Shown here one piece after another: positions 1-64,000 of a DNA stretch of 64,000 nt. The stretch is from Candidatus Macondimonas diazotrophica (lineage in GTDB: Bacteria > Pseudomonadota > Gammaproteobacteria > UBA5335), in contig NZ_SRIO01000007.1 in assembly GCF_004684205.1 (NCBI RefSeq), positions 1-64,000 on the forward strand. The letters are read 5' to 3'. The notes below the pieces were generated by a model, which was given only the letters and a program-made list of their open reading frames with translations, ran no database searches and was not told where the DNA came from. A program made the translations under genes and the position numbers. Position 1 is the first letter of the stretch. Every line of letters starts with the position of its first letter.

Positions 1-96
1 GCGTAAATTATCATCTGACCCGGATCAGTCTGGTGCACATTGCAGAAGCGATGACGGCTCCCGTCGCACGATGAGGCTGCGAAGGTCGGGCCGGAC

Positions 97-105
97 TGTT
101 AAGAT
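97..105 (+). promoter_or_regulatory. Candidate extended -10 promoter for queA
   Basis: TG at 97-98, one base, then TAAGAT at 100-105 form an extended -10 element. It ends only 8 bases before the queA ATG at 114. No convincing -35 or Shine-Dalgarno sequence is visible, so if used it would give an almost leaderless message. The rest of bases 1-96 shows no gene or RNA that I can recognise. Confidence 0.3.
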
Positions 106-113
106 GCGCCGCC

Positions 114-2273
<2,160 letters not shown>

Positions 2274-2329
2274 GGCGACCGATTTCGCGCCCCGACCGGG
2301 CATTTCCGATCGTTACAGGGACAGGAACT

Positions 2330-2659
2330 ATGAGCTTTTTCATCAATGACGCGTGGGCCCAGCAGGCGCCCCAGGAACCCAGCCTCTGGCTCAATCTGCT
2401 ACCGCTGGTGGCGCTGTTCGTTGTCTTCTATTTCATCTTGATTCGGCCGCAGACGCAGCGAGCGAAGAAACATCGCGACATGCTCGGTGCATTGAGTCGG
2501 GGTGACGAGGTCATGACCACCGGCGGCTTGGCGGGGCGCATCATCGAGATCGGCGAGAGCTTCGTTGACCTCGAGATTGCCGACAAGGTGGTGGTCAAGG
2601 TTCAGAAACAGGCCTTGGGTGCGGTGTTGCCCAAAGGTACGCTGAAAAAGAAGTCCTGA
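2330..2659 (+). CDS. yajC: Sec translocon accessory subunit YajC
   Basis: YajC is a small inner-membrane protein that associates with the SecDF complex in protein export. The 109-residue product has one hydrophobic segment at about residues 20-42 (LWLNLLPLVALFVVFYFILI). The conserved RPQTQRAKKH follows, then a cytosolic part with GDEVMTTGGLAG. A ribosome binding site (AGGA) lies 6-9 bases before the ATG. It stands directly before secD with a 25-base gap, as in most gammaproteobacteria. Confidence 0.95.
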   Translation: MSFFINDAWAQQAPQEPSLWLNLLPLVALFVVFYFILIRPQTQRAKKHRDMLGALSRGDEVMTTGGLAGRIIEIGESFVDLEIADKVVVKVQKQALGAVLPKGTLKKKS

Positions 2660-2684
2660 TCGCACCGGACAAGGTAGGGAATCG

Positions 2685-4535
2685 ATGAATCGCTATTCGT
2701 GGTGGAAGAACGCACTCATCCTGCTGGTTTTGGCGGTGTCGTGCCTCTACGCCCTGCCCAATCTGTTTGGTGAGGATCCATCCATTCAGATCACCGGAAT
2801 CCGGAACATGCCGGTTTCCGAGGATACAGTCGCGACCATCCGCGAGGTTCTGGCCGAAAATGAACTCACGCCACGCAGGATCGAAATACAGGACGGCAAG
2901 GTTCTGGTGCGCTATCTGGACGGCGAGACGCAGTTGCTGGCGCGCCGCAAACTGGCAGAGGCGCTGGGTGGCGATTACATCTTGGCGCTGAATCTCGCGC
3001 CCCGCACGCCGTCCTGGTTACTGGCGATCGGTGCGCGCCCGATGAATCTGGGTCTGGATTTGCGGGGCGGCGTTCACTTTCTGCTGGAAGTGGACATGGA
3101 AGCTGCAATTGGACAGCGGCTCGAGCGCTACGAGGCGGACCTGCGCCGGGGGTTGCGCGAGCTTGGGGTGCGTTACGCGGGGATCGAGCGCCGTGGCGAG
3201 GCATTGACGATCACGCTGCGTGACGTCGCGGATCGTGCCACTGCTCTGGAAGGCTTGCGCAAGTCCTATCCCGAGTTGACGGTGAGGGGTTCTGAGGATC
3301 GCCCGGATAGCCTGATTCTGCAGTTGACCGAAGCCGATGAGGCGCAGCTGCAGAGTTTTGCCCTGCAACAGAACCTCAACACACTGCGCAATCGCATCAA
3401 CGAGTTGGGTGTCGCCGAGCCAGTCGTCCAGCAACAGGGGACGGAGCGCATTGTGGTTCAATTGCCCGGCGTACAGGATACAGCGCGGGCAAAGGAGATT
3501 CTGGGCGCGACGGCGACGCTGGAATTTCGTCTGGTCGACATGGATGCCGATGCTCGTCAGGCGGCACAGACCGGGCAGGTTCCGCCGGGCAGCAAGCTGT
3601 ATAAGACCCGTGACGGTCTTCCTGTCCTGCTCAAGCGTGAGGTCATCGTAACCGGGGATCAGCTTGTGGATGCGTCCTCGGGGTTTGACAGCCAGTCGGG
3701 TGGTCCGAGTGTGAATGTCACTCTGGACAGCCGGGGGGCTTCGCGCATGGGCGATACCACGCGGATGAACCTGGGGCGCCAGATGGCGGTGGTCTTCGTC
3801 GAGAACCGTACCGATCTGCGTAACGAGAACGGTGAAATGGTTCGGGTGCGCCGCACGGTGGAAGAGGTGGTCAGCATTGCCACCATCCAGGGGATTTTCA
3901 GCAAGCGTTTCCAAATTACGGGATTGGAACAGCAGGAAGCCCGGGATCTGGCGCTGTTGCTGCGCGCCGGCGCGCTGGCGGCTCCTGTGGACATCGTGGA
4001 AGAGCGGACTGTCGGTCCCAGCCTGGGTCAGCAGAACATCGAACAGGGGTGGAACGCGGCATTGCTCGGTTTCTTCCTGGTCGTGGTGGTGATCGGGATC
4101 TATTACAAGGTCTTCGGGCTCATTGCCAATCTGGCGTTGATGTTCAATGTGATCATCCTGGTGGCGTTAATGTCGATCCTGCAGGCGACGCTGACCTTGC
4201 CGGGTATCGCGGGAATCGTGCTGACCGTCGGCATGGCGGTGGATGCCAACGTGCTCATTTTTGAGCGTATACGGGAAGAGCTGCGCAACGGCAGCACGCC
4301 GCAGGCGGCGATCTATTCCGGCTATGAGAAGGCCTTTGCAACCATTGCCGACTCCAACATCACCACCATCATTGCCGCTGCGTTACTGTTCGGGCTGGGT
4401 TCGGGTCCCATCCGCGGCTTCGCCGTGACATTGACGCTTGGCATCATGGCTTCGATGTTCACCGCGATTACCGGAACGCGCGCGCTGGTCAACCTGATCT
4501 ACGGCAACCGTCGCGTCACCCGTCTTTCCATCTAG
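2685..4535 (+). CDS. secD: Protein translocase subunit SecD
   Basis: SecD works with SecF to complete proton-motive-force-driven protein export across the inner membrane. The 616-residue product has an N-terminal membrane anchor (about residues 8-28), a long periplasmic region and a C-terminal block of membrane segments from about residue 450. It carries the SecD hallmarks NLGLDLRGGVHFLLEVD near residue 122 and GMAVDANVLIFERIREE near residue 515. It lies between yajC and secF, only 11 bases from secF, in one operon. Confidence 0.97.
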   Translation: MNRYSWWKNALILLVLAVSCLYALPNLFGEDPSIQITGIRNMPVSEDTVATIREVLAENELTPRRIEIQDGKVLVRYLDGETQLLARRKLAEALGGDYILALNLAPRTPSWLLAIGARPMNLGLDLRGGVHFLLEVDMEAAIGQRLERYEADLRRGLRELGVRYAGIERRGEALTITLRDVADRATALEGLRKSYPELTVRGSEDRPDSLILQLTEADEAQLQSFALQQNLNTLRNRINELGVAEPVVQQQGTERIVVQLPGVQDTARAKEILGATATLEFRLVDMDADARQAAQTGQVPPGSKLYKTRDGLPVLLKREVIVTGDQLVDASSGFDSQSGGPSVNVTLDSRGASRMGDTTRMNLGRQMAVVFVENRTDLRNENGEMVRVRRTVEEVVSIATIQGIFSKRFQITGLEQQEARDLALLLRAGALAAPVDIVEERTVGPSLGQQNIEQGWNAALLGFFLVVVVIGIYYKVFGLIANLALMFNVIILVALMSILQATLTLPGIAGIVLTVGMAVDANVLIFERIREELRNGSTPQAAIYSGYEKAFATIADSNITTIIAAALLFGLGSGPIRGFAVTLTLGIMASMFTAITGTRALVNLIYGNRRVTRLSI

Positions 4536-4546
4536 GAGCGCGTTTC

Positions 4547-5479
4547 ATGGAACTGTTTCCGCCCAATTCCAAAATCGATTTCATGGGTCAGCGCCGGATT
4601 TGGTTCGTCGTTTCGGGTCTGCTGATCCTGCTGTCGATCGTGGGTCTTGCGACGCGCGGGCTCAACTTCGGGATCGATTTCACCGGCGGATTGGTTCTGG
4701 AAGCGCGCTATCCGGAGGCCGTGAATCTGGAGCATGTCCGCGAACAGCTGGCCCAAGCTGGATTCGCCGATGCCCAGGCGCAGCGTTTCGGAGCCGATCG
4801 GGATGTCATGATCCGGTTGCCCCCCCCGGGTAAGGATGTCGATACCAAGCAATTGGGTGAGCGGGTATTGGCCACACTGGCCGCCCGTGATCCGGGTGTG
4901 CAACTGCTGCGGGTAGAATACGTCGGGCCGCAAGTGGGAAGTGAATTGGCCAATCAGGGCGGGTTGGCCTTGCTGATCGCGGTGACGGGGATCCTGCTCT
5001 ACGTCGGGCTTCGATTCGAATTTCGCCTGGCGTCCGGCGCCATCATTGCCCTGGTGCATGATGTCATCATTACCATCGGCGTTATCGCGTGGACCCAGGT
5101 GACATTCGATCTGAGCGTGCTGGCAGCGGTTTTGGGGATCATCGGTTATTCGATCAATGACTCCATCGTCATTTTCGACCGAATTCGTGAGAATTTCATC
5201 AAGCTTCGCCGATTGACGCCCGTTGAAGTGATCAATGCATCGGTCAATCAGACACTCTCGCGCACGATCATGACCAACCTGACAGTCTTCGTGGTCTTGA
5301 TGGCGCTGCTGATTCTCGGTGGCGATACCCTAAGGCCATTCTCCATCGCCATGGTCGTGGGTTCGATCGTCGGAACCTATTCAACGATCTATGTTGCCAG
5401 CAGCATGGCGCTGCAGATGGGTGTTCGCCGGGAGCATCTTCTGCCCGTTGTCCGGGAAGGTCCCAAGGATCAGCTCTGA
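4547..5479 (+). CDS. secF: Protein translocase subunit SecF
   Basis: SecF is the partner of SecD in the export motor. The 310-residue product has one N-terminal membrane segment, the FGIDFTGG signature near residue 44, a short periplasmic domain and five C-terminal membrane segments. Those include IIGYSINDSIVIFDRIREN, the SecF equivalent of the SecD transmembrane-4 motif. GGAGCG precedes the ATG. It is the last gene of the yajC operon, and a hairpin overlaps its stop codon. Confidence 0.97.
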   Translation: MELFPPNSKIDFMGQRRIWFVVSGLLILLSIVGLATRGLNFGIDFTGGLVLEARYPEAVNLEHVREQLAQAGFADAQAQRFGADRDVMIRLPPPGKDVDTKQLGERVLATLAARDPGVQLLRVEYVGPQVGSELANQGGLALLIAVTGILLYVGLRFEFRLASGAIIALVHDVIITIGVIAWTQVTFDLSVLAAVLGIIGYSINDSIVIFDRIRENFIKLRRLTPVEVINASVNQTLSRTIMTNLTVFVVLMALLILGGDTLRPFSIAMVVGSIVGTYSTIYVASSMALQMGVRREHLLPVVREGPKDQL

Positions 5480-5489
5480 GCTGATCCTT
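5465..5489 (+). terminator. Hairpin at the secF end, possible terminator
   Basis: The arms at 5465-5474 and 5480-5489 (AAGGATCAGC and its exact complement) form a perfect 10-bp stem with a 5-base loop that spans the secF stop codon. There is no T-tract on either strand, so intrinsic termination is uncertain. It lies between the converging secF and suhB. Confidence 0.4.
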
Positions 5490-5543
5490 GAGAGACCCGC
5501 CCCTGTGGTCGGTCATCCGGCTGATGGGGGGTGATCGCCCTGA

Positions 5544-6356
5544 TCACTGACGGGTCGGGGAAGTGAGCGCCTCATTCAGGTGCGGTTGGATTTCGCGCAC
5601 CAACGCAGCGAACATCCGCGGATTCCCGCATACCAGATTGCCCGACTCCATGAACCCCGAGGGTTCACCAGCCAAGCCCCCGATAATTCCACCGGCTTCC
5701 TGGAGCAGCACGATGCCGGCTGCGATGTCCCAGGGCTTGAGTCCGAGCTCCCAATAACCATCCAGCCGCCCACTGGCTACATAGGCCAGATCCAGTGCTG
5801 CCGATCCAGCGCGGCGGATGCCGGCTGTCTTGCTGGCAATCGCCTGAAGCATGCCGTAATAGGCATCGGCATGGGTGAAGTCGCGAAATGGCAGACCGGT
5901 CCCGATCAGACTGTTCTCGAGTCCCCGGGCACTGCTTACGCGAATGCGCCGGTCGTTCAGGAACGCGCCGGAGCCGCGGGTCGCTGTATAGATTTCTCCG
6001 CGACCCGGGTCGTGGATCACGCCATGTTCCAATCGGCCGCGGATCTGGATACCGATGGAGACCGCATAGTGGGGGAGACCATGAATGAAATTCGTGGTGC
6101 CGTCGAGAGGATCGATGATCCAGGTAATTTCATGGTCACCGATCTGGCCGCCCTCCTCACCGAGGATGGCGTGGTCGGGATAAGCCTTGTGGATGATCTG
6201 GATGATCTCCTCTTCGGCCTGCCGATCGGTCTCCGTCACGAAATCATTGCGCTGCTTGGTGTCGATGGTCAGGGTGTCACGCTGATTGGCAGCCCGCAGG
6301 ATGATGTCGCCGGCTCGGCGAGCCGCCCGTACCGCGATGTTGAGCAGAGGATGCAT
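5544..6356 (-). CDS. suhB: Inositol-1-monophosphatase family protein SuhB
   Basis: SuhB is a magnesium-dependent phosphatase of the inositol monophosphatase family. In enterobacteria it also acts in rRNA antitermination. The 270-residue product has the metal-binding motifs GEEGG near residue 67 and DPLDGTTNFIHG near residue 84, plus the C-terminal WDIAAGIVLLQEAGG. I start it at 6356 (MHPLLNIAVRAAR), the family start, because the in-frame extension upstream to 6458 is not conserved-looking. It converges on secF and follows ssb on the minus strand. Confidence 0.94.
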   Translation of the reverse strand: MHPLLNIAVRAARRAGDIILRAANQRDTLTIDTKQRNDFVTETDRQAEEEIIQIIHKAYPDHAILGEEGGQIGDHEITWIIDPLDGTTNFIHGLPHYAVSIGIQIRGRLEHGVIHDPGRGEIYTATRGSGAFLNDRRIRVSSARGLENSLIGTGLPFRDFTHADAYYGMLQAIASKTAGIRRAGSAALDLAYVASGRLDGYWELGLKPWDIAAGIVLLQEAGGIIGGLAGEPSGFMESGNLVCGNPRMFAALVREIQPHLNEALTSPTRQ

Positions 6357-6395
6357 GAGACCAGTTCCGCGTGTCGTGATCGATTGAGTGTGGTT

Positions 6396-6425
6396 CCCGG
6401 CGATGCCGGGCGCGCGAGCATAGCA
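6396..6425 (-). promoter_or_regulatory. Candidate suhB promoter and leader hairpin
   Basis: On the minus strand an extended -10 (TGC then TATGCT) occupies 6425-6417. Just downstream is a perfect hairpin with arms at 6396-6401 and 6405-6410 (CCCGGC, loop of three, GCCGGG), inside what would be the 5' leader about 40-54 bases before the suhB start. No clear -35 is seen. Confidence 0.35.
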
Positions 6426-6572
6426 AAGCCGGGCGGACTGGTCACCCCGTCGCCGCACCCCGCCGGTCGATGCAGGCGATGATGGCCCAACGACCCGCCG
6501 CTGGGGTGATCAGGGTCTGGCGGCCGGGCGAACACCGCTCGGGGCGCCGCGGTGGTGGGTAGGCCGAGACCC

Positions 6573-7103
6573 CTAGAACGGAATGTCGTCGTCGATTTCT
6601 TGATCCATCGAGCCCGTCGACCGTGCGGAACTCGGCATGTCCCAGTCGTCCTGGGCTGGACGGTGTGTCTGGGCGGTCGAGCCTCGCGCGGACGTGTCGG
6701 TACCCCATTCGCTACGCTCGCCGGCATATGCGCCGCCACTTGGACCGCGTCCGCTGCCTTCAGAGCGGCTGTCGAGCATCTGCATTTCGTTTGCCACGAC
6801 TTCCGTGGTGTACCGGTCGTTGCCGTCCTTGTCTTGCCACTTGCGGGTCTGCAGGCGACCTTCCAGATAGATCTTGGATCCCTTACGTAAATACTGCCCC
6901 GCAATCTCGGCGAGTCGGCCGTAGAGCGTCACCCGATGCCATTCGGTTCGCTCCACGCGCTCGCCGCTTTGGCGGTCGTTCCACGATTCGGACGTTGCGA
7001 TGCGCAGCGAGGCCACCTGCGAGCCGCTGGTGGTGCTCCGCAATTCCGGATCGGCGCCTAGGTTGCCGATGAGGATGACTTTGTTGACGGAACCTTTGGA
7101 CAT
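6573..7103 (-). CDS. ssb: Single-stranded DNA-binding protein
   Basis: SSB coats single-stranded DNA and recruits replication and repair enzymes. The 176-residue product has an N-terminal OB fold ([16 protein letters not shown], later [30 protein letters not shown]). A flexible glycine- and serine-rich linker follows from about residue 113, and the protein ends in the acidic partner-binding tail DDDIPF. It stands between suhB and an MFS gene, close to uvrA, a common arrangement in gammaproteobacteria. Confidence 0.97.
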
Positions 7104-7160
7104 CGGCTTTCTCTTGCTCCCGTTCGATGATCATGCGCCGCCCGGCGCCGGCATCGCGTC

Positions 7161-7189
7161 ATTCTAGCATTGGCGGGCGTAGCTGGCAG
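7161..7189 (-). promoter_or_regulatory. Candidate ssb promoter
   Basis: On the minus strand, CTGCCA (7189-7184), a 17-base spacer and TAGAAT (7166-7161) preceded by TGC give a good extended -10 promoter. It lies about 58 bases upstream of the ssb ATG. The spacing and the extended -10 make it one of the better promoters in the window. Confidence 0.55.
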
Positions 7190-7196
7190 GTTGGCT

Positions 7197-8423
7197 TCAG
7201 GTTTCCGCCGTCTGCGAGGTCAGGGTTGCGCCGCGACCGTCCTGCATCGACAGGTGGCGTAACGGCCAGCTTAACGCCAGCCAGGCCAGGCAGATCAGGG
7301 CGTGCAGTTCAAACAAGGCCGAAGCGCCCCATCGGCTCGCCAGAGTGCCGCCCAATACGCCGCCGGCGAAGGCACCGAGAAACTGGGCCGTGGAATAGAC
7401 GCCCAGGGCGGCACCCTTGGCATGGACCGGCGCAGCCTGAGAAACCAGGGCGGGTTGGGAGGCTTCCAGCACGTTGAAGCCTGTAAAGAACAGCCACAGC
7501 ATGAGCAGCAGCACAGCCCAATGGTGCGGTGCCCACAACAAGCCGAATTGGGCGCATCCCAGCAGGACGATGCTCATCAGGAAGATCGGACCCACCGATC
7601 CTCGTCCCGTGCGCATGACCAAGGGTGCCATGGCGAGAAAGGCGGCCAGCATGACCGGCAGATACACCTTCCAGTGATCGCCCTGCGCCAGTCCCATCTG
7701 GTCATGCAGCAGGATCGGGATGGCGATGAAACTCGCCGTCAGCATCAGATGCAGAAGAAACACGCCGAGATTCAGCCGCCACAACAGTGGATCGATCAAG
7801 TGCCGCCAATCTGCTGTCTCGGTGTGCGGCGCCTCGCTGCGCGGTGGCAGGGGCAGGCGCCAGGCGCCAATCAGGGCGATGGCGGTGAGCAGAGCGGTGA
7901 GTAGAAAGATGCCGCGCACGCCCATGACCCGGTCCAGCAGAGGGCCAAGGAACAGCGACAGTGAGAACGACGTGCCAATGGTGACACCGATGATCGCCAT
8001 GGCCTTGGTCCGCTGGCTGGGGCGGGTCAGATCAGCGAGCAGCGCACTCAGTACGGCCGAGATGGCGCCAGCGCCCTGCAGCGCACGTCCAAGAATGATC
8101 GTGTCGATCCCTTGTCCCAGCGCGGCGATCAGGCTGCCAACGCCGAACAGCGCGAGTCCGATCAGCAGCATAGGCTTGCGACCGAAACGGTCGGACAAAG
8201 TGCCGAAGGGGATTTGCAGCAGCGCCTGGGTGAGCCCGTAGATGCCCAGCGCAAGTCCGAGCTTGAACGGCGTGGCGCCGGGAAGGCCGCGGGCGTAGAG
8301 CGCTAGGACCGGCAGCACCATGAAGAGTCCCAGCATGCGCAAGGCGTAGAGGCTTGCAATTTGCAGGCTTGCGGTGCGCTCAGCGCTGTTCATGCGGTCA
8401 GGGGGCGCGGGTGTCGAAGGCAA
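7197..8423 (-). CDS. MFS transporter (multidrug-type)
   Basis: This is a 408-residue major facilitator superfamily permease with about twelve hydrophobic segments. Segments 2-3 are joined by the family-A motif [13 protein letters not shown] near residue 78, typical of drug/proton antiporters. The substrate cannot be told from sequence. The start is the TTG at 8423, because a strong AAGGAGG lies 7-13 bases before it, while the downstream ATG at 8393 has no ribosome binding site. The gene is divergent from uvrA, and an MFS gene in this position between uvrA and ssb is common in gammaproteobacteria. Confidence 0.88.
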
Positions 8424-8436
8424 GGGGAGACCTCCT

Positions 8437-8466
8437 TTGCCCAGTGTTATTGATGGCGGTTATAGT
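8437..8466 (+). promoter_or_regulatory. Candidate uvrA promoter
   Basis: TTGCCC at 8437-8442, an 18-base spacer and TATAGT at 8461-8466 form a reasonable sigma-70 promoter 29 bases before the uvrA ATG. No LexA box of the CTGT-N8-ACAG type is visible, so SOS control is not supported. The TATA segment also reads as a weak -10 toward the MFS gene on the other strand. Confidence 0.5.
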
Positions 8467-8494
8467 AACAGGTCGGATTCCCAGCGGTGAGCTT

Positions 8495-11335
8495 ATGCAG
8501 AACATCCGGATTCGGGGCGCGCGAACGCACAATCTGAAGAATGTGGATCTCGACTTGCCGCGCGATCGTCTGATCTGCATCACTGGCCTGTCGGGTTCCG
8601 GCAAATCCTCGCTGGCTTTCGACACCCTCTACGCCGAGGGGCAGCGTCGCTATGTGGAATCGCTGTCCGCCTACGCGCGCCAGTTCCTGTCGCTCATGGA
8701 CAAGCCCGACGTCGATCACATCGAAGGATTGTCCCCGGCGATCTCCATCGAACAGAAATCGACCTCGCACAATCCCCGCTCCACCGTCGGAACAGTCACC
8801 GAAATCTACGATTACCTGCGCCTCCTCTACGCCCGCGCCGGCGTGCCGCGTTGTCCGCAGCACGGCGTGGAACTGGCCGCGCAGACGGTCAGCCAGATGG
8901 TGGACCAGGTGCTGGCGTTGCCCGAGGAACTACGCATCATGATCCTTGCGCCACTGGTGCAGGATCGCAAGGGCGAACATAGTCAGGTGTTCGTGGATCT
9001 GCGCAATCAGGGGCTGGTCCGGGCGCGCGTGGACGGCTCAATGCATGAGTTAGAGGCGCTTCCGGTCCTCGATCCGAAGCGCAAGCACCGCATCGAGGCG
9101 GTGGTGGATCGCCTCCGGGTTCGCCCCGAGGCGCGCCAGCGGCTGGCCGAAAGTTTCGAGACGGCGCTGCGCCTCGGCGACGGCCTGGCGATGCTGGCTT
9201 TCATGGACGAACCGGAGCGTGATGAGCAGCTGTTCTCGGCTCGACTGGCCTGCCCGCATTGCGGGTACAGCTTGCAGGAGCTCGAACCCCGCCAGTTTTC
9301 GTTCAATAACCCGGCCGGAGCGTGCCCGGAGTGCGACGGCCTCGGCGTCCAGCAATTCTTTGACCCGTCGCGGGTGGTCGCGCACCCCGAACTGAGCCTC
9401 GCCGGCGGTGCCGTGCGTGGGTGGGATCGGCGTACTGCCTACTATTTCCAGATGATCCAGTCGCTGGCAACAGCCTATGGCTTCGATGTCGATACCCCGT
9501 TTGCGGAGTTGCCGGTCGCGATCCGGGAGGTGATTCTCCACGGCAGCGGTGAGCGGAAGATCGAGTTTCGCTACCTGTCCGAACGCGGCGGCGAGCTGAT
9601 CCGGCGTCATCCCTTCGAGGGAATCATTCCCAACCTCGAACGTCGCTACCGGGAGACGGATTCAAACCTGATCCGCGAAGAACTGGCCAAGTTCATCAGC
9701 GCACGCCCGTGTCCCGGTTGCGGCGGCGCACGGCTCAACCAGGCGGCCCGGCATGTTTTCATCGACGATGTGGCCTTGCCGGAATTGACTGCCTGGTCGG
9801 TCAGTCAGACCCAGGCTTTTTTCGCCCGGCTGGATCTGCCCGGACGGCGGGGTGAAATTGCTCAGCGTATCTGCAAGGAGATCGCGCAGCGCCTGGACTT
9901 TCTGGTCAACGTGGGGCTGGACTATCTCAGCCTGGATCGGAGTGCCGAGACACTCTCGGGCGGCGAAGCCCAGCGGATCCGGTTGGCCAGCCAGATCGGC
10001 GCCGGCCTGGTGGGTGTCATGTATGTGCTCGACGAGCCATCCATCGGCTTGCACCAGCGCGACAACGATCGGTTGCTCAGCACCCTGACCTATCTGCGTG
10101 ATCTGGGCAACACCGTCATTGTGGTGGAACACGATCAGGATGCCATTCTCACTGCTGATCACGTGGTGGACATGGGGCCCGGCGCCGGTGTGCATGGTGG
10201 GCGCGTGGTGGCTGAGGGAACCCCGGCCGAAATTGCGGCCCATCCGGAATCGCTGACGGGACAATATCTGAGTGGGCGCCGGGTCATCGCGATTCCCAAG
10301 CCGCGGCGTCAGCCCGACCCTGAGCGCTGGTTGATCCTGCGCGGCGCGCGCGGACACAATCTCAAGAACGTGACCGTGGAGATCCCGGTCGGTCTTTTCA
10401 CCTGCGTAACCGGAGTCTCCGGCTCCGGCAAATCCACGCTCATCAACGATACCCTGCATGCCGCAGCCGCGCGCCAACTCCAAGGTGCCGGTGCGGTGCC
10501 GGCACCTTTCGAAGGGATCGAGGGGCTTGATCAGTTCGATCACGTCATCGATATCGACCAGAGTCCGATCGGCCGCACGCCCCGATCGAATCCGGCCACC
10601 TATACCGGTATTTTCACGCCAATCCGCGAGCTGTTCGCCGGCACTCAGGAAGCACGCAGCCGGGGTTACGGACCCGGCCGGTTCAGTTTCAATGTCAAGG
10701 GTGGGCGCTGCGAAGCATGTCAAGGCGACGGGGTGATCCGGGTCGAGATGAATTTTCTGCCCGACGTGTATGTCGCCTGTGATGTCTGCAAAGGCCAACG
10801 GTATAACCGGGAGACCCTTGAAGTGGTCTACAAGGGACTGAACGTCCATGAGGTTCTGAACCTGACCGTAGAGGATGCGCTGGCTTTTTTCGCGCCTGTG
10901 CCGACGGTGGCGCGCAAGCTGCAGACACTGATGGATGTGGGACTGGGTTACATCCGTCTGGGGCAAAGCGCGACGACCCTGTCGGGGGGCGAGGCGCAGC
11001 GGGTGAAGCTGTCGCGAGAATTATCGAAGCGGGATACCGGGCGCACGCTGTACATCCTGGACGAGCCCACGACTGGCCTGCATTTCCATGACATCGAGCA
11101 ATTGCTGGCGGTGCTTCAGCGGCTGTGCGGACATGGCAATACTGTGGTGGTGATCGAGCACAATCTCGATGTCATCAAAACCGCCGACTGGCTGCTTGAT
11201 CTTGGGCCGGAAGGCGGCAATGGCGGCGGTCAGCTTCTCGCGGCCGGTCCGCCCGAGGCGGTTGCCGACGTTGCCGCTTCACATACCGGGCGCTACTTGA
11301 GGCCGCTTCTGCCGGATTTGGCGGGCGCGGCGTAG
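8495..11335 (+). CDS. uvrA: Excinuclease ABC subunit A
   Basis: UvrA is the damage-recognition ATPase of nucleotide excision repair. The 946-residue product has two ABC ATPase modules, each with a Walker A (GLSGSGKSS near residue 31, GVSGSGKST near 640) and an LSGGEAQR signature. It also has zinc-finger cysteine pairs (CPHC/CPEC near residues 253-281 and CEAC/CDVC near 740-765). I start at ATG 8495 ([16 protein letters not shown]), the family start. The open frame reaching back to 8354 crosses the promoter and the divergent gene. Confidence 0.97.
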
Positions 11336-11357
11336 ACCCGGTCTGACGGGTGAGTGT

Positions 11358-12190
11358 ATGGAGGAGCAGGTCGAGATGGAGTACGCCGATTTGCTTATTG
11401 TGGTGATCACCGGATGCTCCAGTGGCATTGGTCTGGCGTTGGCGTTTCATCGCCATGGACGCCGCGTCTTTGCCACGGCCCGGCGATCCGAGGATGTCGA
11501 ACGGCTGAGGCAGCGGGGACTGCCGGCGCTGCCGCTCGAGGTGATCGACGCTGCCAGCCGCGCCGAGTTCTGGTCCGCGTTCGATCGCGAGGCGGACCGC
11601 GTCGACCGGCTGATCAACAACGCGGTCTACCGGGCCATGGGCCCCGGCGTCGAGATGCCGGATCAGGAGCTGGCACGTCAGTTCGCAACCAATGTCTTTG
11701 CGCCGGTATAACTCGCGCAGGATGCGGTGCCGCGCATGCGAGCCGGGTCGCGTATCGTGAACGCTGGCAGTGTTTCCGGTGTGCTGACCACCCCGTTTGC
11801 GGGGGCGTATCGTGCCACGAAATCCGCTTTGCGCAGTCGGTCCGATGCCTTGCGCTTGAAGCTGAGCCCATTCGGAATCCATGTCATTCTCGTTCAGCCC
11901 GGCGCCATCCGTTCGAGTTTCGGCGATCACGCAAGCGAGGCCGTGGATCGCGTGTTGAAGGCCGATTCGCGCTATGCTTTCTGCAAGGGGGCGATTTACG
12001 GCCGCGCCCGGGCATCGCAGTGCAGCGCGACGCCCACGGCGCATGTTGCCCGGTATTGCTACCGTGCCGTTACGGCCGTTTGCCCCCGCGCGGTGGTGCA
12101 GTCGGGAAGGGCAGTGGCGTGCTGCCCGTGTTGGCACGATTGCCGGTGGCATGGCGCGATTGATTGCTGCGCCGACAGTTTGGCTTAAGG
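11358..12190 (+). pseudogene. Decayed short-chain dehydrogenase/reductase
   Basis: The remnants spell a classical SDR: TGCSSGIG cofactor loop, DRLINNAVY, the GSVSGV serine region, and YRATKSAL with the catalytic Tyr and Lys. The C-terminus reads VLPVLARLPVAWRD then LLRRQFGL. Translation is broken at three places. An in-frame TAA lies at 11709-11711 between NVFAPV and LAQDAVP, which join without a frame change. A frame change lies near 12095, where the reading moves from frame AVVQ to frame VGKGSGVLP. A TGA at 12161-12163 sits inside the last conserved motif. Three lesions in one gene argue for decay rather than a sequencing slip. It follows uvrA by 22 bases and may be carried along by uvrA transcription. 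Confidence 0.85.
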
Positions 12191-12215
12191 TCCGAGTCAT
12201 CTCTGGAGGTCCCCC

Positions 12216-13694
12216 ATGAGTTCCACCCCAGCCGAGCTTTCAAATCCGCCGCGACCGGCTGTCTCCCGCATGGTGCCCGTCATTCTGTCGGGCGGTTCCG
12301 GTACCCGGTTGTGGCCGCTCTCGCGGGAGCAGCTGCCCAAACAGTGCCTGCCGCTGTGCTCGGATGAAACTTTGTTGCAGGAGACGCTACAGCGCTTGAC
12401 CGGGGTCCCCGAACTGGCGGCGCCGGTTATCGTCTGCAACGACCAGCACCGGTTTCTGGTGGCGGAACAGTTGCGCCAGATCGGCCGCGAACCGGCCAAT
12501 ATCCTGCTCGAACCGGCCGGTCGCAACACCGCCCCCGCCGTGGCGATCGCGGCGCTGGATGCGGCCCGTCATGACCCGGAGGCCTTGCTTCTGGTTTTGC
12601 CGGCCGATCATCTCATTCTCGAACCCGAGCGTTTTCGCGAGACCCTGAAATCCGCGCGTATGGCCGCGCAGCAGGGCCATCTGGTGACCTTTGGCATCGT
12701 GCCGACTGCGCCGGAAACCGGCTACGGCTACATCCGCGCTGGAGAGTGCGAGGTGGCAACCGACTGGATGCCAGTCGCGGCGTTCGTTGAAAAGCCGGAT
12801 TACGCCCGGGCCGAGGCCTATGTGCGTCAGGGCGGGTATTACTGGAACAGCGGCATGTTTTTGTTCCAGGCTCGTTGTGTGATTGACGCATTGGCGCAAC
12901 ACGCCCCGGATATTCTGGACGCGGGCCGTGCGGCACTGGATGGCGCCCGGCGCGATCTCGACTTCACCCGGCTGGATGCGGCTGCGTTTCTCGCCTGCCG
13001 CGAGGATTCGCTGGATTATGCCGTGATGGAAAAGACCGATCGCGCGGTGGTGGTGCCGCTCGCTGCCGGCTGGAGCGATATCGGCTCCTGGGCCACGCTG
13101 CAAGCGGCTGGCAACGCCGACGCGCAGGGCAACGTGGTCCTGGGCGATGTCCTGCTGCAGGACGTCGCCGGCAGCTATGTGCGCGCCGAAGATCGCCTGG
13201 TGGCCGCAGTGGGCGTCACGGATCATGTGATCGTGGAAACGGCAGACGCCGTACTGGTCGCTCACAAGGACCGGGCGCAGGACGTGAAAGCCATCGTTTC
13301 GCGTCTCAAGGCCGCGCGGCGTGAAGAGGCGCTGTCTCACCGGCGTGTGTATCGCCCATGGGGGTGGTATGAAGGCATCGGAAGCGGGGAGCGATTTCAG
13401 GTCAAGCATATCCGCGTACACCCAGGCGCCACGCTGTCGCTGCAGATGCATCACCATCGGGCCGAACACTGGATCGTCGTCAAGGGGACGGCGCGCGTGG
13501 TGCGTGGGGAGGAGAGTTTCTTGTTGGGGGAGGACGAGTCGACCTATATCCCGCTGGGGACCGCTCACCGCTTGGAAAATCCGGGCAAGATCCCGCTCGA
13601 TCTGATCGAGGTACAAACCGGCAGCTATCTGGGCGAAGACGACATCGTCCGTTACGAGGACCGTTACGGGCGTCGCGACGAGACTTCTACTTAA
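12216..13694 (+). CDS. manC: Mannose-1-phosphate guanylyltransferase / mannose-6-phosphate isomerase
   Basis: This bifunctional enzyme isomerises fructose-6-phosphate to mannose-6-phosphate and makes GDP-mannose from mannose-1-phosphate and GTP. The 492-residue product has the nucleotidyltransferase signature LSGGSGTRLWPLSRE near residue 25 and FVEKPD near residue 191. A C-terminal cupin isomerase domain carries RPWGWYE and QMHHHRAEHWIVV near residue 410. A strong GGAGGT precedes the ATG by 8 bases. The next gene, 13 bases on, supplies mannose-1-phosphate, so the pair completes GDP-mannose synthesis for surface polysaccharide. No glycosyltransferases are in the window. Confidence 0.93.
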   Translation: MSSTPAELSNPPRPAVSRMVPVILSGGSGTRLWPLSREQLPKQCLPLCSDETLLQETLQRLTGVPELAAPVIVCNDQHRFLVAEQLRQIGREPANILLEPAGRNTAPAVAIAALDAARHDPEALLLVLPADHLILEPERFRETLKSARMAAQQGHLVTFGIVPTAPETGYGYIRAGECEVATDWMPVAAFVEKPDYARAEAYVRQGGYYWNSGMFLFQARCVIDALAQHAPDILDAGRAALDGARRDLDFTRLDAAAFLACREDSLDYAVMEKTDRAVVVPLAAGWSDIGSWATLQAAGNADAQGNVVLGDVLLQDVAGSYVRAEDRLVAAVGVTDHVIVETADAVLVAHKDRAQDVKAIVSRLKAARREEALSHRRVYRPWGWYEGIGSGERFQVKHIRVHPGATLSLQMHHHRAEHWIVVKGTARVVRGEESFLLGEDESTYIPLGTAHRLENPGKIPLDLIEVQTGSYLGEDDIVRYEDRYGRRDETST

Positions 13695-13707
13695 AGCCGA
13701 TTGAGGA

Positions 13708-15087
13708 ATGGACGTGGCAGAACCGTTGACCTGTTTCAAGGCCTATGATGTGCGCGGGCGCCTGCCCGATCAGCTCAATGACGAGATTGCCTATCGCATT
13801 GGCCGGGCGTACGCCGACTATGTCAAGCCGCGTCGCGTGGTGGTGGGGCGCGACATGCGGTTGTCCAGCCCCGCCCTGGCGCAGTCGCTGATGGCAGGAT
13901 TGATGGCGCAGGGAGTCGATTGCGAAGACATCGGGCTGTGCGGTACCGAAGAGGTCTACTTCGCCACATTCCACGAGCAGGTTGACGGCGGCATTATGGT
14001 CACCGCGAGCCACAATCCGCCCGATTACAACGGCCTCAAGTTCGTGCGCGAACAGGCTCGCCCCCTGAGTGGCGACAGCGGCTTGCCGGAAATCCGGGCG
14101 CTGGCCGAGGCCGACCGTTTCGAGAGCGCCGCGACGCCCGGGACCACTCGATCGCTGGCAATTCGTCCCGCCTATGTGGCACACCTGCTGAAGTTTATCG
14201 ATGGCTCGGCGCTCAAGCCGCTGCGCCTGGTCGTCAATGCCGGCAACGGTTGTGCCGGTCCGGTCATTGATGCGCTGGCCGAACATCTGCCGTTCGAATT
14301 CATCCGGCTCCATCATGAACCCGATGGCCGCTTTCCGAACGGTGTCCCGAACCCCATCCTGCCAGAGAACCAGGCGGTGACGGCTCAGGCCGTTCGCGAG
14401 CACCAGGCCGACATGGGGATCGCCTGGGATGGGGATTTCGACCGTTGTTTTCTCTTCGACAGCGCCGGGCGCTTCATCGAGGGGTATTACATCGTCGGCC
14501 TGCTGGGACGCGCCTTTGCCGAGAAGAATCCCGGCGCGCGCATCGTCTACGATCCGCGCATGATCTGGAACACGGTGGAGATGGTCGAGGCCGCGGGGGG
14601 GACGCCGGTCCTGAGCAAGGCGGGCCACGCCTTTATCAAGGCCCGCATGCGCAAGGAAGATGCCGTTTATGGCGGAGAGATGAGCGCGCATCACTATTTC
14701 CGCGACTTCTCCTACTGCGACAGTGGCATGGTGCCTTGGTTGCTGGTGGCCGAGATGATTTGCAGGACGGGGCGCTCGCTGGCCGATCTGGTGGAGGAGC
14801 GCATGGCGCGCTATCCGGCAAGCGGAGAGATCAACCGGACTCTGGTGCAACCTGCCGAGGTCCTGACGGCCGTGGAAAACCACTATGCCCGAGCGGCCAG
14901 GACGGTGGACCATACCGATGGCCTGGGAATGGATTTCGGAGATTGGCGTTTCAACCTCCGTCCATCGAATACCGAGCCGGTAGTCCGGCTCAATGTGGAG
15001 TCACGGGGCGATCCGACGCTGATGGCCTCCAAGACGCAGGAGGTCCTTGACCTGATCGCGCGTCTGGATGAAGGTGCTTCAGTGTAG
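13708..15087 (+). CDS. manB: Phosphomannomutase (phosphohexomutase family)
   Basis: It interconverts mannose-6- and mannose-1-phosphate, and family members often also act on glucose phosphates. The 459-residue product has the four family loops: the phosphoserine loop [13 protein letters not shown] near residue 95, the metal-binding DGDFDRCF near residue 240, the sugar-binding [10 protein letters not shown] near residue 323, and the phosphate-binding [11 protein letters not shown] near residue 418. The start may be ATG 13708, or GTG 13714, which is better spaced from GAGGA. It is coupled with manC. The alternative name algC/cpsG is equally possible. Confidence 0.9.
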
Positions 15088-15127
15088 AATAAGCGATTCG
15101 CAAGAAGCGGATCGGATCAGGGGAGCG

Positions 15128-16471
15128 ATGGGCAAACTTTATATCCAAACCTGGGGCTGCCAGATGAACAGCTATGACTCGGCGCGCATGGCGGACATGC
15201 TGGCCGAATCCCATGGCCTGGTATCCACTGACCAGCCGGAAGAGGCTGACGTGCTGCTGCTGAATACGTGCAGTGTGCGCGAAAAGGCGCAAGAGAAGGT
15301 ATTCTCGCAACTGGGTCGCTGGCGCGAATGGAAAGAGGCGCGCCCTGATCTGCTGATCGGTGTCGGCGGCTGTGTCGCGAGTCAGGAAGGTGAAAACCTG
15401 CTGCGCCGGGCACCTTTCGTCGATCTCGTCTTTGGCCCCCAGACCGTCCATCGCCTGCCCGAGATGATTGAGGCGGTGCGGCGTGAACGCACCGCGCGGA
15501 TCGATGTGTCCTTTCCCGAAATCGAGAAGTTCGACCGCTTGCCGGAGCCTCGAGCCAAGGGACCGGTCGCCTTCGTGTCGATCATGGAGGGGTGCAGCAA
15601 GTTCTGCAGCTTCTGCGTGGTGCCCTATACCCGCGGCCAGGAAGTCAGCCGACCGTTCGACGATGTACTGGCCGAGTGCCTGGCGCTTGCGGATCAGGGC
15701 GTGCGGGAAATCACCTTGCTCGGCCAGAACGTGAACGCCTATCGTGGCGCCATGGGTGGCTCGGAAACCGCAGATCTGGCGCTGTTGATCCGGTATCTCG
15801 CCGAGATCGAGGGGATCGCCCGTATCCGGTTCACCACCTCGCATCCGCTCGAATTCAGCGACCGCCTGATCGATGCCTATGCCGACGTGGACAAGCTCGC
15901 CGACTATCTGCATCTGCCGGTGCAGAGCGGATCGGATCGCATTCTGGCCCTTATGAAACGCGGCTATACCACGCTGGAGTACAAGGCACGGCTGCGGCGG
16001 CTGCGGGAGATTCGTCCGGGGATTTCGTTGTCGACGGATTTCATCGTCGGCTTTCCGGGGGAAACCGCCGCTGATTTCGAGGCCAGTATGCGCTTGATCG
16101 ATGCGGTGGGTTTCGATCAGGCGTTCAGCTTCCTCTATAGCGCCAGACCGGGTACGCCGGCTGCTGCGCTGGTCGACGAGACGCCCATGGCGGAGAAGGA
16201 GGCGCGGCTCGCTCGGCTGCAGGTAGCCGTGCAGTCCAATGGCCGACGCTATTGTGAGGGATTGTTGGGTACCCTGCAGCACGTCCTGGTGGAAGGACCG
16301 TCGGTGAAAAATCCCACGGAGCTTACCGGTCGCATCGATTGCAACCGATGGGTCAATTTTGCCGGCCCGGCGAATTGGATCGGCCAGATGATCCCGGTCC
16401 GTATCGTCGCGCTCAAATCCAATTCGCTGCGCGGTGAAGTGTACGACGCCAAGGCGGCGCTGCATGCCTAG
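15128..16471 (+). CDS. miaB: tRNA-2-methylthio-N6-dimethylallyladenosine synthase MiaB
   Basis: MiaB is a radical-SAM methylthiotransferase that completes ms2i6A-37 in tRNAs reading UNN codons. The 447-residue product has the N-terminal cluster cysteines C11, C48 and C82 (GCQMN, NTCSV, GGCV). The radical-SAM C156-x3-C160-x2-C163 motif follows, with a C-terminal TRAM domain. ATG 15128 ([14 protein letters not shown]) is chosen over 15068 because it is the family start and has GGGGAG just upstream. Its stop overlaps the start of phoH. Confidence 0.96.
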
Positions 16472-17459
16472 AGCCGCGGTGTCCGAGCGGATCGTCCGGG
16501 AAGTCAGGCTCGAGCCCGACGATAATCGTCGTCTGGCCCGGCTGTGCGGTCGCTTTGATGAAAATCTGCGCCGGATCGAAGAGCGACTCGGCGTCGAGAT
16601 TCGCAATCGGGGAAATGATTTCCGGATTCTCGGTGATGCAGCAGGGGCGGTGCGCGCCGAAGGCTTGCTGAAAGAAATGTACCAGTTGGCTGTGGATGAT
16701 CCCCTGACGCCCGAACAGGTTCACCTGCTGCTGCAGTCCACGGCTTTGACCGCAGCATCCTCGATGGTGGTCTGCGGGCCGGATGCCGTGGCGATTCGCA
16801 CGCGCCGCGGAATGGTCCGCGGGCGCGGAGCCAATCAGCAGCAGTATCTGCAGGCCATCCTCACCCACGATATCAATTTCGGAATCGGACCGGCCGGAAC
16901 GGGCAAGACCTATCTGGCTGTCGCTGCCGCTGTCGAAGCGCTGGAGCGGGGCCAGGTTCGGCGCATCATTCTGGTACGACCGGCAGTCGAGGCTGGCGAG
17001 CGCCTGGGATTCTTGCCCGGTGACATGGCACAGAAAGTCGACCCTTATCTGCGACCATTGTTCGATGCACTGCAGGACCTGCTTGGGCCCGAAAAAGTCG
17101 AACGCCTGATGGAGCGTGGCCAGATCGAAGTCGCGCCGCTTGCCTTCATGCGCGGGCGGACATTGAACGAAGCCTTCATCATTCTCGACGAGGCGCAGAA
17201 CACCACGATCGAGCAGATGAAGATGTTCTTGACGCGGCTTGGATTCGGCTCGACCACCGTCATCACGGGCGATACCACCCAGGTGGACTTGCCGCGCCAG
17301 GTGACCTCGGGCTTGCGTCATGCCGAATCGGTCCTGAATGAGATTACCGGCATCAGCTTTACCTACTTCACCAGCCAGGATGTGGTGCGTCATCCCCTGG
17401 TGCAGCGGATCGTCGACGCCTATGCGCGCGGCGTGGATGGCGGCGATGGATCCGTCTGA
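16464..17459 (+). CDS. ybeZ: PhoH-like ATPase (YbeZ)
   Basis: This is a cytosolic ATPase of the PhoH family, genetically and physically tied to the YbeY endoribonuclease in RNA processing. The 331-residue product has Walker A GPAGTGKT at residues 142-149, the conserved [16 protein letters not shown] and Walker B-type ILDEAQNTT near residue 242. It starts at ATG 16464, overlapping the miaB stop by 8 bases, which suggests coupling. It overlaps ybeY by 14 bases. The role in phosphate starvation implied by the old name is not shown here. Confidence 0.94.
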
Positions 17460-17970
17460 CCATTGGGGCGTGCAATATGCCGTATCGCGGCGGGGGATTC
17501 CCGCATCCATCAGTTTCCGTTACTGGATCGATCGTAGCCTCGCGTTTCTCAAGGTGCGTGGCGCCGGGACGGTACGCATCGTCGACGAACAGGAATCCGC
17601 TGCGCTCAATCTGGCCTATCGTGGAAAATCCGCTCCGACCAACGTCCTCTCCTTCGTTTTCGAGCCGCCGATCGGCTGGAGTGGGGACTATCTGGGCGAC
17701 TTGGTCATCTGCGCGCCGGTCGTTCAGCGTGAAGCGCTCGAACAGCGCAAGTCACCGCGCGCCCATTGGGCGCATCTCACGGTTCACGGTGTTCTGCATC
17801 TACTCGGGTACGATCATCTGGATCCCCGCGATGCCCAAGAGATGGAGTCCCGTGAAATCCAGATTCTTCAGATGATGGGGTTTGCCGATCCCTATCAGGA
17901 TTCAGAGGACGCGATGGCCGGTTCTCGATCAACCCTTGCCGAACTCCAGGAAAATCATGTCTTCCAGTGA
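17446..17970 (+). CDS. ybeY: Endoribonuclease YbeY
   Basis: YbeY is a zinc-dependent single-strand endoribonuclease needed for 16S rRNA 3' maturation and ribosome quality control. The 174-residue product has the zinc site H114-GVL-H118-LLGYD-H124 and the conserved SAPTNVLSF near residue 62. I start at ATG 17446 inside phoH, because the longer frame to 17338 is a shadow of phoH. The C-terminus extends about 20 residues past the usual family core. It overlaps corC by 14 bases. Confidence 0.94.
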   Translation: MDPSDHWGVQYAVSRRGIPASISFRYWIDRSLAFLKVRGAGTVRIVDEQESAALNLAYRGKSAPTNVLSFVFEPPIGWSGDYLGDLVICAPVVQREALEQRKSPRAHWAHLTVHGVLHLLGYDHLDPRDAQEMESREIQILQMMGFADPYQDSEDAMAGSRSTLAELQENHVFQ

Positions 17971-18838
17971 AGAACGTCCCAGTCCCAACGCTTCCGCCAA
18001 TCGATCCTGGCGGGAGCGCTTGCTTCACCTGCTGCAGATTGCGCCGAACGATCGTGATGAGTTGCTGCAGATCTTGCGCAAAGGCCAGCAGGGCGGTTTG
18101 TTCGATGCCAATACCCTGGGCATGCTGGAGGGCGTGCTTGATGTGACCGAGATGCAGGTCGAGGAGATCATGATTCCGCGGGCGCAGATGGCGGTGGTGC
18201 GCCGGGACGACAATCTGGCGACCTTGCTCTCGGAAGTGGTTGTGTCCGGTTTTTCCCGCTATCCGGTAGTCGGCGAGCATCGTGACGAGATCGTCGGTGT
18301 TCTGATCGCCAAGGATCTGTTGCGCTATTTCCCCAGCGCACATGGCGAAGCAGCGTTCAACCTGCAGGATATCCTACGACCGGCCAGTTTCGTGCCCGAG
18401 GGCAAGCGCCTGAATGTCCTGTTGCGCGAGTTCCAGAGCAGCCGCAGCCATATCGCCATCGTCGTGGATGAATACGGCGGTGTTTCCGGATTGGTCACCA
18501 TTGAGGACATCCTCGAGCAGATCGTCGGTGAAATCGAAGATGAGCATGATGAACAGGAAGAAGACAATATCCTCCAGCATGGGGAGCATCGTTATCTGGT
18601 CAAGGGATTGACCGATCTTGACGAGTTCAATGCGGCGTTGGGTGCCCAGTTTTCTGATGCGGAATTCGATACCGTTGCCGGCTTGCTCATGAATGCGTTC
18701 GGCCATTTGCCCCATCGTGGCGAGCGGGTTCGTCTGGGACACTATGAATTCACCGTGGTGCGGGCGGACAATCGCCGGATCCATCTGGTCCAGGTTTGCA
18801 TCCTTCCCGAGGCGGATGTCCAGTCCGCCAACGCTTGA
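17957..18838 (+). CDS. corC: CorC/HlyC-type CBS-domain protein (YbeX)
   Basis: This is a cytosolic CBS-pair protein historically linked to magnesium/cobalt efflux and, from its constant company with ybeY, to ribosome metabolism. The 293-residue product begins with a basic segment. CBS repeats follow (LDVTEMQVEEIMIPRAQM near residue 57, and a second around IAIVVDEYGGVSGLVTIEDILE near residue 167). The C-terminal CorC_HlyC domain contains FDTVAGLLMNAFGHLP. It starts at ATG 17957 with AGGAA upstream, overlapping ybeY. Confidence 0.93.
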   Translation: MSSSEERPSPNASANRSWRERLLHLLQIAPNDRDELLQILRKGQQGGLFDANTLGMLEGVLDVTEMQVEEIMIPRAQMAVVRRDDNLATLLSEVVVSGFSRYPVVGEHRDEIVGVLIAKDLLRYFPSAHGEAAFNLQDILRPASFVPEGKRLNVLLREFQSSRSHIAIVVDEYGGVSGLVTIEDILEQIVGEIEDEHDEQEEDNILQHGEHRYLVKGLTDLDEFNAALGAQFSDAEFDTVAGLLMNAFGHLPHRGERVRLGHYEFTVVRADNRRIHLVQVCILPEADVQSANA

Positions 18839-18890
18839 CGATACCCGTTTCGGCGGTACGTACTCCACCCGTCATCGAGGACATCGACGC

Positions 18891-20387
18891 ATGCGCTGGA
18901 TTCATGAGGAAGGGCTGCGGATGCTGGGTGCGCTGCTGGCGGGTGCGGTGCTGGTCTTCGCGTTCGCTCCGTGGCAATGGTCCGTGTTGGCGCCGATCTG
19001 CCTGTGGAGCTTTCTGTTTCTGATCCGCGAACGATCCGTTGGGCAGGCGTTCCGGATCGGCTACGGTTTCGGGCTGGGTCAGTTTGGTCTCGGGATCAGC
19101 TGGGTATTCGTGAGTATCCACGAGCACGGCAATGCCGGTCTGTCCTTGGCCTTGCTGTTGACGGCTCTGTTGATCGCCTTTCTAGCTTCGATCCCGGCCT
19201 TGGTCGCTGCGGTGACCACGGCGCTGGCCGGTGCTCGGCGCGCGCGCCTGCTGTGGGTGTTTCCTGCCGTATGGATCGGCGGCGAGTGGGTTCGTAGCTG
19301 GGTGTTCACCGGCTTTCCCTGGCTGGCTGTCGGCTATACCCAAAGCGACGGCCTCTTGGCTGGCTATGCACCCCTATGGGGTGTTCTGGGGCTGGGCGCG
19401 GGGATTGCGTGGACCGCTGCAGCTATGGAATGCCTGCGAACGGCGAACGGTGTGCGGCGGGTGTGGATCGCGGCCACGCTTCTGGTGGTGTGGATCGCCG
19501 GTTCCGGATTGCGGTTCGTCCAGTGGACCCACCCCTCCGGACCGCCAATTCCCGTGGCGCTCGTTCAGGGGAATATTCCCCAGGAAAACAAATGGGACGC
19601 TCGCCGGGCCGATGAGATACTGGACCGGTATGCCCAACTGACGGAGCCCTTGCTTGGGACCCCGCTCATCGTCTGGCCGGAAGCGGCATTGCCCCATGTC
19701 TACCATGAACTGGCCGGGACCTATTTGACGCGATTGCAGATTGCTGCCGCTGCGGCCGGAAGTGAAATTCTTCTCGGGTTGTTGCGCTTCGATCCAGAGC
19801 GGCGCGTCTATCTCAACAGCGCCCTGCTATTGGGGCTGGATCGCCAGTTCTACGATAAGCGCCATCTGGTTCCGTTCGGGGAATATTTCCCGGTCCCGGC
19901 GTTCATCCGTCACTGGATGCAGGTCCTGGACATGCCGCACAGTGATCTTGGCGCCGGGCCGAGCCATCCTGATCTGATCCGCTTCCAGGAGCTGCCGCTG
20001 GGAGTTTTGATCTGCTATGAGGCTGTCTTCGGCAGCGAGGTGATTCGTGACCTGCCGGAGGCGCAGCTTCTGGTGAATGTCAGCAATGACGCATGGTTCG
20101 GGCGCAGTTTCGCGCCTCACCAGCACTTTCAGATCGCCCGCATGCGGTCTCTTGAGGCCGGACGGGACCTGCTGCGGGCCACCAATACCGGAATCACGGC
20201 GTTGGTCGATGCCACCGGTCGCGTCACCGCGCAGCTGCCGTCCTTCGAGGTTGGCGTCTTGCGCGGGAACGTGCAGCCTCGCCTCGGCGCTACGCCCTAT
20301 GTACGCTGGGGCGATTGGCCCGTCTTGGCCTGGCTGGGCGCCAGCTTGGTCCTGGCGACCAGCTTGAGGCTGCGCGAGACCCCTTAG
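18891..20387 (+). CDS. lnt: Apolipoprotein N-acyltransferase
   Basis: Lnt adds the third acyl chain to lipoproteins at the outer face of the inner membrane. The 498-residue product has about seven hydrophobic segments up to residue 205, then a nitrilase-like periplasmic domain with the catalytic triad E264 (VWPEAALP), K323 (YDKRHLVPFGEY) and C375 (ICYEA). ATG 18891 has GAGG upstream, and an alternative start is 18921. It ends the miaB-phoH-ybeY-corC-lnt cluster. Its stop overlaps that of the convergent iron permease. Confidence 0.95.
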   Translation: MRWIHEEGLRMLGALLAGAVLVFAFAPWQWSVLAPICLWSFLFLIRERSVGQAFRIGYGFGLGQFGLGISWVFVSIHEHGNAGLSLALLLTALLIAFLASIPALVAAVTTALAGARRARLLWVFPAVWIGGEWVRSWVFTGFPWLAVGYTQSDGLLAGYAPLWGVLGLGAGIAWTAAAMECLRTANGVRRVWIAATLLVVWIAGSGLRFVQWTHPSGPPIPVALVQGNIPQENKWDARRADEILDRYAQLTEPLLGTPLIVWPEAALPHVYHELAGTYLTRLQIAAAAAGSEILLGLLRFDPERRVYLNSALLLGLDRQFYDKRHLVPFGEYFPVPAFIRHWMQVLDMPHSDLGAGPSHPDLIRFQELPLGVLICYEAVFGSEVIRDLPEAQLLVNVSNDAWFGRSFAPHQHFQIARMRSLEAGRDLLRATNTGITALVDATGRVTAQLPSFEVGVLRGNVQPRLGATPYVRWGDWPVLAWLGASLVLATSLRLRETP

Positions 20388-22327
20388 TGAGAAGGTGCGG
20401 CAGACGGGGACCGGTGGTTATAGAGGATCCCCGCCAACAGGACCATGAGCACCAGCCCTTGTCCGAGCAGGGTCTGCAAAGTCGGATAGATACCCAGGAC
20501 CGGCAGGTCGATGAAGTCGACCGGTTGCGCATTGATCCAGCCTGCTGCTTGCAACGCGGCGAGACCTTTTCCGGCAAACACGACAGCCAGAACCCCGATC
20601 AGCGCGGCACTGAAGCTGAAGAACTGGCGAATCGGGAGACGAACACTGAAGCGGAACAGGGCGACCGCAATGCCGGCCAGCAAGATGGTGGCGATGACCA
20701 TTCCCGATAGAACAGCAGTATGCTGTCCTTGGCTCCAGAGCGCCCGGTAGAACAGAACGGTTTCAAATGCCTCGCGATAGACCGCAAGGAACGACACCAG
20801 TCCGATGGCGCGCAGCCCCCCCCGGTTCATGGCGGCTTGCATCTGTCCGGCGACGTACTGCTGCCAACGACTGGCGTAGCTCTTGTTGTGCAACCAGAGA
20901 CCGACACCAATCAGAATGACGGCTGCAAGCAGCGCTGTGAGTCCTTCAGTCAGCTCTCGACTGGCGCCGCTGATATCGATGAGATAGGTCGCGGCAAACC
21001 AGGTTGCCAGACCCATGACCAAGGCGCCGATCCATCCCGCGTGCAGATACGCCAAGCCCTCACTGCGACCGGATTTTTTCAGAAAGGCAAACATGGCAGC
21101 CAGCACCAGAATGGCTTCCAGGCCTTCCCGGAAGAGAATCAGGAAACTTCCGCTGAATGCGGCAGCAACGCTATGTTCATCGGAATGCAGCCGGTTTTCG
21201 GCCTGATTCAAGGCCACTTGCAGCCGTTCGACGCGCTGCGTGACGGCATTGACTGTTTCCTCTTCCCGAATGGCATTGCGTAAGGCCATCATATCGGCTT
21301 CGATCTGGGCCATCAGCTTTCTGTCGGTTGCTGCCAGAGTCGCCTCGGCAAGCTCAAAACCATCCAGATAGGCCGACAGGGCGGCGCGTGCGGCCTCTTC
21401 CCGGTTGCCGCTTCGGTAGGCTTGGTCCGCCGCATCGAGCATCTGACGTGCCGTTGTCAGCGCGCGGTCCTGTCCCGGTGCGAGGAGCGCCGGACGGTCA
21501 ATCAACGCAGCAAGCAGCGGCATGGCGTGATCGGGGTGGTTGGCCGCCAAGGCTTCGGGCGTCGTCTGCACCAAGGTTCCCATGTCCGGGACGATCCGGC
21601 GCATGTCCGGCGTGTCGGCCCAAAGTGCCCTGCCGGCCTGCTTCTGTGTGTCGTCGAAATACAGTTGGCCGATATGGAATACCAGCGCCCAGCGCTCGGC
21701 TTCGCTCAAGTGAGTGTAGCTCGCCATTGCGGTGCCCGGCACGCCGAGGCTCACCGTGTTGTAGTAGCTCAACAAGCTACGCTGGCTACGCCGTCCGGCG
21801 TCATGGAAATCAGTGGGCGCAGGTGTGAGCCCTTGGGCGGCTGGCCCATCACCTCGCCCGGTGACCCCATGGCATCCCGCGCATTGCTCCTGGTACAGCC
21901 GACTGCCCACGGCCGGGTCGGGCACCTTCACCGGGGTGAGTGAAACCGGATACTGGCGCAACAGGTTTTCGGTCATGTCCGCGGTCAAGTTCTGGATGTA
22001 CGTGCCATCGGCCTTGCGGGCAATGGCCTGTTCCAGTTCTTGCGCGGATTCGATGAGCTGGGCCTTGCCGTCCACCTCCGGAAGATCGTCCAGACGGCGT
22101 CGAATATCTGCCGAAAATTCACGTTGTTCGGCGTATTCCGCTGCATTGAGCACCTGACCATCTTGAACGAATTCGGGATAGTCGACTCCGATGTAATCGA
22201 CCATCTGCAAGATCGGAAGAATCGCTTCCCGGCTCGCAGCCATGACATGGCTTGCCCAGAGGGAAAACACGCAGACAATCGCGAAACGCAGCCGAATCGG
22301 CAGTCGGGGAGGGATCCATGGGTTCAT
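20384..22327 (-). CDS. Cytochrome c / FTR1-family iron permease fusion
   Basis: This is a membrane iron permease of the FTR1/EfeU family, probably taking up ferrous iron with an oxidation step. The 647-residue product starts with a signal peptide (hydrophobic to about residue 30). A c-type cytochrome domain follows, with heme motif C149-A-G-C-H153 and a likely axial Met201. A helical periplasmic region spans about 290-390, and seven or so membrane segments run from residue 390. Both permease REXXE motifs are present: R400-EGLE and R518-EAFE. Classical EfeU needs a separate EfeO/EfeB partner, while here a heme domain sits in the same chain. The upstream region has a promoter overlapped by a Fur-like site. 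The 3' end overlaps lnt by 4 bases. Confidence 0.9.
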   Translation of the reverse strand: MNPWIPPRLPIRLRFAIVCVFSLWASHVMAASREAILPILQMVDYIGVDYPEFVQDGQVLNAAEYAEQREFSADIRRRLDDLPEVDGKAQLIESAQELEQAIARKADGTYIQNLTADMTENLLRQYPVSLTPVKVPDPAVGSRLYQEQCAGCHGVTGRGDGPAAQGLTPAPTDFHDAGRRSQRSLLSYYNTVSLGVPGTAMASYTHLSEAERWALVFHIGQLYFDDTQKQAGRALWADTPDMRRIVPDMGTLVQTTPEALAANHPDHAMPLLAALIDRPALLAPGQDRALTTARQMLDAADQAYRSGNREEAARAALSAYLDGFELAEATLAATDRKLMAQIEADMMALRNAIREEETVNAVTQRVERLQVALNQAENRLHSDEHSVAAAFSGSFLILFREGLEAILVLAAMFAFLKKSGRSEGLAYLHAGWIGALVMGLATWFAATYLIDISGASRELTEGLTALLAAVILIGVGLWLHNKSYASRWQQYVAGQMQAAMNRGGLRAIGLVSFLAVYREAFETVLFYRALWSQGQHTAVLSGMVIATILLAGIAVALFRFSVRLPIRQFFSFSAALIGVLAVVFAGKGLAALQAAGWINAQPVDFIDLPVLGIYPTLQTLLGQGLVLMVLLAGILYNHRSPSAAPSH

Positions 22328-22691
22328 GGCGGGCCTGGCCTGGAAACAAAGCGGAAGGTGTCATTAATGTTAAGGAAACTGAGAATCGATTTCAATAAGA
22401 CGGGAAACTACGGCAGGTCTTTCAGTTATTTCAATGATCATCGACAGTTGGATCATAAAAAAGGCGGGGCACATGACTTTCGCCACACCACGCGACGAAA
22501 GGTCTTGCCGGCAAGTCAGCCAAGCCCCATGATTCTGCCAGATCATCAGGCTGGGTGATCGACCGATCCGGGAGCGAAAAATCAACGACAGGTGGTAAAT
22601 TCCGTCTTGGATCGTTCAAACTAGTGAGGAGGCCGAATTTGTCGGCCTGATCCCAATCATGAATCTCTTATCTCTCTTAAGGAGAATATCG
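22328..22691. other. 364-base divergent intergenic region
   Basis: This region lies between the iron permease and the small lipoprotein gene. Besides the permease promoter and Fur-like site, it holds a perfect 7-bp hairpin (22630-22636 with 22642-22648, AGGCCGA / TCGGCCT, loop of five). That hairpin is in the probable leader of the lipoprotein mRNA, some 44-62 bases before its ATG. I cannot place a convincing promoter for the lipoprotein gene. Open frames of 60-70 codons on the minus strand here look fortuitous. Confidence 0.5.
22367..22395 (-). promoter_or_regulatory. Candidate promoter with Fur-like site for the iron permease
   Basis: On the minus strand, TTGAAA (22395-22390), a 17-base spacer and TAACAT (22372-22367) form a promoter 40 bases before the permease ATG. 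A 15-base sequence at 22380-22394 (TGAGAATCGATTTCA on the plus strand) matches 10 of the 14 informative bases of the 7-1-7 Fur box. It overlaps the -35 and spacer, which is where a repressor would act. Iron control is an inference from position, partial match and gene function. Confidence 0.45.
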
Positions 22692-22985
22692 ATGACCAAG
22701 ACCTCCAAGCTGCGCTGGCTGATGATTGCAGGCCTGGTTGCTGTGTTCGGCCTGTCTGCCTGCGACCGCAAAGAGCGGGAGGAAGCCAAGCAGGAGGCTG
22801 AGCAGGCCATGGACACCATGGAGCAGAAGGCCGATGAGCTGATGGACAAGGCCAAGGAGCCCTTCCAGGGTCCGGCCGAAGAAGCGGGTGAGCAGATCGA
22901 CGATGCGACCGGCGCTGCTGGCGAAAAAGCCGAAGAGCTGGGCGAGAAGATCGACGAAACCACTGAAGATATGAAGTCCGAATAA
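22692..22985 (+). CDS. Small predicted lipoprotein, charged helical
   Basis: This 97-residue product has a lipoprotein signal. A basic start is followed by a hydrophobic stretch and the lipobox L21-S-A-C24, so it is probably lipid-anchored after cleavage before C24. The mature part is almost all Glu, Lys, Asp and Ala in heptad-like order (EEAKQEAEQAMDTMEQKADEL), predicting a long charged coiled-coil helix. I do not recognise a characterised family, and small stress- or envelope-associated lipoproteins often look like this. AAGGAG lies 6-11 bases before ATG 22692, which decides this start over the frame opening at 22659. A hairpin follows the stop codon. Confidence 0.82.
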   Translation: MTKTSKLRWLMIAGLVAVFGLSACDRKEREEAKQEAEQAMDTMEQKADELMDKAKEPFQGPAEEAGEQIDDATGAAGEKAEELGEKIDETTEDMKSE

Positions 22986-23004
22986 CAGGACTTATGCGGC
23001 GAAG

Positions 23005-23034
23005 GGGATCGGTGGGCGCGAAGCCGCCGATCCC
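23005..23034 (+). terminator. Probable terminator after the lipoprotein gene
   Basis: Arms at 23005-23015 and 23024-23034 (GGGATCGG-T-GG against CC-G-CCGATCCC) form an 11-pair stem with one T-G pair, followed by GATTT. The T-run is short, so it may only attenuate readthrough into the next gene. Confidence 0.5.
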
Positions 23035-23057
23035 GATTTCCAGCGGGGGGAGAGTCA

Positions 23058-23378
23058 ATGGGTGAGCTGGATCCAATCGTCGGGCAATGGTATTTGGACT
23101 TGGAGCAGGATGACCGTTTCAAAGTCGTGGCTGTCGACGAACGCGGCGATGAAATCGACATCGAGTATGAAGACGGCGAAACCCGTACCGTGGGTTTCGA
23201 CGAATGGTACGACCTGGATCTCGACCTGATGGATGATGAGGAAGCCGGATCGGATGAGCCGGTGGACGAGCCTCCAAACGATTTCTATCGTCCCGCGCGC
23301 GCTCGACGCTATCGCGAGGAGGACGATGATGAGGACGACGAGGATGATGCCGACCTGGAAGACGATTGGGATGAGTGA
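23058..23378 (+). CDS. Small acidic protein, DUF6763-like
   Basis: The 106-residue protein has two parts. The N-terminal domain is compact (GELDPIVGQWYLDL, then FKVVAVDERGDEIDIEYEDGETRTV, then WYDLDL) and resembles the small beta-barrel-like DUF6763 family. The C-terminus is extremely acidic (runs of Asp and Glu from about residue 70) with one basic island, RARRYRE. No function is known to me. It is likely cytosolic, as no signal or membrane segment is seen. GGGGGGAG precedes the ATG. It sits 18 bases before sixA, so the two may be co-transcribed. The family name is from memory of the N-terminal pattern and is moderately sure. Confidence 0.75.
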   Translation: MGELDPIVGQWYLDLEQDDRFKVVAVDERGDEIDIEYEDGETRTVGFDEWYDLDLDLMDDEEAGSDEPVDEPPNDFYRPARARRYREEDDDEDDEDDADLEDDWDE

Positions 23379-23396
23379 CGCCATCCGCACACACCG

Positions 23397-23897
23397 ATGA
23401 TCGTCTATCTGGTCCGCCATGGTATCGCCGAAGATCGTGGGATGGCGATCCCCGACTCGGATCGCGCCCTGACAACTGATGGTATCCGGAAAATGCACCG
23501 GATCGTTTCAGGCCTTCAGCGCCTGGACGTTCAACCGGCAGCGATCTGGACCAGTCCTTTGCGGCGGACCCGTGAAACGGCAGAGATACTCGCTGCCGGT
23601 CTCGGCGTCAATGCCGTGCGTCTGTGTGATTCGCTGGCGCCGGCGAGTTCACTGGATGCCGTGTGCGCCGGGTTGGCTGGTGCGCCGGATTCGGTGATGG
23701 TGGTGGGCCATCAGCCCGATCTGGGCGAGCTGGCATCGCGTCTTTTGTTTGGAGGCCAGCAGGGAGACTCGTTGCCCTTCAAGAAAGGCGCTGTGGCCAA
23801 GATCACATGGAAAGACGGCGATCCGACCGGTCGCAGCCGACTGGAATGGTTCCTTACCCCGGCTCAGCTGCGGCTGCTGGGTCGGTCCGGCGGTTGA
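23397..23897 (+). CDS. sixA: Phosphohistidine phosphatase SixA
   Basis: SixA is a histidine-phosphatase-superfamily enzyme that removes phosphate from phosphohistidine. In E. coli its targets include the ArcB phosphotransfer domain and the nitrogen PTS protein NPr. The 166-residue product has the catalytic R7-H8-G9 motif, TSPLRRTRETAEIL near residue 51 and the second catalytic histidine in VVGHQPDLG near residue 103, at the normal family length. It overlaps nothing but lies 15 bases from the converging ParA gene. Confidence 0.92.
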   Translation: MIVYLVRHGIAEDRGMAIPDSDRALTTDGIRKMHRIVSGLQRLDVQPAAIWTSPLRRTRETAEILAAGLGVNAVRLCDSLAPASSLDAVCAGLAGAPDSVMVVGHQPDLGELASRLLFGGQQGDSLPFKKGAVAKITWKDGDPTGRSRLEWFLTPAQLRLLGRSGG

Positions 23898-23912
23898 TGC
23901 CGGAATTCCCCC

Positions 23913-24662
23913 TCATACGAGTCGAAGATAGACGCGCAGTTCTTCCCACAACGCCTGGTAGGCGGCCGCCGCGGGACTGTGCGCCGCGAACTGGTTCACC
24001 GGGCTTTGATGCTGTCCCATTTGTTCCACCGCCGAGGCGTAGGGCACATAAGCGCTCAGCAGATTGGGTAGCTCCGCGGGTGGAGCTTCCAGCCACTGCC
24101 GATGCAGCATGCGGCGTTTATCCACCATCGAGAAAAATGGGAACAGTTGTCCCCGATCAAGCTGCTTCTGCTGTAGAAATTCGCTAACCTGGGAAAACGC
24201 CCGGATCGACAGCGGGGTCGGGATCAATGGAACGGCGACCGCATCGGACAAGGCAAACACGTTTTCCGACAGACGCGAAAAGCTGGGCGGGCAATCGAGC
24301 ACCAGAAGATGGTAGCGGTCGGCCAGTGGACTGACCAGCTTGGCCAGGATTTCCCGTGGCTTGTCGCTCTGTTCGAACAGCAGATCCAGATGGCGGTAGG
24401 TGGTATCGGCCGGGATGAGGTCCAGACCTGGCAATTCGGTCGCGCGAACCTGGTTTTCCAGCGCGTTCTTTCCTTTCAGGAGCTTCTTGGCCTTGACCTC
24501 AAGGCCCGTGGTATCACGCAGGTACCAGCTGGCAGCGCCCTGGGGATCGAGGTCCCACAGACAGGTGGTCAGGCCGTCCTGTGCGGCGCACCAGGCGAGA
24601 TTGACAGCGGCGGCGGTTTTTCCCACTCCGCCCTTGAGGTTGTAGAACGCCAGTGTATGCAT
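23913..24662 (-). CDS. Orphan ParA/MinD-family ATPase
   Basis: This is a cytosolic P-loop ATPase of the ParA type, a family that positions plasmids, chromosomes or protein assemblies on the nucleoid or membrane. The 249-residue product has the deviant Walker A KGGVGKT near residue 10, switch I DLDPQGAASW near residue 38 and Walker B LLVLDCPPS near residue 124. I start at 24662 (MHTLAFYNLKGGVGKT), and the longer frame runs into the neighbour. No ParB, parS array or replication gene is nearby, so it is not a plasmid partition locus. It follows the CHAD gene by 20 bases on the same strand, suggesting a two-gene unit. The cargo is unknown. Confidence 0.88.
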   Translation of the reverse strand: MHTLAFYNLKGGVGKTAAAVNLAWCAAQDGLTTCLWDLDPQGAASWYLRDTTGLEVKAKKLLKGKNALENQVRATELPGLDLIPADTTYRHLDLLFEQSDKPREILAKLVSPLADRYHLLVLDCPPSFSRLSENVFALSDAVAVPLIPTPLSIRAFSQVSEFLQQKQLDRGQLFPFFSMVDKRRMLHRQWLEAPPAELPNLLSAYVPYASAVEQMGQHQSPVNQFAAHSPAAAAYQALWEELRVYLRLV

Positions 24663-24682
24663 CGGCTTGCCTCGTGTTCGGG

Positions 24683-25642
24683 TCAAGATAACGGAGCGGC
24701 GGGATCGGGATGGAATGGTAGCCGTCGTTCGCGAGGCGCATCCTCTTCTTCCCACAGGCGCCAGTAATCGGTGATGCGGCGCGTGAACGATCGAGGCCGT
24801 TCCGCATAGATCCGGCGACCGAGAGACAAAGCCTCCTGGCGGAGCTGGGCTTGCCGACGGCCAATGGCGCCGAGCAGCCTTTGCTGCTGGGCATCACTGC
24901 CCAGTCGGTCTGACCAGGCCAGCATCTGACTGCGCAGCAGCATCAAGTCGTGGTCGTCGCCCAGCAGATCGGACAGCGTCTTGAGCAGACTCTGGCGCTG
25001 CTCGAGATAGACCGGCCACGCGCCGGCGATCAGTCGGGTGTGATACCAGTGATCCTTCACACGCTTGCGCCAGTCGTGGAAATGTTCCGCGGTCGGGGCG
25101 TTCTGGACGGCGTCCAGCTGGCGCCGACCAGCCCGGTAGGTTCGCTCGAATCCGGAGCAGATGAGGTCGAATCCTGTTTCAGGCACGTCGATCTCGGGCA
25201 GGTGGGTCATGTGCTGGTTCAGCGCGGCGCACAAACGCCGAACGATGCTGTCCAACGCATCGGCATCATGGAGATGGTCATGGGCGTTGTCGATCAGGGC
25301 CCGATGGAGCGCCTGCCCGGCGCGCGTTTGCAGCGCCTTGGGGTCGACGGCGTCCAGTTTGTCCCAGCACTCCACCAGCGCCTGGGCGTCGCGGGTTCCG
25401 GAAAGCTCCCGACCCGCGTCCCGGAACCATTGCCGCATGGCGCCGGCCGGGAAGGTCTCGGTGTCGCTGACCAGCCGCAAAACGGCCCGGATTTCCTTGA
25501 AGCGCTTGCGGGCTTCGTGGATGCCTTCGGCCCGGTCGGCGATGGGCGCGGACAGATGCGTGATCGCCTTTTCCATCCGCTCAAGCAGGATATTCCGGAG
25601 GGCGCGGGGTGTATGCCGTGGGGCGGGGAATGCAAAGGCCAT
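24683..25642 (-). CDS. CHAD domain protein
   Basis: CHAD (conserved histidine alpha-helical domain) proteins bind inorganic polyphosphate and several are found on polyphosphate granules. The 319-residue product is all helical, with conserved histidines and basic residues spread through it: IHEARKRFKEIRAVLRL near residue 43, FHDWRKRVKDHWYHTRL near residue 187, and LGDDHDLMLL near residue 226. There is no attached CYTH/triphosphatase domain, so it is a stand-alone CHAD. It is paired with the ParA-type ATPase downstream and divergent from the pyruvate-kinase-like gene. Polyphosphate binding is inferred from family knowledge. Confidence 0.88.
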   Translation of the reverse strand: MAFAFPAPRHTPRALRNILLERMEKAITHLSAPIADRAEGIHEARKRFKEIRAVLRLVSDTETFPAGAMRQWFRDAGRELSGTRDAQALVECWDKLDAVDPKALQTRAGQALHRALIDNAHDHLHDADALDSIVRRLCAALNQHMTHLPEIDVPETGFDLICSGFERTYRAGRRQLDAVQNAPTAEHFHDWRKRVKDHWYHTRLIAGAWPVYLEQRQSLLKTLSDLLGDDHDLMLLRSQMLAWSDRLGSDAQQQRLLGAIGRRQAQLRQEALSLGRRIYAERPRSFTRRITDYWRLWEEEDAPRERRLPFHPDPAAPLS

Positions 25643-25784
25643 GTATCCAAAGCGCTCGGCAGGACGGATGAGTATTTCAACTTACCACATCCACCGCAGC
25701 AAATTCCCCCAATGAAGGTGCAGTTGTCATTTTCGAATCGTAGAGTAAGGGGCTTGCGCCGGATGCGATCGGGAGATTGCCCTC

Positions 25785-27647
25785 GTGACAGAACAGATGC
25801 ATTCATTGACCGTCTCCGCGCAGACGGAACTGCGCGCCTTGCAGGCCGAACTGCAGGACTTGCGTGATCGTGTGGAGCAGGGGGCCCGGCACGATGCAGT
25901 GGAATGGTTGAGACCGGACGCCGATCGAGCCCGGGCGAGTGTGATGAATTTGCTGCGCTATCTGCATTTTCGGCGCAGTGATCTGCGTCTACTGCAAAAA
26001 CGCCTGAGCAATCAGGGTCTGTCATCACTGGGACGTTCGGAAGGCCATCTGCTGCACGATCTCGATCGTGTACTGGCCCTTCTATCCGGCGTTCTGGATG
26101 GACAGTGGCACCCGCCCCAGCCCGATTCCGGGCCGTGTATCGATGAGGGGGAGGCTCTGCTCAGCGGCAACACGCAGCATCTGTTCGGGGCACATCGCGA
26201 CGGCGCGGGTGTTTACATCATGGTAACGCTGCCGTCTAGTGCGGCCGAAGATGGTGAGCTGGTCAGTGCGATGATCCGTTCGGGAATGGACTGCGCTCGC
26301 ATCAATGGCGCCCATGATGACCCGGTCGTGTGGAATCGCATGATCGAGCAGGTGAGACAGGCCAGTGCGGCGCTGGGTAGACCATGTCGGATCTACATGG
26401 ATCTTCCGGGGCCCAAGTTGCGTACGGCGCCGGTCCATGCCGCGCCCATATTCGCGATCCATCCGACCCGCGATGCTTCGGGGCGCGTGATTGCGCCGGC
26501 TGAAGTCGTGCTTGCATCGGCCCGCACGCCCGAGTCGACCGACCCTGAGATCCTGCCCGTCACGGCCGAAATCTACGACGACCTGAAGGTCGGTGGACGG
26601 ATCCGTTTTCGCGATACGCGCGGGCGCATGCGGGAGATCGAGATCATCGGTCGCGATCTCGCGGATCGCTGGAAAGGGCGCATCTGGCACACGGCTTATC
26701 TGGAACCGGGCATGCCCTGTCGCTGGTGGGGGCCCAGTGCAACGCCGGGTGACCGCCGAGAAGGTTGTTTCGGTCCGTTTCCGGAACGTCCCGGTTTTCT
26801 CCTGGTGCATCCACAGGAGCAACTTCTGCTCACGCGCAACAGCCAGCCTGGGATTCCGGCGCAACCCGATGCCCCGGAGCCGCTGGCGAGGATGGGGCGA
26901 ATCGGCCTCAGCAGTCCTGAAGTGATCGACGACCTCGCGGTTGGACATCGGGTGTTCATCGATGACGGCAAGATTGGCGCCGTCGTGGAGTCGCTCATTC
27001 CCGAGGGCGCCGTCTTGCGCATCACGCGGGCCCGCGCCGAAGGGGAGAAGGTCCGGGGTGAGAAGGGGCTCAATTTCCCGGATAGTCTGCTTCGACTCCC
27101 TGCGCTCACCGAACAGGATCTGGAAATGCTTGATTTGGCGGCCCATACCGCCGATATCATCGGCTACTCCTTCATCCGCACGGCCGACGACATGGCCACC
27201 CTGATGGCCGAGCTGGATCGGCGTGGCAACCGCTCGGTGCCCGTGGTGGCAAAGATCGAAACAGCCCAGGCGGTGCGGAATCTCCCCGAGATCCTGCTCA
27301 CGACACTCCCCAGACGCCCCGTCGGTGTCATGGTCGCTCGCGGCGATCTGGCGGTGGAGATTGGCCCGGAACGGCTTGCCGAGATCCAAGAGGAGATTCT
27401 TTGGCTGTGCGAGGCTGCTCATGTCCCGGTGATCTGGGCTACTCAGGTGCTCGAATCACTGGCCCGCAAGGGCACACCGACCCGCTCGGAAATCACCGAT
27501 GCGGCTATGGGTGTGCGCGCCGAGTGCGTGATGCTCAACAAGGGACCGTACATCTGCCGCGCCATCGAGACGCTGCGCGACATCATGCAGCGCATGAATG
27601 CCCATCAACACAAAAAGACGGCCCGCTTGCGTGCCCTGCATTGGTAA
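25785..27647 (+). CDS. Atypical pyruvate kinase with N-terminal extension
   Basis: A 620-residue protein of the pyruvate kinase family, which makes ATP and pyruvate from phosphoenolpyruvate and ADP. The first 140 residues are a helical extension unlike the usual enzyme. The barrel motifs then follow: ARINGAH at 171-177 (usual RLNFSH, so the potassium/ATP-site serine is replaced), YMDLPGPKLRT near 204, IDDGKIG near 392, catalytic K490-I-E492, MVARGDL at 516-522, ATQ at 552-554 and PTRSEITDAA at 565-574. It ends soon after VMLNKGPY, so the C-terminal allosteric domain is missing. The B domain, between about 215 and 380, is longer than usual. The start is GTG 25785 with GGGAG upstream, and ATG 25797 is possible. 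Activity is plausible but regulation must differ. Confidence 0.85.
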   Translation: MTEQMHSLTVSAQTELRALQAELQDLRDRVEQGARHDAVEWLRPDADRARASVMNLLRYLHFRRSDLRLLQKRLSNQGLSSLGRSEGHLLHDLDRVLALLSGVLDGQWHPPQPDSGPCIDEGEALLSGNTQHLFGAHRDGAGVYIMVTLPSSAAEDGELVSAMIRSGMDCARINGAHDDPVVWNRMIEQVRQASAALGRPCRIYMDLPGPKLRTAPVHAAPIFAIHPTRDASGRVIAPAEVVLASARTPESTDPEILPVTAEIYDDLKVGGRIRFRDTRGRMREIEIIGRDLADRWKGRIWHTAYLEPGMPCRWWGPSATPGDRREGCFGPFPERPGFLLVHPQEQLLLTRNSQPGIPAQPDAPEPLARMGRIGLSSPEVIDDLAVGHRVFIDDGKIGAVVESLIPEGAVLRITRARAEGEKVRGEKGLNFPDSLLRLPALTEQDLEMLDLAAHTADIIGYSFIRTADDMATLMAELDRRGNRSVPVVAKIETAQAVRNLPEILLTTLPRRPVGVMVARGDLAVEIGPERLAEIQEEILWLCEAAHVPVIWATQVLESLARKGTPTRSEITDAAMGVRAECVMLNKGPYICRAIETLRDIMQRMNAHQHKKTARLRALHW

Positions 27648-27690
27648 GTCGCCTCGGGACATGCAAGCGGGTTTTCCGGAAAGAGCTTGT

Positions 27691-29430
27691 TCAGCCGCTA
27701 CGGCACTGCTGCGGTGTCGGTGGCACTTCCACTGAGCACGCGCCGCGCTGCTGGGCGTGCCGCGCGTAGGCGCTCAGTATCGCCCGTAACGTGGCGGCGG
27801 TGGCGTCCTCATCCAGTCCAACTCCATGCCACGAACGGTCATCACCGCCGATCTTGAGTTCGACATAGGCCGCCGCGCGCGCATCCGACCCCGGCCCGAT
27901 GGCATGCTCGCGGTAGTCAATCACTTCAATCGGTTTGCCGAACCCTTCGGCGAGCGCATGGACGAAGCCATCCACCGGCCCGCGACCGATCCCGGTCACC
28001 ACCTGATCGAGACCCGCGGCATCGCGCAACACGGCACGCACCCGCCGCAACCGGTCTTGCTGCCCGTGCGACTCCTCGCGGTAGTCGACCAAACTATGGG
28101 CCCCGGGAACCGCGAGATAAATGTGCTCGAAAATGGTCCACAGGTCGGCTGTTTTCACTTCCTTTCCAGTCGAATCGGCGATGATCTGAACCTCATTGCG
28201 AAACTCGATCTGCAATCGTCGAGGCAGGTCCAGACCGAACTCGCTGGCCATGACATGGGCGATGCCGCCTTTACCGGATTGGCTGTTGATGCGGATCACG
28301 GCTTCGTACGTTCGACCGACGTCTCGGGGATCGATGGGCAGGTAAGGAACCTCCCAGGCCGGCGTTTCTGCGGGATCGTTCTCGCGGGCTGCCAAACCCT
28401 TTTTGATGGCGTCCTGATGTGAGCCCGAAAACGCCGTGAACACCAGCTCGCCCGCATAGGGATGGCGAGGATGGACTGGAAGCTGGTTGCAGGTCTCGGC
28501 GACGCGCACGACCTCGTTGATCCGCGAGAAGTCGAGGTGTGGGTCAATGCCCTGGGTGTAGAGGTTCAACGCCAGGGTGACGATGTCCACGTTGCCCGTG
28601 CGTTCACCGTTGCCGAACAAGGTTCCTTCGACGCGGTCGGCACCGGCCAGGACGGCCAGCTCGGCAGCCGCCACAGCGGTTCCCCGATCATTGTGCGGGT
28701 GTACCGAGAGGATCACATGGTCTCGGTAGGGCAGTTGGCGATGCATCCATTCGATCTGATCGGCGTACACGTTGGGCGTGGTCATTTCCACCGTCGCCGG
28801 AAGGTTGATGATCGCTTCACGACCCGCGTCGGGTTGCCAGATCTCCAGTACGGCGCCGCAGGTCTCGAGGGCGAAGTCGAGCTCGGTTCCGGTGAAGCTT
28901 TCGGGCGAGTATTGAAACACCCAATCGGTGTCCGGCTGCCGCGCGGCATGGTCAGCCACCCAGCGGGCGCCCTGTTCGGCGATGCGCCGGATTCCCGCTC
29001 GATCCTGCCGGAATACCAGGCGCCGCTGGGCTTCCGACGTCGAGTTGTAGACATGAATGATGGCGCGGCGCACACCTTGCAGTGCCTGGAACGTCCGAGC
29101 GATGAGATCCGTGCGCGCCTGGGTCAGGACCTGAATGGTGACATCGGCCGGAATACGATTCTGTTCGATGATTTCCCGTACGAAGTCGAAGTCGGTCTGG
29201 GAGGCGGCCGGGAAACCGACCTCGATCTCCTTGAAGCCAATGGCCACGAGCATCTCGAACATCTGGTGCTTGCGCAGGCTGTCCATGGGTTCGATGAGCG
29301 CTTGGTTGCCGTCCCGTAAATCGACACTGCACCATTGCGGTGGACGCGTGATTTGCCGGGATGGCCACTGGCGGTCGGCCAGGTTGACGGGACGGATCGG
29401 GCAGTATTTCTGATGCGGATGATCAATCAT
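27691..29430 (-). CDS. leuA: 2-isopropylmalate synthase, long (type II) form
   Basis: LeuA condenses acetyl-CoA with 2-ketoisovalerate in the first committed step of leucine synthesis. The 579-residue product belongs to the longer form also known from pseudomonads, actinobacteria and yeast. It shows WCSVDLRDGNQALIEPM near residue 35, GFKEIEVGFPAASQTD, the metal-binding HPHNDRG near residue 238 and GNGERTGN near residue 271, with a C-terminal leucine-binding regulatory domain from about 430. ATG 29430 has AGGA 9-12 bases upstream. It lies downstream of the RND efflux operon on the same strand, separated by 253 bases with a possible terminator. Confidence 0.95.
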   Translation of the reverse strand: MIDHPHQKYCPIRPVNLADRQWPSRQITRPPQWCSVDLRDGNQALIEPMDSLRKHQMFEMLVAIGFKEIEVGFPAASQTDFDFVREIIEQNRIPADVTIQVLTQARTDLIARTFQALQGVRRAIIHVYNSTSEAQRRLVFRQDRAGIRRIAEQGARWVADHAARQPDTDWVFQYSPESFTGTELDFALETCGAVLEIWQPDAGREAIINLPATVEMTTPNVYADQIEWMHRQLPYRDHVILSVHPHNDRGTAVAAAELAVLAGADRVEGTLFGNGERTGNVDIVTLALNLYTQGIDPHLDFSRINEVVRVAETCNQLPVHPRHPYAGELVFTAFSGSHQDAIKKGLAARENDPAETPAWEVPYLPIDPRDVGRTYEAVIRINSQSGKGGIAHVMASEFGLDLPRRLQIEFRNEVQIIADSTGKEVKTADLWTIFEHIYLAVPGAHSLVDYREESHGQQDRLRRVRAVLRDAAGLDQVVTGIGRGPVDGFVHALAEGFGKPIEVIDYREHAIGPGSDARAAAYVELKIGGDDRSWHGVGLDEDATAATLRAILSAYARHAQQRGACSVEVPPTPQQCRSG

Positions 29431-29683
29431 GACGAAATTCCTGGGTGATTGAGGAGAAATGCGCCCAGGGAGCAACGGGGTCGTCGGGCAGGCGCGCGCT
29501 AGGCCCGGCGACCGCGTCGCAGTCGCAGCCCGAGAGGGTTTGACCGGAAATGATTCTTCGATGAGAGGAGGGATTTGGAAAACATGTCATCGGCTCGCTG
29601 CAAAAGAAAATGGGGTGCCCCAAACGCTTGGGTCACAGTCGCAGCAGAAGGATAGCCGATTGAATGTTGCTCATGGTTCGACC
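29431..29683 (-). other. leuA upstream region with a weak leader-peptide candidate
   Basis: This 253-base region precedes leuA. It contains a 28-codon minus-strand frame (29585 to 29499) starting MFSKSLL and ending LGLRLRRGRRA, with five leucines. No strong paired attenuator and terminator follows, so I treat it as a weak hint only. The first part holds the possible terminator of the efflux operon. Confidence 0.25.
29602..29632 (-). terminator. Possible terminator of the RND efflux operon
   Basis: Read on the minus strand, a short hairpin (CCCAA, loop of four, TTGGG at 29632-29619) is followed by a second small dyad and a T-rich tract (29610-29602). The stem is short. It lies 51 bases beyond the outer-membrane channel stop codon. 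Confidence 0.35.
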
Positions 29684-31276
29684 CTATGGGGTTGCGGCAT
29701 CGTTGTCAAGTCCGAGCACAGAACGGGGCGATTCAGTCGCGGGCGACCAGCTTCCGCCTACGGCCCGGATGAGGGCGATACTGGCATCAAGGCGCTGATT
29801 CATGAGCGCGATACTTGTTCGCTCGCTGTCCAGTAAGACGGTCTGCGCCGCGACTACGTTCAGGTAACTCAACAGACCGGCCTTGTACTGATTGGTAACG
29901 ACGGCTAGAGACTGTCGGGCCAAGTCCTCGGTTTCCCGTTGCGTCGCAGCTTCTGCTTCCAAAACACGCAATGCAATGAGTTGATCCTCGACCTCCTGGA
30001 AAGCACTCAGGACTGTGAGCCGGTAGTTGTCGGCAGTCGCGTCCAGAATGGCCGTGGCTTGTTCGACCTGTGATTTGCGCAGACCCCCGTCGAAAATACC
30101 CAGGGCCATGCGGGGTCCGATGGACCAGAAGCGATTCGGCAGACTGATCAGGTCGCCAAGGCTGCTGCTTTGGTAACCGCCACTGGCCGAGAGCGTCAGG
30201 TTCGGGTAATAGGCGGCCTGGGCGATGCCGATCTGGGCACTGGCAGCCGCGACGCGGCGTTCCGCCGCAGCGATGTCTCGGCGACGTTCCAGTAAGGTGG
30301 AAGGCAAGCCGGGCGGAATCACGGGAATCACCGGATCGGTGAGCGGCGCAACAGGAAACCGGTACTGGGCGGGCGCTTTGCCGAGCAGAACCGCGATGGC
30401 GTGTTCGAGTTGGGCGCGCTGGATCTGAAGATCGAGCGCTTGGGCCTGGGCCGATTTCAGTTGGGTTTTGGCTTGCAGCACATCGGCGCGGGAGGTCACG
30501 CCCGCCTGATAGCGATTTTCGGTCAGTTTGAGCGACTGTTCGTAGGCGGCCACGCCTTGGTGCAGCTTGTCCTGCAAGGTGTCGTTGGTCCGCAGGGTGA
30601 AATAGAGCCGTGCCAGTTGCGCCTGCATGCTCAGTCGCATGGCCTGGAGGTCGGCGGCGCTGGCGTCAAGATTGGCTTGATTGGCTTCGACCTGCCGGCG
30701 TACGCGCCCCCATAGGTCGATTTCCCAGCTACTGTTCAAGCTGAGATTGTGTTGCGTCCGTGGATCGAACTCGATCGTTGGCGGCTGAATCGCCGGCGGG
30801 CGAACCTGCAGGATGCCGAACGGACCGACCCGTTGAGCCGGGAGTTGCACGGGTTGCCGGTTGAGCCCGGTCAGCGGATCGGGAATCTGACTGCGATTCA
30901 CGTCGGCCGAGGCGCTCAGCGTCGGGAACAGGTTGGCGCGGCTGGCGGCCAGGACTGCCTGGGCCTGGCGGAACTGACTTTCCGCGATGCGGATGTTCAG
31001 ATTGTTCGCTGCAAGTTCGCGCTGCAAGGCATCAAGCGCATCATCATGGTAAACCCGCCACCAGGGTCCTGGATCGAGAAGGTCGGCCGGTTCGGCCCGC
31101 TTCCAGCCCTCATTTTCCTTGTAGACCGCGGGCGTCTCGATGTCGGGTCGAGCATAGTCCGGACCCACGGTGCAGGCGCTGATCAGCGTGGTGCAGATCA
31201 GCAGTCCTCCGCACAGCCGCGCCCGCAGCTGGCGGTCAGCGGAGGTGTGGTCGCGGAGGCGGGGCAGTGTCGACAT
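29684..31276 (-). CDS. RND efflux outer-membrane channel, NodT family
   Basis: This is a TolC-like outer-membrane lipoprotein channel of the NodT/OprM family. The 530-residue product has a lipoprotein signal with lipobox I32-S-A-C35. The family opening VGPDYARP follows, then two homologous coiled-coil repeats (DLQAMRLSMQAQLARLYF near residue 215, LTVLSAFQEVEDQLIAL near residue 425). It follows the second RND pump gene by 10 bases. It presumably completes a tripartite exporter with the adaptor and the two pump subunits. The substrate is unknown. Confidence 0.92.
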   Translation of the reverse strand: MSTLPRLRDHTSADRQLRARLCGGLLICTTLISACTVGPDYARPDIETPAVYKENEGWKRAEPADLLDPGPWWRVYHDDALDALQRELAANNLNIRIAESQFRQAQAVLAASRANLFPTLSASADVNRSQIPDPLTGLNRQPVQLPAQRVGPFGILQVRPPAIQPPTIEFDPRTQHNLSLNSSWEIDLWGRVRRQVEANQANLDASAADLQAMRLSMQAQLARLYFTLRTNDTLQDKLHQGVAAYEQSLKLTENRYQAGVTSRADVLQAKTQLKSAQAQALDLQIQRAQLEHAIAVLLGKAPAQYRFPVAPLTDPVIPVIPPGLPSTLLERRRDIAAAERRVAAASAQIGIAQAAYYPNLTLSASGGYQSSSLGDLISLPNRFWSIGPRMALGIFDGGLRKSQVEQATAILDATADNYRLTVLSAFQEVEDQLIALRVLEAEAATQRETEDLARQSLAVVTNQYKAGLLSYLNVVAAQTVLLDSERTSIALMNQRLDASIALIRAVGGSWSPATESPRSVLGLDNDAATP

Positions 31277-31286
31277 GGCTCGGCCT

Positions 31287-34200
31287 TCAATCGGTGAATC
31301 GGGCCGAACTGCTCCCCAGGCTCCAGCCGCGCTGGGCCCACTGATGCAGACGATCCATGTAGAGGTAAACGATGGGGGTGGTATAGAGCGTCAAGAGCTG
31401 ACTGAACAGGAGTCCGCCGACGATGGCGATCCCCAGAGGGCGCCGCAGGTCTGCGCCATAGCCGCTGGCGATCGCCAATGGCAGTGCGCCCAGCGTGGCC
31501 GCGAGTGTGGTCATCAGAATGGGCCGTAACCGCAGCAATGCTGCTTCGAAGATGGCTTGCTGCGCGCTGAGGCGCGATTCGCGCTGGGTCTGAATGGCCA
31601 CATCTACCATCATGATGGCGTTTTTCTTCACGATACCGATCAACAGGAACAGACTGATCAAAGCCATCGCGTTGAGTTCCACGCCCGTTGCGAGCAAGGC
31701 CAGGAGGGCACCGACGCCGGCGGATGGCAGGGTGGAGAGGATGGTGACGGGGTGGATGAAGCTCTCATAGAGAATGCCGAGCACCACATAGATAGCCAGC
31801 AATGCTCCCAGCAGCAGCCAAGGCTCCGAGGACAGGGATTTCTTGAACGCCAGCGCCTCACCCTGAAAACCACCGCGCACGGATGCGGGTGCACCGATCT
31901 GGGTCATGGCGCGGCGGATGACCTGCTCGGCATCGCTGAGCGAGATTCCGGGCGCGAGATCGAAGGAAATCGTGGCAGCGGCGAATTGGCCCTGGTGGTT
32001 GACGACAATGGGGCCGGTTGTGGTTTCCACATGGCTGAATGCGCTCAAGGGGACCATCGCGCCGGTCTTCGACGGGATATACAATTTCGCCAATGTCGCC
32101 GGGTCCCGGGTGTCCTCCGGTGTTGCCGTCATCACGATGAAATATTGATTTCGCTCGGCATAGAGGGTCGAGATCGGACGTTGCCCGAACGCATCATAGA
32201 GTGCCGCATCGACACGCGCTGGATCAACGCCGAGCCGGATGGCGGCATCGCGATCGATGACGACTTTGGCATGTAGCCCTCGGGCCTTGAGGTCATTATT
32301 GACGTCTACCAGTTCCGGCTGGCGTTTCAAGGCTTCTTCGAGGCGCGGCGACCATTCGTAAAGATCTTCGAGCTGATCGCTTTCGAGGGTGTATTGATAG
32401 CGCGAGTTGCTGGGACGCCCACCGGGGCGGATGTCCTGCGGCCCCTGGAGAAATAATGTGGCGCCGGGAATGTCGTTGATCTGGGTGCGCAACCGCTCCA
32501 TGACCTTGTGTGCCGGCATCTTTCGCTCATCCAAGGGCTTGAGCGAAACGAAGACAAAACCGGTATTGCCTTGCGATTCGCCGCCGATGAAGGACACCAC
32601 GCTTTCCACCGCCGGATCTGCGCGCAGAATATCGGTGAATTGCTGCTGCTTTTCACGCATCGATTGAAACGACAAGGCCTGCTCGCCGCTGATGTAACCC
32701 AGCAGCTTGCCAATGTCGTATTGTGGCATGAGTCCCTTGGGGACGACCACGAAAAGAACGATGTTCAGTGCGAAGGTCGCAAACAACGACATCAGGGTCA
32801 CGAATGCGTGGCGCAAGGCCCAATCCAGGCTGATCCGATAGACCGTGGTCAGGCGTGCGAACGCACCGTCGAGCCAGCGATATAGGCGCCCGGGCGTGTC
32901 GAATGTCTCCTGGCGAAGCAGTCGGGCGCTCATCATCGGTGTCAATGTCAGCGAGACGACCATGGACACAAGAACTGCCAGCGACAGCGTAGCGCCGAAT
33001 TCCTGAATCAGCCGCCCGATCATTCCACCCATCAGCACGATGGGAAGAAAAACTGCGACCAGCGACAAGGTCATGGACACCACCGTGAAACTGACCTCGC
33101 GTGTGCCCTCCAAGGCAGCTTGGAAAGGGGGGCTGCCCTGTTCGAGGTGGCGGATGATGTTCTCCAGGACCACGATTACATCGTCGACGACGAAGCCGGT
33201 GGCAATGGTAATGGCCATGAGCGAGAGGTTATCGATGGAGTAGCCCATCAGATAGAGCGCGCCGAAGGTGCCGATTAGTGAAACCGGCAATGCGACAGCG
33301 GGAATCAGCGTGGCACGGGCATTGCGCAGGAACAGGAGCACGACGCCGAGTACCAGGAGGGTCGAGATGACGATCGTGATTTCCACTTCATGGAGCGAGG
33401 CGCGAATCGTTTCAGACTGATCGAGTTGGATCTCCAGATCGACCCCGCCGGGGACCGATGCCTTCAATTCGGGCAGCAAGTCCTTCACGCGATCGACGGT
33501 CTCGATGACGTTGGCGCCCGGTTGTCGGCGCAACATGATCAATACCGCCGGCTTGCCATTGGCCGTGCCGGCATTGCGCACATCCTGGACGGAATCATGA
33601 ACTTCGGCGATGTTGTGCAGATAGATGGGAGAGCCATCGTCAAAGGCGATGACCAGATCACGGAATTCCTCGGCCGTCCGGGTCTGGTCATTGGCATGGA
33701 TCAACCAGCTGTTCGCGCCATCGTCCAGAAACCCCTTGGGTCGATTGGCATTGGCACCAGCCAGCGACTGGCGGATTTGCTCGAGGCTGAGGCCATATTG
33801 GTTGGCTGCATCAAGGTTGAGTTCGACGCGGATCGCCGGCAAGGCGGAACCGCCCAGCTCCACTTGGCCGATGCCGTAGACCTGGGCAAGTTTCTGAGCC
33901 AGCACCGTGGAGGCGGCGTCGTACATCTGCCCAAGACTCAGGATGTCGGATGTGAGTGAAAGAACCAGGATCGGTGAATCGGCCGGATTGGCCTTGCGAT
34001 AGATCGGATTGGTCGGGAGATTCGCGGGAAGCAGACTGCGTGCCGCATTGATCGCGGCCTGCACATCCCGCGCGGCGCCGTCGATATTCCGGTTGATATC
34101 GAACTGAATGATGATGCGTGTGAACCCGATGGAGCTGGCCGAGCTCATTTCTTCGATGCCGGCGATGCGGCCCAGTTGCCGTTCCAGCGGTGTGGCCACG

Positions 34201-34385
34201 GTGGTCGCCATCGTTTCGGGGCTTGCTCCTGGCAGACGCGCGATCACAACGATGGTCGGAAAGTCGATCTGCGGCATGGGTGCCACGGGCATCAGGAAAA
34301 AGCCCAATAAGCCGGACAGCGTGATGGCCACCGTCAGCAGGGTGGTCGCGACCGGCCGATCGATGAAAAATGCTCCCGGGTTCAA
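31287..34385 (-). CDS. mdtC: RND efflux pump subunit, MdtC/MuxC-like
   Basis: An inner-membrane proton-driven RND transporter of the hydrophobe/amphiphile class. The 1032-residue product has twelve membrane segments, two large periplasmic loops, the N-terminal [12 protein letters not shown] and the transmembrane-4 motif [14 protein letters not shown] with two proton-relay aspartates. MdtB and MdtC together form a heteromultimeric pump for bile salts, novobiocin and similar compounds in E. coli. The gene starts within the last four bases of the mdtB-like gene, so the two are translationally coupled. The naming as C follows gene order. Confidence 0.92.
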
Positions 34386-37300
34386 GGATTGTTCTCGACC
34401 ATTGACCGCGCCCTCTGGCCCAGGCGCTCAGCCAGATCGGCAAAGGCGAGGTAGATGACCGGCGTGGTGAAAAGTGTCAGCAACTGACTCAGCACCAGCC
34501 CGCCGACCAGCGTGATTCCGAGGGGGTGCCGCAGCTCTGCGCCGACCCCGGTGCTCAGCATCATGGGCAGCGCGCTCAACAACGCCGCCAGAGTGGTCAT
34601 CAAAATCGGCCTGAACCGCAACAGGCAGGCTTCGAAGATGGCCTCCCGAGGTGGTTTTCCGCCGGTGCGCTCCGCATCCAGGGCAAAGTCCACCATCATG
34701 ATGGCGTTTTTCTTGACGATGCCGATGAGCAACACGATTCCGATGATGCCGATCACGTCCAGCGGATGGCCGCTGAGCAGCAAGGCCAACAGGGCTCCCA
34801 CGCCGGCAGACGGCAGGGTAGAGAGGATGGTGATTGGATGGACATAGCTCTCATAGAGCATGCCCAGCACGATATACATGCAGACAATGGCTGCGAGCAG
34901 CAGAAATGTCTGGTTGGCCAGCGAGGCGCGAAATGCCAGCGCATCACCCTGAAAGCGTATCTGCAGACTGGCCGGGGGGGCCAGATCGGCGAGTGCCGCT
35001 TCAATATCCGAGACGGCTGCGCCCAGGGAAGTCCCCGGCGGCAGGTTGAACGAGACCGTAGCGGCGGGAAACTGACCGAGATGTTCGATCAGGATGGGTG
35101 TCGTGCGCTCTTCCACGCGGGCGACCGCGCGCAGTGGTACTTGCACGCCGTTTGGCGAGGGGACATAGATTCGATCCAGTGCCTCGAGACCCCGTTGCAG
35201 AATGGGGTCCACTTCCAGCACCACCCGGTATTGATTCGACTGGGTGAAGATGGTGGAGATGATGCGCTGACCGAAGGCGTTGTAAAGCGCATTGTCGATC
35301 GCGGCGGCCGTGATGCCGTAGCGTGCAGCGGCGTTTCGGTCAATGGCCAGATAGGCCTGCAAACCCCCGGTTTGCAGGTTGTGATTCACATCGCGCAGGG
35401 ACGGCAGCGCTTGAAGTCGCTCGGTGATCGGTGTCACCCAATCATACAGCTCCGTGGGATTCGGATCCTGCAGCGTCAGCTGGTATTGGGTACGCGAGAC
35501 GAGATTCCCGATGCTGAGATCCTGCAAGGGTTGCAGATACAGCGCGATTCCAGAGACGTTCTGCAGTCGCGATTGCAGGCTGCGCATGATCTCTTCCGCA
35601 TCGGCACTGCGCTCGGCGTGGGGTTTGAGCTGAATCAGTACCCGTCCGCTATTGAGCGTGGGATTGGCGCTGTCCACGCCGATGAAGGAGGTGACGCCTG
35701 CCACGGCAGGCTCCTCGAGCAAGGACGCTACCAGGGCCTGCTGACGCGATGCCATCGCTTCGAACGAAATCGACTGTGGCGCTTCGGAGATTCCTTGAAT
35801 GAGTCCTGTGTCCTGTGAGGGCAGGAATCCCTTGGGGATGAAGACGTACAGCAGGAGCGTGAGCATCAGGGTGACGACGGCCGTGACCTGCATCGGTCGG
35901 GGGCGATCCAGCACGCGGGTCAGGATCCGTCCGTACCCGTCAATGATCCGGTCCAGGAAACGGCCTTGCGCCAGTTCCGAATGGCCCCCGACCGGAATGG
36001 CGCGCAGCAGGCGCGCGCACATCATGGGCGTGAGTGTGAGCGAGACCACGGCCGAGATCAGGATCGCCACGGCCAGGGTCACCGCGAACTCCCGGAACAA
36101 CCGACCAATGACATCACCCATGAACAGAAGCGGGATCAGCACTGCGACCAGGGAAACGGTGAGAGAAATGATGGTAAAGGCAATCTGACGCGAGCCTTTG
36201 AGCGCCGCTTCCAATGGTGGTTCGCCGGCCTCGAGATAGCGGCTGATGTTCTCGATGACCACGATGGCATCGTCGACCACGAAGCCGGCGGCGATCGTGA
36301 GCGCCATCAGGGTCAGATTGTTGACGCTGAATCCGGCCAGGTACATGAAGGCGAATGTCCCGACCAGAGACAGAGGGACCGCGATACTCGGGATGATGGT
36401 AGCGGTGAGATTGCGAAGGAAGAGGAAAATGACCATGACGACCAGTGCGACCGCGAGCATGAGCTCGAACTGCACATCGTGCACCGAGGCACGAATGGTG
36501 GTGGTCCGATCGGACACCACCGTTAGCGTGACGGCCGCCGGCAGGGAATCCTGCAGCCGCGGCAACAGTTCCTTGATCCGGTCCACCACTTCGATCACAT
36601 TGGCGCCGGGTTGGCGTTGAATATTGACCAGCACGGCCGGTGTCTTGCCGAACCAGGCGGCCTGCCGGTTGTTTTCGATGTCGCGGACCACATGCGCAAC
36701 TTGATGGAGGCGGATGGGCGCGCCGCCGCGGTAGGCCACCACCATCTGCGCAAACTGTTCGGTGCTCAGCAGTTGATCATTGGCATCGATGGTATAGGCG
36801 CGATCCGGTCCATCGAAGCTTCCTTTCGCCTGATTCACGTTATTGGCACCGACAGCGGTACGGAGATCCTCGAGACTCAGGTTATAGGCCGTGAGCGCAC
36901 GCGGATCGGCCTGGATGCGGATGGCGGGGCGCTGCCCTCCGCTGAGCCCGACAAGGCCCACGCCGCTGACCTGGGCAAGCTTCTGGGCCAAGCGAGTATC
37001 AGCCAGATCCTCGATTTCCGGCAGCGGCAGGTTTGGTGAGGTCAACGCCAGCGTCATGATCGGTGCGTCGGCGGGGTTGATCTTGTTGTAGGTTGGCGGA
37101 GCCGGCAGATCGAAAGGCAGAAAGGTGTTGGCTGCATTGATTGCAGCCTGGACCTGCTGTTCGGCGATATCCAGTGTCAATTCAAGCGAAAACTGCAAGG
37201 TGATGACAGACGCTCCACCCGAGCTGGTGGAGGTCATCTGACTGAGCCCCGCCATTTGCCCGAGCTGACGTTCCAAGGGCGCGGTCACGGACGACACCAT

Positions 37301-37474
37301 GACTTCGGGGCTGGCACCCGGATAAAGCGTCACGACCTGGATGGTGGGGTACTCGACTTGGGGCAAGGCCGCAAGCGGCAAGAAACGATAGCCCAACAGC
37401 CCTGCAATCAATAGGGCAGCCATGATGAGAGAGGTTGCGACCGGACGGAGGATGAACGGACGCGAAGGATTCAT
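34382..37474 (-). CDS. mdtB: RND efflux pump subunit, MdtB/MuxB-like
   Basis: The first of two adjacent RND pump proteins, 1030 residues. The N-terminus is [14 protein letters not shown], there are twelve membrane segments, and the relay motif [19 protein letters not shown] lies near residue 400. Two pump genes in tandem behind one adaptor is the mdtABC/muxABC plan, in which both subunits assemble in one trimer. The start overlaps the adaptor stop by four bases (37471-37474). The substrate is not deducible. Confidence 0.92.
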
Positions 37475-38673
37475 GGGGATTGGGAGGCTTCGTCAGCAGG
37501 CTGTGATTTTTTGACGATCTCGACGGCTTTTCCTTCGGCGAGCCGTTCTGTTCCGTCGATCACCACCCGTTCACCGATTTGCAGGCCGGCGGTGATCGCC
37601 GTCAGGCCACGGTCCCGGGTCGCGGTCTGGATCGGGCGCGCCGTGACCTTTTGGTCTGGCCCCACCACCCACACGTAGGGCCCATCTGCACCCCGCTGGA
37701 TGGCCGCATCGGGGATCACACGGCTGTCGCGCGCGACTTCGAGCAGCAGCCGGGCGTTGACGAATTGATTGGGGAACAGCTGTTCGTCCCGATTGGGGAA
37801 TTGAGCCTTGAGGCGCACCATCCCCGTCGTCGCATTGATGCGATTGTCGATGGCCGTTAATTGTCCCTGGCCGAGCGTGGTCGACTGATCACGATTGAAG
37901 GCCGTGACCGGCAGGGACGCTTTGCGCAATCGCTCGCGCACGCGGGAGAGGTCATCTTCCGGGATGTCGAAAACAATGGCGATGGGCTGGGTCTGGGTAA
38001 TGACGGCAAGCCCGTTCGGATCTGCGGCCCGGACCAGGTTGCCGCGGTCGACGGTGCGCAGGCCAATGCGTCCGCCAATCGGTGCGGTAATTCGGGTGTA
38101 ATCCAGCTGTAGCCGGGCATTCCCAAGCTGGGCATGATCGCCCTGAAGGGCCGCCTGATACTGGCGAACCAGCGCCTGCTGCGTCGAAACCTGTTGTTGG
38201 GCAATGGAATCTTCTTTGAGCAGCTGCTCATAGCGGGCCAGATCTTGCTGGGCATTGGCCAGCAACGCTTGATCCCGTGCCAGTTGGGCTTGTGCCTGTT
38301 GTAGCTGGATCTGGAATGGTCGCGGGTCGATTTCAGCCAGCAGGGCACCTTCGCGCACCATCTGACCTTCGGCGAAGTGCAATGCGATGAGCTCGCCATC
38401 GACACGGCTGCGTACCGTGACCGAATTGAGTGGTGTCACGGTTCCCAGTCCGTTGAGATAGACCTGCAGATCGCTTGATTGCACGGTTGCAACGGATACC
38501 GGCACGGGACGATCCACCGCCGCACTCTGGGCCGAAGGTTGTGGTGTCCGAAGCAGCAAGGTCGCGCCGATGGCCAATGCCAACAGGACGACCGACAAGC
38601 CGACGCGGCCGCCGGGTATCGGGATCGGTCGCGATGCCCGATTGGAGGGCGCCGACGCGGTGGATCGCTTCAT
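37471..38673 (-). CDS. mdtA: RND periplasmic adaptor, MdtA-like
   Basis: A membrane-fusion adaptor linking the RND pump to the outer-membrane channel. The 400-residue product has an N-terminal membrane anchor at about residues 24-42. The lipoyl half-motifs ([22 protein letters not shown] near residue 74 and [13 protein letters not shown] near residue 197) flank a coiled-coil hairpin ([21 protein letters not shown]). A beta-barrel domain follows. It is the first gene of the four-gene efflux operon. In the 215 bases upstream I see no convincing promoter or regulator site. Confidence 0.92.
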
Positions 38674-38888
38674 GACGGTTCCTGGTGAAGACTAGAGGAA
38701 CGGCCGCCTGACAACCGGCTGGGGATGCAGGAGGCCGGGTCGACTGGTCCTCAACATCGGCACCACTCGTGCGCTTCTTGAGGAAAACCGCGGCGCTGTC
38801 ACACCAAGGCGATTCAGGGAAAATCAAGTCACTCCGGGCCCGACCGGTGTTTTGAGCCACTTGTCACCGGATGGGCGATCTGTCCGGA

Positions 38889-39191
38889 TCAGGGCGTATC
38901 CGGAGTAGGGATGGACTTTCGGAAGCCATCCATCATGTTACGCATGTGTTGCTGCGCCTGTTCGCGTTCGGCCTGGTCGATAAAGCCGTCGCTGTTGGCG
39001 TCCATCGTGGAAAAGCGCTTGTCGTGCATCGCCATGAATTCAGCCTTGCTGATGCGGCCGTCCTGATCGGTATCGGCCATCTGCAGCATCCGTTGCATCA
39101 TGCCACTCCCGCGCTCGCCTGGCTGTGCCAAGGCTGCGAATGACAGGCTGGCCAAAAGCGTGATCAACACCATTGTCGTAAGTCGTGACAT
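38889..39191 (-). CDS. Secreted EF-hand calcium-binding protein
   Basis: A 100-residue protein with a signal peptide (cleavage likely after about residue 22, ALAQ). It has two canonical EF-hand loops: D40-T-D42-Q-D44-G-R-I-SKA-E51 and D64-A-N66-S-D68-G-F-I-DQA-E75. All calcium ligands are present in both. It should act in the periplasm as a small calcium-binding protein, but its partner is unknown. It lies between metH and the efflux operon on the same strand and is separated from metH by a hairpin. Confidence 0.88.
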   Translation of the reverse strand: MSRLTTMVLITLLASLSFAALAQPGERGSGMMQRMLQMADTDQDGRISKAEFMAMHDKRFSTMDANSDGFIDQAEREQAQQHMRNMMDGFRKSIPTPDTP

Positions 39192-39263
39192 CGCTTTTCC
39201 CTCTCATCGGTATGAACCGCATTCCGGCTGCCGAACAATGCGCCGGGTCTGTCGCCTTGTGAA

Positions 39264-39285
39264 GATGTCTCCAGAAGGAGACACC
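39264..39285 (-). terminator. Hairpin after metH, possible terminator
   Basis: Arms at 39264-39272 and 39277-39285 form a 9-pair stem (one G-T pair) with a four-base loop, 19 bases beyond the metH stop on the minus strand. There is only a short T-pair afterwards, so termination would be partial at best. Confidence 0.35.
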
Positions 39286-39303
39286 TGGTGTCCGGTTGGA
39301 CTG

Positions 39304-42300
39304 TCAATCTTCCGGTTCGTATCCCAGATTCGGCGCCAGCCATTTTTCGGCTTCGACGATGCTCCAGCCCTTGCGGCGCGCGTAATCCGCCACTTGATCG
39401 CGATCCAGCCGTCCGACGACGAAATACTGTGATTGCGGATGGGAAAAGTACCAGCCGCTGACCGACGCGCCGGGCCACATGGCTTGGCTTTCAGTGAGCG
39501 TGATGCCGCACTGCCGTTCCACGTCCAGCAGTGCCCACAGGGTGGCTTTCTCGGTGTGATCGGGACAGGCGGGATAGCCTGGCGCCGGCCGGATTCCGGC
39601 GTACTTTTCGGCGATCAGCGCGGTGTTGTCGAGATGTTCGTCCGGTTGATACCCCCAGAATTCCTGGCGTACGCGTTGATGCAGTCGTTCGGCAAAGGCT
39701 TCGGCCAGCCGGTCGGCGAGTGACTCGAGCAGGATCGCGCTGTAGTCGTCCAGATTGCGGCGGAACTCGGCGACGCGTTCGGCACATCCCAGTCCAGCCG
39801 TGACCGCGAATCCCCCGATGTAGTCGGCGACGCCGCTCGCCTGCGGCGCGATGTAGTCGGCCAGGCTGCGGTTGGGGACGCCTTCGCGGTGTTCCCCCTG
39901 CTGGCGCAGGTAGTGCAGTCGGGTGCGGATCTCGGTACGGTTCTCATCGGTGTAGATGACGATATCGTCGTCATCGACCTGATGGGCCGGAAACAGTCCG
40001 ATGACGCCACTGGCGCGCAGCCAGCGTTCCGCAATCAGTCGGTCCAGCATGGCCTGCGCATCATCCCAGAGGCGCCGAGCAGCTTCGGCGGTGGCGGGGT
40101 TGTGCAGCAGATCGGGGTATCGCCCCTTCAGCTCCCAACTGATGAAAAACGGCTGCCAGTCGATAAATTCACGCAATTCTTCGAGGGGATAGTTCTCGAA
40201 GACCTTGGTGAACTGGGTGGCGGCATGGCTGTGGTGATCACAGGCCGGGCCCTGACACACATCCTTGGCTTGCTGCAGCAGCATGCGGGGTCGCGGGGGG
40301 CGATAGCCTTCCCAGTCGATGAGCGTGCGGCGTTCACGTGCGTCGGCCAGACGGAGGAACTTGTCCTGACGCTCCTTGTTGGCGTGGCGCGCCCGGATCT
40401 GTTCGTATTCATCGTGAATGGCACGGATCGTCTGGGGCTTCTGTTCAGCTGAGAGCAATGAGGCGACCACCGGCACCGAGCGCGATGCGTCCTTGACCCA
40501 GACCACAGGCCCCGGATAGGCCGGGTCGATTTTGACGGCGGTGTGCGCGCGGGAGGTGGTGGCGCCGCCGATCAAGAGCGGGAGGTCGAATTCCTGGCGC
40601 GCCATTTCCCGCGCCAGCGTGACCATTTCGTCCAGTGAGGGGGTGATCAATCCCGAAAGTCCGATGATATCGGCCTGCTCGGTCCGGGCGGCCTCCAGAA
40701 TCTTTTGGCCCGGAACCATCACGCCAAGATCGATGACCTCGTAGTTATTGCATTGCAGGACCACCCCGACGATGTTCTTGCCGATATCGTGCACGTCGCC
40801 CTTCACGGTTGCCAGAACGATCTTGCCGTTGGACCGCACGGCCTCACCGGGTTGCCGTTCTGCTTCGATGTAGGGGATGAGGTAGGCCACCGCCTTTTTC
40901 ATCACCCGCGCCGACTTGACCACCTGGGGAAGAAACATCTTGCCCGCACCGAACAGGTCGCCGACGACATTCATGCCCGCCATCAGCGGGCCTTCGATCA
41001 CCTCGATCGGCCGGCCGCCGCGTGCCGCGATCTCCGCGCGCAGTTCCTCGGTGTCGGCCTCGACGAAGCTGTCGATTCCCTTGACCAGCGCATGGGTGAT
41101 GCGCTCGCTCACGGGCAGGGTGCGCCAGGCTTGATCTTCGGTTTCCTGGACCTGTCCGGTACTGCGGAAGCGTTCGGCGATTTCCAGCAAGCGCTCGGTG
41201 GCATCGTCCCGGCGGTTGAGGACGACGTCCTCGATGCGTTCACGCAGCTCCGGATCGATCTGATCGTAAACCACCAGGGCGCCGGCGTTGACGATGCCCA
41301 TATCCATGCCGGCGCGGATGGCGTGATAGAGGAATACGGCATGGATGGCTTCACGCACGGCATTGTTGCCGCGGAAGGAGAACGAGACGTTGGAGACGCC
41401 GCCGGAGACAAGTGCCCCGGGGAGGTTGGTCTTGATCCACCGCGTGGCTTCGATGAAGTCCACGCCGTAGTTGTTGTGTTCCGCAATGCCGGTCGCGATC
41501 GCGAAGATGTTGGGGTCGAAAATGATGTCCTCGGCGGGAAAACCCACCTGCTCGACCAGGATGCGGTAAGCCCGCGCGCAGATCTCCTGGCGGCGTGCCA
41601 GCGTATCGGCCTGTCCTTGTTCGTCGAAAGCCATCACCACGATGGCCGCCCCGTATTTGCGGCACAGCCGGGCTTCGCGAATGAATTTCGCCTCGCCTTC
41701 CTTCATGGAAATGGAATTGACGATGGGCTTTCCCTGAACACACTGCAATCCAGCCTCGATGACCTCCCACTTCGAGGAATCGATCATGATCGGTACCCGG
41801 GCGATGTCCGGTTCGGCAGCGATCAGGTTGAGAAACTGACGCATGGCGGCCACGCCATCGAGCATGCCCTCGTCCATGTTCACGTCAATGATCTGGGCGC
41901 CGGCTTCGACCTGTTGCAAGGCAACGGCCAGGGCGGTCGCATAGTCGCCGGACTTGACCAGTTCGCGGAAGCGCGCCGAACCGGTGACGTTGGTGCGTTC
42001 GCCGACGTTGACGAATAGCATCTGGGGTGTGATGTTGAACGGTTCGAGGCCGGACAAGCGGCAAGCCGGGTCTGGTCGAGCGACGGACCGCGGTGCTCTG
42101 CTGGCGACGGTTTCGGCGATGGCCTGGATGTGCTCGGGTGTCGTGCCGCAGCAGCCGCCGACCAGATTCACCAGCCCGGCATCGGCGAACTCGGCCAGGA
42201 TGCCGGCGGTGTCCTCCGGCTTTTCGTCGTATTCCCCGAAGGCATTGGGCAGGCCGGCGTTGGGGTAGCAGGAGACGTAGCAATCGGCCAGACGCGAGAG

Positions 42301-43089
42301 CTCGGCAATGTAGGGGCGCATGTCGCGGCCGCCGAGCGCACAGTTGAGGCCGATGGCCAAGGGTTGGGCGTGCCGAACGCTGTTCCAGAAGGCTTCGGTG
42401 GTTTGGCCGGACAGGGTGCGGCCGGAAGCATCGGTAATGGTGCCGGAGATGATCACCGGCCAGCGTTCCCCCAGTTCCTCGAACAGCGTTTCACACGCAA
42501 AGATCGCAGCCTTGGCATTGAGGGTGTCGAATATGGTCTCGATGAGCAGCAGATCGGCGCCGCCGGCAATCAATCCCCGCCCCTGCTCCAGATAGGCGGC
42601 CACCAGCTCATTGAAGCTGACGTTGCGAAATCCGGCGTCGTTGACATCCGGGCTGATGCTGGCAGTGCGGTTGGTGGGGCCCATGGCGCCAGCGACGAAG
42701 CGTGGTCGGTCAGGCGTCGAACAGGCATCTGCCGCCTCACGCGCAAGGGTGGCAGCAGCAACGTTCAGCTCATACGCCAATGCTTCCATGCCGTAGTCAT
42801 GCAGCGCGACAGTGGTCGAGTTGAACGTGTTGGTCTCGATGATATCCGCGCCCGCCTCAAGGTAGGCCCGATGGATGTCACGAATGATGTCTGGTTGGGT
42901 CAGGACCAGCAGGTCATTGTTCCCCTTCACGTCCTGCGGCCAATCTTCGAAACGGGCCCCTCGGTAATGGTGCTCTTCCAGCTTGTGGCGCTGGATCATG
43001 GTTCCTGTGGCGCCATCGATCACCAGTATGCGACGGGAAAATGCGTCGAGCAGCTGTGTCCGGCGATGGGGGGATGCGGTTTCGGGCAT
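39304..43089 (-). CDS. metH: Cobalamin-dependent methionine synthase
   Basis: MetH transfers a methyl group from methyltetrahydrofolate to homocysteine through cobalamin. The 1261-residue product has all four modules. The homocysteine/zinc domain has Cys in GLNCALGG and [10 protein letters not shown]. The pterin domain is near residues 360-620. The cobalamin domain has [10 protein letters not shown], whose His is the lower cobalt ligand, near residue 780. The reactivation domain contains [12 protein letters not shown] near residue 1185. I start at ATG 43089 with AGGA upstream. A longer frame opens at a GTG at 43122 without support. No cobalamin or SAM riboswitch is recognisable upstream. Confidence 0.96.
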
Positions 43090-43150
43090 GGATCCGTCCT
43101 GGTGTCGCGGCGGGAAGGGCACCGATCTGCGGGTGCATGGCAGGGCTTCT

Positions 43151-43156
43151 ATTCTA
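43151..43156 (-). promoter_or_regulatory. Candidate -10 element for metH
   Basis: TAGAAT on the minus strand (43156-43151) lies about 62 bases before the metH ATG and just downstream of the SCP2-gene terminator. The -35 region would fall in the terminator T-run and is not clear. Confidence 0.35.
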
Positions 43157-43163
43157 CAAAAGG

Positions 43164-43199
43164 AAAAGGCCCAGCGGGGATCGCCCGCCGGGCCTTTTT
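43164..43199 (-). terminator. Strong rho-independent terminator of the SCP2 gene
   Basis: A GC-rich stem (GGCCC plus GCGGG paired with CCCGC plus GGGCC, one mismatch) is flanked by A-runs on the left and T-runs on the right, so it could work in both directions. On the minus strand it ends the SCP2 transcript before metH. Confidence 0.8.
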
Positions 43200-43202
43200 C
43201 AG

Positions 43203-43228
43203 AATAAGCCGCAGCAGGGCGGCTTATT
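43203..43228 (-). terminator. Perfect 10-bp hairpin over the SCP2 stop codon
   Basis: AATAAGCCGC at 43203-43212 and its exact complement at 43219-43228 pair with a six-base loop. The right arm includes part of the SCP2 stop codon. There is no T-run. It stands directly before the strong terminator and may protect the mRNA end. Confidence 0.45.
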
Positions 43229-43616
43229 ACATCAGCATGCCTTCGGGCATCACGTTCTGCAGCTGCATGGCGATGGACATGTCGCCTTCGATCTGGATGC
43301 GGCCAGACATGAACAGCTGCTGGGGGTTGGCGGTGCGATCGATCATCAGCTCGCGCCAGGTGGCTTCGTCGGTGACCAGGGTCATCTCGGCATCGTCCAC
43401 GCCGGGCTTGATTTCGATGTCGCCACCCTTGATGTGGAAGGAATAGGCGGCGTCGGCGTCGGTGATGTTGAAGCCGATCACGGTGGAGAAATCGCCGGCC
43501 TTGTCACGGGCTTCCTGCTTCTTGTCTTCGGGCAGGGCAGCGATCTGCTCGGGGATGAACTTCTCGAAGAAGTCCTTCGGGCTGATATCGGAAGGGGGAG
43601 TAGGACGATCGGCCAT
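43227..43616 (-). CDS. SCP2 sterol-binding domain protein
   Basis: A 129-residue protein made of one SCP2-type lipid-binding domain: [27 protein letters not shown] near residue 45, then [30 protein letters not shown]. Members bind fatty acyl or isoprenoid lipids. No signal peptide is seen, so it is probably cytosolic. AAGGAG lies 8-13 bases before ATG 43616, which decides against the frame opening at 43643. It stands alone, with an 18-base dyad upstream and a strong terminator downstream. The ligand is unknown. Confidence 0.88.
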
Positions 43617-43663
43617 TTTCATCTCCTTAAAAGGAATCAACAAGATCCATTTGGTAGTTTACG

Positions 43664-43681
43664 ATCCAGCGCTCGCTGGAT
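43664..43681 (-). promoter_or_regulatory. Perfect 18-base dyad upstream of the SCP2 gene
   Basis: ATCCAGCG, two bases, CGCTGGAT: an exact inverted repeat 48-65 bases before the SCP2 start, flanked by TTGCGC- and TAAACT-like promoter words on the minus strand (spacing 20, too long for certainty). It has the size and symmetry of a site for a dimeric repressor, but a hairpin role is possible. Confidence 0.35.
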
Positions 43682-43789
43682 GCGCAATAGCCTAGTGAAG
43701 CCCCATTGAAACTGCAAGACGCTTGGAGCCCTGTGTTGACGGGGCATCGGCTCAGGTCGTGAGGTGTCCCCTCCGCCGCAGAACGATTC

Positions 43790-43798
43790 TGCTAGGAT
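43790..43798 (+). promoter_or_regulatory. Candidate extended -10 promoter of the mlaA operon
   Basis: TG at 43790-43791, a C, then TAGGAT at 43793-43798. The predicted start of transcription is about 50 bases before mlaA. No clear -35 is visible. Confidence 0.4.
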
Positions 43799-43810
43799 AA
43801 CCGCCATTCA

Positions 43811-43845
43811 CCCCGGGCTTCGCCCGATTGGCGGGGGTTTTTCGG
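43811..43845 (+). promoter_or_regulatory. Leader hairpin with T-run before mlaA
   Basis: A stem (CGGGC, three-base loop, GCCCG, with outer C-run against a G-run) followed by five T lies between the candidate promoter and the mlaA ribosome binding site (GGAGGG). It resembles a terminator placed in the leader, so it could attenuate the operon. The pairing is imperfect. Confidence 0.3.
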
Positions 43846-43855
43846 AGGGTTTGTC

Positions 43856-44605
43856 ATGCGGTGGTCCCGTCATCTGGCCACGATTGGATTTGCGACATGT
43901 TTGGCTATGTCTGGAATGGTGGGCCCGCTTCATGCGTCCGAGCAGGATCCGCTGGAGCGGATCAACCGGGTTACGTATCGCTTCAACGAAAAGGCCGATG
44001 AATGGGTGCTGCGACCGGTCGCGGTGACCTACGATCGCTATACGCCCACCCCGATGCGGCAGGGGATCGGCAATTTCTTCAGCAACCTGCGCGAACCGCG
44101 ATACTTCGTGAACAACGTGTTACAGGGCAAACCCGATCGGGCATTGATCGATCTCGGCCGTTTCGTACTGAACAGCACGTTCGGCTTCCTCGGGGTATTC
44201 GATCTGGCGACCCATTGGGCCGGCTGGTCGCAAAGCGATGAGGATTTCGGCCAGACCCTGGGCTACTGGGGACTGCCGCAGGGGTGGTACGTGGTGGTTC
44301 CGCTCTATGGGGGAACCACGATCCGGGACGGGGTCGGTGCGATTGCCGACTGGCAACTGAACCTGATCGAGACGGTGGACGACGAGGCGCTCGAATGGGG
44401 GCTGCTGGCCCTGGATGTGGTCGATATTCGGGCCGGGTTTCTGGATGCCGATCAGACGCTCAAGACGGTCTATGATCCTTACAGCTTCGTTCGCGATGCC
44501 TATTTCCAGCGCCGGCTGGCCAAGGTCTACGACGGTAATCCGCCGACGCCGAAGCTGGAAGCGCCGGACAATGGTGACGTGCTTCCGCCCTGGGAAAGCG
44601 ATTGA
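43856..44605 (+). CDS. mlaA: Outer-membrane phospholipid-transport lipoprotein MlaA (VacJ)
   Basis: MlaA removes phospholipids from the outer leaflet of the outer membrane and passes them to the MlaC shuttle. The 249-residue product has a signal-like N-terminus and the family core DPLERINRVTYRFNE near residue 25. FFSNLREPRYFVNNVLQG near residue 70, LGYWGLPQGWYVVVPLYGG near residue 137 and YDPYSFVRDAYFQRR near residue 205 follow. The signal region lacks an obvious lipobox before residue 24 (GPLHAS), so it may be a non-lipidated form. The other mla genes are absent here. It leads a seven-gene run. Confidence 0.93.
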   Translation: MRWSRHLATIGFATCLAMSGMVGPLHASEQDPLERINRVTYRFNEKADEWVLRPVAVTYDRYTPTPMRQGIGNFFSNLREPRYFVNNVLQGKPDRALIDLGRFVLNSTFGFLGVFDLATHWAGWSQSDEDFGQTLGYWGLPQGWYVVVPLYGGTTIRDGVGAIADWQLNLIETVDDEALEWGLLALDVVDIRAGFLDADQTLKTVYDPYSFVRDAYFQRRLAKVYDGNPPTPKLEAPDNGDVLPPWESD

Positions 44606-45216
44606 ATCAGGACCCCGTTGATGGTGTCGGAATTCTGCTCGCTGCTGGACGATCGGTTCGTATGCAGGGACGGGACAAACGCTGGCTGCCGGTGGGCAAG
44701 GTACCGATGGCGCTTCGTGTCGCCCAGGCCTTTGCCGCAGTGCCGTTCGGTCGCCGTCTGGCTGTGGTGCGTCCGGATGATACCGCGCTGGTGCAGGAAT
44801 TCGCTCGATCGGGTTTTGAAAGTCTCATCAACCCCGATCCAGATCGGGGGCGCTGTTCGTCCTTGGCTTGCGCCTGGTCAGCTCTTTCCGAGGCTGCGCC
44901 GGTGATGGTTTCGGTTGCCGATCTGCCGGAATTGACGGCAGGGCTGCTGCAGGATCTCTGGCGGCGTTTTGGTGAGATGGATCCAGAGGCGATTCTTATC
45001 CCGCGCTACCAGGGACAATGGGGGCATCCCCGCTGCCTGGGCCGGCCCCATGTCGCTGCACTGATGGCGCATGGTGGCCGCGAATCGGTCCCGGTCTATC
45101 TCGCAAAAAACCCGCAGGTCATCCAATTTTGGGATGTAAAGGACCCGGCGGTGGTTCGCGACGTGGACACGCCCGATGTCTACGACGCACTGTGCAGGCG
45201 GCAGCCCAATGCCTGA
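44602..45216 (+). CDS. MobA/MocA-like nucleotidyltransferase
   Basis: A 204-residue NTP-transferase-like protein. It has the nucleotide-binding start GILLAAGRSVRMQGRDKRWLPVG near residue 10, VSVADLPELTAGLL near residue 103 and HPRCLGRPH near residue 142. This fits the MocA/MobA group that attaches CMP or GMP to the molybdenum cofactor, though the canonical GxSxRMG is altered. It appears to start at a TTG overlapping the mlaA stop (TTGA at 44602-44605), so expression is tied to mlaA. The adjacent XdhC-like gene supports a cofactor role. No molybdoenzyme gene is in the window. Confidence 0.8.
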   Translation: MNQDPVDGVGILLAAGRSVRMQGRDKRWLPVGKVPMALRVAQAFAAVPFGRRLAVVRPDDTALVQEFARSGFESLINPDPDRGRCSSLACAWSALSEAAPVMVSVADLPELTAGLLQDLWRRFGEMDPEAILIPRYQGQWGHPRCLGRPHVAALMAHGGRESVPVYLAKNPQVIQFWDVKDPAVVRDVDTPDVYDALCRRQPNA

Positions 45217-46003
45217 CTGGTTGACCGCGCTGGTGACGCAGACCGGCACGCGCCAAGCCTGCGCCGTGGCCACGGTGGTTTCCATCGAGGGGTCGGTGTC
45301 GGCGCACGTGGGCGCCAAGGCCGTGTTCGACAACCACGGCCGATTGCTGGCCGGCTGGGTGGGCGGCGGATGCGCCCAGGGACGTGTGGCCGAGGCGGCT
45401 GTTGAGACACTGAAGGACGGGCAGGGCCGATTGTTGGCTTTGGACCTGCGCAGTGAAGTGTTGGGTGTGGGCATGCCTTGTGGGGGTGAGATGACCGTTT
45501 TCGTCGACCCGATTCGACCGTCGCCGATGCTTTGGATCATCGGCGACGGTCCGTTGGCCGAATCGCTGTGCACCCAGGCGGCCCAGGTCGGATTCACCGT
45601 GAGCGTGCTGGACGTGCGCGCCGAGCCATCGCGATTTCCGGCTGCGTTCAACGTCGTGAACGATGATCCGGCCTATGCTCGCTTGAAGGAGGCCGATGCG
45701 CAGGACTACCTGATCATCGCGACCCAGCACAAGGGCGATCATCTCATCCTGCGTGAAGTTCTGGCACGCTCTTTCGCCTATGTGGGGTTGATTGCCAGCC
45801 GTCATCGGGCTGGGCTGATGCGGGACGATCTGATGCAGTCCGGCCTTTCCCCCGCTCGATGGGCGCACCTGCGGGCACCGGCCGGATTGGACCTGGGCGC
45901 ACGCATGCCGGCCGAAATCGCCACGGCGGTCATTGCCGAACTGCTCGCTGTGCGCAATGGGCATTCGGGCCAGCCGCGATCGATCATCAAGTCAGACCTA
46001 TGA
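45209..46003 (+). CDS. XdhC/CoxI-family protein
   Basis: A 264-residue member of the XdhC/CoxI family, which binds and sulfurates or inserts molybdenum cofactor for hydroxylases such as xanthine dehydrogenase. The N-terminal domain has EGSVSAHVGAKAV and GWVGGGCAQGRV, then GMPCGGEMTVFVDP. The C-terminal part is a Rossmann domain (LWIIGDGPLAESL, LIATQHKGDH, GLIASRHRAG). ATG 45209 overlaps the previous gene, and its end overlaps yadG (ATGA). Its client enzyme must be encoded elsewhere, or the protein serves another purpose. Confidence 0.87.
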   Translation: MPDWLTALVTQTGTRQACAVATVVSIEGSVSAHVGAKAVFDNHGRLLAGWVGGGCAQGRVAEAAVETLKDGQGRLLALDLRSEVLGVGMPCGGEMTVFVDPIRPSPMLWIIGDGPLAESLCTQAAQVGFTVSVLDVRAEPSRFPAAFNVVNDDPAYARLKEADAQDYLIIATQHKGDHLILREVLARSFAYVGLIASRHRAGLMRDDLMQSGLSPARWAHLRAPAGLDLGARMPAEIATAVIAELLAVRNGHSGQPRSIIKSDL

Positions 46004-46971
46004 GCAATCGCATTGTGGACAACGCCCAACCGGCGCTGGTTATCGAGCACTTGACCAAAACCTACGCCAATGGCGTACAGGCGCTCCGGGACGTCAGTTT
46101 GACGGTCGCGGCCGGCGATTTCTTCGCCCTGCTGGGCCCGAATGGTGCGGGCAAATCCACGCTGATCGGGATCTTGAGCGCGCTGGTGAACAAAACCAGT
46201 GGGCGGGTGTGTGTATTCGGGCACGATTCCGACCGTGATCTGGAGGCCGTCAAGCGGTGTCTGGGCGTGGTGCCCCAGGAGTTCAACTGCAACGGCTTTG
46301 AAACGGTCTTCCACGTGCTGCTCAATCAGGCGGGCTACTACGGCGTGCCACGTCCAGTCGCGGAACGCAACGCGGCGCACTATCTCAAGGAACTCGGCCT
46401 ATGGGATAAGCGGCATGCGGTCGTGCGAAGCCTTTCGGGCGGGATGAAGCGGCGTCTCATGATTGCGCGTGCGCTGGTCCACGAGCCGCGCCTGCTGATT
46501 CTCGATGAACCGACCGCCGGCGTGGACATCGAGCTGCGCCGCGGGATGTGGACGTTCCTGCAGGAACTGAACGCCCAAGGGGTCACCATCATCCTGACGA
46601 CGCACTATCTGGAAGAAGCCGAACAGCTGTGTCGCAACATCGCCATCATCGATCAGGGCCGGATCATCGCCCACACGGCGATGCACGCCCTGCTGGCGCG
46701 TCTGGGGACCGAAACGCTGGTATTGACACTGGCCGAGCCGGTGCATGTGCTGCCGGCCAGCGGCGATTTCCCGCTGCGGCTGAAGGACAGCCATACCCTG
46801 GAAGTGGATGTGCGCGCCGAGCAGGATCTCAACAGTTTGTTCGCCTGGCTGGATTCCCGGGGGATTTGCGTGCGATTCATGCGCAACAAGGCCAATCGGC
46901 TGGAAGAACTCTTCGTTCAATTGACCGGCGCAAACGCCGGGACCGGTGCGCGGATGGGGGCGCGGGCATGA
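46000..46971 (+). CDS. yadG: ABC-2 type transporter ATPase, YadG-like
   Basis: The ATP-binding subunit of an ABC-2 exporter. The 323-residue product has Walker A GPNGAGKST near residue 45, signature LSGGMKRRL near residue 146 and Walker B LLILDEPTAGVD near residue 166. A C-terminal extension of about 90 residues is typical of drug or polysaccharide exporters. ATG 46000 overlaps the xdhC-like stop, and the last four bases overlap the permease start. The partner strongly resembles E. coli YadH, so the pair is YadG-YadH-like. The substrate of that system is not established. Confidence 0.92.
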   Translation: MSNRIVDNAQPALVIEHLTKTYANGVQALRDVSLTVAAGDFFALLGPNGAGKSTLIGILSALVNKTSGRVCVFGHDSDRDLEAVKRCLGVVPQEFNCNGFETVFHVLLNQAGYYGVPRPVAERNAAHYLKELGLWDKRHAVVRSLSGGMKRRLMIARALVHEPRLLILDEPTAGVDIELRRGMWTFLQELNAQGVTIILTTHYLEEAEQLCRNIAIIDQGRIIAHTAMHALLARLGTETLVLTLAEPVHVLPASGDFPLRLKDSHTLEVDVRAEQDLNSLFAWLDSRGICVRFMRNKANRLEELFVQLTGANAGTGARMGARA

Positions 46972-47762
46972 ACGGTGCGGCGGCCCCCCGGCGACTGGCC
47001 CGGCATGCGATTGCCTTCGAGACCATCTTCCGCAAGGAGGCCCGACGTTTTCTGCGTATCTGGCCGCAGACCCTGGTGCCGCCGGCGATTACCATGACGC
47101 TCTATTTCGTTATTTTTGGCAACCTCATCGGCCGGCGTATCGGGACCATGGGCGGGCATGATTACCTCGATTACATCGTGCCGGGATTGATCATGATGTC
47201 GGTCATCACCAGCGCGTATGCGAACGTGGTGAGTTCGTTCTTCGGCGCCAAATTTCAGCGCTTCGTCGAGGAATTGCTGGTGGCGCCGGTGCCGGGTTAC
47301 GTGATTCTGGCCGGATTCGTGGCCGGGGGTATGGTCCGCGCCATGCTGGTGGCGGGTCTGGTTACGGGCGTTTCGCTGTTTTTCACCGACCTGCGTATCG
47401 CTCATCCGCTGGTCACGCTGAGCGTGATGCTGCTCACCGCGGCGCTGCTCGCAGTCGCGGGCTTCATCAATGCGCTCTACGCCAAAACCTTCGACGATAT
47501 CTCGATCGTGCCGACCTTCGTGCTCACGCCGTTGACCTACCTCGGCGGCGTGTTCTATTCCATCGATCTGCTGCCCGCGTTCTGGCAGACCCTTTCCCGG
47601 TTCAATCCCATCCTCTATCTGGTCAATGCCTTTCGTTTCGGCATGCTCGGGGATGCCGATATTTCGCTGGCTGTCGCCTACGGCATGATGTTGCTTGCGC
47701 TCGCGATTGCGGTAGGTTGGGCGCTATGGCTGTTGAATCGGGGCTTCGGTCTGCGCAGCTGA
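46968..47762 (+). CDS. yadH: ABC-2 type transporter permease, YadH-like
   Basis: The membrane subunit of the same exporter. The 264-residue product has six hydrophobic segments and closely follows E. coli YadH: QTLVPPAITMTLYFVIFGNLIG near residue 29, GLIMMSVITSAYANVVSSFFGAKFQR near residue 67, TFDDISIVPTFVLTPLTYLGGVFYS near residue 176, and the terminal RGFGLRS. I start at ATG 46968 (ATGA overlap with yadG). The reading frame upstream of this is a shadow of yadG. Confidence 0.92.
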   Translation: MNGAAAPRRLARHAIAFETIFRKEARRFLRIWPQTLVPPAITMTLYFVIFGNLIGRRIGTMGGHDYLDYIVPGLIMMSVITSAYANVVSSFFGAKFQRFVEELLVAPVPGYVILAGFVAGGMVRAMLVAGLVTGVSLFFTDLRIAHPLVTLSVMLLTAALLAVAGFINALYAKTFDDISIVPTFVLTPLTYLGGVFYSIDLLPAFWQTLSRFNPILYLVNAFRFGMLGDADISLAVAYGMMLLALAIAVGWALWLLNRGFGLRS

Positions 47763-47772
47763 GGGTGAACGG

Positions 47773-48522
47773 ATGGAAACGGTGATTGTGACGGGCGGTT
47801 CTTCCGGGATCGGTCGTGCCTTATGCGCGGCATTGGCGCAGCGCGGTTTTGCGGTGTTGGCCGTGGCGCGGCGAGCCTCGGCATTGCAGAGCCTGGTGGA
47901 GGCGTTTCCCGGCGTGATCCAGGCGGTTGTCGCCGATGTCGCGACCCCGGAAGGACGCGACGCGGTTGCAGCCGCGCTCGGACCGGACCAACCGCTGCGG
48001 TTTCTGGTCCACAATGCGGGCACACTTGAGCCGATCGGCCCTTTGACCGATCTCAGCGTGAACGCGTTGCGGGCGCATTTCGCTGTGAACCTGGAAGCGC
48101 CGCTCTTTCTCAGCCAGCGGCTTTTGCCGCGACTCAGCGGCGGGCGTATCCTGCATGTTTCCTCGGGCGCGGCGCACCATGCCTATGCCGGCTGGGGACC
48201 GTATTGCATGAGTAAGGCAGCCTTGCACATGCTCTATCAAACTTGGCGCGAGGAGCTGGCAGACCGAGCGATCCGGGTGGGCAGCGCTCGGCCCGGTGTC
48301 GTGGACACGGCGATGCAATCGCTGATCCGGTCGACGCCGGCAGCGCGCTTTCCCCGTGTCGATCGCTTCGAGCGACTCCATCGTGACGGCCAGTTGCGCC
48401 GTCCCGAGGACGTGGCACGTTTCCTGGCCTGGCTGCTGCTGGCCTTGGAGGACACGGCGTTCGACGCCGCCGAATGGGACATCGGCGAATGCGAGGATCG
48501 CTGGCGCGCATTTATACAGTGA
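47773..48522 (+). CDS. Short-chain dehydrogenase/reductase
   Basis: A 249-residue classical SDR, intact in contrast to the broken one at 11.4 kb. It has the cofactor motif T7-GGSSGI-G14, the NAG motif at 81-83, the catalytic serine region HVSSG near 130, and Y144-CMS-K148. The substrate is unknown. GAGGGTGA precedes the ATG. It follows yadH by 10 bases and precedes the hydrolase by 25, consistent with one transcript from mlaA. Confidence 0.9.
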   Translation: METVIVTGGSSGIGRALCAALAQRGFAVLAVARRASALQSLVEAFPGVIQAVVADVATPEGRDAVAAALGPDQPLRFLVHNAGTLEPIGPLTDLSVNALRAHFAVNLEAPLFLSQRLLPRLSGGRILHVSSGAAHHAYAGWGPYCMSKAALHMLYQTWREELADRAIRVGSARPGVVDTAMQSLIRSTPAARFPRVDRFERLHRDGQLRRPEDVARFLAWLLLALEDTAFDAAEWDIGECEDRWRAFIQ

Positions 48523-48547
48523 CAGGCCCGTTCATCAGGGAGGATGA

Positions 48548-49447
48548 ATGACGGTGGAGATCCTGGATACCGACTCGGCGGAACGGGTCGATGTTTTCGA
48601 GACCGACGATGGGCTGCGGCTGTCCATCGGACGCTGGGGCGCGCCGCAGCGTGGAAGTGTGATCCTGTTGCATGGTGGCGGTCAGACCCGCCATGCGTGG
48701 GGGGCGAGTGCGGCGCGGTTAGCCGATGCCGGTTGGGAGGCGCTCGCCCTTGATCTGCGCGGGCACGGGGACTCGGACTGGTCCTCCGGCGGCGACTATG
48801 CCCTGAGCCGCATGGCTCGGGATGTCGAAGGAATTGCCCGAACGCTGCCCGGTCGACCGGTGATCGTCGGTGCTTCCATGGGCGGCATGACCGCGCTCTA
48901 TGCCCTCGGCCGAATGAACACCGAGCTGGCCCATGCGCTGGTGCTGGTGGATGTCGTGCCGCGCATGGAGGGTTCCGGCGTGCGCCGCATCGTGCAGTTC
49001 ATGCAGGCGCATCCAAATGGATTCGCGACTCTGGAAGAGGCCGCCGATGCGGTGGCCGCCTACCGCGGCCAAGGTCGGGAGCGCCCGGCCGATCTGGCCG
49101 GTTTGCGTAAAAACCTGCGGCAACGCGCCGATGGGCGCTGGTACTGGCATTGGGATCCGCGAATCCTGCAGCCGCGTGACGCCCAGGCCATGGCCGATTA
49201 CATGGGCTTGTTCGAGGCGGCCCGGGCGATCCGGGCTCCAACGCTGCTGGTACGGGGGCAGCGCAGCGATGTAGTGAGCGCCAAGGGTGTGGCGGAATTC
49301 CTGGAGCTGGTCCCGCACGCCGAGTTCGTCGATGTGGCCGGCGCGGGTCACATGGTGGCCGGGGACGACAACGACGCGTTCAGTGCCGCCATCATCGACT
49401 TTCTGGCACGGCATCCGTTGCCGGGGGAAGCGCCCCGGGCCAGGTGA
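48548..49447 (+). CDS. Alpha/beta hydrolase
   Basis: A 299-residue alpha/beta hydrolase. The oxyanion-hole region is LLHGGGQTRHAW near residue 41 and the nucleophile elbow is G-A-S110-M-G-G. The catalytic histidine lies in GAGHMVAGD near residue 275, with an acid in a preceding loop. The order of elements suits esterases, peroxidases or lyases of this fold, so the reaction is not predictable. GGGAGGA precedes the ATG. It ends the mlaA-led run, converging on the alcohol dehydrogenase 18 bases away. Confidence 0.9.
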   Translation: MTVEILDTDSAERVDVFETDDGLRLSIGRWGAPQRGSVILLHGGGQTRHAWGASAARLADAGWEALALDLRGHGDSDWSSGGDYALSRMARDVEGIARTLPGRPVIVGASMGGMTALYALGRMNTELAHALVLVDVVPRMEGSGVRRIVQFMQAHPNGFATLEEAADAVAAYRGQGRERPADLAGLRKNLRQRADGRWYWHWDPRILQPRDAQAMADYMGLFEAARAIRAPTLLVRGQRSDVVSAKGVAEFLELVPHAEFVDVAGAGHMVAGDDNDAFSAAIIDFLARHPLPGEAPRAR

Positions 49448-49465
49448 CGGCCCACAATCCCGGTG

Positions 49466-50467
49466 TCAGGGTGCCGAATCGGCGTCCGGCGGAACCAACA
49501 CCGCCGCGCCGGTCAAGTCGCCGCGGCGCAATGCGTCGAGCGCGGCATTGGCCTGATCGAGGGGAAAGCAGCGAGTCTCGGTCCGGATTGGAATCTTGGG
49601 CGCCAGGGCAAGGAATTCACGCGCATCGGCGCGGGTCAGATTGGCCACCGAACGCACCACCCGTTCGCCCCAGAGCAGGGTGTAGGGAAAGCGCGGAATG
49701 TCGCTCATGTGGATGCCGCCGCAGACGACGGTCCCACCCTTGCGCACGGCGGCGAGCGCTCGCGGCACCAGTTCACCGATCGGCGCGAACAGAATGGCGG
49801 CGTCGAGCGGGTGGGGCGGTGGCCGGTCCGAATCTCCGGTCCAGGCTGCGCCGAGACTGCGCGCAAATGCTTGGGCTGCGGCATCGCCCGGCCGGGTGAA
49901 GGCGTAAACCTCGCGATTTTCATGATGTGCCAGCTGGATCACGATATGCGCGGCGGCACCGAAGCCATACAGACCCAGCCGTCGTCCGGGCCCGGCCAGC
50001 CGCAGACTGCGATAGCCGATGAGTCCCGCGCAGAGCAGAGGAGCGGCTTCGGCGTCGGTGTAGGCTTCAGGCAGCGGGAAACAGTAGCGTGCATCGGCCA
50101 GAACCCGGTCGGCGTAGCCGCCGTCGCGCTGATAGCCGGTGAAGCGCGCCGCATCACAAAGGTTTTCCTGGCCGGTTCGGCAGCATTCGCAGATGCCGCA
50201 GGTCCATCCCAGCCACGGCACACCCAGGCGCATCCCGACCGGGAGCGAGACGCCGGATCCGCAGCACAGGACGCGCCCCACGATTTCGTGACCCGGAACG
50301 ATAGGGGTCGGGACATCGGGCAGTTCGCCATCGACGACGTGCAGGTCGGTACGACACACTGCGCAGGCTTGCACGGCCAGCAGTACTTCTCCCGGGCCGG
50401 GCGTCGGATCGGGTCTCTGGACGGCTTCGAGCCGCTGGCCAATTGCTGTCAAGGTCATCGCGTACAT
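49466..50467 (-). CDS. Zinc-dependent alcohol dehydrogenase family protein
   Basis: A 333-residue medium-chain dehydrogenase. The catalytic zinc ligands are in AVCRTDLH near residue 36 and GHE near residue 59. The structural zinc site is the four-cysteine CGICECCRTGQENLC near residue 90. The NAD(P)-binding GLYGFGAAAH lies near residue 165. This matches the AdhA-like group acting on simple alcohols and aldehydes. GGGAGC precedes ATG 50467. It lies downstream of corA on the minus strand. Confidence 0.92.
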   Translation of the reverse strand: MYAMTLTAIGQRLEAVQRPDPTPGPGEVLLAVQACAVCRTDLHVVDGELPDVPTPIVPGHEIVGRVLCCGSGVSLPVGMRLGVPWLGWTCGICECCRTGQENLCDAARFTGYQRDGGYADRVLADARYCFPLPEAYTDAEAAPLLCAGLIGYRSLRLAGPGRRLGLYGFGAAAHIVIQLAHHENREVYAFTRPGDAAAQAFARSLGAAWTGDSDRPPPHPLDAAILFAPIGELVPRALAAVRKGGTVVCGGIHMSDIPRFPYTLLWGERVVRSVANLTRADAREFLALAPKIPIRTETRCFPLDQANAALDALRRGDLTGAAVLVPPDADSAP

Positions 50468-50555
50468 GGGACGCTCCCGGCAGAATCATCCGGTGAGTGC
50501 CGGGATGTTTCCGGCGCATCGGCGCTTGTCTGGGGCCGGCGGTGATCGGCTGCGA

Positions 50556-51632
50556 TCACTTGAGCCAGCCATAACGCCGGAACAGGGCCAGCATGCCCAC
50601 GGCGATCGCGACCATCGCCAGCAGCACGACGGGATAGCCGTAGGGGGTGCGAATCTCCGGCATGGCCCACCAGCTGTGTTCGTTGGCGACGAAATTCATG
50701 CCGTAGATGCCTGCAATCAGGGTGAGCGGCATGAAGATGGTCGTGATGACGGTCAACACGCGCATGATGTCGTTCAAGCGATGGCTCATGCTGGAAAGGT
50801 ACACGTCGATCAGGGATGCCGTAATGTCCCGGTAGCTCTCGATGAGATCGATGATCTGGACCGCGTGGTCATGCGTATCGCGCAGATAACTGTGTGTCTC
50901 GGATTGCAGGAACGCCAGGTCAGCGCGCATCAGCTGGGCGATGAGATCCCGCGCCGGCCACAGTTGCCGTCGAAGCAGGATGAGTTCGCGCTTGATGGTA
51001 TGCAGTTTGCCGAGCATGTCGCGATGCGGCCGTTCGAGCAGCTCGATTTCCAACGCCTCGATCGTCTCGCCCAGCGCTTCGAGCACAGGATAGGCATGGT
51101 CCACGATGGTGTCGATCAATGCGTACAGCAGAAAGTCCGCGCCGCGCTGGCGCAGCCGTCCACCGCCGTTTTCCAGGCGCTTGCGGACCTCGGCGAAAGG
51201 GTCCGTCGCACCTTCGCAGATGCTGATTACGAAGTCAGCGCCCAGAAACAGGTTGATGTCGACGATATGCAACTCGCCGTTGACGAGTTCCGGCATGCCG
51301 AGTACGACGAAGAGGTTTTCCTCATAGGGGTCGAGCTTGGGACGCTGGCCGGTATTGGCCACATCCTCCAAGGCCAGAGGGTGAAGCCCAAAATGGCTGC
51401 CCAGTTCGTCGAGTTGGCGCGGATCCGGGGTCCCTTGGAAATGGATCCAAAGTTGTTCTCCGAGAGTGGGCACTGGAAGCGCTTTCGGATGACGCAGGGG
51501 AAGCGAGCGGGTTTTTCGCGCGTCGTAGAGGATGGCCGTGGCCTGTGCTGCGCCCTCGCGTCCGGCATGTGCGGCGAGTGTTCCCGGCGCAGTCCCGGGG
51601 CGGTGATACCGCTTTTTGAACAATCGGGCCAT
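50556..51632 (-). CDS. corA: Magnesium/cobalt transporter CorA family
   Basis: CorA is a pentameric inner-membrane channel for magnesium and cobalt. The 358-residue product has a large cytosolic domain with HPLALEDVANTGQRPKLDPYEENLFVVL near residue 80. A long stalk helix leads to two C-terminal membrane segments, the first ending with the selectivity motif GMN (IYGMNF) near residue 318. ATG 51632 has AGGGA upstream and is preferred to 51686. A hairpin (50542-50548 with 50553-50559) overlaps its stop codon. Confidence 0.94.
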   Translation of the reverse strand: MARLFKKRYHRPGTAPGTLAAHAGREGAAQATAILYDARKTRSLPLRHPKALPVPTLGEQLWIHFQGTPDPRQLDELGSHFGLHPLALEDVANTGQRPKLDPYEENLFVVLGMPELVNGELHIVDINLFLGADFVISICEGATDPFAEVRKRLENGGGRLRQRGADFLLYALIDTIVDHAYPVLEALGETIEALEIELLERPHRDMLGKLHTIKRELILLRRQLWPARDLIAQLMRADLAFLQSETHSYLRDTHDHAVQIIDLIESYRDITASLIDVYLSSMSHRLNDIMRVLTVITTIFMPLTLIAGIYGMNFVANEHSWWAMPEIRTPYGYPVVLLAMVAIAVGMLALFRRYGWLK

Positions 51633-51741
51633 GGTGTTCCCTGCGTCCTCCCTTCTGGCGACCTCATGGATCCGGTAGGCCGACACCGCTCGATGGATGC
51701 AGCCGCTGGGCCTGCGCGACGGCGTGGGGCGGTCTGGCGGT

Positions 51742-52035
51742 TCAGATGGGCTGGATGGCTTTGCGCAACGGTGGATTCGTCACCGCATCGTAACGATGCT
51801 GGCCGTCGTCCTTGGCTCGTTCTTCGTAGTCAGCGATGTTGCGTTGCTGCGCCATGAGTTCATCGGCTTCGCGCTTGGTAATCCGGCCTTCGCGCACGCC
51901 TTGTTCAATGCGATCCATCTGCTGGGATTGGCGGCGATCGGCGCGGTTGGTATCGTCGGATCCTGCCCAGGCCGGGTTGATGATCAAGCCCAATGCCCGG
52001 GCCGCCAGCAGTTTTGCGGGAGTGTCTGTCGACAT
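51742..52035 (-). CDS. Small uncharacterised protein
   Basis: A 97-residue product. The C-terminal half resembles a widespread but unnamed type of small proteobacterial protein, with the pattern NRADRRQSQQMDRIEQGV, then REGRITKREADELMAQQRNI, then ERAKDDG, probably helical with a repeated Q/R-rich motif. The N-terminus (LLAARALGLIINPAWAG) could be a poor signal peptide. I cannot give a function. AGGAA lies 9-13 bases before ATG 52035, so the longer frame upstream is not used. It is divergent from prfB, with a perfect palindrome upstream. Confidence 0.72.
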   Translation of the reverse strand: MSTDTPAKLLAARALGLIINPAWAGSDDTNRADRRQSQQMDRIEQGVREGRITKREADELMAQQRNIADYEERAKDDGQHRYDAVTNPPLRKAIQPI

Positions 52036-52087
52036 GGACGGGTTCCTCGACGTTCTGGGTAAGCGGGGGTTCCCGCCTGGGATTCCA

Positions 52088-52107
52088 CGGCGCTCGCGCG
52101 AGCGCCG
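52088..52107. repeat. Perfect 20-base palindrome
   Basis: CGGCGCTCGC followed by its exact reverse complement, in the 157 bases between the small protein gene and prfB, 53 bases before the small gene. It could be an operator for a dimer or, as RNA, an 8-bp hairpin with a four-base loop in that gene's leader. Confidence 0.5.
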
Positions 52108-52151
52108 GCGTCCTGTCGGGTGGATTTGCCCGTGATGTGCAATCCAAACGG

Positions 52152-52157
52152 TATAAT
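52152..52157 (+). promoter_or_regulatory. Consensus -10 element for prfB
   Basis: A perfect TATAAT 36 bases before the prfB ATG. The best -35 word (TTGCCC at 52126-52131) is 20 bases away, longer than ideal. The reverse strand reads TATTAT at the same place. Confidence 0.5.
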
Positions 52158-52159
52158 AC

Positions 52160-52178
52160 GCTCTTTTTTCAAAAGAGC
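52160..52178 (+). promoter_or_regulatory. Hairpin in the prfB leader
   Basis: GCTCTTTT (52160-52167) and AAAAGAGC (52171-52178) pair perfectly with a three-base loop, at the probable transcription start and 14 bases before the ATG, just ahead of GAGGAA. It may affect RF2 translation or mRNA stability. Confidence 0.4.
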
Positions 52179-52192
52179 CCGCCGAGGAAGCC

Positions 52193-53300
52193 ATGGCCGA
52201 TCTGACCGATTTCAACCTGCCCCGCCAGGACCTGCAAGATCTCAAAAGCCGTTTGAACGACCTTCGGGGGTATCTTTGACTATGCAGAGAAAAAGGACCG
52301 GCTGACCGAGGTCGAGCGCGAACTCGAGGTTCCGGAGGTCTGGAACGACGCTGAGCGCGCCCGCAAGCTGGGGCGTGAGCGGGCCGACCTGTTCGAGGTG
52401 GTCGATGGTCTGGAACGGCTGACGGCGGGGATCGACGATGCGCTTGAGCTGCTGGAGCTGGCGCGTGAGGAACAGGACGAGGCGGCGCTCGCCGGCATTG
52501 CCGAGGATGTGGCGCGCTACCGTCGCGAGGTCGAACAGCTGGAATTTCGCCGCATGTTTTCCGGTGAGCTCGACGGCGCCAATTGTTTCGTCGACATCCA
52601 GGCCGGTTCGGGCGGTACCGAAGCGCAGGACTGGGGCGAGATGCTGCTGCGCATGTATCTGCGCTGGGCGGAAAAGCGTGGATTCAAGGCGGAGCTGCTG
52701 GAAGTATCGGCAGGCGAAGTGGCGGGCATCAAGAGCGCGACCTTCCGTGTGGAAGGGAGTTATGCCTACGGCTGGCTGCGCACCGAAACCGGCGTGCACC
52801 GGCTGGTTCGCAAGTCACCGTTCGATTCCGGCAATCGCCGCCACACCTCGTTCTCCGCCGTGTTCGTTTCCCCTGAGGTGGACGACAACATCGAGATCGA
52901 CATCAATCCGGCCGACCTGCGGACCGACGTGTACCGGGCCAGCGGCGCCGGTGGTCAGCACGTCAACAAGACCGAATCGGCGGTACGCATCACACACATG
53001 CCGACCGGCATCGTCGCCGCCTGTCAGACCGAGCGTTCGCAGCATCAGAACCGCGATCGTGCGATGACCATGCTCAAGGCCAAGCTCTACGAGGTCGAAC
53101 TGCAAAAGCGGACAGCAGAAAAACAGGCGCTGGAGGACAACAAGTCCGACATCGGCTGGGGCCATCAGATCCGTTCCTACGTACTCGATCAATCACGCAT
53201 CAAGGATTTGCGTACTGGCGTGGAGATTGCCAACACTCAGGCCGTCCTGGACGGTGATCTCGATCCGTTCATCGAGGCTAGCTTAAAGAGCGGCCTGTGA
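52193..53300 (+). CDS. prfB: Peptide chain release factor 2, with programmed +1 frameshift
   Basis: RF2 releases peptides at UGA and UAA. Translation starts at ATG 52193 (GAGGAA upstream) and runs 28 codons to an in-frame TGA at 52277-52279. It then continues in the +1 frame from 52278 to 53300, giving a 368-residue protein close to the E. coli length. Downstream motifs are the anticodon-like SPF (RKSPFDS) that reads stop codons and the catalytic GGQ ([11 protein letters not shown]). Low RF2 slows reading of the TGA and favours the frame change, so the gene regulates itself. lysS follows after 95 bases, the common order. Confidence 0.97.
52265..52280 (+). promoter_or_regulatory. RF2 +1 programmed frameshift site
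   Basis: The run of five G at 52266-52270 acts as an internal Shine-Dalgarno sequence. TATCTTTGAC follows, the classic slippery CTT with TGA and C after it. Ribosomes slip from CTT onto TTT and continue with GAC. The upstream base differs from the E. coli site (CGGGGG instead of AGGGGG), but the core is identical. Confidence 0.95.
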
Positions 53301-53395
53301 TTCGTCGGGCGCGCTGCGTGTGTATAGGATGATGTTTTTTTACGGGATACCCAGCCGATGCGGCCGTTCCCGCCCGTTTTCAGGAAGTTGTAGTG

Positions 53396-54961
53396 ATGGC
53401 CGAAGAACGTCCCGCCAAAACCGTTTCCCTCGAAGGCCACAGCATCAAGTCGCCCGAGATGGAGCCGCAGACGACGATTGCTGATGCCGAGGAAAACGCG
53501 CTCATCGCCCTGCGGCGCGAAAAGCTCGCGCGCCTGCGGCAAACGGGGGCGGCATTTCCCAACGATTTTCGCCGCAATGCGCTGGCCGATGACTTGCATG
53601 CTCGCTACGGCGGCCTGGATGACGAGGCGCTTGACGCAAACCCGGTGGTGGTCAGCGTTGCCGGGCGACTCGTGGCCCGCCGTGTGATGGGCAAGGCTAG
53701 TTTCGGCAGCCTGCAGGACATGAGTGGCCGTATCCAGTTATTCATTCAGCGCGATGCGCTCGGTGAGGCGGTCTACGGCGAGTTCAAGGGGTGGGATGTC
53801 GGCGACATCGTGGGCGCGGTCGGCACCCTCTTCAAGACCCGCACCGGCGAGCTGTCGGTGCGGGTCACCGAACTGCGCCTCCTGACGAAATCGCTGCGAC
53901 CGTTGCCGGAAAAATGGCATGGACTACAGGATCAGGAAACCCGCTACCGGCAGCGGTACCTTGATCTCATCGCCAACCCGGATTCGGCGTCCCGCTTCCG
54001 CGTGCGCAGTCGCATCATCCAGCATATTCGCCGCTTTTTCGATGAGCGGGGCTTTCTGGAGGTCGAAACGCCGATGATGCAGCCCATTCCGGGAGGGGCC
54101 ACGGCAAGGCCGTTCCAGACGCATCATCACGCCCTCGACATGCCGTTGTATTTGCGGATCGCGCCGGAGCTCTATCTCAAGCGCCTGGTGGTGGGCGGTT
54201 TCGAACGGGTCTATGAGATCAACCGCAATTTCCGCAACGAAGGCGTTTCTACGCGACACAATCCCGAATTCACCATGTTGGAGTTCTATCAGGCCTATGC
54301 GGACTATCGCGACCTGATGGCGCTGACCGAGACACTGCTGCGGGGACTTGCACAGGACATTGTCGGTGGCCTGAGTCTCCGTTATCAGGGCATGGCACTG
54401 GATCTGGGCATGCCGTTCGAGCGGCTCAGCGTCATCGAGGCGGTGGCGCGACACAATCCGACGCTGGATGCGGACCGATTGCGTGAGCGCAACTATCTGG
54501 CCGAGGTGTGTAAGGCGCGGGGAATCAAGGTGGAGTCCAGCGCCGGCTGGGGTAAATTGCTGACCGAGCTGTTCGAGGCGACGGTTGAGCACCAGCTGAT
54601 CCAGCCTACCTTCATTACCCACTATCCGGCGGAGGTATCTCCGCTGGCGCGAGTCAGTGACAACGATCCTGAACTCACCGATCGGTTCGAATTTTTTGTC
54701 ACTGGTCGCGAGATCGCCAATGGGTTCTCGGAACTGAATGATGCCGAAGACCAGGCGGAGCGGTTTCAGGCGCAGGTCGCCCGTAAGGATTCGGGGGATG
54801 ATGAGGCCATGTACTTCGATGCCGACTATATTGTGGCGTTGGAGCATGGCTTGGCGCCTACGGCCGGCGAGGGGATCGGCATCGATCGTTTGGTGATGCT
54901 GTTCACCGATGCAGCGTCGATTCGCGATGTACTCCTGTTCCCGCACATGCGGGCACGCTAG
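53396..54961 (+). CDS. lysS: Lysyl-tRNA synthetase, class II
   Basis: It charges tRNA-Lys. The 521-residue product has an N-terminal OB-fold anticodon-binding domain ([24 protein letters not shown] near residue 85). The class II core follows: motif 2 around [29 protein letters not shown] near residue 268, and motif 3 [15 protein letters not shown] near residue 490. AGGAAG lies 8-13 bases before ATG 53396. A GTG at 53393 is an alternative start. The basic N-terminal leader of about 35 residues is longer than usual. Confidence 0.96.
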
Positions 54962-55028
54962 TTGCCAAGATTGTCGGTGGCGACCCGTTGCCTGTGGCGG
55001 GTCACTGAATCTTCGATCGATGTAGGGC

Positions 55029-55057
55029 TTGCCCAATGACCAGATTGCCGATAGAAT
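55029..55057 (+). promoter_or_regulatory. Promoter of tRNA-Val
   Basis: TTGCCC at 55029-55034, a 17-base spacer and TAGAAT at 55052-55057, 16 bases before the mature tRNA 5' end. Spacing and position are ideal. Confidence 0.65.
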
Positions 55058-55073
55058 TCGTGGCCTTCGATAC

Positions 55074-55150
55074 AGGCGCGTAGCTCAGCTGGTTAGAGCA
55101 CCACCTTGACATGGTGGGGGTCGTTGGTTCGAGTCCAATCGCGCCTACCA
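55074..55150 (+). tRNA. tRNA-Val(GAC)
   Basis: A 77-base cloverleaf. The acceptor pair AGGCGCG/CGCGCCT is perfect, the D-arm is TAGCTCAGCTGGTTAGAGCA, and the anticodon stem CCACC/GGTGG holds the loop TTGACAT with anticodon GAC. The T-arm is TTGG-TTCGAGT-CCAA. The terminal A and CCA are encoded. It reads GUC and GUU codons. thrS follows after 80 bases with no terminator in between, so the primary transcript may continue into thrS. Confidence 0.98.
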
Positions 55151-55190
55151 TATTGATATTCATGGCCTTTTTCAGGTCCTCCCCAGCCAT

Positions 55191-55211
55191 GTGGCCTTTC
55201 GTGTGGGCCAC
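55191..55211 (+). promoter_or_regulatory. thrS leader hairpin mimicking the tRNA-Thr anticodon arm
   Basis: Arms 55191-55197 and 55205-55211 (six Watson-Crick pairs plus one T-G pair) enclose a seven-base loop 55198-55204, TTCGTGT. Reading it like a tRNA anticodon loop puts U at position 33 and C-G-U at 34-36, the anticodon of tRNA-Thr(CGU). It ends 9 bases before the AAGG ribosome binding site (55221-55224) and 19 bases before the ATG. In E. coli, ThrRS represses its own translation by binding such a mimic at this position. Function here is inferred. Confidence 0.65.
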
Positions 55212-55230
55212 CACTGAGACAAGGCCACGC

Positions 55231-57144
55231 ATGCCGACAGTTACCCTTCCCGATGGCAGCCAGCGTCACTACGACGCCGCGCCCACGCTTGCCCAGATCG
55301 CCGCAGATATCGGCCCCGGTTTGGCGAAAGCCGCCGTGGCGGGTCGGATCGACGGCCGCGAGGTCGATTTGTGCGTGACCGTTGACCGCGATGCCCGGAT
55401 CGAACTCATCACGGAGAAGGATCCCGCCGGCATCGATGTGGTGCGACATTCATGTGCCCATCTTCTTGGGCAAGCGGTCAAACAATTGTATCCAGAGGCC
55501 AAGATGGCCATCGGGCCCGTCATCGAGGACGGGTTCTATTACGATATCGATTATGTGCGCCCCTTTACGCCGGACGATCTGGATCGCATCGAGGAGCGCA
55601 TGAAAGCGCTCGCGGCGCATCGCTATGATGTGATTCGCAAGCCAGTGCCGCGCGATGAAGCGATTCGCGTGTTCCAGGAGCGCAACGAGCCGTACAAAGT
55701 CGAGATTCTCGGCGGCGTGCCGGCCGACGAGCAGGTTGCGCTGTACGTCCACGAAGAATACATCGACATGTGCCGCGGACCGCATGTGCCCAACATCGGC
55801 TTTCTGCGCGCTTTCAAGCTGACCAAGCTAGCCGGCGCCTATTGGCGGGGCGATGCGCAAAATCGCCAGTTGCAGCGCATTTACGGAACGTCCTGGCCCG
55901 ACCGGAAATCGCTGGATCTGTATCTCAAGCGCCTCGAGGAAGCCGAAAAGCGGGATCACCGGCGCATCGGCAAGGCGCTGGATCTGTTTCATCTCCAAGA
56001 AGAAGCACCGGGGATGGTGTTCTGGCATGACAAGGGCTGGCGGATCTATACCCTGATCCAGGACTACATCCGCGACCTGTTGCGTCGCAACGGCTATCAG
56101 GAAGTCCATACGCCGCAGGTGGTGGATCGCAGCCTGTGGGAGCGTTCCGGGCACTGGGAGAAATTCAAGGATGCCATGTTCACGACGCTTTCCGAGGAGC
56201 GTGAATATGCCATCAAGCCCATGAACTGCCCCTGTCATGTACAGATCTTCAACCATGGCCTGCGCAGTTATCGTGAATTGCCCCTGCGTATGGCGGAGTT
56301 CGGTGCCTGCCATCGCAACGAACCGTCCGGAGCCTTGCACGGTCTGATGCGAGTGCGTCATTTCGTTCAGGACGATGCCCATATCTTTTGTACCGAAGAC
56401 CAGGTCCAGGATGAGGTGGCCGCGTTCATCGATCTGGTCTTTCAGGTCTACCGCGCCTTCGGTTTCGAGGACGTGACGATCGCGCTTTCAACGCGTCCCG
56501 AGGCGCGAGTCGGCAGCGATGCTCAGTGGGATCGGGCCGAATCGGCCTTGGCCAGTGCCCTGTCGAGCAAGGGGCTGGCGTATCGTGTGCAGCCGGGCGA
56601 GGGCGCGTTCTACGGACCCAAAATCGAATTTGCGCTCAAGGATTGTCTGGGGCGAGTGTGGCAGTTGGGCACGATTCAGCTCGACTTCTCCATGCCGGAG
56701 CGACTTGGCGCCGAGTACGTAGCCGAGGACAATTCCCGTCGCGTCCCGGTGATGTTGCACCGCGCCATTTTGGGTTCGCTCGAGCGCTTTATCGGTATTT
56801 TGATCGAACACCACGCCGGGGCGTTGCCGGTCTGGCTGGCCCCCGTGCAGGCCGTCGTGATGAATATCACCGATCGCACCAAATCCTATGCGGCGGAGGT
56901 CGCGCAAGCCTTGTCAAATCAGGGTGTTCGGGCAGAAGTCGACTTGAGGAATGAGAAGATTGGCTTTAAAATTCGCGAGCACACAATTCAGAAGATTCCC
57001 TATCTGCTCGTCGTGGGCGATCGGGAATTGGACGCTGGAACCATTGCCGTACGCACCCGGACCGGGGAAGACTTGGGGGTCATGACGCTTGCCGAACTCG
57101 TGCAGCGTCTCCCGTCAGGTCCGGAATCCATGGCGTCGCACTAG
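55231..57144 (+). CDS. thrS: Threonyl-tRNA synthetase
   Basis: It charges tRNA-Thr and edits misformed Ser-tRNA-Thr. The 637-residue product has a TGS domain ([10 protein letters not shown], residues 1-62) and an editing domain with [16 protein letters not shown] near residue 73. The class II core carries zinc ligands in [10 protein letters not shown] near residue 331 and [15 protein letters not shown] near residue 375, and the C-terminal anticodon domain is [15 protein letters not shown] 55231 with AAGG upstream is the family start. It begins the thrS-infC-rpmI-rplT-pheST-ihfA block. Confidence 0.97.
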
Positions 57145-57156
57145 GAGGACTGAAAT

Positions 57157-57675
57157 ATCGCTGCGGAAAAACTAGCTCGGCGCAATGAAGAAATTACAGC
57201 GCCGCGGGTTCGCGTCATTGACGCGGCCGGAGACCAGATCGGAATTCTGATTCGTCGTGAAGCTCTGCAACTTGCCCATGACAGTGGGCTCGACTTGGTT
57301 GAGGTTTCACCGAACGCTGAGCCGCCAGTCTGCCGTATTATGGATTATGGCAAGTTCTCATTTGAGAAAAACAAATCTCAGCAGGCGGCCAAGCGCAAGC
57401 AAAAGCTGACTCAGATCAAGGAAATCAAGTTTCGTCCGGGAACGGACGAAGGGGACTACCAGGTCAAGCTGCGCAACCTGATTCGGTTCCTCGAAGATGG
57501 CGATAAAGCCAAAGTGACCCTGCGTTTTCGGGGTCGGGAAATGCAGCACCAGGACTTGGGTCGAGGGTTGCTCGACCGCCTCCGCACCGATCTCGCAGAA
57601 CACGCTGTCGTGGAGCAGGATGCGCGAATGGAAGGCCGTCTCATGGTGATGATGCTGGCCCCGAAGAAGAAGTAA
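57157..57675 (+). CDS. infC: Translation initiation factor IF-3, with ATC start codon
   Basis: IF-3 prevents 30S-50S joining and checks start-codon fidelity. The 172-residue product reads from the start codon: [21 protein letters not shown], with [14 protein letters not shown] following. The C-terminal domain has [42 protein letters not shown]. No ATG, GTG or TTG fits the N-terminus. A TGA (57151-57153) and AAT precede ATC 57157 in frame, so ATC is the only candidate. AGGAGG (57143-57148), overlapping the thrS stop, lies 8 bases before it. Non-canonical infC starts (AUU, AUA, AUC) let IF-3 repress its own synthesis. Confidence 0.96.
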
Positions 57676-57717
57676 CGCAGACGATGCATCAGCGTATGCA
57701 CAATCGCGGAGTACATT

Positions 57718-57915
57718 ATGCCCAAGCTCAAGACTAACCGTGGCGCGGCCAAGCGATTTGCCCGCACCGGCGGAGGCGGCTTCAAGCGAGGCCACGCCTA
57801 CAAGAACCATATCCTCACCAAGAAATCGCGGAAGCGGAAGCGCGATTTGCGGCCCCATGTCCAGGTAACGGCATCGGATGTCGGCGCCTTGAACCGCTTG
57901 TTGCCCTATTTGTGA
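57718..57915 (+). CDS. rpmI: 50S ribosomal protein L35
   Basis: A 65-residue basic ribosomal protein of the large subunit with the family pattern [13 protein letters not shown], then [15 protein letters not shown], then LPYL. GGAG lies 7-10 bases before the ATG. A small hairpin (57685-57689 with 57696-57700, TGCAT/ATGCA) stands in the 42-base infC-rpmI gap. In E. coli this region carries an L20-binding translational operator for rpmI-rplT, but I cannot assemble that pseudoknot with confidence here. Confidence 0.97.
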
Positions 57916-57933
57916 TGCCGCGAGGATATTGAT

Positions 57934-58293
57934 ATGCCCAGAGTGAAACGGGGCGTCACGGCCAGCGCCCGGCACCGCAAGGTGCTCAACAAGGCCAAAG
58001 GTTATTACGGTGCCCGCAGCCGCGTTTACCGCGTCGCGAAGCAGGCCGTCATCAAGGCCGGACAATATGCCTATCGTGACCGGCGCGTGCGCAAGCGCGA
58101 CTTCCGCGGCCTGTGGATCGTCCGCATCAATGCCGCAGCCCGTGAATGTGGCTTGTCCTATAGCCGGATGATTCACGGCCTGCACACGGCGGGCATTGAG
58201 GTCGATCGCAAGGTCCTGGCCGATCTGGCTGTGAATGACAAGGCTGGTTTTGCCAAGCTGGCTGAGCAGGCCAAGGCCGGTTTGACAGCCTGA
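57934..58293 (+). CDS. rplT: 50S ribosomal protein L20
   Basis: A 119-residue large-subunit protein that binds 23S rRNA early in assembly and represses its own operon in E. coli. It has the family start [26 protein letters not shown] and the globular C-terminal segment [24 protein letters not shown]. It lies 18 bases after rpmI. A strong hairpin follows before pheS. Confidence 0.98.
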
Positions 58294-58328
58294 TCATGCC
58301 GGACCCGTGAGGTCCTCTCGATCCGGGC

Positions 58329-59410
<1,082 letters not shown>

Positions 59411-59442
59411 CTTCGCTCAGGTTCGCTATGAATGGGTGATGG

Positions 59443-61818
59443 ATGCGTTTCGGAGATGACTGGCTGAAAGAATGGGTGCGCCCGGTCCCCCCGGTTCAGG
59501 CGCTGGCGCATACACTGACCATGGGCGGTCTTGAGGTCGATAGCATCGAGCCGGCAGCACCGGGGTTTCAGCAGGTGGTGGTCGCTCGCATCGTGCGGGT
59601 AACGCCGCATCCTCAGGCCGATCGCTTGAAGGTGTGCGAGATCGATGATGGGCGCGGCGAAATGCTGCAGGTGGTCTGTGGGGCCGCCAATGCGCGTGAA
59701 GAACTGCGGGTCCCGTTGGCACGGGTCGGTGCATCGCTGCCGGGCGATCTGGTGATCAAGGCTGCACGCCTTCGGGGTGTGGAATCCTTCGGGATGCTGT
59801 GTTCAGCGCGGGAACTGGGGCTGGCGGAGAGCGCGGATGGCCTGCTGGAATTGCCCGCCGATGCACCGATCGGAAAAGATGTGCGGGCCTATCTGGATCT
59901 CGATGCGCATGTCCTGGACATCGATCTGACGCCCAACCGGGGCGATTGCTTGAGTGTGTTGGGCGTCGCCCGTGAAGTGGCCGCGTTGACCGGCGCGCAG
60001 TTGGCCGAGCCGGATCTGGTCGGTGCGCCGGTGGGGAATCCAGACGCCACGCAAGCGGTGGTCGTGACCGACGTCGAGGCCTGTCCGGTCTATTTGGGTC
60101 GTGTTGTGGACGGGTTCGATCCTCAGGCGCAGACGCCTCTATGGATGCGCGAGCGGCTGCGGCGCGCGGGTTTGCGTAGCCTCGGACCCATGGTGGATGT
60201 CACCAACTATGTACTGCTCGAACTCGGGCAACCGCTGCATGCCTTCGATCTGGACCGGATCAGCGGGCATCTTCAGGTGCGCTGGGCCAAGGTCGGGGAA
60301 AGTCTTCGACTGCTTACCGGCCCGGAGATCATTCTGAATACGGATGAGCTGGTCATTGCCGATGAGGACGGAGCGGTTGCCCTGGCCGGAATCATGGGAG
60401 GTAGCCGGAGCGCCGTGACGGATGAGACGACCCGGGTATTTCTGGAGTGTGCCCATTTCGCGCCGAACGCTGTGGCGGGGCGTGCGCGACGGCATGGTTT
60501 GCATACCGAGGCTTCCCAGCGTTACGAGCGGGGTGTTGATCCGACGCTGCAGCGGCGCGCGTTGGAGCGTGCCACCGAGCTGCTGTTGCAGATGGCGGGG
60601 GGGCGTGCGGGGCCGGTGATCTGTGCGCATGAAGCGGCGTTTACGGCAATGCCGATCACGCTGCGTCATGCCCGTGTGGAGCGCTTGTTGGGCAGCTCGT
60701 TTCCCCGGGAGCAGATCGAAGCGCTGCTGGATCGATTGAACATGAGCTGGCAGCGCGTCGATTCCGGTTGGGATGTGTGTGCTCCTGCCTATCGATTCGA
60801 CATTAAGATCGAAGTGGATCTTATTGAAGAACTGATTCGTTTGCGGGGTTACGATGCATTGGAAGCGCGTGCGCCCCGCTTCACGCTGAAGCCAATTGCG
60901 GCGCCGGAGATCGGGTTGACCGCTGCACGTGTCCGCCATGTTCTGGCGGAGCGGGGCTATCACGAAGCCATTACCTACAGTTTTGTGGATCCCGCGATTC
61001 AGTCGGCATTCTTGGGAGACGAGCGGCCCATCGACTTGATCAATCCACTGTCCCGTGATCTCTCCCAGATGCGGACCACCCTCTGGCCGGGGCTGGTCCA
61101 GGCATTCAGGAGCAATCTGAAGCGTCAGAGCGAGCGGGTGCGGATCTTCGAAGTCGGCAAAGTGTTTCGTCGAACGGACAGCGGAATCGTCCAGCGCGAC
61201 CGATTTGCGGGCTTGGTTCATGGACCGACGCTTTCAGAGCAATGGCAGGGCGGCACGCGATCCAATGCGGGCTTCTTTGAGGTCAAGGGAGATCTCGAGG
61301 CCTTGGTGGCGATTTCCCGCCTGCCGTCCTTGAGCGCTTCGGTCGATACCCATCCGGCGCTCCACCCCGGAAAGAGTGCACGGTTGACTGTGGCGGGAAC
61401 CCCGGTCGGCTGGCTGGGAGAACTCCATCCGGCTCTATCGGCTGGATTGGATCTGCCGGCCGGTGTGCTCGTGTTCGAGTGGGATCTGGAAGCCAATCCG
61501 CCAGCGATTCCGCTTCATTTTACAGCACTCTCGCGATTCCCGACCGTTCGCCGGGATCTGTCGCTGGTAATTCCCGATGCCGTGCCAGTCGGCGAGTTGA
61601 CTCGACTCATTCGCGAGGCCGGTGGCGCGTGGTTGAAAGAGTGCATACTGTTCGACGTCTATCGCGGACCCGGTCTAGAAGAAGGATCAAAAAGCGCTGC
61701 TTTCGGGTTGATTTTTCAAGATGACGAGCGCACTCTTGAGGACCGCGATGTTGACGAGGTGATCAATGTGATCGTTCGTCATCTGGAACTCAAGGCAGGC
61801 GCCCGGATCAGGGAGTAA
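59443..61818 (+). CDS. pheT: Phenylalanyl-tRNA synthetase beta subunit
   Basis: The 791-residue beta subunit binds tRNA and edits Tyr-tRNA-Phe. It has an EMAP-like tRNA-binding domain (VVVARIVRVTPHPQADRLKVCEID near residue 45), then B3/B4 and B5 domains with LHAFDLDRI near residue 266 and RYERGVDPT near residue 362. The C-terminal anticodon-binding domain has FPTVRRDLSLVIPDAVPVGEL and ends with an HLELKAGA segment. It follows pheS by 32 bases and precedes ihfA by 6. Confidence 0.96.
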   Translation: MRFGDDWLKEWVRPVPPVQALAHTLTMGGLEVDSIEPAAPGFQQVVVARIVRVTPHPQADRLKVCEIDDGRGEMLQVVCGAANAREELRVPLARVGASLPGDLVIKAARLRGVESFGMLCSARELGLAESADGLLELPADAPIGKDVRAYLDLDAHVLDIDLTPNRGDCLSVLGVAREVAALTGAQLAEPDLVGAPVGNPDATQAVVVTDVEACPVYLGRVVDGFDPQAQTPLWMRERLRRAGLRSLGPMVDVTNYVLLELGQPLHAFDLDRISGHLQVRWAKVGESLRLLTGPEIILNTDELVIADEDGAVALAGIMGGSRSAVTDETTRVFLECAHFAPNAVAGRARRHGLHTEASQRYERGVDPTLQRRALERATELLLQMAGGRAGPVICAHEAAFTAMPITLRHARVERLLGSSFPREQIEALLDRLNMSWQRVDSGWDVCAPAYRFDIKIEVDLIEELIRLRGYDALEARAPRFTLKPIAAPEIGLTAARVRHVLAERGYHEAITYSFVDPAIQSAFLGDERPIDLINPLSRDLSQMRTTLWPGLVQAFRSNLKRQSERVRIFEVGKVFRRTDSGIVQRDRFAGLVHGPTLSEQWQGGTRSNAGFFEVKGDLEALVAISRLPSLSASVDTHPALHPGKSARLTVAGTPVGWLGELHPALSAGLDLPAGVLVFEWDLEANPPAIPLHFTALSRFPTVRRDLSLVIPDAVPVGELTRLIREAGGAWLKECILFDVYRGPGLEEGSKSAAFGLIFQDDERTLEDRDVDEVINVIVRHLELKAGARIRE

Positions 61819-61824
61819 CTATTC

Positions 61825-62124
61825 ATGGCATTGACCAAGGCTGCGATGGCCGAACGTCTGTTCACAGAACTGGGGCTTAACAAGCGGGAAGCAAAGGACA
61901 TGGTTGACCTGTTTTTCGAAACGGTCCGCCAGTGTTTGGAGCGGGGCGAACAGGTTAAGCTCTCTGGTTTCGGGAATTTCGAGTTGCGGGACAAAGGGGA
62001 GCGCCCAGGCCGCAATCCCAAGACGGGCGAGGAAATTCCGATTTCCGCGCGGCGGGTGGTGACCTTCCGTCCGGGCCAGAATCTGCGCGCACGGGTGCAT
62101 GCGTATGTTGGAAAGCGGCAATAA
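61825..62124 (+). CDS. ihfA: Integration host factor alpha subunit
   Basis: A DNA-bending nucleoid protein that works as a heterodimer with IhfB. The 99-residue product has the HU/IHF fold: [43 protein letters not shown], and [15 protein letters not shown]. The proline in RPGRNPKTG is the one that intercalates into DNA. It is joined to pheT, as in other gammaproteobacteria, and overlaps the MerR-type gene by 20 bases. Confidence 0.97.
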
Positions 62125-62455
62125 CGACGAGCTGCCTCCGATTCCGGGCAAGCGCTATTTCACCATTGGTGAGGTCAGTGAGCTGTGTGCGGTCAAGCCG
62201 CATGTGCTTCGGTATTGGGAGCAGGAATTCGACGAGCTCAGCCCCTCCAAACGGCGCGGCAATCGCCGCTATTATCAGCGCAGTGATGTGCTGCTGATTC
62301 GCCAGATCCGCGACCTGCTTTACTATCAGGGATTCACCATCAGTGGGGCGCGCCAGAAACTCGCCAGCCCCGTTGCCGATTCCGATCAGCGGCGCGAGCG
62401 CATTCGGGAACTGCGTGTTGAACTCGAGGAAGTGCTGCAGTTTCTGCGCAGTTGA
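62105..62455 (+). CDS. MerR-family transcriptional regulator
   Basis: A 116-residue MerR-type protein constantly found after ihfA. The N-terminal winged helix is [29 protein letters not shown] near residue 15, with [23 protein letters not shown] following. A short coiled-coil tail ([19 protein letters not shown]) replaces an effector-binding domain, so the signal is unknown. The start is either ATG 62105 or ATG 62099, both inside ihfA. Confidence 0.9.
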
Positions 62456-62471
62456 TTTTGGTGAAAAGCGC

Positions 62472-62500
62472 TTCCCAGATACATCCAATGCAGGTATGAT
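62472..62500 (+). promoter_or_regulatory. Promoter of tRNA-Pro
   Basis: TTCCCA at 62472-62477, a 17-base spacer and TATGAT at 62495-62500. Transcription would start about 50 bases before the mature tRNA. Confidence 0.55.
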
Positions 62501-62556
62501 TGCGCCCTCGCCGAGGCAGGCTTCGAGACTCGAAGCAGTGTCTCACGGCGTAACGT

Positions 62557-62633
62557 CGGGGCGTAGCGCAGTTTGGTAGCGCACCAGCATGGGGTGCTGG
62601 GGGTCGCAGGTTCAAATCCTGCCGCCCCGACCA
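62557..62633 (+). tRNA. tRNA-Pro(GGG)
   Basis: A 77-base cloverleaf with perfect acceptor CGGGGCG/CGCCCCG, D-arm TAGCGCAGTTTGGTAGCGCA and T-arm GCAGG-TTCAAAT-CCTGC. The anticodon stem CCAGC/GCTGG holds the loop ATGGGGT with anticodon GGG. The discriminator A and CCA are encoded. Its place after ihfA and merR is conserved. Confidence 0.98.
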
Positions 62634-62711
62634 TCTTCCCCAGTCGCGGTTAAGCACACCGTGGCATGGCTTTTCCATCCCGCATCCTCTACCACGCCAT
62701 TGCCCTGTGAC

Positions 62712-62731
62712 TCGCCGACAGGCGGTTTTTT
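62712..62731 (+). terminator. Possible tRNA-Pro terminator
   Basis: A short stem (TCGCC, loop of four, GGCGG) directly followed by six T, 79 bases beyond the tRNA. The stem is weak but the T-run is good. The next gene starts 23 bases later. Confidence 0.4.
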
Positions 62732-62753
62732 CAGGCTGCAGAGGTTGGTTGGC

Positions 62754-63668
62754 ATGGAACAGGAAATCACGCAGGCGCCGGACTGGTTCGTCCGGGCGGT
62801 TCAGACCCCTTATCGCGAGCGGCGAATCGAAGTGGAAGGTTGTCCCATCCACTATCTGACATGGGGTGAAACCGGCAAGCCCGGCCTGCTCCTGGTTCAT
62901 GGCGGTGGCGCACATGCCCATTGGTGGGATTTCATCGCGCCGTTTTTCATTGATCGCTATTCCGTCTGTGCGGTTGACCTGAGCGGCATGGGAGACAGCG
63001 GCCATCGCGATCAGTATTCCGGTGATCTGTTTGCCAAGGAATTGATGAGCGTCTGCGAAGATGCGGGCTTCGGCGCCAATACCGTCATCGCCGGGCATAG
63101 TTTCGGCGGCCTGGCCACTTTGAAGGCCGGCCTGCACTATGCCAATCGGCTGTCCGGAATCGTGGTGTGCGATTCGGCGATTTTCCCCCCAGGCTTCAGC
63201 CCCGGAAACGACATGCGCTCGTCGCCCTTCAAAGAAAAGAAGACCGTATATCCCGACTTCGAGTCAGCCGTCGCCCGCTTCAAGCTGGTTCCCCCGCAGC
63301 CCTGCGCCAATCGCTATATCCTGGACTATATCGCCCGGCATTCGTTGATGGCCGTGGAGGGCGGATGGACTTGGAAATTCGACATGCGCTTCCTGCAAAA
63401 GACGATCTACGATGATCTGGCGATGGAAGTGAAGCAGCTGAAGATCCCGGCAGCCATGCTTTATGGCGAAAAAAGTATGTTGTTCGGCAAGTTCATGTTG
63501 GAAAATACCCGCAAGTGGTATGCCGACGACGTGCCGTTCATTTGCCTGCCCAAGGCACGCCATCATCTGTTCCTGGATGAGCCGCTCGATTTTGTCGATA
63601 CGCTGGCGGGCATCATCGATCCATGGACCGGGGTGCCCGCTGCAACTCCGGCGAAGCGCTTGCCCTGA
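62754..63668 (+). CDS. Alpha/beta hydrolase
   Basis: A 304-residue alpha/beta hydrolase, different from the one at 48.5 kb. The oxyanion region is LLVHGGGAHAHWW near residue 47, the nucleophile elbow is G-H-S116-F-G-G and the catalytic histidine is in KARHHLFLDEP near residue 275. The substrate is unknown. ATG 62754 is chosen because the longer frame runs back through tRNA-Pro. GAGG lies about 11 bases upstream. Confidence 0.88.
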   Translation: MEQEITQAPDWFVRAVQTPYRERRIEVEGCPIHYLTWGETGKPGLLLVHGGGAHAHWWDFIAPFFIDRYSVCAVDLSGMGDSGHRDQYSGDLFAKELMSVCEDAGFGANTVIAGHSFGGLATLKAGLHYANRLSGIVVCDSAIFPPGFSPGNDMRSSPFKEKKTVYPDFESAVARFKLVPPQPCANRYILDYIARHSLMAVEGGWTWKFDMRFLQKTIYDDLAMEVKQLKIPAAMLYGEKSMLFGKFMLENTRKWYADDVPFICLPKARHHLFLDEPLDFVDTLAGIIDPWTGVPAATPAKRLP

Positions 63669-63699
63669 CGGCAGGCGAGCCGGTCGATTCGGTATCCCA

Positions 63700-64000
63700 T
63701 GCGTCGTCCTGCGCTATTTGTATATGGCACCCTGCGTCGCGGCGAGCCTGCCCAGCACTTGCTGGCCGGCGCCGACTACCTGGGGGCCGTAGTCATCTCC
63801 CGCCGGTTTGATCTGCGCGCGTTGGCACGCTACCCGATGGCTTGGTCACCGGGGCGTCATGCGGTGGCGGGAGAATGTTACCGCGTTTCACCATTGACGC
63901 TGCGTCGCGTGGATCGCTTTGAGCAGATTCCCTGGGCGTATCGTCGTCGCCTGATTCGAACCCTTCTGGGATGGGCTTGGATCTATCTGGGCCATGACGG
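63700..64000 (+). CDS. Gamma-glutamylcyclotransferase-like protein, cut by the window end
   Basis: The reading frame from ATG 63700 stays open to base 64000 (100 codons seen). It starts MRRPALFVYGTLRRGEPAQHLL, the hallmark FVYGTLRRG of the gamma-glutamylcyclotransferase/AIG2-like fold. VAGECYRVS with the likely catalytic glutamate and LRRVDRFEQIPWAYRRRLI follow. Members open gamma-glutamyl amines or glutathione-like peptides, or serve unknown roles. The 3' end is missing. Confidence 0.82.

Follow-up and report, generated by a model that had tools for sequence, protein, structure and literature searches.

The leader of thrS, in the 64,000-nucleotide stretch of DNA analysed here (the window), contains a hairpin, homologous to domain 2 of the corresponding E. 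coli leader, that is very probably a translational operator through which, by analogy with E. coli, threonyl-tRNA synthetase (ThrRS) would bind and repress its own mRNA. The relevant features of the window are the following:

55029..55057, + strand: promoter-like site TTGCCC-17-TAGAAT 5' of the tRNA-Val gene (consensus scan only; 1 found versus 0.2 expected).
55074..55150, + strand: tRNA-Val(GAC), the next upstream gene, outside the operator and perhaps co-transcribed with thrS (ARAGORN; no intervening terminator-like site).
55185..55219, + strand: whole conserved element as modelled, with CAT 5' of the stem and CACTG 3' of it (alignment A1; match of 44.4 bits to model R2).
55191..55211, + strand: tRNA-Thr anticodon-arm mimic, the putative thrS operator and counterpart of E. 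coli domain 2, with G35-U36 at 55201-55202 (sequence, covariation, loop invariance, independent covariance model).
55212..55216, + strand: conserved 3' flank CACTG (near-invariant in 45 distinct relatives, A1).
55221..55224, + strand: Shine-Dalgarno (SD) sequence AAGG of thrS, 6 bases 5' of the ATG (sequence).
55231..57144, + strand: thrS, encoding a ThrRS of 637 aa (residues 1-628 aligned with E. coli ThrRS, 1QF6).

A sequence-only reading had described a 7-pair stem and a 7-base loop at 55191-55211, and both its coordinates and its pairing are exact: the strands 55191-55197 (GTGGCCT) and 55205-55211 (GGGCCAC) form six Watson-Crick pairs and a loop-closing U.G around the loop TTCGTGT (55198-55204). 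The numbering of an anticodon arm that it laid over the loop also fits (U32 U33 C34 G35 U36 G37 U38), as does the 9-base gap (55212-55220) that it noted between the stem and the SD; the hairpin ends 19 bases 5' of the ATG at 55231. By folding energy the leader does not stand out (z -0.77 over 110 nt), so that the claim must be carried by comparative evidence. Hairpins of at least 6 pairs with U33, G35 and U36 occurred within 120 bases in 2.3% of mononucleotide-shuffled leaders, against 64/87 real thrS leaders. A search of the window with Rfam returned two tRNAs only, with neither a hairpin family nor a T-box match, and no second GU-loop arm was found in the 80 bases that separate tRNA-Val from thrS.

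Searching species genomes with the window ThrRS yielded 80 loci, in most of which a near-identical hairpin lies 5' of thrS, as in Pseudomonas (GTGACCT-TTGGTAG-GGGTCAC), Marinomonas (GTGCTCT-TTGGTAT-GGAGCAC), Psychromonas (ATGCTTC-TTGGTTT-GAAGCAT) and Kluyvera (GTGCTCT-TTCGTGT-GGGGCAC). A search of the family added orthologous thrS genes in four relatives, of which three belong to the same genus, and the hairpin is kept in these same-genus and same-family genomes (G002-G005). The geometry of the thrS leader is thus retained in this lineage, as had been suggested, and E. coli shares both loop and position. In alignment A1, which comprises 45 distinct hairpins, 95.2% of the cells are paired and double-sided (compensatory) changes occur at six of the seven pairs, an invariant G-C occupying the third position from the outer end. 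The covariation score of 0.508 exceeds that of shuffled alignments (0.229; none of 500 shuffles as high) and is lost when the partner strand is slid, and RNAalifold recovered the identical seven pairs unprompted. The loop-adjacent pair is weak across hairpins, being U.G, C-G or a mismatch (for example C.C), and is C.C in the relatives of the window's family. The check proposed with the initial reading, stem covariation around an invariant CGU loop, therefore succeeded for the stem, whereas in the loop only the GU at 35-36 is fixed. The flank CACTG, both in the window and in the relatives of A1, is nearly invariant across many families, and neither the stem nor the SD accounts for it.

The first set of hairpins had been preselected for a GU loop, which made the invariance of GU circular, and the count was repeated on an unbiased set of 55 hairpins from the class sample, picked by stem and 3' flank only. 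Bases 35-36 were GU in 55/55, whereas base 34 was C in 32, G in 16, U in 4 and A in 3; base 33 was U in 48/55 and base 37 was A in 50/55. Selection by stem only, within -58 to -34, still gave GU in 56/64 hairpins, and among the eight others none had a CACTG-type flank and three were followed by a terminator-like T-run. ThrRS is known to recognise the anticodon mainly through G35 and U36. According to a review, the identity set includes anticodon nucleotides. At the sequence level, the pattern expected of a ThrRS ligand is one of fixed bases at the second and third anticodon positions and a free wobble base. Mimicry of tRNA-Thr thus holds; the specificity for the CGU isoacceptor that had been read from the window does not, because base 34 is free while GU is fixed, and the arm imitates tRNA-Thr in general. 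The genome does encode a tRNA-Thr(CGU), besides GGU and UGU. The anticodon stem of this tRNA (L106, in G000) is GCTGA/CCAGC, with an A31.C39 mismatch at the position where leader hairpins have a weak or mismatched pair.

The element is also highly specific to thrS. Model R2, a covariance model built without the window's family, placed the hairpin site far above any other in the 2.8-Mb genome (E 3.4e-9; next site 14.1 bits). Across 168 genomes of the class, model R1 gave 55 matches of at least 27 bits, in 55 genomes and all at thrS by coordinates. Among 199 genomes of the phylum, strong matches were confined to the class, and the nine best that were checked, the window aside, all precede thrS. 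Weak matches outside Gammaproteobacteria (G318, G259, G179, G282) and within the class (G150, G128, G041) were judged to arise by chance, none adjoining thrS and their loops or stems being broken; one of these rejected matches lies within a glutamate synthase-like ORF and one is antisense in a small conserved-looking ORF. The second thrS of G003 (L088), a genome with 7% contamination, lacks the element and was set aside.

Our sample was drawn evenly over the class and comprised 163 thrS-bearing genomes, in most cases one for each family; they gave 145 readable leaders. A correctly placed GU-loop hairpin was found in about 61 of these, and about half of the leaders have no recognisable arm, which indicates that thrS can manage without one. 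A ThrRS tree of 98 rows shows the element on either side of its deepest drawn split, with a clustered label (13 changes versus 21.4 shuffled), although some labels are noisy and L070 and L121 are probable false positives. The element is absent from all six Methylococcales loci. Given its presence on both sides of that split and its clustering, the distribution fits an element of old origin with several losses, for example in Methylococcales; gains are also possible. On the same tree, a cyanobacterial ThrRS without operator (L062, Prochlorococcus AG-311-D23) falls among gammaproteobacterial enzymes, probably through horizontal transfer.

A single arm is the commonest form across the class, two or three arms being a minority. 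Leaders with several GU-loop arms were recognised by script in G099, G056, G112, G170 and G044, a sixth (G149) being doubtful, and by eye in G037, G038 (three arms), G125, L039 and L069. The tandem mimics 5' of thrS at L136 (G038), L145 (G056), L172 (G099), L130 (G037), L194 (G125), L039 and L069 each carry a GU loop; they are spaced about 33-36 bases apart where measured and number two in most leaders and three in G038. The suggestion that the operator was reduced to one arm in this lineage is unsupported, one arm being the usual state in the sample. It is an even bet that the single free-wobble mimic is the basic, old gammaproteobacterial thrS operator, to which lineages added tandem arms or which they lost, the two-arm operator of E. 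coli then being one elaboration and not the model form.

E. coli ThrRS attaches to its own mRNA leader via anticodon-like arms, its N-terminal region excludes the 30S subunit, and tRNA-Thr competes for the enzyme (PMC7373986, PMC3858243, PMC9976931). The window ThrRS is of the E. coli type, with the N-terminal and anticodon-binding domains included in its alignment with 1QF6 over residues 1-628. N575, E600 and R609 (E. coli numbering), which we take to be anticodon contacts of E. coli ThrRS, are all conserved; a literature search for these contact residues returned no confirmation. PDB entry 1KOG is the structure of E. coli ThrRS with the essential domain of the operator. Because the window enzyme aligns over this length and keeps these presumed contact residues, we infer from E. 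coli that ThrRS binding, ribosome exclusion and competition by tRNA-Thr operate here too. The hairpin would display G35-U36 in an anticodon loop like that of tRNA-Thr; whenever there was more ThrRS than tRNA-Thr, the arm would be bound by the anticodon-binding domain, and the enzyme, lying next to the SD, would keep the 30S subunit off. Plentiful tRNA-Thr would take ThrRS away and allow thrS to be translated. A single arm would do this work in the present genome.

The 3' end of tRNA-Val(GAC) lies 80 bases before thrS. In a scan of the window no terminator-like site was found between the two genes and a single promoter-like site was found ahead of the tRNA, which makes their co-transcription plausible. 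A joint transcript cut at the 3' end of the tRNA would leave an 80-base leader carrying the single arm. Such co-transcription is not necessary to the system, since tRNA-Val lies within 260 bases upstream in 33 of the 61 hairpin-bearing leaders of the class and 19 of these 33 have an intervening T-run.

Three other explanations of the hairpin were weighed. It could be an inherited relic, sharing its origin with the E. coli operator yet no longer used for regulation by the ThrRS of this lineage, for instance if one arm were too weak. The single arm of the window and the many armless leaders of the class are compatible with such decay, which we nevertheless consider improbable: all four thrS-bearing relatives in the family keep the arm, with pairing and GU intact, while the remaining leader diverges, and single arms are the commonest form in the class. 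The hairpin could also be half of an RNA switch hiding the SD, in which the 5' strand GTGGCC has two alternative partners, its own 3' strand and the SD-overlapping GGCCAC at 55223-55228. Thermodynamic folding of the window leader does allow both forms, the hairpin with a predicted probability of about 0.56 and the SD-pairing form, which uses an exact second copy of GGCCAC, of about 0.39. This second copy is missing from same-genus leaders and from other families, and occlusion of the SD would leave the conservation of the loop unaccounted for; we therefore find the switch improbable and set the alternative fold aside as particular to the window.

Finally, the position of the hairpin downstream of tRNA-Val, together with the terminator found between tRNA-Val and thrS in some relatives, could indicate a transcription terminator or a hairpin for tRNA-Val processing. 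No T-run follows the hairpin in the window, however, relatives keep it whether or not tRNA-Val or a T-run is present, and terminators, where present, form a separate upstream hairpin. Stem covariation, this independence from T-run and tRNA-Val, and loop invariance refute the terminator or processing hairpin, which is scarcely credible. The thrS operator remains the preferred reading.

Two further genes near thrS bear classic translational controls. IF3 of E. coli is known to regulate itself through a rare start codon, and infC (IF3; window 57157-57675) has an apparent ATC start, with IF3 in frame from there and an SD upstream; same-genus leaders have ATC or ATA at this position. Moreover, prfB (RF2) has the classic site of programmed frameshifting, GGGGGTATCTTTGACTA, at window 52266-52282, so that thrS, infC and prfB place three classic translational self-controls within 5 kb.

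This kind of operator is already known from E. coli and serves as a textbook example of tRNA mimicry; to our knowledge, it is known essentially from that species only. Rfam 15 holds no model for it, and even the E. coli leader has no match there. No description of its breadth, of the NGU rule across families, of the CACTG flank or of the range from one to three arms was found in the open-licence literature, which is weak evidence of novelty. The comparison across families amounts to a natural mutagenesis, in which recognition of the mRNA appears to obey the identity rule of the tRNA (G35-U36 fixed, 34 free) while the stem is held by pairing. An Rfam family could be built from these alignments, allowing thrS control to be annotated in many genomes. 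The breadth, the free wobble base and the absence from Rfam are useful, though unlikely to surprise a specialist much.

In the E. coli thrS operator it is domain 2 that mimics the anticodon arm (PDB 1KOG; Romby 1996 and Torres-Larios 2002, cited in PMC9976931 and PMC7373986). Both operators precede thrS, that of E. coli (GTGATCT-TTCGTGT-GGGTCAC) at -42 and that of the window (GTGGCCT-TTCGTGT-GGGCCAC) at -41; the loop UUCGUGU is identical, the stem geometry is alike and the context CACCACTG is common to both. The E. coli operator has two arms (domains 2 and 4), whereas the window has one, without a counterpart of domain 4; since one-arm leaders are common, this difference is a variation inside the operator family. 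In the window, tRNA-Val stands where the E. coli leader has its upstream part. Regulation has been demonstrated for the E. coli operator and is predicted for that of the window. The AspRS mRNA of Saccharomyces cerevisiae and other eukaryotic anticodon mimics follow a similar principle, an anticodon-like arm within the mRNA that encodes the synthetase serving to bind it (PMC6542539), but the enzyme, kingdom and RNA differ and no homology is claimed. Gram-positive T-box leaders of thrS, like the window leader, are leader controls tuned to tRNA-Thr; the T-box binds the uncharged tRNA itself, whereas the leader of the window would imitate the tRNA and be bound by the enzyme.
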